Positions 1 to 43,145 of a stretch of DNA of 43,145 nucleotides are shown piece after piece. Position 1 is the stretch's first letter; each line of letters begins with the position of its first letter. The translations under genes were made by a program, and so were the position numbers. The DNA comes from Halobacteriales archaeon SW_6_65_15 (GTDB lineage: Archaea > Halobacteriota > Halobacteria > Halobacteriales > Haladaptataceae): the NCBI GenBank assembly GCA_003023465.1, contig PXSM01000083.1, forward strand, positions 13,051 to 56,195. The letters run 5' to 3'. The notes under the pieces are model-generated. The model worked only from the letters and a program-made list of their open reading frames with translations. It was not told the origin of the DNA and ran no database searches.

Positions 1-1247
1 CGTCGCCGCCGCCGTGGGCGTCTCGGCGGTGGCGTTCTCGGTGCTGTTCGTGGACCGCGCCAACCAGCGGGTGTTCTATCACGTCCTCTTCCACTGCCTC
101 CTGTTGGGAGTGACGGGGTCGTTCCTCACGGGCGACCTGTTCAACCTGTTCGTCTGGTTCGAGGTGATGCTGATGGCCAGTTACGTGTTCGTGGCGTTCT
201 ACGGCGGCCCGCAACACACCGCGGCGGGTTTTCGCTACCTCGTCATCAACGTGGTCGGGAGCGCCCTGCTCTTGCTGGCGGTCGGCGGCCTGTACGCGGT
301 CGTCGGAACGCTCAACATGGCCGACGCGTCCCGGCGGCTGGCCGACCCCGCCGCGTACGGCATCGACCCCGCGCCGGTCGTGGGCCTCGGGGCGCTGATG
401 TTCGTGACGTTCGCACTCAAGGCCGGGCTGGTGCCGTTCCAGTTCTGGGTGCCGGGTGCGTACCGCGCGGCCCCGCTTCCCGTCGCGGCGATGCTCGCGG
501 GCGTGACCAAGAAGGTCGGGATGTACGCGATGATACGGGTGTACTTCACCGTGTTCGGCGGCGCGACCGTCGAGCCGACCGTGCCCGGAATCGCGGGCGA
601 GTCGGCACTCGCGTTCTTCGCGCCCATCCTGTTCGCGATGGGGGTCGCCAGCATCATCGTCGGAGGGTACGGCGCTATCGGTCGCGACACCATCGAAGGG
701 ATTCTGGCGTACTCCAGCATCGGACAGGTCGGCTTCATCGCCGTCCCCGTCGGCATCGCGGCGGCGGCCCAGTCGCAGGACCTCGCCCGACTGGGAATCG
801 CCGCCGCGCTCGTGTACGCGCTCCACCACGCGCTCGCGAAGGCGCTGCTCTTCCTCTCGGCGGCCGCGATCCGGTCCGGAACCGGGACCAACCGACTGGC
901 GAATCTCGGCGGGCTGGGCGGTCGAGCGCCCATTCTCGCGGGATCGTTCTTCGTCGGGAGCCTGTCGCTGGTGGGAATCCCGCCGTTGACCGGCTTCTTC
1001 GGGAAGCTCCTCGTGTTCGTCGCCGGTGTGGACCCGGAGCTTCTGGGGGAGTCGGACGCCAGCCGTCGAAGACGCGACCGTCGATTCGGCGCAGGTCGCC
1101 GTCCTCGCGACACTCGCCATCGCCATCGTCGTCCTCGGGATCGGATTCGAGCCCGTCGTCCAGTTCGCGGACATGGCCGCGGACGCCGCGCTGGACCGCG
1201 AGGCGTACGTCGAGTTGGTCCTACCGGAAGGGGGTGAGGGGACGTGA
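1..1247 (+). pseudogene. mnhD: Na+/H+ antiporter subunit D (MnhD/MrpD-like), 5' end outside window, reading frame broken near 1020-1040
   Basis: ORF 14..1237 has NuoL/M-type antiporter sequence (FALKAGLVPFQFWVPGAYRAAP, HHALAKALLFLSAAAI, GIPPLTGFFGKLLVF). The C-terminal part (VWTRSFWGSRTPAVEDATVDSAQVAVLATLAIAIVVLGIGFEPV) continues in another frame, ORF 1026..1247. First in D-E-F-G order. Confidence 0.85.
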
Positions 1248-1296
1248 CGGATCGAGTGGGCGGTGCGCCACGCACCCCATCGGGAGGTGAGAACCC

Positions 1297-2085
1297 GTGA
1301 CGCGACGTTGGGTGGTCGCCGGAGTGCTGTTCGGCGCGCTGTGGGTGTTCGTCCGCGGCGTCGAACTCACCCTCGACGCCGTGGTCGGGCAGTTCCTGCT
1401 GGGGGTCGTGGTGGGGATGCCCGTCGCCTTCCTCTTCCGGCGGCTGTACGAGGAGGGGATCGACCTCGGCGAAACCCTGAGTTCGGTCCCGTACGCCGTG
1501 CTGTACGTCCTCGTGTTCCTTCGGGAGGTGGTCGTCGCCAACCTCGACGTCGCCTACCGGGTCCTCGCGCCGTGGACGCCCATCGAGCCGCAGGTCATCT
1601 TCGTCCCGTTGCGCGTCGAGACCGACCTCGGGGTGACGACCATCGCCAACAGCATCACCATCACGCCGGGGACGCTGACGCTCGACCACGACCCCGAGGA
1701 GAACGCCCTCTACGTCCACGTCATCGACGGCCGAAACCCGCAGGCCATCGTCGAACCGATCCGGACGTGGGAGGACTACGCGCTGATGATGTTCGACGAA
1801 CCCCGGTCGCCCGACGACCCCGCGCCGGAGATCGCCGTCCACCCCGAGGACCGCAATCCGCCGCCACCGGCCGACCACCAGTTCGACCGCGAGGGCGAGG
1901 CCGAGCAGGTACAGGACGACAGGACGAAACCGGGCAGAACGGAGCCAGACGAGAGGACGAACCGAAACGAACCGACGGACCGCGACGAGGAAGCGAACCT
2001 CGACAACAGAACGGACCGCGACGACGGGACGAACCGCGACGACCGGCCGAACCGCAAGGACGGAGGTGAGGACGATGGCCGCTGA
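1297..2085 (+). CDS. mnhE: Na+/H+ antiporter subunit E with long charged repetitive C-terminal tail
   Basis: GTG start. MnhE-like N-terminus (LREVVVANLDVAYRVLAPWTPIEPQVIFVPLRVETDLGVTTIANSITITPGTLTLD); operon position. Confidence 0.88.
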   Translation: MTRRWVVAGVLFGALWVFVRGVELTLDAVVGQFLLGVVVGMPVAFLFRRLYEEGIDLGETLSSVPYAVLYVLVFLREVVVANLDVAYRVLAPWTPIEPQVIFVPLRVETDLGVTTIANSITITPGTLTLDHDPEENALYVHVIDGRNPQAIVEPIRTWEDYALMMFDEPRSPDDPAPEIAVHPEDRNPPPPADHQFDREGEAEQVQDDRTKPGRTEPDERTNRNEPTDRDEEANLDNRTDRDDGTNRDDRPNRKDGGEDDGR

Positions 2086-2371
2086 AGCCGACCTCGTGAC
2101 CACGGCCGCCGACGCGGGTCTCGTGCTCGTGGCCGCCCTCTGCATCCTCTGTAGCTATCGGGTGATCCGCGGTCCGACCGTGCCCGACCGGGTGGTCGGA
2201 CTGGACGCCATCGCCACGAACGTGGTCGCCATTGCGGTGCTGTTCGCGCTGAAGACCGGCCGGGGGCTGTTCGTGACCGTCAGCCTCGTGCTGGCGATCA
2301 TCGGCTTCCTCTCGACGGTGGTCGTGGCGAAGTTCGTCACCGAGGGCGACATCATCGAACGACGGGAGTGA
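2075..2371 (+). CDS. mnhF: Na+/H+ antiporter subunit F
   Basis: CSYRVIRGPTVPDRVVGLDAIATNVVAIAVLFALKTG; overlaps the mnhE stop by 11 nt. Confidence 0.88.
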   Translation: MAAEADLVTTAADAGLVLVAALCILCSYRVIRGPTVPDRVVGLDAIATNVVAIAVLFALKTGRGLFVTVSLVLAIIGFLSTVVVAKFVTEGDIIERRE

Positions 2372-2435
2372 CCATGTACGGAATCTCGAACCCCACCGAC
2401 CGACGAGCGCTCGAACGCGGAGGTGCCGACTGACG

Positions 2436-2831
2436 ATGGTCGCACTGCGCTCGGCGCTCGTCGTCGCACTGATCGCCGTCGGGTCGTTCTTCCTGACGGT
2501 CGGGACCATCGGCTTGCTTCGGTTCCCCAACGTGTACAACCGGATGCACGCCACCAGCAAGCCGACGACGCTCGGGACCGCCGCCATCTTCCTCGCCGGG
2601 TTCGTCCACTTCGGGCCGGGCGGCGCTGGCCTGCCGTCGCTCGTCGGCATCCTGTTCCTCTTCCTGACGGTGCCGACCGGCGCGCACATGATCTCCCGAT
2701 CCGCCCAGCGCATCGGCGTCCCCTTCCTCGGAGGCGTCACGTGGCCGGGGAGGGAGGAGGACGAGCAGGCGAGGCCCGAGGACCGCCGAGACCGCGCCGA
2801 CGAGGAGTTAGCTCGCTCCGAAGACGAGTAA
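2436..2831 (+). CDS. mnhG: Na+/H+ antiporter subunit G
   Basis: FFLTVGTIGLLRFPNVYNRMHATSKPTTLGTAAIFLAG is typical of MnhG; operon position. Confidence 0.88.
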   Translation: MVALRSALVVALIAVGSFFLTVGTIGLLRFPNVYNRMHATSKPTTLGTAAIFLAGFVHFGPGGAGLPSLVGILFLFLTVPTGAHMISRSAQRIGVPFLGGVTWPGREEDEQARPEDRRDRADEELARSEDE

Positions 2832-3777
2832 CCGTCACCGGGTTCATGTCGGCCAGCCGCGAGTAATATTCCGGCGTGTGACCCGAGCAGTGGGGCGTTA
2901 TCAGGCAGTTCTCGAAGTTCCAGAGGACGTGGTCCTCGGGCAGCGGCTCGGGGTCAGTGACGTCGAGAGCAGCGCCCCGGACGTGGTTGCGCTGGAGTGC
3001 GGCGACCAGCGCGTCGGTCTCGACGACGGGGCCACGGGCGACGTTGACGAGGACGGCCTCCGGCGACAGGGTGGTCAACTCCTCGCGGCCGATCAGCCCG
3101 CGGGTCGTCTCGGTCAGCGGGCAGGCCAGCACGAGGTAGTCCGTCCGCGCGAGGGCGGCGTCGAACCCGTCCGAGTCGAAGCCGACCACCTCGTCGGTCG
3201 GACCGCCCTTCTCGGGGGTGTAGCGCACGCCGACGGTCTCGACGCCGAACCCCTGCAGGCGCTCGACCACCGACTGTCCGATGGCCCCGAGTCCGACGAC
3301 CGTGACGGTGCTGCCCTGCAACTCGTGAGCCCGGAAGTGCCGCCACTCGCGGTTCTGCTGGCGTCGCCATCCCTCGTGGAGCCGCCGGGCGAACACCAGC
3401 AGGTTCCCGACGACGTGCTCGCCGATGTTCGGCCCGTGAACTCCGGAGGCGTTCGTGACGGCCACGCCCCGCTCTTCGAGAGCGTCCATCGGCAGGTGAC
3501 CGGTCCCGGCGTACGCGCAGGCGAACAGTTCCAGTTCCTCGGCGTGGTCCAGCAGGTCCTCGTCGATCTCCATTCCCGTGACGACGGGGGCGCTGGCCAC
3601 CAGTTCGCGCTCTTCGGACGGGGTGGCGGCGTGGCGCACGTCCCGGTCGGGCAGGCGCTCACGGAGTTCGTCGGCGTACTCCGAAATGGGCATGCCGTGG
3701 GTGCCCTTCCGCAGGACGACCACGTCGGGGGCGTCCGAATCCGACGGCTCCGCGTCTGTTCGAGTCGAATCTGTCAT
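2737..3777 (-). CDS. D-2-hydroxyacid dehydrogenase, C-terminus apparently truncated or replaced
   Basis: NAD-binding VVGLGAIGQSVVERLQGFGVETVGVRY, VNVARGPVVETDALVAAL, ALDVTDPEPLPEDHVLWNFENCLITPHCSGHT. After YYSRLAD the sequence is low-complexity and overlaps mnhG on the other strand. Confidence 0.8.
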   Translation of the reverse strand: MTDSTRTDAEPSDSDAPDVVVLRKGTHGMPISEYADELRERLPDRDVRHAATPSEERELVASAPVVTGMEIDEDLLDHAEELELFACAYAGTGHLPMDALEERGVAVTNASGVHGPNIGEHVVGNLLVFARRLHEGWRRQQNREWRHFRAHELQGSTVTVVGLGAIGQSVVERLQGFGVETVGVRYTPEKGGPTDEVVGFDSDGFDAALARTDYLVLACPLTETTRGLIGREELTTLSPEAVLVNVARGPVVETDALVAALQRNHVRGAALDVTDPEPLPEDHVLWNFENCLITPHCSGHTPEYYSRLADMNPVTVTRLRSELTPRRRGLGGPRASPARPPPSPAT

Positions 3778-3968
3778 GTGCGAGGCGTTCGGCACCCGGG
3801 GTTAAATCGTCACCTGAAACGGCGAACTGGGTGGGCCACGGTCGGCGGTACCGAGGGCGACCCCGTTAGAAGTGCTTATATATTACCAAAACATAGAAAC
3901 ATATTTTTAAAGAAATTTTCATATGTTCTAGAAGCACCTTTACGCCGACGAGAGTCCCACCTTCCGCC

Positions 3969-4355
3969 ATGTTCCGAGTCCAGACCGACGCCCGGACCGC
4001 GGTCCTCGACGTGACCGACCGCGTTGCCGGGGAAGTCCCCGACGGGGTCGAATCGGGTCTCTGTACCGTCTTCGTCCCGCACACGACCGCCGGGGTAACT
4101 CTTCAGGAGGCGGAATCCGGACTGCTCGCCGACATCGAGCAATTCGTGGAAACTTTCGCCCCGAGCGACGGCGACTACCGCCACGACCGCATCGACGACA
4201 ACGCCGACGCCCACCTTCGCGCCGCGGTGCTGGGCGAGAGCGTGAGCATCCCGATTCGGGCCGGAAAACTCGCACTCGGGACGTGGCAGTCGGTGCTGTT
4301 CGTGGAGTGCGACGGTCCGCGGACGCGGCAGGTGGAGGTGGTGGTTACGGAGTAG
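3969..4355 (+). CDS. YjbQ/UPF0047 family protein
   Basis: FVPHTTAGVTLQEAE, DGDYRHDRIDDNADAHLRAAVLGESVSIPIRAGKLALGTWQSVLFVECDGPRTRQ. Confidence 0.88.
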   Translation: MFRVQTDARTAVLDVTDRVAGEVPDGVESGLCTVFVPHTTAGVTLQEAESGLLADIEQFVETFAPSDGDYRHDRIDDNADAHLRAAVLGESVSIPIRAGKLALGTWQSVLFVECDGPRTRQVEVVVTE

Positions 4356-4416
4356 AGGAACAGCGATCCGAATTGAAGAGTCGTAACTAACGGAGAGATT
4401 ATTTCTTCAAAATGAT

Positions 4417-4490
4417 GCTCCGTCTGGGATTTGAACCCAGGTCACAGGCTCGAAAGGCCCGAATGATTGGCCGGACTACACCAACGGAGC
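4417..4490 (-). tRNA. tRNA-Glu (UUC)
   Basis: Reverse complement GCTCCGTTGGTGTAGTCCGGCCAATCATTCGGGCCTTTCGAGCCTGTGACCTGGGTTCAAATCCCAGACGGAGC. 7-bp acceptor, anticodon TTC, T-loop GGTTCAAATCC. Confidence 0.95.
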
Positions 4491-4611
4491 GTTCACTTTC
4501 CGTCCGGGCGTGCTTCCGGACGTATTCGGACCGATGGCCCGCACGCTTATAAACTCCACTAAATCGCTCTGTCGTCGTGCCGGAAACCCCCATACGAGAG
4601 GCAGTGATAAC

Positions 4612-5298
4612 CTATCCTCTCGCTTCGAAGAGCAGTTCTATCGGTGCGTCGAACTCGATCGATCCGTGGTCGGCTTTCCCGTGGCATCGCTTGCAGAGGA
4701 GAACCAGGTTCTCCTCTTCGTGGGCGTCCTCGACCGAGAGGTCCGGCGTCTGTCGGAAAATCCGCACCGGTACGATGTGGTGAACCTCCAGTCGGTGCTC
4801 CGATCCGTCGTGGCCGCAGTGCTGGCATACCTCGTCGCGTTCCTCGATCCGCTCTCGGACGACCGACCAACCGGAACCGTACCTGTGACTGTATCCGCCC
4901 CGCCAGTTCGGATTCTGTTCGCCCGCGGTCGATTCGCTCATCTTTCGACGCGTCTCTTCCGGCCGGGTGAATCCTTCGAGGGACTCCGAAATTTTCTCGC
5001 GGACTTCCTCGGGTATCTCGTTGTCCTCGTGAGACTGGGACATCCGCCGACGAGTCTCCTCCGAAAACGCCCGCCCTTCCAACGACTCCGAGATTTTCCG
5101 TTTCTCCTCCTCGGTGCGCTCTCGACCGTACATCGGATGATTTTCGCCACTCAGGTCCCGCGTCGGAATATCGAAGCGTTTCATTGATTTCCGAATCGTC
5201 GTCGGCGAGACGCCACACTCCTCAGCGATATCCTTCTGGGTGAGGCCTTCGTCCCAGTACTTGATCTCCAGCCAGTGGCCGTTCCGGTACCGTTTCAT
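4612..5298 (-). CDS. HNH endonuclease with N-terminal HTH and NUMOD3-like repeats (homing-endonuclease-like)
   Basis: CQHCGHDGSEHRLEVHHIVPV...NLVLLCKRCHGKADH (HNH). Repeated xxEExRRKxSExxEG units (NUMOD-like DNA-binding repeats). N-terminal LTQKDIAEECGVSPTTIRKSMKRF. Confidence 0.85.
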   Translation of the reverse strand: MKRYRNGHWLEIKYWDEGLTQKDIAEECGVSPTTIRKSMKRFDIPTRDLSGENHPMYGRERTEEEKRKISESLEGRAFSEETRRRMSQSHEDNEIPEEVREKISESLEGFTRPEETRRKMSESTAGEQNPNWRGGYSHRYGSGWSVVRERIEERDEVCQHCGHDGSEHRLEVHHIVPVRIFRQTPDLSVEDAHEEENLVLLCKRCHGKADHGSIEFDAPIELLFEARG

Positions 5299-5437
5299 CG
5301 ATAGTCACGTTCGACTACACCGTTCTTAAATTCTCGGATTAAATAGCGGAATTACCACGATTAGCCGCCGACAACGGATGGAAAACGAGTCCGTTTCCTT
5401 CGGTCACTTCCCCTCGAACGCCGGCCCACTTCCGTCC

Positions 5438-7432
5438 TTACTTCCCTTCGAATTCCGGCTCACCGTCTCCCATGAACGCCGTGATGCCCTCCATCAGATC
5501 GTCGGTGTTCATGAGGTGGCCGAACGCCTGCGACTCGACTTCCAGTCCGGCGTCGGTGTCGTCGCGCCCGGCCAGCATCGCGCGCTTGGTGTACTTCTGG
5601 GCGATGGGCGGGCCGGCGGCGAGGTCGGCCGCGAGCCCGAAGGCGCGGTCATCGAACTCCGAGACCTCGACGACCTCGTTGACGAAGCCGTACTCTTCCA
5701 TCGTCTCGGCCTCGAAGCGGTCGGCGGTGAAGATGATCTCCTTTGCTCGCCCCTCGCCGACGATGTGCTTGAGTCGCTGGGTGCCGCCCCAACCGGGCAG
5801 GAGCCCGAGATTGTGTTCGGGCTGGCCGAACTCCGAGCGCTCGCTGGCGACCCGCATGTCGGCGCAGGTCGCCATCTCCATGCCGCCGCCGAGGCAGTAG
5901 CCGTCGATGCCCGCGACGACCGGCATCGGGCAGGCTTCGAGTTTGCCGAACGTCTCCTGGCCCTTCTTCGACAGTTCGACCGCGGTGAGGGGGTCGCCCC
6001 CGCCCGCGGCCATGCTCTGCACGTCCGCGCCCGCGGAGAAGGCCTTGTCGCCCTCGCCGACGAGCAAGAGCGCGCGCACCTCGTCGTCCGCCGCGAGAGC
6101 TTCGACGGCGTCGGCGAGTTCGTCCAGCAGGTCCTCGCTGACGGTGTTCATCCGGTGGGGTCGGTCGAGGACCACCTTGCCGACCATCTCGCCGGGCTTC
6201 TCGACGCGGATGGCGTCGTAGTCGTAGGTTTCCGCCTCGCCGTCACTCCCGGCTCCACCCGCCCCTTCGCCGCCGTAGAAACCGCCTTCCTCGGCGGTCT
6301 CGCGGAGGTAGTCGGTGGCCTCGTAGCGGGCCGCACCGGTCTTCTCGTGGAGGTCGTCGAGCGTAGCGACCAGTGCATCGAGCCCGAGGTCGTCGGCCAT
6401 CTCCGCCGGACCTTCGGGGAAGCCGCCGCCCAACATCATGGCCTCGTCGATGGTGTCGGCGTCGGCCACGTCGTTTTCGATCAGTTTGGCGACCTCGTTG
6501 GCCATCACCGCCTGCAGGCGACGAACGGCGTCCTCGCTCCCGGCGTCGGTAGGAATCTCTGCACCGCCGTCCTCGTAGTCGTAGAAGCCCTCGCCCGTCT
6601 TCTTGCCAAGCTTCTCTTCTTCGACCTTCTCGACGATGAGCGGACAGGGCTCGTAGGCGTCGCCCAGCACGTCGTCCATGTAGTCGAGGACGTGGTACCC
6701 CACGTCGATGCCGACCTGATCCGTGAGTTCGAAGCTCCCCATCGGCAACCCCATGTCGAACTTGGTCGAGCTATCGACCTCCTCGACGGTGTAGTCGCCC
6801 GACTCGACCATCCACGCCGCCTCGTTCATCAGGGGCACGACCACGCGATTGAAGATGAAACCGGGACTGTCCTTCCGGACGCGAACGGGCGTCTTCCCCA
6901 TCTCCTCGGCGAGGTCTTCGGTCAGGTCGAGGGTCTCGTCGTCGGTGTGCGCGCCGGAGATGACCTCCACGAGCTGCATCCGGACCGGCGGGTTGAAAAA
7001 GTGCATCCCGCAGAACTTCTCGGGGCGCTCGGTGACCTCCGAGAGTTCCGTGATGGAGAGGCTGGACGTGTTCGTGGCGAAAACGGCCCGGTCGGGCGCG
7101 TACTCCTCCAGTTCCGAGTACACGTCCTTCTTGATCTCCATCTTCTCGGGCACCGCCTCGATGACGAAGTCGGCGTCCGAGACGGCTTCTTCGAAGTCCA
7201 CGAGGGGCGTCACTCAGTCGAGAGCCGCGTCGGCCTCCTCGTCGGTGATCTGGTCTTTTTCGGCCAGCTTCCCGAGACTCCACTCGATCTGGTCGTAACC
7301 GTCTTGGACGAACTCCTCCTTTATGTCGCGCAGGTTCACGTCGAACCCGGCGAGGGCCGCGACCTCCGCGATGCCGTGGCCCATGTTCCCCGCACCGAGA
7401 ACCGCGACGGTGTTGATATCGTCTACGTCCAT
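5438..7432 (-). pseudogene. 3-hydroxyacyl-CoA dehydrogenase / enoyl-CoA hydratase fusion, interrupted by one in-frame TGA at 7214-7216
   Basis: N-terminal Rossmann [32 protein letters not shown] (ORF 7214..7462), then same-frame continuation VTPLVDFEEAVSDADFVIEAVPEKMEIKKDVYSELEEYAPDRAVFATNTSSLSITEL... and crotonase domain DGYCLGGGMEMATCADMRVASE. Confidence 0.85.
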
Positions 7433-7547
7433 ACCCATAGCCTCACCTGCTGGGCGTTTCAACGTTTCCCTATCCGAGATTAGAAACTCTCTGCAAGTTT
7501 ACTCACGGTTACGAAACGATTTACGCACGGGTGTGCAAACGTCGCTC

Positions 7548-8699
7548 ATGGACTTCGGACTGTCAGAGGAGCAGAAACAGATTCGCGACGAGGTGCGCCG
7601 GTTCGCCGAGAACGAGATCGAACCGGTAGCCAGCGAGTACGACGTCAACGAGGAGTATCCCCACGACATCATGGACAAAGCCGCCGAGATGGGGATGCTC
7701 GGTGCCCACATTCCCATGGAGTACGGCGGCGCGGGCTACAGCAACCTCGAATCCGCCATCGTCACCGAGGAACTGTTCGCAGTGGACCCCGGCATCGGCC
7801 TCTGCATCACTTCGGCTTCGTTCGGCGCGCACGCCATCATGGAATTCGGGACCGACGACCAGAAGGAGCGCTTCCTGACGCCCGTCGCGGAGGGCGAAGC
7901 CATCATGGGCGCGGCCATCTCCGAACCCGACACCGGCTCCGACGTGTCCAGCGTCTCGACCAGCGCGGAGAAGGACGGCGATGAATGGGTCATCAACGGG
8001 AACAAAATGTGGATCACGAACGGCTCTGTCGGCGACTACTTCGTCGTCCTCTGCCAGACCGACCCCGACACCGAGGGCCGGTACAACGGCTTCAGCCAGA
8101 TCGTGATCGAGTCCGACCGCGACGGGTTCGAGGCCGACAAGATCACGGGCAAACTCGGCATCCGCGCGAGCGACACCGCCGAACTCATCCTCGACGACGT
8201 GCGCGTCCCCGAGGAGAACCTGATCGGCACCCGCGGTATGGGCTTCCTCCAGCAGATGCAGTTCTTCGACGAGACCCGGACCGCGGTCGCCGCGCAGGGC
8301 GTCGGCATCGCCAAGGGTGCCTGCGAGGCCGCCCTCGATTACGCGCAGGAGCGCGAGCAGTTCGACCGCCCCATCTCGGAGTTCCAGGCCATCCAGCACA
8401 AGCTGGCGGACATGCACACCCGCACCGAGGCCGCGCGCAACCTGACGTACAAGGGCGCGTGGAACGTCGATCAGGGCGAGGACATCACCAAGCTCGCCAG
8501 CATGGCCAAGGAGTTCGCCTCCCGAGTCGCCGTGGACGTGGCCGACGAGGCGGTCCAGATCCACGGCGGTGCTGGCTACGTCAACGACTTCCCCGTCGAG
8601 CGGTTCTACCGCGACGCCAAGATCACCCAGATCTACGAGGGGACGACCGAGATACAGAAGAACGTCATCGCGCGAGAACTGCTCGGTAAGGGCTTCTAG
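7548..8699 (+). CDS. acyl-CoA dehydrogenase
   Basis: [35 protein letters not shown]-like and [44 protein letters not shown]. Confidence 0.95.
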
Positions 8700-8739
8700 A
8701 CGAACTTTTGCTGCGCGAGCGACTCGATAGCGCCCTCCG

Positions 8740-8819
8740 GTCCTTCCTGTTCGTTTTCGGTCCTCTTGGCTCGTTTCCGGTCCTTTCTGCTCGTTTCCTA
8801 TTCTTTCTGCTACGTGGCT
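8740..8819. repeat. 4 x 20-nt degenerate tandem repeat
   Basis: GTCCTTCCTGTTCGTTTTCG / GTCCTCTTGGCTCGTTTCCG / GTCCTTTCTGCTCGTTTCCT / ATTCTTTCTGCTACGTGGCT. Confidence 0.7.
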
Positions 8820-9008
8820 GCTTCTGGCGCACGACCCGTTCGACGCTGCTTCGTCCGCGACAGTTCGAAGTCGCACTCCCGAAAATGTGAGTGAAGTGTC
8901 TAGGAAATTAGCAGTATCGACAGAATCATCAGAGGAGACGGAGAGCGAATATATGTCTTTACTCATAAAATTTAAGTACTGCAGTTATGTATCTATAATT
9001 GGTCCACA

Positions 9009-9101
9009 ATGGATCACTTCATCGAAGAACTCGGCGAGGACGACGTTTCAGAGGTTGAGAGCCGCAAGAACACTCGGGTCACCTGCCCCCTCTCCTGCTG
9101 A
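9009..9101 (+). CDS. 30-aa small peptide, candidate RiPP precursor
   Basis: ATG...TGA encoding MDHFIEELGEDDVSEVESRKNTRVTCPLSC. Preceded by an AT-rich promoter-like stretch (ATAAAATTTAAGTA) and followed by a T-run (TTTTTT, about 9129). Sits beside M50 and ATP-grasp genes. Confidence 0.55.
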   Translation: MDHFIEELGEDDVSEVESRKNTRVTCPLSC

Positions 9102-9227
9102 ACGACGGGGAGCGGTCTGACCCGCCGTTTTTTATCGAATGAGCGAACGGAGGATGAGCCACCGGTGTCGGACCATCGAGTTCGACAGTTTCGTTTCTGG
9201 TCGATGTGAGGCGTTCGTCGTGGATAT

Positions 9228-10154
9228 TCAAAAGTACGCGAACAGGTCGAAGAAGTCCGCCGCGTACAGGAGCGTCGAGAGCAACACGAAGACCCCGAAG
9301 CCGTACGAGAGAACGACGTATCCGGCAGCGAGGGACGCGTTCCGCTCGCGAAGGTCCGCCGTTCCTCTGGTCCGCAGATCGACTACGTCGAACGTGTCGA
9401 TCATCAACAGGTAGCCGTCCCCGTGGATGAGCGGGTTCAGACTGAACAGGAGCTGGGAGACCGACGCGACCATCGTAACCTCCAGCACGAGGTTCCCGGG
9501 CAAGAGCAGGACGTAGATCGCGAGCACGACGAGGAGCCAGACGACTTCGACGAACGGCCCGGCCAGCGTGATCCAGCGTCTTCGGTTGCGCGGGAGCATC
9601 CACGCCCCGGTCGCGTCCGTAACGACGGTCAGGAGCACCCCGTTGACGAAGCCGAGACGTAACGACGGGTCGAGGAACGGTTTGCTCGCCAGATAGTGGC
9701 CGAGTTCGTGGTTGGCGACCGTCAGCGCCACCAGTACGGCGACGAGACCGATGGTTTCGGGGGCGTACAGCGCGGGGTCGGAGAAGATGCCGTCGGTAGA
9801 GAAGACCCCGGGGAGGACCGTCCAGATACCGAACAGGCTGAGCCCGAACAGCACGACGAACGCCACCACTCGCGGCCAGAGTCGGATGTCGTCCGGCGGA
9901 ACGAGACGGACGACGGGTTCGTCGGGGCGAAGGTATCCCTCCTCTCGCAACTGACCGACCAGTTCCTTCGGGGTCCCTTCGAGGTCGTCTTCCGGCAGTT
10001 CGCCGGTCGCTAGCTTCTCCAACAGGGCGACCGCTCTGTCGGAGAGCCGTCGGAGGTCCCCGTTCGGATTCCGAATGTACGTCTCCCCCTCGACCTCTAT
10101 CCGGGTGAATCCCACGACCGCATCGGGCCGTTCCGTCTCTGTTTCCATCGTCAC
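9228..10154 (-). CDS. M50 (site-2-protease-like) membrane metallopeptidase with PqqD/RRE-like N-terminal domain
   Basis: NHELGHYLAS (HExxH), NPLIHGDGYLLMIDTFDVVDLRTRG, several TM segments. N-terminus GETYIRNPNGDLRRLSDRAVALLEKLATGELPEDDLEGTPKELVGQLREEGYLRPDEP resembles a PqqD-type fold. Confidence 0.75.
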   Translation of the reverse strand: MTMETETERPDAVVGFTRIEVEGETYIRNPNGDLRRLSDRAVALLEKLATGELPEDDLEGTPKELVGQLREEGYLRPDEPVVRLVPPDDIRLWPRVVAFVVLFGLSLFGIWTVLPGVFSTDGIFSDPALYAPETIGLVAVLVALTVANHELGHYLASKPFLDPSLRLGFVNGVLLTVVTDATGAWMLPRNRRRWITLAGPFVEVVWLLVVLAIYVLLLPGNLVLEVTMVASVSQLLFSLNPLIHGDGYLLMIDTFDVVDLRTRGTADLRERNASLAAGYVVLSYGFGVFVLLSTLLYAADFFDLFAYF

Positions 10155-10172
10155 GTGTTTCGAATGGAGAGA

Positions 10173-11105
10173 TTACAACAGGTACTCGGCGAGTGCATCG
10201 GAAACGCCCAGGTCGGCGTGTTTGTCTGGTGCGACGAACCGGGGTGCCTCGTTCAACTCCAGCAGTGCGTACGTCCCGTCGGGACGCCGACGCACGTCGG
10301 CGGCCGCGAAGGTGAACCCCGTCACGTCGGCCGCTCGGAGCAGCGCGTCTTCCAGCTCGTCCGAAACCGTGATGGGCTCGATCTCGACCTCCTCACCTTT
10401 CCCTTCGACCACGGCGTGCTGGAACGAGAAGTACTCGCTCTCGTACCTCGCGGCCCCGATAACCTCCCCGTCCAGGACGTACACGCGGAGGTCTTCGCCC
10501 TCGACGAACTCCTGGAACTGCACCGGCGCGGTCGCGAGATCGTCGAGTCGCTCGTCGAGGTCCTCCTCGGTCAGCTTCTTCGGCACTGCTCCTTTGGTGA
10601 TGGGCTTGTACACGACTTGCTCGTGTTCGTCGTAGAACGACCGGACTTCGTCGGGGTCGTTCGTGAACAGGGTGTCTGGAATCGGTACCCCCTCGCGGTC
10701 GTACAGGTGCAACTGTAGCGGCTTCCGGTCCTGCCAGTAGTGGTTCTCCAGCGGAACGATCACGTTTGCGTACTGTTCGAGCGTTCCGCAGAGGCTCTCG
10801 AACAGCCCGCGGTGCTCCCGAAGCTGGTTGAGCGTCGGGCGGACGTGTTCTTGGAGGCTCTCGGTGAACGCCGGGTCCGTCGGATGGAAGACGTGATGGG
10901 AGGCGACGTACGCGCCCGTCACGTCCTCGAACTCGATGTGCGATCCGAACACGGCCTCGTCGCTCTCGGGCTCGTACTTGAGCGTGTCCTCGCTCGGCCA
11001 GTCGGCGACGTCGCAGGTGATTGCGGTTCCACCCCGCTCTTCGACCGCGTCGGCGACGAGACCGAACTCCGGCTGGTCCGCGAAGCCGACTATTACGACA
11101 GTCAT
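10173..11105 (-). CDS. ATP-grasp ligase (RimK/MvdD-like)
   Basis: VYKPITKGAVPKKL, FQEFVEGEDLRVYVLDGEVIGAARYES, AADVRRRPDGTYALLELNEAPRFV are typical ATP-grasp motifs. AT-rich promoter-like sequence directly upstream. Confidence 0.8.
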   Translation of the reverse strand: MTVVIVGFADQPEFGLVADAVEERGGTAITCDVADWPSEDTLKYEPESDEAVFGSHIEFEDVTGAYVASHHVFHPTDPAFTESLQEHVRPTLNQLREHRGLFESLCGTLEQYANVIVPLENHYWQDRKPLQLHLYDREGVPIPDTLFTNDPDEVRSFYDEHEQVVYKPITKGAVPKKLTEEDLDERLDDLATAPVQFQEFVEGEDLRVYVLDGEVIGAARYESEYFSFQHAVVEGKGEEVEIEPITVSDELEDALLRAADVTGFTFAAADVRRRPDGTYALLELNEAPRFVAPDKHADLGVSDALAEYLL

Positions 11106-11251
11106 AACCTCATGATACAACTATTCAGTAATAAAAATTATTGCATCGAACCGACGTCGCTATCAGTCGTAGCGCCACGTCGTGCAGGCCGTAACGCTAC
11201 GATTCGCGTCGCACCACCCCACGTCCACCATCTCACGTAGTCCCCACCACA

Positions 11252-11680
11252 TCACGCGATCTGCCACGTCCAGCGCGAGTCGAGGTAGTACCGGTAGATG
11301 CCACTGATGACGATGGCCAGTCCGTTGGCGACGAGGTACATCAGCCCGGTCCAGTTGACGAACGCCCAGAGGAGCGCGACCTGTATCGGAATCGCGCTTC
11401 CGCGGACGACGTTGGTCCGGAGCAGTCCCACGAGGTAGTCGTACGGGGCGGTGTACCGGGAATGCTGGAACGTCCACGCGTTGTTCGCCACGTACTGGAG
11501 GATGATCGTCAACTCGATGGCCCCGACGGCGGCGAAGATGTAGTTGATTTTACCCAGATCGACGAGTACCCACAGCACCGCCGTCTGGACGAGCGCGGCG
11601 CTCGCCCCGACGATGCCGAACCGATAGAGGCGGACGACCGTCGGATGGCTCGTCACGTTCCGGTATCCGGAGTCCCCCAC
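11252..11680 (-). CDS. GtrA-family membrane protein
   Basis: RLYRFGIVGASAALVQTAVLWVLVD...YVANNAWTFQ...NGLAIVISGIYRYYLDSRWTW. Confidence 0.82.
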   Translation of the reverse strand: MGDSGYRNVTSHPTVVRLYRFGIVGASAALVQTAVLWVLVDLGKINYIFAAVGAIELTIILQYVANNAWTFQHSRYTAPYDYLVGLLRTNVVRGSAIPIQVALLWAFVNWTGLMYLVANGLAIVISGIYRYYLDSRWTWQIA

Positions 11681-11748
11681 GAGACGTACACGAGGGCTTC
11701 GAGTGGGTAGTGGGTTTTGGCTTCGCGTTAGACCGATGGAAACGTTGC

Positions 11749-11836
11749 AGAAAAGTCCTCGAAAGCCCCCGCCCGGTCGCGGTCACCCTCGCTGCGCTCG
11801 CGTGATCGCGACCGGGCGGCCCCTTTCATCCACCCG
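11749..11836 (-). repeat. Structured intergenic repeat, copy A (minimal form)
   Basis: Arms GAAAGCCCCCGCCCGGTCGCG (11761-11781) and CGCGACCGGGCGGCCCCTTTC (11807-11827), flanked by CATCCACCC; same as copies B, C and D. Confidence 0.85.
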
Positions 11837-11933
11837 AACTGGCGGTTGTCCAGCGGAGCGCTTTCTGGTGGTTCGCGTCACCGAGCGTTCGCCGGTTGTC
11901 TGTGCCACCGAGCGCGGAATCCGCCGGTTGGCC

Positions 11934-12992
11934 TCACTCCCACGTCTCTTCGATGACCCGAAGCCAGTTCTCTTGGGCGATCTTCCGGACCTCCTCGTCG
12001 GTGAACCCTCTGTCTCGGATTTCGGCGAGCACGTCGGGGAGACCGGTTACGTCGCCCACTGCCTCGGGCACGTCCGCGCCGTCGAAGTCCGACCCGAGCG
12101 CGACGTACTCGACGCCCACGCGGTCGGCGACGTATTCGACGTGGTCCACGAGACCCGAGATAGGCAAATCGGCGTTGCTATGGGGGTCCTTCTTGAGGAA
12201 CCCCTCCGCGAAGGTGATGCCGACGAGTCCGCCGGAGTCGGCCACCGCGTCGATCTGCTCGTCGGTCAGGTTCCGGCTCACCCGGCAGACGTCGTGGACT
12301 GCGGCGTGGCTGACGACCAGCGGGTCCGTCGAAATCTCTGCCACGTCCTCGAACCCCGCGGTCGTGATGTGCGCGAGGTCCACGAGGATGCCCTTCTCGT
12401 TGCAGGCCCGCACGAGGTCGCGGCCCGCGTCCGTGAGGCCCGGGTCGGTGTCGGGCGTCCCGGGGTACTCGAACCGGACGCCGTGGCCGAACTCGTTGGG
12501 GCGACTCCAGACCGGGCCGATGGAGCGCACTCCCGCGGCGTAGAGGAGGTCGAGGTTCGACAGGTCCGGAGCCACCGCCTCGGCACCTTCGAGGTGCGGA
12601 ATCGCGGCGATAGTTCCCTCGAAAGTCAAGCAGGCTTCGAGGTCGTCGTAGTCGCCGACGACGCGGACCGTCCCCTCGGACTCGGCTTCGATGCGGTGGA
12701 GTCGCGCCAGCACGTCGTAGGTGAAGTGCTTCGCTCGCTCGTGGGCGATGGCGGGCGGTAGGTCCATCTCGTACCCCTCGTCGGTCTCGGTGCGGTCGTA
12801 CTCGTACTCCTCGTTCGGGACGAAGACGGCGAAGAAGCCGCCGCCGAAATTGCCCTCGCGGGCGCGCGGGAAGTCCACTTGTCCGGTCTCGCTCCGCTCG
12901 AAGAACGACCGGCCGCCGCCGCGCTCGGGGATGTGGAGGTCGATGAGGGTGTCGTTGTGGCCGTCGAAGACGCGAGTCGAGGGAGTGGTCAT
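11934..12992 (-). CDS. renal-dipeptidase-like (M19) dipeptidase
   Basis: FDGHNDTLIDLH, GVRSIGPVWSRPNEFGHGV, LVDLAHITTAGFEDVAEISTDPLVVSHAAVHDVCRVSRNLTDEQI, ALGSDFDGADVPEAVGDVTGLPDVL. Confidence 0.92.
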   Translation of the reverse strand: MTTPSTRVFDGHNDTLIDLHIPERGGGRSFFERSETGQVDFPRAREGNFGGGFFAVFVPNEEYEYDRTETDEGYEMDLPPAIAHERAKHFTYDVLARLHRIEAESEGTVRVVGDYDDLEACLTFEGTIAAIPHLEGAEAVAPDLSNLDLLYAAGVRSIGPVWSRPNEFGHGVRFEYPGTPDTDPGLTDAGRDLVRACNEKGILVDLAHITTAGFEDVAEISTDPLVVSHAAVHDVCRVSRNLTDEQIDAVADSGGLVGITFAEGFLKKDPHSNADLPISGLVDHVEYVADRVGVEYVALGSDFDGADVPEAVGDVTGLPDVLAEIRDRGFTDEEVRKIAQENWLRVIEETWE

Positions 12993-13082
12993 CAGATAGC
13001 TGGAAGCGGAGTGCGTGGGACTGTCAATGTATCGGAGCCGAGTCTCCCCGAGATTTATCACCGACCCGGAATAGCTTCGGCC

Positions 13083-13784
13083 ATGGAGACGTTCCTGACC
13101 CTCGGATACGAGCAGGAGACCGACGTTCCGCCGGAGTTCGTGGACGACGTTCGAACTCCCGAGGCGTACGTCCGGCACTTCCTCCGAGAGCACACCGAGG
13201 AGGGCGACGTCGTTCTCGACCCCTTCGCCGGATTCGGGACGACCCTGCTGGTCGCCGAGGAACTGGGTCGAGTCCCCTACGGCGTCGAGTACGAGGAAGA
13301 CCGCGTGGCGGTCGTTCGGGACAGGGTCAGCGCCGACCACGCAGAGCATGTGATTCGGGGGAGTGCCCTCGAACTCGACTCGCACGACCTCCCGCCGTTC
13401 GACTGCTGTCTCACCTCCCCGCCGTACATGGTCGAGGGGATGGAGACCAACCCCTTCCGGAACTACGCAACCGACAGCGAGAGCGACTACGACCGGTACC
13501 TCGCGGACGTTCGGGAGGTGTTCGCTCAGTTGCGCCAGCTCGCGTCTTCCGACGTCACCCTCCTCGTGGACGTGTCGAACGTGAAGTTCGAAGGCGACGT
13601 GACGACGCTGGCGTGGGACGTGGCCGACGCCGTTTCCGAGTCGTTCCACTTCCGGGGCGAGGTCGTCGTCGGATGGAAGGGGGAGGACCAAGACGACAGG
13701 GACGGCGGAACCTACGTCTACGGTTACGACCACAGCTACTGTCTGGTGTTCGGGGCCGGAGAGGAGGAATCGGAAACGAAGTGA
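13083..13784 (+). CDS. SAM-dependent DNA methyltransferase (N6-A/N4-C class), stand-alone
   Basis: VVLDPFAGFGTTLLVAEELGRVPYGVEYEED and DCCLTSPPYMVEG motifs. Confidence 0.8.
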   Translation: METFLTLGYEQETDVPPEFVDDVRTPEAYVRHFLREHTEEGDVVLDPFAGFGTTLLVAEELGRVPYGVEYEEDRVAVVRDRVSADHAEHVIRGSALELDSHDLPPFDCCLTSPPYMVEGMETNPFRNYATDSESDYDRYLADVREVFAQLRQLASSDVTLLVDVSNVKFEGDVTTLAWDVADAVSESFHFRGEVVVGWKGEDQDDRDGGTYVYGYDHSYCLVFGAGEEESETK

Positions 13785-13793
13785 GAAACCGGC

Positions 13794-15164
13794 TCAGACC
13801 TCGTACTCGTCCTCGCGGAACTGGACGTACTTGCCGCCCTTGTACTTGCGTTTGGTCATCTTGTACTTGCCGACCAGTCTCGCGCCCGCGATGCCCGACG
13901 AGAGCTTCCAGTTCAGGAGGCCGTTCTCGCGGTCGTCGGAGAGGATGTCGCTCGCCATGGCGAACGCCCGGTCCCAGTCGGCGGGTTCGTAGTCGGCCAC
14001 GATGTCCGCGAAGGTGACGTTCCGGGTGATCTCGTCGCCGATGGCCGCCTTCCACTGGTCGTTGTAGGCGTCGAGGCGACCCTTCGCGGCGAGTTCGCCG
14101 GCGATGGAGCCGGTTCGGACCGCGACGTGGTACCCGCCCTCGTGGAACGCCGAGGTCGTACCCATCGCGCCGCCAGCCACCGCGACGTTCGCCTTCGTCG
14201 GCGAGTCGATTGGTCGCGTCGAGGAGATGGGATACGTTTCGGTCCCCTTGCTCTTGCCGCGGTCCTCCGCGATGGGAAAGTCGCTCAGGTCGTACTCGTC
14301 GCCGTATTCGCGTTCGAGCAGGCGCTCGATGTAGGTGCCGCCGCGCGGAATCCGGTCGTCCTCGGGCCGGAGCAGGGCGTACTCGTCGCGGTTCGGAATC
14401 TCGTCGGTGTCCATCCCGATTGGCATCGTCAGGCCGACGCGGGCGACGGTGCCGTCGTTGGGGAATATCCACGGGTAGGCCGTCTCGCCGGGCATGACGC
14501 CCCACCAGAACTTGAGCGAGCGCGGCTCGAACAGCTCTTCGGGGAACTCCCGGTACTCCTGATACGCGATGTGGTTGGCCGTGTTCGGAGCCATGACCTC
14601 CGAAATGGGCCGACTCTCCGGCGAGAACCGGTCGAGTACCCGCATCGTGACCTGTCGCTGGGGTCCGTCGGCGAGGACGAGGTGGTCGGCGTGCACGTCT
14701 TCGCCGTCGGCTAGCGTCAGGACGTGACTCGGCTCGCCCGTCAGGTCGGTCTCCACGTCGGTCACGCTGGTGCCGACGCGGTACTCCGCGCCGGCTTCCT
14801 CGGCGCGCTCGCGGAGCCAATCGTCCATCCGGGCGCGGTGGAAGGTGAACCCGAACCCGTCGTACGACGACTCGATGCCGGTGGTCTCCATGGTGCAGGA
14901 CTCGTTGGGCCCGAGGAACTCGGTCCGGTCGAGTTCCTGGAGGACCACGTGCTCGGGGATTTCCTCGAACGGAATGTCCATGATGTCCACCCAGTAGTCG
15001 AGCATCCCGGCGGCGTCTGTCGAGTCCGGTCCAAGCTCCTCGCGGTCGGCGCGCGGGACGCCTTTCTCGACGAGGAGCGCGTCGGCCCCGTGTTCGGCGG
15101 CCGCCCGCGCGGCGGCGGACCCGGCTGGGCCGCCGCCGACGATGGCCACGTCGACTCGCTTCAT
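13794..15164 (-). CDS. geranylgeranyl-reductase-family FAD-dependent oxidoreductase
   Basis: VDVAIVGGGPAGSAAARAAAEHGADALLVEKG; VAVAGGAMGTTSAFHEGGYHVAVRTG. Confidence 0.85.
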   Translation of the reverse strand: MKRVDVAIVGGGPAGSAAARAAAEHGADALLVEKGVPRADREELGPDSTDAAGMLDYWVDIMDIPFEEIPEHVVLQELDRTEFLGPNESCTMETTGIESSYDGFGFTFHRARMDDWLRERAEEAGAEYRVGTSVTDVETDLTGEPSHVLTLADGEDVHADHLVLADGPQRQVTMRVLDRFSPESRPISEVMAPNTANHIAYQEYREFPEELFEPRSLKFWWGVMPGETAYPWIFPNDGTVARVGLTMPIGMDTDEIPNRDEYALLRPEDDRIPRGGTYIERLLEREYGDEYDLSDFPIAEDRGKSKGTETYPISSTRPIDSPTKANVAVAGGAMGTTSAFHEGGYHVAVRTGSIAGELAAKGRLDAYNDQWKAAIGDEITRNVTFADIVADYEPADWDRAFAMASDILSDDRENGLLNWKLSSGIAGARLVGKYKMTKRKYKGGKYVQFREDEYEV

Positions 15165-15403
15165 ACGCCTACGGTTCCGCCCCGGGTATTAAAGAATTGA
15201 CCTTCCGAATCCGTGATGGGTGCGGCGTGGCCCGCTCGACGAAGGGGTCGTACGGGGTCTTCCGTTGGCAATCGTCCTACTGGAAAATATCATTTATCTG
15301 GTGGAAAAATACACTCCTATTCTTAAGCAGTAGAAATATATTACAAAGAAATGAATATCGTTCTTACCGAAGGCTCTGGCGGCCGTCGCCGGAATCTCCC
15401 GCG

Positions 15404-17258
15404 CTATTCGTCGTCCTGCTTGCGGTGGGGCCGACTGCTCCCGTCGTCGGGGTCCACTTGCAGGTACTTGGCGAACAGGTCCGCGACGCGAGAGTAGGCG
15501 TCGAGCACGTTCTCGCGCTTCAGGAAGCCGTGGGGTTCGTCCTCGTAGGTCTGGAACTCGTGGCGCTTGCCGTGCTTCTCCAGCTCCTCGACCAACTGCT
15601 CGGACTGGCTGAGGGGCACCCGCACGTCCTGCTCGCCGTGAAGCACGAGGAGGGGTGCGTCGATGTCCTCGACCGCGCGGATGGGACTGGGGTCGCGGTA
15701 GTTCTCCACGTCGGTCGCCGGGAATCCGAGTTCGCGCTTCATCAGCCGCCAGCCCACGTCGTCGGTGTCGTCCATGAAGCTCTCGTAGTCGTACACCCCG
15801 TAGAAGGCGGCTCCGGCGTCGAACCGGTCCGTGCGCCCGAGGGCGTTGACCGTCATCAGTCCGCCGCCGCTGCCGCCGAAGATGCCCGCGCGGTCGGGAT
15901 CGACGGTCGGGTAGGCGTCCGCGAGGGCGTCCGCGGCGTTCACCACGTCGTCGAGGTCGCCCTCGCCCCACGCGAAGTCGTTGCGGTTGCGGAACTCCCG
16001 GCCGAAGCCGCTCGACCCGCGGTAGTTCGGCTCGACGACGGCGTAGCCCTGCGCGACGAAGTACTGGGCGCGGTAGTTGTACTCGTAGCCGTCGAAGGCG
16101 GTCGGGCCGCCGTGGGGGTGGACGAGCAGGGGAATCGAGTCCGGGTCGGCCTCGTCGTAGTTCTCCGGGAGATAGACCATCGCGTGAATTTCCACCCCGC
16201 CGGTCGAATCGTAGGTGATACTCTCGGGTTCGACGAACTGGGCGTCGAGACCTGCCGGCGGTCGCCCCGCCCGACGAGCCTCCGGTCGCGTCGCTCCCGG
16301 AGACGTCTCGCCACTCGGGGAAGTATCGCTCACCGGGTTCGTCGGCGAGAGTTTCGACTGCTCTCGCTTCCGCTTTCTCTCCGGCTCCCGTCCCTTCTCT
16401 CGCGACGGTTCGGACCTCCACGTTCCCCTCTCGGGTCGCAGTCACGGCGAGGCGCTCGCCGTCGGCATCCCACGAGGGCGCGCCGAAGTCGGTGCCACTT
16501 TCGGCGAGGAGCTGTTCGGGCTCGCGGTGGTCGGGACCGGTGACGTAGACGGCGTCGAAGCCGCTGGCGTCGTGGACGAAGGCGAGTTCCTCCGAGTCGG
16601 GACGTGGCCGGGGCGCGTAGGCGTTCACGGAGTCGCTGGCGAAGACCTCTTCGACCTCGCCGTCGCGCCCGACCCGGACGATGTGGCTCGCGCGGTCCTG
16701 CAGGTCTCGGTGGCGAGTCCGTACCGCGTAGAGGGTGTCCTCGTCGGGCCAGCGGGGGTCCACGTAGAGGTACTCGTCGTCCCGCAACACTTCGATCCGG
16801 TCGCCGTCGGCCGAGGCGACCGCGAGCGACCCCGGCGACCAGTGGTCGGTCACGAACGCGATTTCCTCGCCGGTGGGCGAGAACCGCGGGTCGCCGTCGT
16901 TGGCGTCGTGGTGGGTCACTTTCGTCTTCTCGCCCGTGTCGGGGTCTACTGTCCAGATCGAGAGGGAGTCGTCCACCTGCGAGGCGTAGGCGATGGTCTC
17001 GCCCACGGGATGCCAGTCGAACCACCGCGGATCGACGTGGGTGTATCGCTGGGCGAGGACGCCCCGGCCGGTCAGCTTTCGGGTCTCCTCGCCGTCTTTC
17101 AGCCAGAGGTCGGTCCGGTGTTCGCTGGTCGCGGCGTAGGCCAATCGGTTGCGGTCGGACTCGGCGGGTTCCGGGACGACCTGCTCGACCATCTCGGCCG
17201 TCGCGGCGTCGGCCAGCAGGTCGTCGGCCTCGGTGTCGCGAAGGTCGCGTCGGTACAT
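15404..17258 (-). pseudogene. S9 family prolyl-oligopeptidase-like peptidase, frame broken between beta-propeller and catalytic domain
   Basis: Propeller half in ORF 15294..17258 (WFDWHPVGETIAYASQVDDSLSIWTVDPDTG). Catalytic half in ORF 15404..16333 (HPHGGPTAFDGYEYNYRAQYFVAQGYAVVEPNYRGSSGFGREF, GIFGGSGGGLM, HGEQDVRVPLSQSEQL). The two are in different frames. Confidence 0.85.
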
Positions 17259-17380
17259 GGGTGTGTCAATGCTTGTCCGGCCTTTATATTCGCGGGTACC
17301 GGAGAAGTGGCTGGAACGAGTTTAATTATTCCCCCATATTTACGTAATATAGGTTCCAAGGCTCGCGTGGGTTGTTACCC

Positions 17381-17607
17381 ATGTACAGGAAGCTCTCATC
17401 GCGTTCGTCGCCATCGGCCTGCTGGTCGGAATGACCGGGCAGGTCGGTGCGGTAGCATCGCCCAGCGAACCCATCACCGAGGACTACGCGGTAACGGACG
17501 TGCCGACCGACCTCTCGCACGGAGCCGAGTACTTCGGAGTCGGCGTGATGGGCCACGAATGCTTCTCGGAGGACGGTGGCGAGCACGGTTCCTGCGAACA
17601 CGTGTAG
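17381..17607 (+). pseudogene. small secreted protein gene with probable 1-nt frameshift in the signal-peptide region
   Basis: ATG TAC AGG AAG CTC (MYRKL), then +1 frame IAFVAIGLLVGMTGQVGAVASPSEPITEDYAVTDVPTDLSHGAEYFGVGVMGHECFSEDGGEHGSCEHV*. Confidence 0.55.
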
Positions 17608-17703
17608 TTCGCGAGCCATCGACGGTCGCCATCGCCTTTTTTGCAGGCTAACCCCGTACTTCGAACCGAAATCCTCATATCCCCGCTTTCGCACCTTCGG
17701 GGT

Positions 17704-18906
17704 GTGCCAGCAATAGTCAATGGGACGGTTCACACCGTCACCGACCGCGGGACCATCGAAGGGGGAACGGTGCTCTTCGACGAGGGTCGGATCGTGGCGG
17801 TCGGCGACGAAGCGGAGGGAGAGCTACCCGCGGACGCGGAGGTTTTCGACGTGGACGGCAAGCACGTCACGCCCGGGCTCGTGGAGGCGCACAGCCACGC
17901 CGGGATGGCCGAGTGGGGCGAACCCGAGGACGGCGACTTCAACGAGGTCTCGGACCCCGTAACTCCCCACGTCAACGCGCTCGACGGCTTCCACCCGCGT
18001 GACGACGAACTCAAGCACGCGTTCCAGGGCGGCATCACGACCGTCAGCGCCCGGATGGGGAGCGCGAACGTCGTCTGCGGCGTCATCTGTTCGATGAAGA
18101 CCTACGGGGACACCGCCGACGAGATGTTCGTCAAGGAAGACGGCATGAAGGCCGCGTTCGGCGAGAACCCCAAGCGCGTCCACGGCGAGGGGAAGGACCG
18201 CGAGCCGATCACGCGGCCGGGCGTCGCGGCGACCCTCCGGCAGGCCCTGATGGAGGCCGAGGACTACGTGGAGCGCCGCGAGAACGCCCGCGAGGAGGGC
18301 GAACCCTTCGAGCGCGACCTCGGGATGGAGAACCTCGCCCGCGTCGTCGAGGGTGACCTGCCCCTGCGGGTCCACGCCCACCGCGCGGACGACATCATGA
18401 CCGTGTTCCGCATCACCGACGAGTTCGGCATCGACAAACTCTCCATCGAGCACGCCACCGAGGGTCACGTCATCGCCGACGAGTTCGTCGAGCGCGACGT
18501 GCCCGCGGTGGTCGGTCCCACTATCTCCTCGGCCAGCAAGTACGAACTCCGCAACATCACCTTCGAGACGCCGGGCATCCTCCACGAGGCGGGCGTGAAG
18601 GTCGCCATCCAGACCGACGCGCCGGTCCTCCCGCAGGAACACCTCGACGTGTGCGTCGGCCTCGCCGTCCGCGAGGGGCTTCCGAAGGACGTGGCTCTCC
18701 AGACCGTCACGCGAAACCCGGCCGAGATTCTGGGTATCGAGGACCGCGTCGGAACCCTCGAAGAAGGTACGGACGCCGACCTCGTGGTCTGGGACGGCGA
18801 GATGTTCGACCTCGACTCGGACGCCCAGCAGGTGTTCGTCGAGGGCGAGCGCGCCTACGACAGCGAGCGCGACGACGTGGACCCCCGCGAAGACTACGCG
18901 TGGTAA
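17704..18906 (+). CDS. amidohydrolase (imidazolonepropionase-like)
   Basis: VDGKHVTPGLVEAHSHAGMAEWGE; LPLRVHAHRADDIMTVFRI; VAIQTDAPVLPQEHLDVCVGLAVREGLPKDVALQTVTRNPAEILGIEDRVGTLEEGTDADLVVWDGE. GTG start likely. Confidence 0.9.
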   Translation: MPAIVNGTVHTVTDRGTIEGGTVLFDEGRIVAVGDEAEGELPADAEVFDVDGKHVTPGLVEAHSHAGMAEWGEPEDGDFNEVSDPVTPHVNALDGFHPRDDELKHAFQGGITTVSARMGSANVVCGVICSMKTYGDTADEMFVKEDGMKAAFGENPKRVHGEGKDREPITRPGVAATLRQALMEAEDYVERRENAREEGEPFERDLGMENLARVVEGDLPLRVHAHRADDIMTVFRITDEFGIDKLSIEHATEGHVIADEFVERDVPAVVGPTISSASKYELRNITFETPGILHEAGVKVAIQTDAPVLPQEHLDVCVGLAVREGLPKDVALQTVTRNPAEILGIEDRVGTLEEGTDADLVVWDGEMFDLDSDAQQVFVEGERAYDSERDDVDPREDYAW

Positions 18907-19017
18907 TTCGGGGATAGCGACGGCGGAAGCCGATTTCTTCTCGCATCTTCAGTAGCTCGCTGAGTGGTTTATCTACCACCCGGCGCGCGCAGGAGCGGCC
19001 TCTGTGCCGCGACGAAG

Positions 19018-19375
19018 CGCGCGAGGGACGAGTAACGCAACGCAGTGAGTAACGCAGTCGGCTGGGGAGGACGTGGCTGTCGCGCTCGGTGACGCATTCC
19101 ACGAAGCCCGCACTCAGTGTCACAGACCACTGTCTGGGTGGATGAAAGGGGCCGCCCGGTCGCGTGCAGTTTAGTCGCCTCAGCGCGGCCACTATTTCGT
19201 GGCTCGGGCGGTGTCTTCGGGAGCGAAGCGACCGAAGGCTCGTCGGAGCTCGTCTCCGACGGTGCGGAGAGAGCCACAAAATATCCCGCTGAGCGACCGC
19301 GACCGGGCGGGGGCTTTCGAGGACTTCTTCGCTATGAATGCTCTAGCGATTGCTAGCGACCGGGCGGGGACTTTC
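19018..19375 (+). repeat. Structured intergenic repeat, copy B (with upstream leader block)
   Basis: Arms 19144-19164 / 19298-19318; inner stems CTCAGCG/CGCTGAG and TATTTCGTGGCTC/GAGCCACAAAATA; distal half-arm 19356-19375; leader 19018-19080. Confidence 0.85.
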
Positions 19376-19533
19376 TACAACCGCTTATATATTTTACAGC
19401 ATATAAAAATAGTTTAGAAACTCCTGTAGAATTCCCTGAATGCCAGTGCACTGCGAACCGAACCTTCTCCTCGTCCCTTGCTTCCGAAGCCCCGAGAGTT
19501 ATAGGGGTCGGGTGATAGGAAGCGAGCAACGCA

Positions 19534-21006
19534 ATGTCGGAGGAGATCATCGACGTGGCCGAGGTGAGCGCCGGTGTCGGGGGCACCGACGGTGACCCCG
19601 GCGATCCAGTGGAGTTACCGGTCGTGGAGATCCTCACCGGGCGGGCGTTCATCACCGGAAAGTCCGGGAGCGGGAAGTCGAACACCGCATCGGTCGTCGC
19701 CGAGAAACTGTTGGACGGCGGCTACCCCGTGATGCTCGTCGATACGGACGGCGAGTACTACGGCCTCAAAGAGGAGTACGAACTCCTGCACGCCGGGGCC
19801 GACGAGGAGTGCGACATCCAAGTTAATCCCGAGCACGCCGAGCGCCTCGCTACGTTGGCGCTAGAGGACAACGTCCCCATCATCCTCGACGTGTCGGGCT
19901 ACCTGAACGAGGACGACGCCCACGAGATGCTCACGGCGGTCGCCCGGCAACTCTTCGCCAAGGAGAAGAAGCTGAAGAAGCCCTTCCTGCTGGTGGTCGA
20001 GGAGGTCCACGAGTACATCCCCGAGGGCGGCGGAATGGGTGAGTGCGGTCGGATGCTCATCAAGATCGGCAAGCGCGGGCGCAAGCACGGCCTCGGCATC
20101 GCGGGCATCAGCCAGCGCCCGGCCGACGTGAAGAAGGACTTCATCACCCAGTGCGACTGGCTCGTCTGGCATCGCCTCACGTGGAACAACGACACCAACG
20201 TCGTCGGGCGCATCCTCGGCAGCGACTACGCCGACGCCATCGAGGACATGGACGACGGCGAGGCGTTCCTCGTGACCGACTGGTCCGAGCAGACCCGCCG
20301 GGTCCAGTTCCACCGCAAGCAGACGTTCGACGCCGGAGCCACGCCCGGCCTCGACGACTTCGAGCGCCCGGACCTCAAGTCGGTCAGCGACGACCTCGTC
20401 TCCGACCTCCGGGAGATCAGCGAGGCCGAGAGCCAGCGAGAGGACCGCATCGAGGAGTTAGAGCAGGAACTCCGCGAGAAGGAGAATCACATCGAGGACC
20501 TCGAACGCCAACTGGAGGAGGCCCGCGAGATGGAGGAGGTCGCCGACAAGTTCGCCAAGGCGATGCTCGACACCTCCCGGAACCAGCGCGCCAACCCCTA
20601 CGTCGGAACTGGCGGCGGCGGGCAGGTTGCACAGCCCCAACAGACCCAGCAAGCACGGCAGGCTGATCTGGGCGGCTTCGAGCAGGTCGAGACGAAGGAG
20701 GCCGAAGACGAAACGGACGGAGAGGAATCAGCCGACGAGGACCGCACTCCTCTCGAGGCTATCCGAGAGGAACTCGACGCCCTCGAACCGGTCGAGCGCG
20801 GGATGCTGGCCTACTACCTCCGAGAAGGACCGGCCCAGCGGGGGTTCGTCCAGCACGCCGGACGCGGGGAGTACGTCGCCGCCCTGCCGAGCCTCCTCGC
20901 GGCCCTCACCGACGGCGAACTGGACGACGACAGCCGGAAGGAGGCGCTGGCTGAGGTGGCCGAGGAACTGCCGGATGTGGAAGGCGGAACGGCGAGCGTG
21001 GAGTAG
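19534..21006 (+). CDS. HerA/DUF87-type ATPase with coiled-coil C-terminal region
   Basis: AFITGKSGSGKSNTASVVAEKLLDGGYPVMLVDTDGEY (Walker A), KPFLLVVEEVHEYIPEGG (Walker B), GLGIAGISQRPADVKKDFITQCDW. Confidence 0.88.
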   Translation: MSEEIIDVAEVSAGVGGTDGDPGDPVELPVVEILTGRAFITGKSGSGKSNTASVVAEKLLDGGYPVMLVDTDGEYYGLKEEYELLHAGADEECDIQVNPEHAERLATLALEDNVPIILDVSGYLNEDDAHEMLTAVARQLFAKEKKLKKPFLLVVEEVHEYIPEGGGMGECGRMLIKIGKRGRKHGLGIAGISQRPADVKKDFITQCDWLVWHRLTWNNDTNVVGRILGSDYADAIEDMDDGEAFLVTDWSEQTRRVQFHRKQTFDAGATPGLDDFERPDLKSVSDDLVSDLREISEAESQREDRIEELEQELREKENHIEDLERQLEEAREMEEVADKFAKAMLDTSRNQRANPYVGTGGGGQVAQPQQTQQARQADLGGFEQVETKEAEDETDGEESADEDRTPLEAIREELDALEPVERGMLAYYLREGPAQRGFVQHAGRGEYVAALPSLLAALTDGELDDDSRKEALAEVAEELPDVEGGTASVE

Positions 21007-21041
21007 CGGGACTTTTGACTCGGTAGCGACTACCTCCGACC

Positions 21042-21314
21042 ATGAACACGCTGGCGCAGGCGGGCGAAGACAGGTGGCGGCTCCCTCAGCACGCCTACGT
21101 CGTGGTCTACGACGAGCGCGAGACCGAACTGCTGACCATCTACGACTGCGGCGCGGCCCAGAAACCCCCGTCGGCGCAGGTCCTCGGGAATCTCGTCCGG
21201 GTGAAGGCCGACCACGAACTGGAACACACGGTCACGGGCTACGTCGTCCGGATGCGCGAGGAGTCCATCCTGACGAAGCAGGACGACGACCACTGGCTCA
21301 TCGAGAGCGAGTAG
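21042..21314 (+). CDS. conserved haloarchaeal small protein (90 aa), function unknown
   Basis: Complete ORF directly downstream of the HerA-like gene: MNTLAQAGEDRWRLPQHAYVVVYDERETELLTIYDCGAAQKPPSAQVLGNLVRVKADHELEHTVTGYVVRM... Confidence 0.7.
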   Translation: MNTLAQAGEDRWRLPQHAYVVVYDERETELLTIYDCGAAQKPPSAQVLGNLVRVKADHELEHTVTGYVVRMREESILTKQDDDHWLIESE

Positions 21315-21514
21315 AACTGCGCTTCAAGGAGAGAGACCACCCTGAAGGGTATTCACAGATGAGTTTCCGAGAGTTACTCGTCGAAATCAAGCAAAGCAGC
21401 TAGCTACTGCTTGAGCCTCGGGGAGACCGCAACCGCACAACACCGTCGGAGCTTGCTCCGACGAGCCGTGGCTCACTGCATTCGCCACGACACCGCGACT
21501 GCGAGTGCCACGTT

Positions 21515-21570
21515 TTCCCCAGCCGATTGCGTTACTCACTCCACTTCGTTCCGTTGCGTTACTCATCCAC
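21515..21570 (-). repeat. Isolated copy of the leader block of the structured intergenic repeat
   Basis: Reverse complement GTGGATGAGTAACGCAACGGAACGAAGTGGAGTGAGTAACGCAATCGGCTGGGG matches 19027-19070 GACGAGTAACGCAACGCAGTGAGTAACGCAGTCGGCTGGGG. Confidence 0.65.
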
Positions 21571-21767
21571 CGGAAGACGGTCCTGCTCGGTCGCTTCGCT
21601 CCCTGCGCGGACTGCGACTTCCGAGCAGTCGTTCGCTCCGCTCACGACGATCTCGCCAGCGCACGCCGAGGTAGACGGGTTACAATTCGCTCGCGTACCC
21701 TACGAAATCGAAATACGCCTCCTCACTGACCCAAAGTCCTTTACTTGCCAATTACCGAAAGAAGGCT

Positions 21768-24134
21768 ATGGGTTCTAAGCGGACGACGCTCGCCGAGACA
21801 CTCACCGCGCTGGACCGACTCGGCGCGGAGTGCGAGCCGATCACGGCGAGCGAACTCGCCGAGGAACTCGATTGCCCGCGGGAGGCCGCCGCCGAGCGAC
21901 TCGCCGAACTGGCCGAACAGGGCGACGTGGACAGCAAGCAGGTCGGCGAGGGGACGCGCGTGTGGTGGCGGCCGCCGGACTCGGACGCGCTCGAACAGGC
22001 GCGGTTCCGGTCGCTGGTCGAGACGGTCGATGAATACGCCATCTTCATGCTCGACCCCGACGGGTACGTCGTCACGTGGAACGAGGGAGCCAGACACATC
22101 AAGGGCTACGAGGCCGAGGAGATCGTCGGCGAGCACTTCTCGGCGTTCTACACCGAGGCGGACCGCGAGGCCGGTCGCCCCGACCGGAACCTTGCCACTG
22201 CCCGAGTGGAGGACCACGCCGAGGATGAGGGCTGGCGCGTCCGGAAGGACGGCGAGACGTTCTGGGCGAACGTCACCATCACCGCCATCCGGGACGACGA
22301 CGGGACGCTTCGGGGGTTCGCCAAGGTGACTCGCGACATGACCGAGCGCCGCGAGTACGAGGAACAACTCCAGCGCGAACGCGACCAGACCGAACAGATA
22401 CTGGAGACCTCGCCGGTTCCGATCTCGGTCCAGGACGCCGACGGGAACGTCGTGATGGCGAACGAACGGACTCAGGAACTCCTCGAACAGTCCGAGGCGG
22501 AACTCCGTGGTGGCTCGCAAGCGACTGCGGCGGTGGACATCTACGACGCCGACGGCCAGCCGGTCTCCGCCGACGAACTGCCGGCGATGGATGTCCGCGA
22601 GACCGGCGAGCCGGTGTACAACAGGGACCTCGTCGTCGAGCAGTCCGACGGCGAACGGCGGTGGCTCTCGGTGAACGCCGCCCCGGTGTTCGGTCCCGAC
22701 GGCGACCTCGAACGGATAATCACCGCCGGCGAGGACGTCACCGCGCTCAAGGAGCGCGAGCGCGAGCTGGAGACCGAGCTGAGCGAGATTCTCGGCCGCA
22801 TCTCCGACGCGTTCTACGCCCTCGACGAGGAGTACCGGTTCACCCACGTCAACGAACGAGCCGAGGAACTCCTCCAGCACCCCGAGGAGGAACTCCTCGG
22901 CGAGAACATCTGGGACGTGTTCCCGGAGGCCGCGGAAGAGAGCGACGTCTGGGACAGCTTCCACACCGCGATGGAGACGCAGGAGCCGACCAGCTACGAA
23001 CTCTACTTCGAACCCCTCGGCTTCTGGGTCGAGGCGAACGTCTACCCCTCCGAGACCGGCGTATCGGTCTACTTCCGGGACGCCACCGAGCGCAAACAGC
23101 GCGAACGCGAACTCGAGGAGTCCGAGCGACGCTACCGGACGCTCGCCGAGAACTTCCCGAACGGCATCGTCACCCTGTTCGACGAGAACCTCCGGTACAC
23201 GCTCGCCGCAGGCGAGGCGTTCGACAGGGTCGAAGTCTCCCCCGACGACCTCGAAGGCAAGACGCCCCACGAGGTGTGGAACGAAGACGACGTGGCCGAG
23301 ACGCTCGAAACGGCGTGTCGGTCGGTGCTCGACGGCGAACACGAATCGGTCGAGGTCGCGTACGCCGGCCGAGAGTGGGTCGTCTACATGGTCCCCATCA
23401 CCGACGACGAGGGCGACGTGTTCGCGGGCATGACCATGGCGTTGGACATCACCGAGCGCAAGGAGCGCGAGAAGCGGCTGGAGCGATTCGCCAGCGTCAT
23501 CTCCCACGGGCTCCGGAACCCGCTGGAGATCGCCCAGATCTACCTCACCATGGCCCGGGACGGCGGCGACCCCGAGGACTTCCAGCAGGTCGAGCAGGCG
23601 CTCGACAGGATGGAGACCATCATCCAGAACCTGCTGACGACGACCCTGCAGGGGCAGACGATGTCCCAGACGGAGCCGGTCTCGCTTCCCGCGATCAGCG
23701 ACAACGCGTGGCAGAACGTCGAGACCCGGGACGCGACGCTGGAGATCGACGAGAGCGCTGGGGCAGTGCTCGCCGACGGGGAACAGCTCCAGACCGCGCT
23801 GGAGAACCTGTTCCGGAACGCCGTCGAGTACGGCTCGACGAGCAATCGTTCTGCGGACGATGACGCGGTGGAGTACGGGGACTGCGTCACGGTCCGCGTC
23901 GGACGCCTCGATCAGGGATTCTACGTCGAGGACGACGGCCCGGGCATCCCGCCGGAGAGCCGCGACGAAGTGTTCGAGTACGGCTACACCTCACAGAGTA
24001 GCACCGGCATCGGTCTCGCAGTCGTTCGGGACGTGGTGGACGCCCACGGGTGGGACGTCTCCGTGACCGAGAGCGCCGCCGGGGGCGCGCGCTTCGAGAT
24101 CACCGGCGTCGAGTTCGGGGCGGACGACCGGTAG
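21768..24134 (+). CDS. multi-PAS sensor histidine kinase
   Basis: Several PAS repeats ([40 protein letters not shown]...), H-box [21 protein letters not shown], HATPase [43 protein letters not shown]. Confidence 0.93.
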
Positions 24135-24165
24135 CGCAGAACCGCGATTGGACTGATTTCTCGTT

Positions 24166-24718
<553 letters not shown>

Positions 24719-24748
24719 ACCCGAACTGTCCGCCGGACGCGACTAATA

Positions 24749-24828
24749 GGTTTTGAGAACGGCGAGCAGGTTTCGAAAGTGACGAGCGAGTTTCGAGAAC
24801 ACTGAGCGAATTTCGAGAACGACGAGCG
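24749..24828. repeat. 4 x 20-nt tandem repeat upstream of tpiA
   Basis: GGTTTTGAGAACGGCGAGCA / GGTTTCGAAAGTGACGAGCG / AGTTTCGAGAACACTGAGCG / AATTTCGAGAACGACGAGCG. Confidence 0.85.
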
Positions 24829-24843
24829 GGACCGACCCTCGCG

Positions 24844-25908
24844 CTAGATATCGACCGAGAACCCGTCGCGCCCGGCGGACTCCTCGGCGAACGCGGCGAG
24901 CAGGTCGGCGGCGGCGTCGAGGTCCTCCGTGTCAATGACCTCGACGGGCGTGTGCATGTACCGGTTCGGCAGGCCGAGGTTCAGCGATGGGATGCCGCCC
25001 TGCGAGGTGTAGAAGGCGTCGGCGTCGGTGCCGGTCGAGCGCCCGGAGGCCTGCAACTGGACCGGTAGGTCGGCTTCGGCGGCGGCCTCGCGGACGGCCC
25101 GCACGACCTCGGGGTGGTTCGAGGAGCCGCGGGAGACGACCGGCCCCGCGCCGAGTTCGACCTCGCCGTGTTCGTCCTCCTCGTCGTCGAGGTCCGGCGA
25201 ATCGACCGCGTGGGTCACGTCCACCGCGACGGCGGCGTCAACAGGCAGGTCGAATCCGACCATCTTCGCGCCCTGCTTGCCGAGTTCCTCCTGGATCGTG
25301 CTGACCGCGTAGACGGTCGCGTCCACGTCGGACTCGGCCGCGCGTCGGGCCGCCTCCGCGGCGACCCAGATACCCACGCGGTTGTCCATGCCGCGAGCCG
25401 CCATCCGGGTGCCCGAAAGCTCCCGAACCGGCGCGTCGAAGGTGATGGGGTCGCCCACGTCCACGAGTTCGCGGGCCTCCGCCTCGGTCTCGACGCCGAT
25501 ATCGACGTGCTGTTCGTTCACGTCCTCCAGCTCCTCGTCCTCCTCGTCGCGAAGGTGGATGGCGGTCTGGCCGACGACGCCCCGGACCACGCCGTCGTCG
25601 GTGTGGATTTCGACGTGCTGGCCCTTCGAGACGGTGCGGTCCGAGCCGCCGACCCGCGAGGGGTGGACGAACCCGTCCTCGTCCACGCTGTTGACCATCA
25701 GGCCGATTTCGTCGGCGTGGCCGGAGAAGGCTACCGTAGGGTCGCCTCCTTCGACCACGGCCACCGCGTTACCGTACTCGTCGGTTCGCACCTCGTCGGC
25801 GAACTCCGAGACGTAATCCACCCAGATTCGCTGTACGTCGGCCTCGAACGCGGCGGGGCTCGGCGTCGTGAGCAAACTGTCCAGGAACTCCCGTCGTCGG
25901 TCGTCCAT
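24844..25908 (-). CDS. M42 family metallopeptidase (aminopeptidase/endoglucanase-like)
   Basis: VAFSGHADEIGLMVNSVDEDGFV; MDNRVGIWVAAEAARRAAES; STIQEELGKQGAKM; GRSTGTDADAFYTSQGGIPSLNLGLPNRYMHTPVEVID. Confidence 0.93.
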   Translation of the reverse strand: MDDRRREFLDSLLTTPSPAAFEADVQRIWVDYVSEFADEVRTDEYGNAVAVVEGGDPTVAFSGHADEIGLMVNSVDEDGFVHPSRVGGSDRTVSKGQHVEIHTDDGVVRGVVGQTAIHLRDEEDEELEDVNEQHVDIGVETEAEARELVDVGDPITFDAPVRELSGTRMAARGMDNRVGIWVAAEAARRAAESDVDATVYAVSTIQEELGKQGAKMVGFDLPVDAAVAVDVTHAVDSPDLDDEEDEHGEVELGAGPVVSRGSSNHPEVVRAVREAAAEADLPVQLQASGRSTGTDADAFYTSQGGIPSLNLGLPNRYMHTPVEVIDTEDLDAAADLLAAFAEESAGRDGFSVDI

Positions 25909-26083
25909 ACCCCGGACGAATGACTGCTTGGTAATGAAACTTCCACTTCACTCTGTCTAACCACTTTATTTGTGAATGTCCTTTACTGAAGTTGGAATTA
26001 CCCAACTTCTTATCCTCGGTCCCCACTAACAGGGAGCGAGTACCCTAGTAATCTAAAGATCTTTGTCTAACTTAGCTCTTGAG

Positions 26084-26593
26084 TTATAAAGAACCGTTGC
26101 CTTCCCTATTAGCTGTTTGTGCTTCCATTGGTGTGAGTTGCATCCATGGAACTATCCCCTCAAATGAATCAGAAAGAAGACTACCTATTGGATTAAGGAT
26201 TTCCCTAAGGAGTCCTGATTCTAAGTGGGCAATAAACTCTGAATCCAGATATTCGTACTCTTGTTCAAGCCACGTTGAGTGGTATCTCTCAAGGTCAGAC
26301 TGCTCTCCAGGAACGAAAATCAGACATGTAACTTCAACGCTACCAAATCGCTGTGAATCGTTTTCTTGGTTAATATCATCTATCGTATCAACAAGTGCTT
26401 CGTCGGCTGGAAAGAGTTCTAACTCAAGGGTCGCACGGCACGAAAGGCCAGAGGGGTCAGTACGTAGCTCAGGATCAGTTACGTTAAAAGAGCTAAAAAC
26501 AGATCCCATAACTGGTTCACCGATGATGGGATCAGCATCTATTTCTACTGATTGAACATAATACTCTGGTATTCCTAGTTGAGGAATCATCAC
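26084..26593 (-). CDS. hypothetical protein in AT-rich island; faint SecB-like appearance
   Basis: 169-aa ORF. Beta-rich N-terminal half, then EFIAHLESGLLREILNPIGSLLSDSFEGIVPWMQLTP; family not certain. Confidence 0.65.
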   Translation of the reverse strand: MMIPQLGIPEYYVQSVEIDADPIIGEPVMGSVFSSFNVTDPELRTDPSGLSCRATLELELFPADEALVDTIDDINQENDSQRFGSVEVTCLIFVPGEQSDLERYHSTWLEQEYEYLDSEFIAHLESGLLREILNPIGSLLSDSFEGIVPWMQLTPMEAQTANREGNGSL

Positions 26594-26610
26594 ATCACTT
26601 TTTAGTTATG

Positions 26611-27078
26611 TTAATCATATTGATGTAGTTGTCTTTGATTCCATCCCAAAATAGGCTCGTTACCTGTTTCTTGATCGTGGTAGTTATCGGCCCGCCTTGA
26701 CCCTCTCGCTGAATGAGGGGCCTGATCAACAGTACCGAGTGAATGTAAGAGACAATCGACGAATCGTTTCCCGTAAGTTGTCACCTCGTAGTAAGTACTG
26801 TATTCCTCGCCGTCCGTATCGCTAATCCGTTTACTGATGATTCCAGCGTCCTTGAGACCGTCAAGCGCATCACTGAGACTTTGCGAATGAATATCCAGCT
26901 TATTTTTGAGCTCAGTGAACGATTGGTCGCCGTCCTCAAGCAGACATGCGACGGTTGCCTGCGCATTATCGTTATGCATGACTCCCAGTGCAACTCTGAT
27001 TTCTCGTGGGAGCAGTTCGACGTACGCCGATTTGTTCGACTTATCCGTGGTAGTCTCGTTTTCTGGGGTCATGGTCAA
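26611..27078 (-). CDS. winged-helix transcriptional regulator
   Basis: QATVACLLEDGDQSFTELKNKLDIHSQSLSDALDGLKDAGIISKRISDTDGEEYSTYYEVTTYGKRFVDCLL wHTH pattern. Confidence 0.75.
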   Translation of the reverse strand: MTMTPENETTTDKSNKSAYVELLPREIRVALGVMHNDNAQATVACLLEDGDQSFTELKNKLDIHSQSLSDALDGLKDAGIISKRISDTDGEEYSTYYEVTTYGKRFVDCLLHSLGTVDQAPHSARGSRRADNYHDQETGNEPILGWNQRQLHQYD

Positions 27079-27264
27079 CCTTTCTTGATCTGCATTCGAT
27101 GATTCGGCATTGCACCACTTAAATGTATGGGCGGATTGGTGACATGGTCAACCGATATTGACTAGCCGTATTAATGAGAAAGATGTTGGCTATAGTGGGA
27201 GGTGTATTCATTGGAATAGAGTCAAGATTTAATGACCACAGAGTTACGGGCTTAGCAGTAGAGA

Positions 27265-27981
27265 ATGGATGTCGCAAAAACGATGACTGATCCATTTGAG
27301 GATGGACTGAGTGGAGCGCGCGAAAAGATAGAGCAATTCTCAAATAAAGTTCTCCGCCCATACTTAAAGATACATATATTCGGTCCATACGAAGGAGATT
27401 GTGAGAACTATCTCCGAAAGGTGACATTAGGGTTGCAGGAACACGGGTATGAAAAGACGGCTATTTGTAGTGATATTGAAGGCAGGCCCCCGGAGAGTGC
27501 TTGTAGAAAAGAAAAAGCAAGATATTGGAAACAGAAAAGTTACGATTTTTTGGAATTTTCTGATGTGGCTGTTTTCTTTTTCTTAAAGAATACGCTTGAT
27601 CGGTCGGAGACACTACCAGAAGATGCTTTCGATAATGATAAATTCGTGGATAATCTGCCCGATGACGAGGAGCCGATTGACATAGAGCGTGAGGTGCAGG
27701 ATCTTAATGCATCACCAATTCAGGAGCTAAACCACTGGTTCAAGGAACTTGATGGAGAGCCAGAAAGATCTATGGCACTATTTGAAAGTGGATGCCATGA
27801 TCGTATAGGGCCAATATTTGCCGCCGAAGTTGACTCAGCTAAGATGTATGTTGAAGATGAACTGCCAGATCATGATGTGGAAACAGCTATACGAAGGGTA
27901 AATGGGGCTGCAAAAGAATGGGTGAACAAACACTGTAAGCGTCTTCTACAAGAGCGGTATTATAGAGATCAAATAGAATAG
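27265..27981 (+). CDS. accessory protein with possible nucleoside-deoxyribosyltransferase/TIR-like N-terminal fold
   Basis: LKIHIFGPYEGDCENYLRKVTLGLQEHGYEKTAICSDIEG...KSYDFLEFSDVAVFFFL: IFGPY strand-turn followed by SDVxVFFF strand. Low GC. Confidence 0.6.
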   Translation: MDVAKTMTDPFEDGLSGAREKIEQFSNKVLRPYLKIHIFGPYEGDCENYLRKVTLGLQEHGYEKTAICSDIEGRPPESACRKEKARYWKQKSYDFLEFSDVAVFFFLKNTLDRSETLPEDAFDNDKFVDNLPDDEEPIDIEREVQDLNASPIQELNHWFKELDGEPERSMALFESGCHDRIGPIFAAEVDSAKMYVEDELPDHDVETAIRRVNGAAKEWVNKHCKRLLQERYYRDQIE

Positions 27982-28084
27982 AGGGCCTCGTTATTAGTTT
28001 ATTCCAACCCATACATTTGGAACGTCTTGACGATATTCAAATCCGCCCCAACCGCTAAGTCCGCGCTCGGTGAACCCCAGACGC

Positions 28085-28411
28085 ATGGGAATCCTCGAAC
28101 TACACTTCCACGACTCGGAGTTCAGCTGGAGCGTGAGCCCTGGAACCGGCACGGAGCGCTCGCTCTCGCTGAAAACGGGGAGCAAGTCCGGAGGGAAGTC
28201 CAGTCGGAAGTCGTCGCGCTCGGCGGGGAGTTCGGGCGGCGGAACCAGTCCGTCGGCGAAGTCCAAGCTCGGGTCGCTCGCCGTGCTGGGGCTGGTGGTC
28301 GGCGCGGGAATAGTCTTCAATCGTCTTCGTGCGCGACGTGCGCGCGCGGCAGCGGCGGAGGCCGAGAGCAAGTCACCGGGACGGCGATTGTCGTTGTTTC
28401 GGGGCAAGTGA
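28085..28411 (+). CDS. conserved haloarchaeal small membrane-anchored protein
   Basis: MGILELHFHDSEFSWSVSPGTGTERSLSLKTGSKSGGKSSRKSS...LGSLAVLGLVVGAGIVFNRLRARRAR; one TM segment. Confidence 0.7.
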   Translation: MGILELHFHDSEFSWSVSPGTGTERSLSLKTGSKSGGKSSRKSSRSAGSSGGGTSPSAKSKLGSLAVLGLVVGAGIVFNRLRARRARAAAAEAESKSPGRRLSLFRGK

Positions 28412-28442
28412 GCGCAGGACGGACCGACCAACTAGCCCTGCT

Positions 28443-28769
28443 ATGCCCGACAACACTTACTCGGTGTACCTCATCGAGCGACACGGCGAGCAAGGGGGCA
28501 AGCGCGAAGTCACCTCTCCGGTGTCCGGACACGAGCTGGATTTCTACGATTCGGGCGTGTGGCTGGGCCACGAGACGGGCCGGAACTTCTTCCCGTACGA
28601 ACAGATCCGCACCATCCGCGAGCATCCCGAAGGCCAGGCTCCCGAACACGCGACCGAGCCGATCTCCGAATCCGGCGAAAACGACCGCGGTGACGAGGGC
28701 GGCTCTGGGGGCACAGGTGACCGCACATCCGAGGGCGACCCCGGTGCAGAAGAGGAGATGCTGGAGTAG
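28443..28769 (+). CDS. hypothetical acidic-tailed protein
   Basis: MPDNTYSVYLIERHGEQGGKREVTSPVSGHELDFYDSGVWLGHETGRNFFPYEQIRTIREHPEG..., acidic C-terminus. Confidence 0.7.
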   Translation: MPDNTYSVYLIERHGEQGGKREVTSPVSGHELDFYDSGVWLGHETGRNFFPYEQIRTIREHPEGQAPEHATEPISESGENDRGDEGGSGGTGDRTSEGDPGAEEEMLE

Positions 28770-28793
28770 GCGGCAGAATCTGGAGGCCAATCG

Positions 28794-30548
28794 TCAGAGT
28801 GTCAGCCCGACTATCTCCCGGTTCAGGATGTCGGCGTAGCCGGAGAACGACAGTTTCAGGGCGGGGACGCCCGGGAACGCGAGGGTCTGAAGCGCGAGCA
28901 TGGGTCGGTCGCCGTCCGCGCCGAGTCGCCGGAGGGCGGCCTCCACCGCGTCGTAGAGCTTCGCGGTCTCCTCGACTTCGAGGTCCGAGCAGACCCCGGC
29001 GACTCTGGTCGGCAACTCGGCCAAAACCTCGCCGTCCTCCACGACGGCCCATCCGCCGCCCATCTCGGCGACGCGGGCGACCGCGGCCCGGGCGTCCGCG
29101 TCGTTCGCGCCCACCGCGAGGACGCCCGTGGTCTCCCAGACCACGCTGGTGGCCACCGCGCCCGAATCGAGGCCGAGGCCGGTCAGGAAGCCGGTGAAGC
29201 CGCCGCCCTCGCCCTTCGGGTGCCTGTCGAGCAGGGTCGCTTTCAGAATCCCGTTCTCGGGGTCAGCCACGAGTTCGCCGTCCTCGACCGGCGGGGAGAC
29301 GGTCGTCTCGCCCGAGACGAGGCCGCGCTGGTGTTCGATTGCTCGAACCTCGTCGGCGGAGGTGTCGCCGTCCCCGTACGCCTCGACCTCGGCGGGCACT
29401 CGGAACTGGTCGGGGTCGGCCGAGACCTGCACCGAGTCGTAGAAGTGGTCGGGGTACTCGTGGTTCCGGGGCGCGACCGTCGCCTCGCCGTTGTTGAAGA
29501 CGACTTCTCCGCCACTGACGACCGTCGTGACGTTCACGGTTTCGAGGTCGTTGATGATCACGAGGTCGGCGACGTTGCCGGGCGAGAGCGAGCCGACGCC
29601 CTCCTCGTCGAGTCCGAAGTGGCGGGCCGGGTTCAGGGTCGCCATCCGGATCGCGTCGGCGGGTTCGACCCCCTCCTCGACGGCCCGCCGGACCACCGCG
29701 TCCATGCATCCCTCGTCGATGAGCTCGCGGGGCCACATCCCGTCGGTCGAGAGCGAGAGTTCCGCGGTCGGGACCCCGGGGTACGCGTCGCCGATGGCTT
29801 CCACGTCGTCGCGAATCGAGCCGTACCGCCCGATGGCGTGGACGCCGTTCTCGACGCGCTCGACTACGTCCTCGCCCGATATGGCCTCGTGGTCGTCGTC
29901 GATGACCGAGGCGAAGGCGGCGAGCTTCTCGCCCCTGCAACCCGCCGCGTGGCCCGAGACGGTCTTGTCCTCTTCGGCGGCGCGCTCGTACAGGAGTTCG
30001 ACCGGGGTGTCTCGCCCGACGGCGTGAATCCAGTCGGTCTCGCCGACGCCGACCACCCGGTCGTCGGCCAGCAGGTCGGCGAGCGCCTCGGCCCCCTCGT
30101 CGTCGGCCCGGCGGGGTTCGAAGGTGTCCACGAGCGGTTGCGGCGGGACGGCCGCTCGGACTCGGACCGGGAGGTACGAGGTCGCGGCGAGAAACTGTTC
30201 GACCCCCTCCGCGCCGAAGGCCGGACCGTAGCCCGTGACCTCCGAGACGACGGTCGTGGTGCCGCCCTCGATGGCGTAATGGTACGCGCTCTCGAACGTC
30301 TGGTGGAGGTCGAGGTGAGTGTGGGCGTCCACGAACCCCGGTGCGATCACGCGGTCGTCGGCGGTGAGTACTCGGGTGTCCTCGCCGATTACCGGGTCGG
30401 CGTCCTCCGGGAGCGCGGCCACCCGGCCGTCCCGAATCACCACGTCGCGGGCGCGGAACTCGCCGAGTTCCGGCAGGCAGACCCGCCCGCCCGTGACGGC
30501 GAGGTCGGCGGGGTCGTCCCCCAGCGCGACGGGCTGGAGGTCGTTCAC
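28794..30548 (-). CDS. ade: adenine deaminase
   Basis: RVIAPGFVDAHTHLDLHQTFESAYHYAIEGGTTTVVSEVTGYGPAFG; VSGHAAGCRGEKLAAFASVIDDDHEAI; ELSLSTDGMWPRELIDEGCMD; NPARHFGLDEEGVGSLSPGNVADLVIINDLE. Confidence 0.92.
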   Translation of the reverse strand: MNDLQPVALGDDPADLAVTGGRVCLPELGEFRARDVVIRDGRVAALPEDADPVIGEDTRVLTADDRVIAPGFVDAHTHLDLHQTFESAYHYAIEGGTTTVVSEVTGYGPAFGAEGVEQFLAATSYLPVRVRAAVPPQPLVDTFEPRRADDEGAEALADLLADDRVVGVGETDWIHAVGRDTPVELLYERAAEEDKTVSGHAAGCRGEKLAAFASVIDDDHEAISGEDVVERVENGVHAIGRYGSIRDDVEAIGDAYPGVPTAELSLSTDGMWPRELIDEGCMDAVVRRAVEEGVEPADAIRMATLNPARHFGLDEEGVGSLSPGNVADLVIINDLETVNVTTVVSGGEVVFNNGEATVAPRNHEYPDHFYDSVQVSADPDQFRVPAEVEAYGDGDTSADEVRAIEHQRGLVSGETTVSPPVEDGELVADPENGILKATLLDRHPKGEGGGFTGFLTGLGLDSGAVATSVVWETTGVLAVGANDADARAAVARVAEMGGGWAVVEDGEVLAELPTRVAGVCSDLEVEETAKLYDAVEAALRRLGADGDRPMLALQTLAFPGVPALKLSFSGYADILNREIVGLTL

Positions 30549-30597
30549 TCTGCGACCCCCTCGCTGGCCGTCGCGGAACCGCCTCTCGTAGCGACCG

Positions 30598-31554
30598 TCA
30601 TTCAGTTACCTCCCAGACCACGACGCCGCCCCGCTCGCGGGGTTCGACCTCGCCGCGGGCGTCCAGCACGTCGAGGTGGCCGACCGCCTCGCTCATCGCC
30701 GGGAAGTACTCCGTCACCGGAAGGTCGTCGAACAGTTCGTTCATCACCTCGACCGCGGTGGTCGGCCCGCCCTCGACGATGGCCTTCACGTTGCTGGTTC
30801 GCTCTTCGTGGGCCGTCAGTATCTCGTCGATGCGCCCGGCCGGGTCCTCGATCTCCTCGCGGTGGCCCGGCAGGAAGCGGTCGAAGTCGCGCTTGCGGAG
30901 TGCGGTCAGCGAGCGATTGAACGCCGGGAGGACCCGGGGACGTTCGCCGCCGGGCTCTGCGGGCGGCTGGAGGAGGGGATTCGGCGTGATGTCGCCCAGC
31001 ACGTGGTCGCCCACGATGGCGCGGGTCTCGTCCTCGTCAGTTGCGTAGGTGAAGATGGTCTCGCCGGGCGCGTGCCCGTCCACGGCCTCGCCCGTGACCG
31101 TCTGGCCAGCGACCTCGACGGTGTCGCCGTCTTCGAGTTCCACGTCGGTCTCGACGCTCGGGGCGACCCGCAGGTAGCTCTCTGGGAGGTCGGTGACCGT
31201 CTGGGCGGTCGTGCGCGCCATCCCGTGGCGCTCGAAGAACTCCACGAAGTAGGACTGCTCGTAGTCGAGGCGGCCCTCGAAGTCCCGGAGAACCTCGGCC
31301 GCGGCCGGACTGGCCACGACGCGCGCGCCTTCCTCTTGCAGGCGGCTGGCCAGCCCGAAGTGGTCCGGATGCGGATGGGTCACCAGTACCTGCTCGACGT
31401 CGGACGGTTCCAACTCGCGGGCTTCGAGGCCGTCGAGCAGGGCCGCCCACGCCTCCTCGCTTCCCGGTCCCGGATCGACCAGCGTCCGCCCGGCCATGTA
31501 GGCGTTCACCGGGCCGATCTGGAACGGCGTCGGTATCGAGAGCCGCGTGAACAT
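30598..31554 (-). CDS. metallo-beta-lactamase-fold hydrolase
   Basis: VLVTHPHPDHFGLASRLQEEGARVVASPAAAEVL; DGHAPGETIFTYATDEDETRAIVGDHVLGDITPNPLL. Confidence 0.9.
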   Translation of the reverse strand: MFTRLSIPTPFQIGPVNAYMAGRTLVDPGPGSEEAWAALLDGLEARELEPSDVEQVLVTHPHPDHFGLASRLQEEGARVVASPAAAEVLRDFEGRLDYEQSYFVEFFERHGMARTTAQTVTDLPESYLRVAPSVETDVELEDGDTVEVAGQTVTGEAVDGHAPGETIFTYATDEDETRAIVGDHVLGDITPNPLLQPPAEPGGERPRVLPAFNRSLTALRKRDFDRFLPGHREEIEDPAGRIDEILTAHEERTSNVKAIVEGGPTTAVEVMNELFDDLPVTEYFPAMSEAVGHLDVLDARGEVEPRERGGVVVWEVTE

Positions 31555-31685
31555 ACGCTCACTGTGGCCGTCTGCGGGTAAACCGTTTTTGACACCGGAC
31601 GGATGGCGTCCGGATGCGGGATGGCCGGCCACTCTACATCAGGTGGACTGACCAATCCACGTCGGGCCCGGGCCGACCAATCCTC

Positions 31686-31890
31686 GGTCTGGGTGGATGA
31701 AAGGGGCCGCCCGGTCGCGCTTGGCTTGGTCATCTCAGCGACCCCTATCCTGACCGGGCGGTGCGGAGAGGTCAGGATATGTCGCTGAGCGACCGCGACC
31801 GGGCGGGGGCTTTCTGAGACTTCTCGGGAGCGTTTCCGTCGATATCGTTTCTAACGCGTAGCGACCGGGCGAGGGCTTTCGAAGTCCTCT
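31686..31890 (+). repeat. Structured intergenic repeat, copy C
   Basis: Arms 31699-31719 / 31794-31814; inner perfect stems CTCAGCGAC (31734-31742)/GTCGCTGAG (31781-31789) and TATCCTGACC (31746-31755)/GGTCAGGATA (31770-31779); 14-nt loop GGGCGGTGCGGAGA; distal half-arm 31861-31880. Confidence 0.9.
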
Positions 31891-32016
31891 CCACGGGGCT
31901 AACCTCAGAAGGGTCAAAACAATCGCCAGAGAAATTAAAATGTGCTTTAGACAATCGTATAGTTGGGTGTAGTTTCGACGAGAAGGCTTACCCGACAGGA
32001 CACCTATCGACCGAGT

Positions 32017-32244
32017 ATGACCGAGAATCGCGTCGTGCAGGGTCGCATGGTGACGCCCGAGAGCCTCGCCGAGATGATCGAGGGCGAGAGCGTGATGGAC
32101 GCCGAATCCATCGCAGACGCCGACCGCGAGTGCCCCGACTGCGGCGGCGACGTGCTGGAAGTCGGATACATGCCGAGCGTGACGGCGTTCGTCACCGGGT
32201 GGAAGTGCACCGAGTGCGACTGGTCCGAGACGGACCGGGAATAG
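32017..32244 (+). CDS. small zinc-ribbon haloarchaeal protein
   Basis: MTENRVVQGRMVTPESLAEMIEGESVMDAESIADADRECPDCGGDVLEVGYMPSVTAFVTGWKCTECDWSETDRE; CxxC pairs. Confidence 0.82.
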   Translation: MTENRVVQGRMVTPESLAEMIEGESVMDAESIADADRECPDCGGDVLEVGYMPSVTAFVTGWKCTECDWSETDRE

Positions 32245-32376
32245 CGGCTCCTTGGGTTTCGGGCGTCGCTTGGGCGTCATCGGTCGATCAGGGATTCGAA
32301 CTCCTCCGGTTTCGTTCGCCACTGTACGTGGGAAAATCGAAACCCCTTTAGGGAAACTGGACCAACGGAATCCTGC

Positions 32377-32555
32377 GGGGTCGTGGCCAAGCCTGGGATG
32401 GCGACTGACTCCAGAGGCCACGCGCCCGGGACGAAACTCCAGCTGATATACCGAGCGTCCGACTGATCATCGGTCGCGTTGACGACCCTCTGGAGTTCCG
32501 AGGCGCACACACCGGAGATATCAGTCGATCGGGGGTTCAAATCCCTCCGACCCCA
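32377..32555 (+). tRNA. tRNA-Trp (CCA) with about 100-nt intron
   Basis: GGGGTCGTGGCCAAGCCTGGGATGGCGACTGACTCCAGA...intron...TCAGTCGATCGGGGGTTCAAATCCCTCCGACCCCA; acceptor GGGGTCG/CGACCCC, anticodon CCA. Confidence 0.92.
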
Positions 32556-32941
32556 CTCCGTAAAAAACACTTTCGGACGTTTTTACCGCAACTACCCCGA
32601 CGGAAACCTCGTAGCGACGGGCACCGTCAACTGGAGGTGGCGGCCTGATGGCGGTCCCACTCCCTCTACTGTGGACGCCACGTTCCCTAGGACGTTCGAC
32701 GCGTCTTCGGCGACGAGAACGACGTTGCTCACCGCTGCTTGGAGTGCGACACGAATACCCGTGTGAAACGCGGATCCGCCGCGGGCCTCCCCGTCGATGA
32801 CGGGCGAGTCGGCACCGCGGGCAACCGAGGACATGGCCCGGACGATTGCCGAACTCCAGGAAGCGGGAAAGCTATGATTTCGGGGGATGGCCTTGATCCG
32901 GGACAGCGGCCTTTGAGTGACAGGTCGCTTTGAGACGAGCG

Positions 32942-34261
32942 CTATGTCGATTCGCTTCCATCTAGCGCATACACCCTTCCATTGACGGCGACGAACGCGA
33001 AGTCACCCGCGCTTGCTACGCCTGCGAAACGGCTTCCAGGGGCGAACTGCCAGCGCTTCTCGCCTGTCTCTGGATCCAAGGCCCAAAGGTGCTGTTTGGT
33101 ACGCGCAAAGACGGTTTGCGAGACGTCTACGTTGACGTATCCTTCGCCATCCGGGGTGAACGACCACTGACGCTCGCCGGAGACCGGATCAACTGCATGG
33201 ACGCCAGATCCAGCGACGAAGAGTTGCTCGCTAGTCCGTTCGACGCTTGGCCAGAAATTGTCGCTCCCGATTGACAACGTCCACCGCGTCTCTCCGTCCA
33301 GTGGGCTCAGCGCGAGCAATTGGCCGTCAGAACCACCGACGAACACCGTCCCGTCCATCGCCTCGCGCGGCGTCGCGATTCCGGAGGTGCCGTTGTCGAA
33401 CTCGCGTTGCCACAGTTCAGTTCCATCGGTCCGTTTCAGTGCACGCACCGTATCGTCTGCCTCGACGAAGACCCGTTCACCGCGATTGTCATACCCTACG
33501 GTCTCGGCCGTAGTCTGCCAGCGTTCGTCGCCGTCTTCGAGACCGTAGGCCCGAACGCGACGGAGCGTTTTGACGAAGAGAGTGTCACGGCGTCGGGCGT
33601 TTCCACTCTCGGAAACGTCACCCGTTTCAGTCCGCCAGCGCTCGTCTCCATTACTAACGTCGAGTGCGTAGACGTACTCGCCGCTTTCGTAGAGCTGATC
33701 ATCCCGGCGGCCCACGATGACCGTTTCCTCTGACGTCACGATCGGGTAGAGGAACCGACGGTCGTCGATATCAAACTGCCAGAGACGCTCACCGGAGTCG
33801 TAATCGACCGACTGAATCTGGAACGCCTTGCCGTGTAGGCTCTCTTGACCGGTCGCGAAGACGATTCGCGGTGTCTCTCCAGTACCGGCGTACCTCGGTG
33901 CAGTTTGAACCGGGTTCGAGACGTCTGTGCGCCACTTCTCGCCTCCGTCCTGCAGTGAGAGCGCGTGTATCGCGTGGTCGGCGTCAGTCGACTCGTCGTC
34001 GGAGGCGGCACTTCCGACGAAGATGGCGGGCGTTTCTGGGCCACCGCCGAGGGACAGCAATCCAAGTTCGTCGTGGGGCATCTCACGACTCCAGTGGACG
34101 AAGGACGGGGCGTCATCGGACCCTGACGTGGGCGGTGTCGTTGTTGTTTCGTCGGTCGTATCCGTTCCAGTTTCGGTCGTGGTAGTGCCTGATCGCCGAC
34201 CGGTGCAGCCAGCCGTAACCGCCACAGCGGCCGTCAGAAAGGTTCGTCTGGTGGAGGGCAT
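32942..34261 (-). CDS. PQQ-like beta-propeller repeat lipoprotein
   Basis: MPSTRRTFLTAAVAVTAGCTG (Tat/lipobox) and repeated YALDVSNGDERWRTETG, LWALDPETGEKRWQFAPGS motifs. Confidence 0.88.
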   Translation of the reverse strand: MPSTRRTFLTAAVAVTAGCTGRRSGTTTTETGTDTTDETTTTPPTSGSDDAPSFVHWSREMPHDELGLLSLGGGPETPAIFVGSAASDDESTDADHAIHALSLQDGGEKWRTDVSNPVQTAPRYAGTGETPRIVFATGQESLHGKAFQIQSVDYDSGERLWQFDIDDRRFLYPIVTSEETVIVGRRDDQLYESGEYVYALDVSNGDERWRTETGDVSESGNARRRDTLFVKTLRRVRAYGLEDGDERWQTTAETVGYDNRGERVFVEADDTVRALKRTDGTELWQREFDNGTSGIATPREAMDGTVFVGGSDGQLLALSPLDGETRWTLSIGSDNFWPSVERTSEQLFVAGSGVHAVDPVSGERQWSFTPDGEGYVNVDVSQTVFARTKQHLWALDPETGEKRWQFAPGSRFAGVASAGDFAFVAVNGRVYALDGSEST

Positions 34262-34564
34262 TCTACTCCATGCGTCCGACGCTACTGATAAGTATCTGTT
34301 GTCGCACGAACGCGTAGAAGACTCCATCACCCCGCCAATGCCTACGGAATACCTCCAACCGGCTCAACAGAAAATCTGCATGAGTTTCATCACGTAGGAC
34401 AGCGTAGTCGTAGCCCTCGGCGTCAAGGAATCGGACCAAGTACTCGGTCTTCGAGCCGTCCACGTCCACAAGGCTGGTCTACGGCCGCCATTCTTTTGAA
34501 ACATTTTCACTTGTGCCGCGCTGTCGAAGTGTTATCATTATCCAGCACGGTGTACGCGGTCGAT

Positions 34565-34774
34565 ATGGGTTGTGGCAAGGTTCGGATCACGAAAAAAGCC
34601 CAGAAGTGGCGTTATCGCTGTCCGAACGGTCACACGTCGTGGGAGATGGCGAACGACCACATGTGGTGTCGGGCCTGCGCGAACCAGTTAGACGTCAACC
34701 CCGAGTTCCGGGAGTTGTACGACCAGCGATCAGGCAAGACGATTCCGCGGGAGGCCATCGTTCTGAAGGCCTAA
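34565..34774 (+). CDS. small zinc-finger protein
   Basis: MGCGKVRITKKAQKWRYRCPNGHTSWEMANDHMWCRACANQLDVNPEFRELYDQRSGKTIPREAIVLKA. Confidence 0.75.
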   Translation: MGCGKVRITKKAQKWRYRCPNGHTSWEMANDHMWCRACANQLDVNPEFRELYDQRSGKTIPREAIVLKA

Positions 34775-34879
34775 GACCAAGGCAAACGACCAATCGCCTT
34801 CTGTACAGCATCTTATCTACAGGCTGATTCCTGTGGCAGCGCGCTGAAATCACAGATTCTACACCAACGAGGTAGTGTG

Positions 34880-36487
34880 TTAGTGTTCTACAGTTCCGTC
34901 CTCGGTCGGTATCTCCTGACTCGCCTTCTCAAATTGGACGGACACGACGCTCCCTCTCGGACTTCTTTCCTGAAAATCAACCTCTCCACCAGATTCCCTG
35001 ACAATCCAGCTCACTAACCAGAGGCCGAGTCCATTAGTGTGTTCGAGTGGCGTTTCATAACCGCGCTCGAGCACCGCTACTTCATCGTCGGGGATGCCCG
35101 GGCCGTTGTCCGCGATCCGGACTTCCACCCAGTTTTCCGATTGCGAGAGCGTAACGTCGACGCGCGGCGTTTGCTTATCGTTGTGCTCGACCGCGTTATC
35201 GACTACATTCCTGATGGCGGACTCGACGAGTGGATGGGCGGATACCAGACAGCGATCCAAATTCGGGCCATCCGTTTCTACAGCAGGACGATCACGTTCG
35301 ACGCGGTCGAGCTGGGTAGAAATCAATTCTACGAGATCGACGGGTTGCCGCTCGTAGGATTCGCTCTGAAGGATACGTTCGATATCACGGACCTGCTCGC
35401 TCAAGGTGACGAGATCGGTAGCCTGGTCGCGAATCGTTCTCGCACTGTCTCCAATAGCGTCGTTCGTCTCCTCTACGAGAAGTTCGGCGTGCCCTTGGAT
35501 GACGTTCGCTGAATTCCGCAAGTCGTGCCGAAACACGCGGTTCAAGACCGTGAGGTGGCGGTTCAGTTGCGTGGCCTCGTCGCGGGCCGTGGCCAACTGG
35601 TGGTCGCGATCCGCACGCTCCAGCGCCGTCCGCGTATTCGCCGCTAAAATCCGTGCCAGCGAAACATCGATCTCGTCGAACGCGCCGGTCTCGGGCGAAC
35701 CGATATTCATCACGCCGTAATCACCGAGCGGCAGAATAATCTCACTCCGTATCAGGGTTTCCGACCGAAGGCGATTCGAGTCGTCGGTGACGTCGTCGAA
35801 GGTCATGACTTCACCAGTCTCGAACGCCTCCCACGAAAGACTGCCCTCACCGGTGTAGGTGGGAACGTCGGGAATCAATTCGGTTCCCTCGTTAGTAATC
35901 GCGACGGGTACGAGACTCTCCTCGGAGTCATCGTACAGCCAACAGCCACTGATCGGGAGGTCGAGAATGTCGTGTGCCGCTTCCACCGCACGGTCCGCGA
36001 TCGCCTCCCGGTCCGTCATCGTCACGAGATTCCGGGTCGTCATGTGCAGGTCGTGAAGCGCCTGTTCACGGGCTTGTATCTGCTGTTTTTGGCGGTGGCG
36101 TTGAGCATCGTAGAGCCCGATAACGAACCCGACGAGCAGGCCCACCGAAGCCGCAGTGAGTACGACGAATTCCTGATCGGCCAGTTGAACGTCGGTGGCT
36201 CGCTGCGCGCGGAACGTGAGGGTCGCGCTCAAACTCAGAACGATACTACCGATAACGCACCAACCACCAATCCGGCGAATAGCGGCGGCGTTAAAGTCAC
36301 TCCTCCACAGCCAGATACCACCGAGAAGCACGCCAATGTTGGTAGTCGCCGGGAGAAGAATCCCGAGTACAACCGTTTGAAGGGACTCATCGAGCCGGAT
36401 CGCCTGGGCAAGATGAGTGAGAAACAGGCCACCTCCGAGAGCCCAAATAATGACGAGTCCCATCCACCGGTCTAGGAATCGCTTCAT
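34880..36487 (-). CDS. membrane sensor histidine kinase (TM + GAF + HATPase)
   Basis: N-terminal hydrophobic segments; GAF-like FDEIDVSLARILAANTRTALERADR; LNRVFRHDLRNSANVIQGHAELL; IADNGPGIPDDEVAVLERGYETPLEHTNGLGLWLVSWIVRESGGEV. Confidence 0.92.
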   Translation of the reverse strand: MKRFLDRWMGLVIIWALGGGLFLTHLAQAIRLDESLQTVVLGILLPATTNIGVLLGGIWLWRSDFNAAAIRRIGGWCVIGSIVLSLSATLTFRAQRATDVQLADQEFVVLTAASVGLLVGFVIGLYDAQRHRQKQQIQAREQALHDLHMTTRNLVTMTDREAIADRAVEAAHDILDLPISGCWLYDDSEESLVPVAITNEGTELIPDVPTYTGEGSLSWEAFETGEVMTFDDVTDDSNRLRSETLIRSEIILPLGDYGVMNIGSPETGAFDEIDVSLARILAANTRTALERADRDHQLATARDEATQLNRHLTVLNRVFRHDLRNSANVIQGHAELLVEETNDAIGDSARTIRDQATDLVTLSEQVRDIERILQSESYERQPVDLVELISTQLDRVERDRPAVETDGPNLDRCLVSAHPLVESAIRNVVDNAVEHNDKQTPRVDVTLSQSENWVEVRIADNGPGIPDDEVAVLERGYETPLEHTNGLGLWLVSWIVRESGGEVDFQERSPRGSVVSVQFEKASQEIPTEDGTVEH

Positions 36488-36707
36488 TGAAAGACGAGTT
36501 GCAGGCTCCGAGGTTATAGCTTGGGGTGTCGGTTATCTAGAAATTTCTATATTTTGGAACGGATTGGTCATAGGACTACTTTCACTTCCGGCGTACTATC
36601 GAGAGACCTTGATATCACGCCCTCTCGCTCCGAGCAATGGATGGAGCGCATTCAGTTCCAGACGACGGCCGACGAGCGATGCAGAGTACAGTCCGAGGTG
36701 ACGCGCC

Positions 36708-36901
36708 GTGCCTGACGCGGTGTTCCCGTTCCCCGGCGGGAAGTCACGGCTCGCCTCGTGGATCCTAGAGGACGTCTCCGAGCACACCTGCTTCGTCGAA
36801 ATCTTCGGCGGGGCCGCGGGCGTCCTCGTCAACAAGGACCCGACGCGAGTACCGTGGAGGTGTACAACGACCGCGACGGCGACTATTTGCAGAAGAACTA
36901 A
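36708..36901 (+). pseudogene. truncated/frameshifted D12-class (Dam-like) adenine-specific DNA methylase remnant
   Basis: PDAVFPFPGGKSRLASWILEDVSEHTCFVEIFGGAAGVLVNKDP; then STVEVYNDRDGDYLQKN* in another frame. Confidence 0.8.
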
Positions 36902-36934
36902 CTACGGGCAGTGAATGCCACGCGATACCAACCG

Positions 36935-37174
36935 ATGACCGAACAATCCCCCGACGCTATCCTCCACGTCGAGTACACCGCCTGCGAGGTCTGTGGCGAC
37001 GAGACCAACTCCGACGCGATTCCGCCCGAGTACGTCTACTCCCTCGCACCGGAGGACCGCGACGACGAGGAGGTGGCGACGTACGCGTTCGACGGCGGTC
37101 TCGACAGCCCCTTCGCCTGCTCGGCCGAGTGCTTCAAGGCGTTCTTCGAGACCCATCCGGAAGTCCGCCCGTAG
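36935..37174 (+). CDS. small cysteine-rich (zinc-finger-like) protein
   Basis: MTEQSPDAILHVEYTACEVCGDETNSDAIPPEYVYSLAPEDRDDEEVATYAFDGGLDSPFACSAECFKAFFETHPEVRP. Confidence 0.75.
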   Translation: MTEQSPDAILHVEYTACEVCGDETNSDAIPPEYVYSLAPEDRDDEEVATYAFDGGLDSPFACSAECFKAFFETHPEVRP

Positions 37175-37246
37175 CCTCCAAAAACTAGATTCTACCCCGA
37201 ATCGCTCTGCACTCCAGACCGTCCTACGCTTCAAGCCGTTCTGCGT

Positions 37247-37492
37247 TCACTCGAAGATTTTCTCCTTCTCGCGCGACCGCGACCGGGAGCCGCCTCGACC
37301 GCCGGACCCGCCGAGGAGCTTCGACACGGCGAGGTACGCCAGATACAGCAGCAGGGCGACGACGAGGAGGGAGACGACCGTGCTCACGATCCACGACACG
37401 ATACCGAAGATAATGCTCACGACCTCCAGGACGACCCACAGGAGGATCAGTCCGAGCACTGCCCAGCCGCCGAGGCGTAGCCATCGGTTCAT
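37247..37492 (-). CDS. small membrane protein
   Basis: MNRWLRLGGWAVLGLILLWVVLEVVSIIFGIVSWIVSTVVSLLVVALLLYLAYLAVSKLLGG + basic tail. Confidence 0.75.
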   Translation of the reverse strand: MNRWLRLGGWAVLGLILLWVVLEVVSIIFGIVSWIVSTVVSLLVVALLLYLAYLAVSKLLGGSGGRGGSRSRSREKEKIFE

Positions 37493-37539
37493 ACGCGACG
37501 GTTGGGGCGCACGGGATATCAGTGTTTGCCCGTTGACGG

Positions 37540-37822
37540 AAGAAGGTGTAGAAAGTTCGTCTGGTCGCTACGAGTTGATGAAGCAAGCACTGGAGAATCC
37601 GTGATGAAGACTGGTCAGAAAGCCCCCGCCTGCTCGCGGTCACTCCGCGGATATTCGCTCCTCTCAGCACCGCCCGTCACGAATAGGGCCGCCGGAGACG
37701 ACTACAGTAAACGCGAGCAGGCGGCCCCTTTCAGTCCACCCAGACAGGAGATCCACGCCCTCCCCGGCCGATTGTGCTCCTCACTCGCTTCGCTCGTTCC
37801 GGTGCTCATCCCTCGCGCGATG
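37540..37822 (-). repeat. Structured intergenic repeat, copy D (with leader block)
   Basis: Arms GAAAGCCCCCGCCTGCTCGCG (37618-37638) and CGCGAGCAGGCGGCCCCTTTC (37712-37732) with compensatory changes; inner TATTCG/CGAATA (37652-37657/37680-37685); loop GGGCGGTGCTGAGA (reverse complement); leader 37759-37822. Confidence 0.88.
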
Positions 37823-37934
37823 ATGGCTCGGGACAAGGCCTCGAAAGCGCACGCCATCGTTGTCAGTGGTACTGAGTGCATCCTGATGGAAGTTCACCGG
37901 GTGCAAACGATAACAACGACGAGAAAGAATCAGG

Positions 37935-38819
37935 TTACATCCAGGGTTCGCGCTCGTCGCGGAATCCGGAGTCGGAGTCGTCCGATCCCGATCCGTCGGT
38001 GGCGACCGCCTGTGAATGAGCTCCAGTTTCGGCCGCCATGACCTCGGAGGCCGTGGTCTTCGTCTCCGTCTGGTCCTCCACGTCCTCCACGTCCTCCTCT
38101 CCGGGGTCGTAGGCGAGGAGGCTGGTGACGGCCAGCACGGCCAGCGGGGCGCGGCCGGGTGCGAACCCGAGCAGGCTCAGTGGCAGGACGCCCAGCGCGA
38201 CCGCGCTCCCGAACCGGAAGCGGTCGATGTCCACGACTCCACGGAGCCACGGTGCGGTCAGCGCGACCGCGAGCGCGAACGCGACGCCCGTACCTGCGGC
38301 CGCGACCGCCCGGAGGACGAGCGCGTAGTCGGGTACCACCACGACCTCGAAGCCGCCGGGCTGGAAGCTGGCCACCATCCCCAGTCCGACGATGACCGCC
38401 GGACGGGGAAGGTACTCGCCGATGCGGGCGCTCGCGGTCTTGGCCGCGATGGCCAGCATGACGAGTGCGGCGAAGCGCTCGAAGATCTCGGTGTGAAGTG
38501 CGCTCTTGATGGTCGGCGCGAACGCGGCTTCGACCGCGGCGACCGCGATCAGAACGACGCCGACGGCCAGCACCGTGGCGGCCTGCTCGCGGGGAGTGCC
38601 GTCCATCTCCGCGAGGATGACCGCGACCGTGGCGCTCCCGCCGAAGACGAGCAAGCCGACCTGCAGGATGCCCGTCACGCTGTTGACCGCGCCCGCGAGG
38701 ACGAGCGCCGGGAAGATGCCATCGACCAGCGGAAGGCCCATGACGGTGGCGAGCAACTTCGTCGCACCGCCTACCTGTTGCTCTAGGCGAAGTGCAATCG
38801 GGTGCTGTGAACTACTCAT
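37935..38819 (-). CDS. polytopic membrane protein conserved in haloarchaea
   Basis: 294-aa ORF with multiple hydrophobic segments (ATKLLATVMGLPLVDGIFPALVLAGAVNSVTGILQVGLLVFGG...) and an acidic tail. Confidence 0.8.
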   Translation of the reverse strand: MSSSQHPIALRLEQQVGGATKLLATVMGLPLVDGIFPALVLAGAVNSVTGILQVGLLVFGGSATVAVILAEMDGTPREQAATVLAVGVVLIAVAAVEAAFAPTIKSALHTEIFERFAALVMLAIAAKTASARIGEYLPRPAVIVGLGMVASFQPGGFEVVVVPDYALVLRAVAAAGTGVAFALAVALTAPWLRGVVDIDRFRFGSAVALGVLPLSLLGFAPGRAPLAVLAVTSLLAYDPGEEDVEDVEDQTETKTTASEVMAAETGAHSQAVATDGSGSDDSDSGFRDEREPWM

Positions 38820-39465
38820 GACGCACTAGCTGGCCCGGCCGTGACCCTCGGCCAAGTGGGAGTGTCTCTCGCGGTACTTGTGATGGGCGGGGTTGCGGAC
38901 GGGCGTCCGGCCGAGGCCGGTTTCGAGTCCGCAGTCGTCACGTCCGAGGAGCCATCGTCGTCCCGCGAAGCAATTCTCTACCAGTGTAAGGAACGCCATC
39001 GCAAAGGTCGGTTTGCAGAAGCTGCCGGAGGCGAAGCTCGGCTGACCGGCAATACTTGGCGCGATGGGACTGGTAGAGTCCATACTCGTTCAGTATCGGG
39101 TTTCGAGTATAAACGTTGCGTGAGAGACAACCCCAATCGAGAAGAACTATGGATACCAAATAAATATCAGAGAAATATGTGTGTTGAAATATACAAATTC
39201 TTGAAAAATAGTTGTCGTAATGGAGATGGAGCCGTCAGTAAGGAGGGCTAGAAGATAGTTCCGGATGCCGTCAGATATTGCACTCGTTACTGCGGTGATC
39301 CTCTGTCCACTAATTGCTGATCAGACAGATAACCTCTCCTGATTCTACATCCGATTCCTTATTGGTATTCCGGTGATTGCACATTTTTGCACATCACAAC
39401 GGATGACACGCTATAAATCTCCACTATCTCGCAACGTTTTTCAGGGGCGACTACGTTCGGCTTAC

Positions 39466-40959
39466 ATGGAGAGAGATTCTACCCGGACGGGGCAGTACAC
39501 CGACAAGCTCCGCGTACCGGAGGCGCTGACGTTCGACGACGTGCTCCTGCGACCCAAGGAGAGCCGCGTCGAACCCGACGAGGCGGACGTCTCGACCCGC
39601 GTCTCGACCGACGTCGAGATCAACGTCCCCATCCTCTCGGCGGCGATGGACACCGTCACCGAGAGCGAGATGGCCATCGCGATGGCGCGTCAGGGCGGCC
39701 TCGGCGTCCTCCACCGCAACATGGACGTGGAGGCGGCAGTCGCAGAGGTCGAACGCGTCAAGCGCGCGGACGAACTCGTCATCCGCGACGTGGTGACCGC
39801 CGACCCCGACCAGACCGTCCGCGACGTGGACGCGATGATGGAGCGCGAGGGCGTCTCGGGTGCGCCCGTCACCGACGACGAGGGGCGCGTGCTCGGCATC
39901 ATCTCGGGAACCGACATCCGCCCGTACCTCGAAGTCGGCGACCGCGACGAGGTGCGCGAGGCCATGACCGACGAGGTCATCACGGCGGGCGAGGACGTGA
40001 CCCCGCGGGCCGCGCTCGAACTGATGTACGAGCACAAGATCGAGCGCGTTCCCATCGTGGACGACGACAACCGACTGACCGGACTGGTCACGATGCAGGG
40101 CATCCTCCAGCGTCGCGAGTACGAGAACGCGGCCCGCGACGAGGACGGACACCTCCTCGTGGGCGTCGCCGTCGGCCCGTTCGAGACCGACCGCGCGGTC
40201 GCCGTAGACGAGGCGGGTGCAGACGTGCTGTTCATCGACTGCGCCCACGCCCACAACATGAACGTCATCGACGGCGCGCGCGAGATTCGGGAGTCGGTCG
40301 AAGCCGACGTCGTGGTCGGCAACGTCGGCACCCGGGAGGCCGCCGAGGACGTGGTGGACTTCGCGGACGGCATCAAGGTCGGCATCGGCCCGGGGTCCAT
40401 CTGCACGACCCGCGTAGTCTCGGGCGCGGGCATGCCCCAGATCACGGCCGTCGCGGAGGTCGCCGACGTGGCCACGGAACACGACGTGCCGGTCATCGCG
40501 GACGGCGGCATCCGGTACTCCGGCGACGCCATCAAGGCCGTCGCGGCGGGCGCGGACGCGGTGATGCTCGGGTCGTACTTCGCGGGCACCGACGAAGCGC
40601 CCGGTCGAGTCATCACCATCGACGGCAAGAAGTACAAGCAGTACCGCGGTATGGGGTCGGTCGGTGCGATGCAGTCGGGCGACGGCGACCGCTACCTCAA
40701 GGACGAACCCGACGAGGAGGAGGAGTACGTCCCCGAGGGCATCGAGGCCGCCGAACCCTACAAGGGGAGCCTCGAATCCGAACTCCACCAGCTCGTCGGC
40801 GGGATGCAGTCGGGCATGGGCTACGTCGGCGCGGGGACGATTTCGGAGGTCAAGGAGCGCTCGGAGTTCGTCCGGGTCTCCTCGGCGGGCCAGACTGAAG
40901 GCCACCCCCACGACGTGATGATCACCGACGAAGCGCCGAACTACTCGCCCAACGAATAG
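39466..40959 (+). CDS. guaB: IMP dehydrogenase
   Basis: [70 protein letters not shown] pair; [56 protein letters not shown]. Confidence 0.97.
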
Positions 40960-40974
40960 AGGCGACTCCGGCCG

Positions 40975-41091
40975 TCAGCTACTCGCCTCGCAGGTCGGAC
41001 TGCAGTACCCCTTTTCGACGGCGTTTGCGCCTTCGAGTGCCTTGAACTCGTCGCCGCAGTTCTCGCAGGTGTAGGTGTCGAACCCCGGCAT
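40975..41091 (-). CDS. 38-aa zinc-finger microprotein (absent from ORF track)
   Basis: ATG...TGA encoding MPGFDTYTCENCGDEFKALEGANAVEKGYCSPTCEASS; CxxC...CxxxC arrangement. Confidence 0.8.
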   Translation of the reverse strand: MPGFDTYTCENCGDEFKALEGANAVEKGYCSPTCEASS

Positions 41092-41188
41092 GGCAGGTGG
41101 GACTTGGGGCTGAAGAAGTAAGTTAGTTGGTGCTTTTCTTCAGGACGGAAACCGGTCGGGCAATCGAGGGGAGAAATCGTATAGTGGT

Positions 41189-41214
41189 CTTTAGAAAATA
41201 TAGATGTTCTAAAG
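41189..41214. promoter_or_regulatory. inverted repeat in AT-rich promoter region
   Basis: CTTTAGAA-N10-TTCTAAAG (perfect 8-bp arms), followed by CTTTA...TAAAG at 41219-41236, upstream of the kinase at 41279. Confidence 0.5.
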
Positions 41215-41278
41215 GTGTCTTTACATTTCTCTAAAGCGGCCCCGTCCCTTTTGCCACGAGCCGCCCTCGGTTCCGGAC

Positions 41279-41752
41279 GTGATACTCATCCTCTGCGGCC
41301 CGCCCGGCGTCGGCAAGACCACCGTCGCCGAGCGTCTGCAGAGCCGACTTCGAGACGAAGGCCGCGACTTCCGACTCCTCCACTCCGACGACTTCTCGCG
41401 CAACACCTACGAGCAGTTGTACGAGCGAGTGACCGAAGCCGACCCCGCGACCGACTGGATTCTCGACGGGACCTTCTACCGCCGCGAGTATCAGGAGCGG
41501 TTCCGCGACCTCCCCGACGCCCATCTCGCGCGCCTCTCTGCGAGCCGTGAGACCGCGCTGGAACGCAATCGAGCGCGGGAGGAGCCAATCGACGACCGGG
41601 GCGTCCACGCCATGTTCGGCGAGTTCGAGGAGCCGCGGAACCCGGACCTGACGCTCGACACGGAGGAGCTATCGGTCGAAGAAGCCGTTGGCGCGCTGGT
41701 CCGCTACGTTCAGACGTGGGCGGACTCGCCCCCGGACAGCAGACGCGGATAG
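41279..41752 (+). CDS. small P-loop kinase (AAA_33/adenylylsulfate-kinase-like)
   Basis: MILILCGPPGVGKTTVAERLQSRLRDEGRDFRLLHSDDFSRNTYE; DPATDWILDGTFYRREYQERF. Confidence 0.85.
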   Translation: MILILCGPPGVGKTTVAERLQSRLRDEGRDFRLLHSDDFSRNTYEQLYERVTEADPATDWILDGTFYRREYQERFRDLPDAHLARLSASRETALERNRAREEPIDDRGVHAMFGEFEEPRNPDLTLDTEELSVEEAVGALVRYVQTWADSPPDSRRG

Positions 41753-42570
41753 TCCGCGATGAGACCGTCCACGCCCGCACGTCGGAGCTGGTCGGCCTGA
41801 TACCACGTCTCCACCGTCCAGACGTTCACGGCTCGGCCCGCGTCGTGGGCCGCCGCGACCACGTCCACCTCCGGCGCGTCCGCGAGATGGTCGGACGTTC
41901 CGGCGAACGGAGTCCCCCGCACGAGGTCCCACGGCGGATGGACCGCCTCGGCGTCGTAGCGGTCGGCGACCGCCAGACAATTTTCCAGCGAGTTCCCCGC
42001 AAGGACGCCGACGGGGACGGAGGGTGCGGCATCCCGCGTCGCCGCAACGGCGGCCTCGCAGAACGACGAGACGAGTACGTCGTTGTCGTAGTCCTCGACG
42101 ACAGCCAGTACGGCCGCGATGAATGTGTCCCACAGTTCTCGCTGTTTCTCCAACTCGTCGGCGTCCAGTGCCTCTCCGGGTCGGATTTCGTCACTGCCGG
42201 GGTTCTTCAACTCGACGTTGACGCCTACTTCGTCGGACAGGGCGTCGAGCACGTCGGCGAGTCGGGGGACGGTCTCCCCGCTGTCGAGTACCTCGGCGTC
42301 GAAGACCACCTCGTCCGGCGTCTCCCAGACTACCCCATGGGCGTCCGTGATTCCCCTGCTCGCGCCCGCCTCGTGGAGGTGGTCGTCGTGGAAGCAGACG
42401 ACCGTCCCGTCGCCCGTGGGCATCACGTCCACCTCGACCATCGACGCCCGACTGGGGCCGGTCGCGGCCCGTCGCGCCGCCCTGACGGTGTTCTCCGGTG
42501 CCGCGCCAGCGAATCCGCGGTGGGCGATTATCTCCGGGGCGTCATCGGCGAGCGAGGAGGGGTCGGTCAT
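41710..42570 (-). CDS. glycerophosphodiester phosphodiesterase
   Basis: IIAHRGFAGAAPENTVRAARRA; VEVDVMPTGDGTVVCFHDDHLHEA; VNVWTVETWYQADQLRRAGVDGLIADYPRLL. Confidence 0.9.
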   Translation of the reverse strand: MTDPSSLADDAPEIIAHRGFAGAAPENTVRAARRAATGPSRASMVEVDVMPTGDGTVVCFHDDHLHEAGASRGITDAHGVVWETPDEVVFDAEVLDSGETVPRLADVLDALSDEVGVNVELKNPGSDEIRPGEALDADELEKQRELWDTFIAAVLAVVEDYDNDVLVSSFCEAAVAATRDAAPSVPVGVLAGNSLENCLAVADRYDAEAVHPPWDLVRGTPFAGTSDHLADAPEVDVVAAAHDAGRAVNVWTVETWYQADQLRRAGVDGLIADYPRLLSGGESAHV

Positions 42571-42589
42571 AATCGCGCCTCCTCGACGC

Positions 42590-43145
42590 TCATCGGCGGA
42601 CCACGTGCATGTGGGTCGGGTCGAGGTCGAGCGCCACCGTCTCGCCCGGCGAGAGGTCGCGGTGACGGTCGAGTTCGAGCGTCACCTCGGTCCCGTCTTC
42701 GAGGGCGGCGATGGTCTGGAGCTTCTCACCCATGTAGAACACGTTCTGGACCTCCGCGGAGATGGGGCCGCGACCGACCGTGAAGTCGTCGGGTCGGACC
42801 GCGACCGTCGCGTCGTCGTCGGTCGGGAGGCCGTCGGCCGCCACCTCGGCGAAACCGAAGTCGATGCGACCGTCCCGAATCCGGCCCTCCAGCAGGTTCG
42901 ACGTGCCGATAAAGTTGGCGACGAACGCGTTCTCCGGGGACTCGTAGATGTCGCTGGGCGAGCCGACCTGCTCGACCACGCCGTCGTTCATGACCGCGAT
43001 GCGGTCGCACATCGACATCGCCTGCTCCTGGTCGTGAGTGACGTACAGCGTCGTCACTCCGAGGTCGCTCAGCAGTTCGCCCAACTCCTTCCGGAGGTTC
43101 TGCTTCAGCTTCGCGTCGAGGCCGGTCATCGGCTCGTCGAGCAGG
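42590..43145 (-). CDS. ABC transporter ATP-binding protein (UgpC/MalK-like), N-terminus beyond window
   Basis: LLDEPMTGLDAKLKQNLRKELGELLSDLGVTTLYVTHDQEQAMSMCDRIAVMNDGVVEQVGSPSDIYESPENAFVANFIG + TOBE-like C-terminus. Confidence 0.92.
   Translation of the reverse strand, partial: LLDEPMTGLDAKLKQNLRKELGELLSDLGVTTLYVTHDQEQAMSMCDRIAVMNDGVVEQVGSPSDIYESPENAFVANFIGTSNLLEGRIRDGRIDFGFAEVAADGLPTDDDATVAVRPDDFTVGRGPISAEVQNVFYMGEKLQTIAALEDGTEVTLELDRHRDLSPGETVALDLDPTHMHVVRR

Follow-up and report, generated by a model that had tools for sequence, protein, structure and literature searches.

Graspetide synthetases phosphorylate a carboxylate, which is then attacked by a hydroxyl or amine, as established for the plesiocin enzyme PsnB and the microviridin enzymes MvdC/D. 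A survey with 43 graspetide groups names a single archaeal one in its main text, from Thermoprotea (group 36; PMC13097080), and the main text of a further graspetide survey mentions archaea in general terms alone (PMC8939145). The classes given in an archaeal RiPP survey are YcaO, radical-SAM, lanthipeptide and lasso, without graspetides, and two papers on haloarchaeal RiPPs leave graspetides unmentioned (PMC12144867, PMC10105419). Within the main texts of these graspetide surveys and archaeal RiPP papers we found no haloarchaeal graspetide described, with a listing in the supplements being possible. As for peptide maturation, the leader-protease step of microviridin biosynthesis was described as enigmatic until 2026 (PMC13039773).

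Here we analyse a haloarchaeal locus in which a gene for a 30-aa peptide faces two enzyme genes, one for an ATP-grasp ligase and one for a protease of the M50 family; it lies in a stretch of 43,145 nucleotides, which as a whole is referred to as the window. We consider this to be, with good probability, a small RiPP locus of graspetide descent in Halorussus, in which the ligase would join a peptide carboxylate to Thr, Ser or Cys, leaving the M50 protease to free the core. Taken as a predicted unit, the trio speaks for a small family of signalling or defence peptides with closed rings.

Layout and conservation of the locus

The features of the locus are as follows.

8967..8976, + strand: AAAATTTAAG, a BRE/TATA-like promoter element of archaeal type, 33-42 bases before the ATG of the peptide gene, read from the sequence
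9009..9101, + strand: precursor peptide gene encoding MDHFIEELGEDDVSEVESRKNTRVTCPLSC, 30 aa
9009..9074, + strand: predicted leader with HFIEEL block, acidic spacer and R-K-N-T block; the boundary to the core is a prediction
9072..9098, + strand: predicted core TRVTCPLSC, which holds two Thr and one Ser, ends in CxxxC and is free of Asp and Glu
9103..9133, + strand: terminator-like imperfect hairpin (CGACGGG...CCCGCCG, one mismatch) followed by a T6 run, read from the sequence
9228..10148, - strand: M50 (site-2-protease-type) intramembrane metalloprotease, 306 aa, with HELGH and NPLIHGDG
9879..10148, - strand: N-terminal soluble domain of the M50 protein, about 90 aa, a possible PqqD/RRE-like winged helix
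10173..11105, - strand: ATP-grasp ligase of the graspetide-synthetase family (PsnB/MvdC/MvdD), 310 aa

The initial annotation had placed the unannotated peptide ORF between an AT-rich promoter-like region and a T-run, with the two enzyme genes facing it, and all of these elements were found where they had been described, the peptide sequence agreeing exactly. The AT-rich stretch upstream contains TTTAAG at 8971-8976, and an A-run together with a TTTAAG/TTTAT/TTTAATA-type element lies about 25-40 bases before the ATG in most homologous peptide loci. The T-run at 9128-9133 is located 3' of the imperfect hairpin. Both enzyme genes start with ATG, lie on the same strand with 24 bases between them and converge on the peptide gene on the opposite strand.

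An ORF of just 30 codons could be a chance reading frame, the enzymes then belonging to another pathway. However, a profile of 31 homologous peptides from which the window's own had been excluded recovered the peptide among the 475 ORFs of the window at E=7.7e-9, with the best other ORF at E=2.3, and a similar peptide is present at every M50 locus outside the window. On the grounds of this leave-one-out test and the comparative evidence, the chance reading is refuted, and we assign it practically no weight. The peptide gene is single-copy in the source genome (62% complete), and third codon positions take most substitutions in three of the four close homologue pairs. In two RefSeq plasmids carrying the locus (Halorussus salilacus and Halocatena salina), the peptide gene is without annotation in the PLSDB gene table, which is incomplete; such precursors are missed because they are so short.

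A search with the M50 protein across 394 genomes of the order yielded matches in 17, the window's own included, with one pair of related genomes carrying two each; this amounts to 19 M50 genes, namely 18 loci outside the window and the window itself. All 18 adjoin an ATP-grasp gene and a short ORF resembling the window peptide, with a leader of the form [HT]F[IV]ExL...R-x-[NQS]-[TA] followed by a variable core; examples include MKHFVEDLNESDVEDVENRTNTVVSTPITWFGG, MEHFIENINEEDFAEVEERENTYYTGGCIAYC, MSKHYIEALDESDEIDLEERTNALYKTGPNGDIFV, METFIEALGEEEDLEDREQTMYTSDPTWDSQ and MSDKTDDPVHFVEDLEERSNAATLDSITTLATGECPEKCS. Conservation of the peptide beside the same enzymes in relatives, which the initial annotation had named as a check on its proposal, was thereby borne out at each of these loci. 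A scan of genome contigs using a single sequence gave no matches; the family alignment then recovered named relatives. With the ATP-grasp profile, further loci were found in the genus and in three haloarchaeal families, and some two dozen related archaea carry the complete trio. Since the loci without a nearby M50 gene (L093, L094, L095, L151 and L154) retain the peptide, we regard ATP-grasp and peptide as the core pair, accompanied by the M50 protease in most loci.

No conserved exporter or extra tailoring enzyme was found across the related loci, and the sole other widely recurrent neighbour is a gene in nine loci of a Natrialba-type family, which probably reflects shared chromosome context. 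In the window, a GtrA-family membrane protein is encoded at 11252-11680, just past the ATP-grasp gene and on the same strand; in related loci it did not emerge as a conserved neighbour. At some distance, G+C falls to 43-45% over the 2 kb at 26001-28000, compared with 60-70% for the window; this island looks recently acquired and holds ORFs for a winged-helix-like regulator (26611-27078, -) and a 238-aa protein (27265-27981, +). Three Halorussus loci (L028, L029, L030) carry two diverged tandem ATP-grasp paralogues with one peptide and one M50 gene, an arrangement that suggests two successive modifications. Locus L151 (G512:C17, 4849-6051), with no M50 gene nearby, harbours three tandem precursors with HFVADL leaders and differing cores (TTQACYETGC, TTFAIGEE and TTANHFEE) beside one ATP-grasp gene, plus a more distant fourth candidate, and is by its gene content a predicted multi-precursor graspetide cluster.

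Families of the two enzymes

The best solved match of the ATP-grasp enzyme is the structure 7drm (file title: 'ATP-grasp domain-containing protein'), which we take to be PsnB, the plesiocin graspetide synthetase. This match was obtained at E=1.8e-36 with the single sequence and at 4e-72 over the full length with the family profile, compared with about 1e-22 to 1e-26 for other graspetide synthetases and 1e-18 or weaker for RimK-type ligases; the corresponding profile scores were 246 bits for PsnB, 96 for the next graspetide-type enzyme and at most 69 for RimK-type enzymes. The family's likeness to PsnB thus exceeds that to RimK, the N-terminal pre-ATP-grasp region included. TIGR04187 matches all family members (22/22), and the TIGR04187, MvdC and MvdD models match the window enzyme far under the curated NCBIfam cut-offs; RimK, LysX and MptN models also match the family. 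These comparisons uphold the earlier assignment of the enzyme to the graspetide synthetases rather than to a small-molecule family.

The M50 assignment was upheld as well. In all 19 M50 proteins, H147, E148 and H151 of HELGH and D244 of NPLIHGDG are invariant, and the window protein combines the HExxH motif and distal Asp that define M50/site-2 proteases within transmembrane helices modelled with high confidence (mean pLDDT of the AlphaFold model, 91.9). Pfam Peptidase_M50 matches 19/19 members, with the window protein below the gathering score; NCBIfam daptide_HExxH matches 19/19 and YydH/LiaK 13/19, with the window protein far below both cut-offs. Judged from these matches, the protein is distantly related to the RiPP proteases of daptide and epipeptide (YydH/LiaK) systems, and it is the likely leader protease. 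Distant bacterial M50 relatives occur in Candidatus Symbiothrix (L063) and on a Tistrella mobilis plasmid (L066), with no family ATP-grasp detectable nearby.

The N-terminus of the M50 protein had been described as resembling PqqD. Its first 90 residues are modelled as four strands, two or three helices and one strand, and hhalign aligned this domain in register with haloarchaeal PqqD-like domains at 37% probability (P=3.5e-4), whereas none of 30 column-shuffled controls exceeded 0.9% and an unrelated winged-helix family reached 0.9%. Searches of the PDB with Foldseek using the whole model and the N-terminal domain gave no significant match, nor did Pfam PqqD match the N-terminus. The profile comparison makes a PqqD-like domain plausible, if less firmly than first described; we do not claim the fold, because Foldseek gave no significant match.

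Precursor leaders and two enzyme clades

The precursors of the haloarchaeal loci are 28-60 aa long and combine a conserved leader with diverse cores. An HFIEEL-type block of the pattern [HTQ][FYLV][IV]x[DEANS][LI] is present in all 32 peptides, with or without a neighbouring M50 gene. By comparison, R-x-[NQS] occurs in 25/25 peptides with a neighbouring M50 gene and in 3/7 without, an association with a hypergeometric probability, calculated by hand, of about 0.001 that was noticed post hoc and in which a single locus contributes three of the seven peptides lacking an M50 neighbour. Based on this difference in M50 dependence, the first block is likely recognised by the ATP-grasp enzyme, while the R-K-N-T block likely marks the region cleaved by the protease. 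A Glu/Asp-rich stretch precedes R-x-N-T in all members of both clades described below, and every core that can be delimited contains one or more Thr, Ser, Lys or Cys residues.

A maximum-likelihood tree was calculated from 37 archaeal ATP-grasps and PsnB. The 35 haloarchaeal and PsnB enzymes split into two clades, one comprising 13 haloarchaeal enzymes and PsnB (clade A; support 96/92) and the other comprising 21 enzymes including that of the window (clade B). Placement of PsnB is less sure than the split itself because PsnB sits on a long branch. Clade A stems from genera other than Halorussus, and the cores of its precursors show TTxxxxE, in most cases with E or C as the next residue (TTMALGEE in Halovivax, and TTLAVGEE, TTLATGEC and TTANHFEE) and sometimes repeated; this is the motif known from plesiocin-type graspetides. 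Clade B precursors lack a TTxxxxE(E/C) core, except for an isolated TTYFCLE in L025; one clade B enzyme (L153) is without a confidently assigned peptide. Clade and core type agree with a residue triplet of the enzymes: the 13 TTxxxxE-type enzymes all keep D-[FY]-R, like the D-F-R of PsnB, whereas in 21/21 window-type enzymes it is replaced by [ST]-[FY]-[KQ], with S-F-Q in the window. The Arg of G-[DE]-[DE]-x-R, the equivalent of PsnB Arg213, does not vary among the 37 enzymes that were aligned with PsnB.

A separate, more distant group of archaeal ATP-grasps keeping D-[FY]-R comprises L096, L155 and L156, whose hosts are Halorussus, a second haloarchaeal family and a lineage of the phylum outside the haloarchaea; beside these three, no leader-matching peptide was found. 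Likewise, no convincing TTxxxxEE peptide was found beside bacterial plasmid relatives of the ATP-grasp enzyme in Burkholderia and Phyllobacterium.

Graspetide cores combine Thr, Ser or Lys nucleophiles with Asp or Glu donors, e.g. in TTxxxxEE; the sister-clade precursors with TTxxxxE show this combination, whereas the window core does not. Four clade B cores are acid-free: TRVTCPLSC of the window, TVVSTPITWFGG, PALTGVMGNVYFGA and TYYTGGCIAYC, the latter three ending in WFGG, YFGA and CIAYC. Some other clade B cores contain D or E. The tail TPITWFGG is common to L021 (STPITWFGG) and L094 (PTPITWFGG) with diverged flanks, and its retention argues that the acid-free stretch is the part that matters. 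In both clades, CxxxC recurs near the precursor C-terminus (CPLSC, CIAYC, CPEKC and CDGAC in the window, L023, L034, L036-L038, L093 and L097), which suggests a possible disulfide or other Cys cross-link besides the ATP-grasp chemistry.

Proposed chemistry, alternatives and known systems

In the proposed pathway, the peptide would be expressed from its own promoter and dock on the ATP-grasp ligase through the HFIEEL block. The ligase would then activate a peptide carboxylate as acyl phosphate and join it to a Thr/Ser hydroxyl or Cys thiol with loss of water, before the M50 protease cuts near the R-x-N-T block and frees a modified core of about 8-9 residues, whose CxxxC may close a disulfide. 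We infer that such a product could act as a secreted signal, an antagonist or a protease inhibitor.

For clade A, the predicted carboxylate donors are plainly the Glu residues of TTxxxxE. For the window, the acid-free core TRVTCPLSC makes classical side-chain-to-side-chain graspetide chemistry impossible within the core; the carboxylate used would thus most likely be the C-terminal one, giving a macrolactone or thiolactone between a side chain and the C-terminus, with a leader acid as second choice. Our tentative proposal, which we hold with clear reservation, is that clade B has done away with donors in side chains and forms the ring at the C-terminal carboxylate, either as a macrolactone to Thr/Ser or as an AIP-like thiolactone to Cys in CPLSC. 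The initial annotation had considered that a Cys-terminated core of this kind may carry an undescribed modification, an idea which the comparison of the two clades sharpens for the acid-free core. At the level of sequence, what counts against a graspetide reading is that the window core is without the Asp/Glu donor that defines graspetides and that the ATP-grasp enzyme is without D-x-R; the scores of both enzymes far below the curated NCBIfam cut-offs and the lack of a conserved exporter also weigh against it.

Three other accounts of the enzymes and the peptide were weighed. An ordinary graspetide could have its donors in the presumed leader, for instance with an ester between a VSEVES Glu/Asp and a Thr of the core and with cleavage further upstream than R-x-N-T, a proposal that would make use of the acidic stretch before R-x-N-T found in all members and can draw on the D or E of other clade B cores. 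Yet this acidic region is conserved leader in both clades, the TTxxxxE of clade A comes after R-x-N-A, and L021 and L094 retain just the acid-free TPITWFGG tail while the flanks change, so that we judge this account unlikely. Slightly less probable still is that the ATP-grasp enzyme is RimK-like and extends the peptide at its C-terminus, by one amino acid or several or by an amine, without forming a ring, the M50 protease then releasing the extended peptide. RimK ligases act on C-terminal carboxylates, and acid-free cores make the C-terminus the obvious substrate; the matches to RimK, LysX and MptN models and the altered D-x-R triplet in the window's clade also fit such an addition. It is opposed by the much closer relationship to PsnB, which extends to the pre-ATP-grasp region, by the TTxxxxEE cores of the sister clade, typical of ring-forming graspetides, and by the nucleophilic residue (Thr, Ser, Lys or Cys) found in every delimitable core.

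The peptide might also be a small signal or regulatory peptide matured by the M50 protease alone, linear or with a CxxxC disulfide, the ATP-grasp enzyme acting on something else. The small size, the dedicated intramembrane protease and the recurring CxxxC (CPLSC, CIAYC, CDGAC, CPEKC) would suit this role, but the ATP-grasp enzyme is the more constant partner and several loci pair it with the peptide without an M50 gene; we consider maturation by the protease alone very improbable.

Returning to the reading as a locus of graspetide descent, the closest described system is plesiocin (PsnA/PsnB, graspetide group 2), with which the locus shares an ATP-grasp closest to PsnB by sequence and tree, a haloarchaeal sister clade with TTxxxxEE-type cores and repeats, and a single ATP-grasp in most loci. 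It differs in that the loci are archaeal, with precursors of 28-60 aa and a dedicated M50 protease in most, and in that the window's clade is without TTxxxxEE, has several cores without Asp/Glu and replaces D-x-R by [ST]-[FY]-[KQ]. A PDB search with a clade A precursor found no PsnA chain. With microviridin MvdC-MvdD and TIGR04187 (GRASP_SAV_5884, tgmB), the ATP-grasp superfamily with its pre-ATP-grasp region is shared, whereas the window enzyme scores 89.9 and 80.2 against cut-offs of 350 and 475, a PFFARFL leader is absent and the neighbours are different. The nearest named relatives of the M50 protein, the daptide M50 protease (NF041824) and the YydH/LiaK epipeptide protease (NF058609), are likewise RiPP-associated intramembrane HExxH proteins, to whose models the window protein scores 43.4 bits, below the curated cut-off of 300, and 26.7 (cut-off 225), respectively; daptide and epipeptide systems, however, employ other modifying enzymes.

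Haloarchaeal lanthipeptides (PMC12144867, PMC10105419), some also from Halorussus, similarly have small Cys/Thr/Ser cores but are made by LanM, whereas in the present loci ATP-grasp and M50 are the only conserved neighbours. The Thermoprotea graspetides of group 36 belong to another phylum and have another co-occurring protein, and haloarchaea are unnamed in the main text of that survey (PMC13097080). The window family would add graspetides to the haloarchaea and pair them with a dedicated leader protease. Its two sister clades, with and without core carboxylate donors, form a natural comparison that allows a direct test of which groups a graspetide synthetase is able to activate. If true, C-terminal ring closure would give graspetides a new type of linkage, occurring in haloarchaeal peptides freed by an intramembrane protease.
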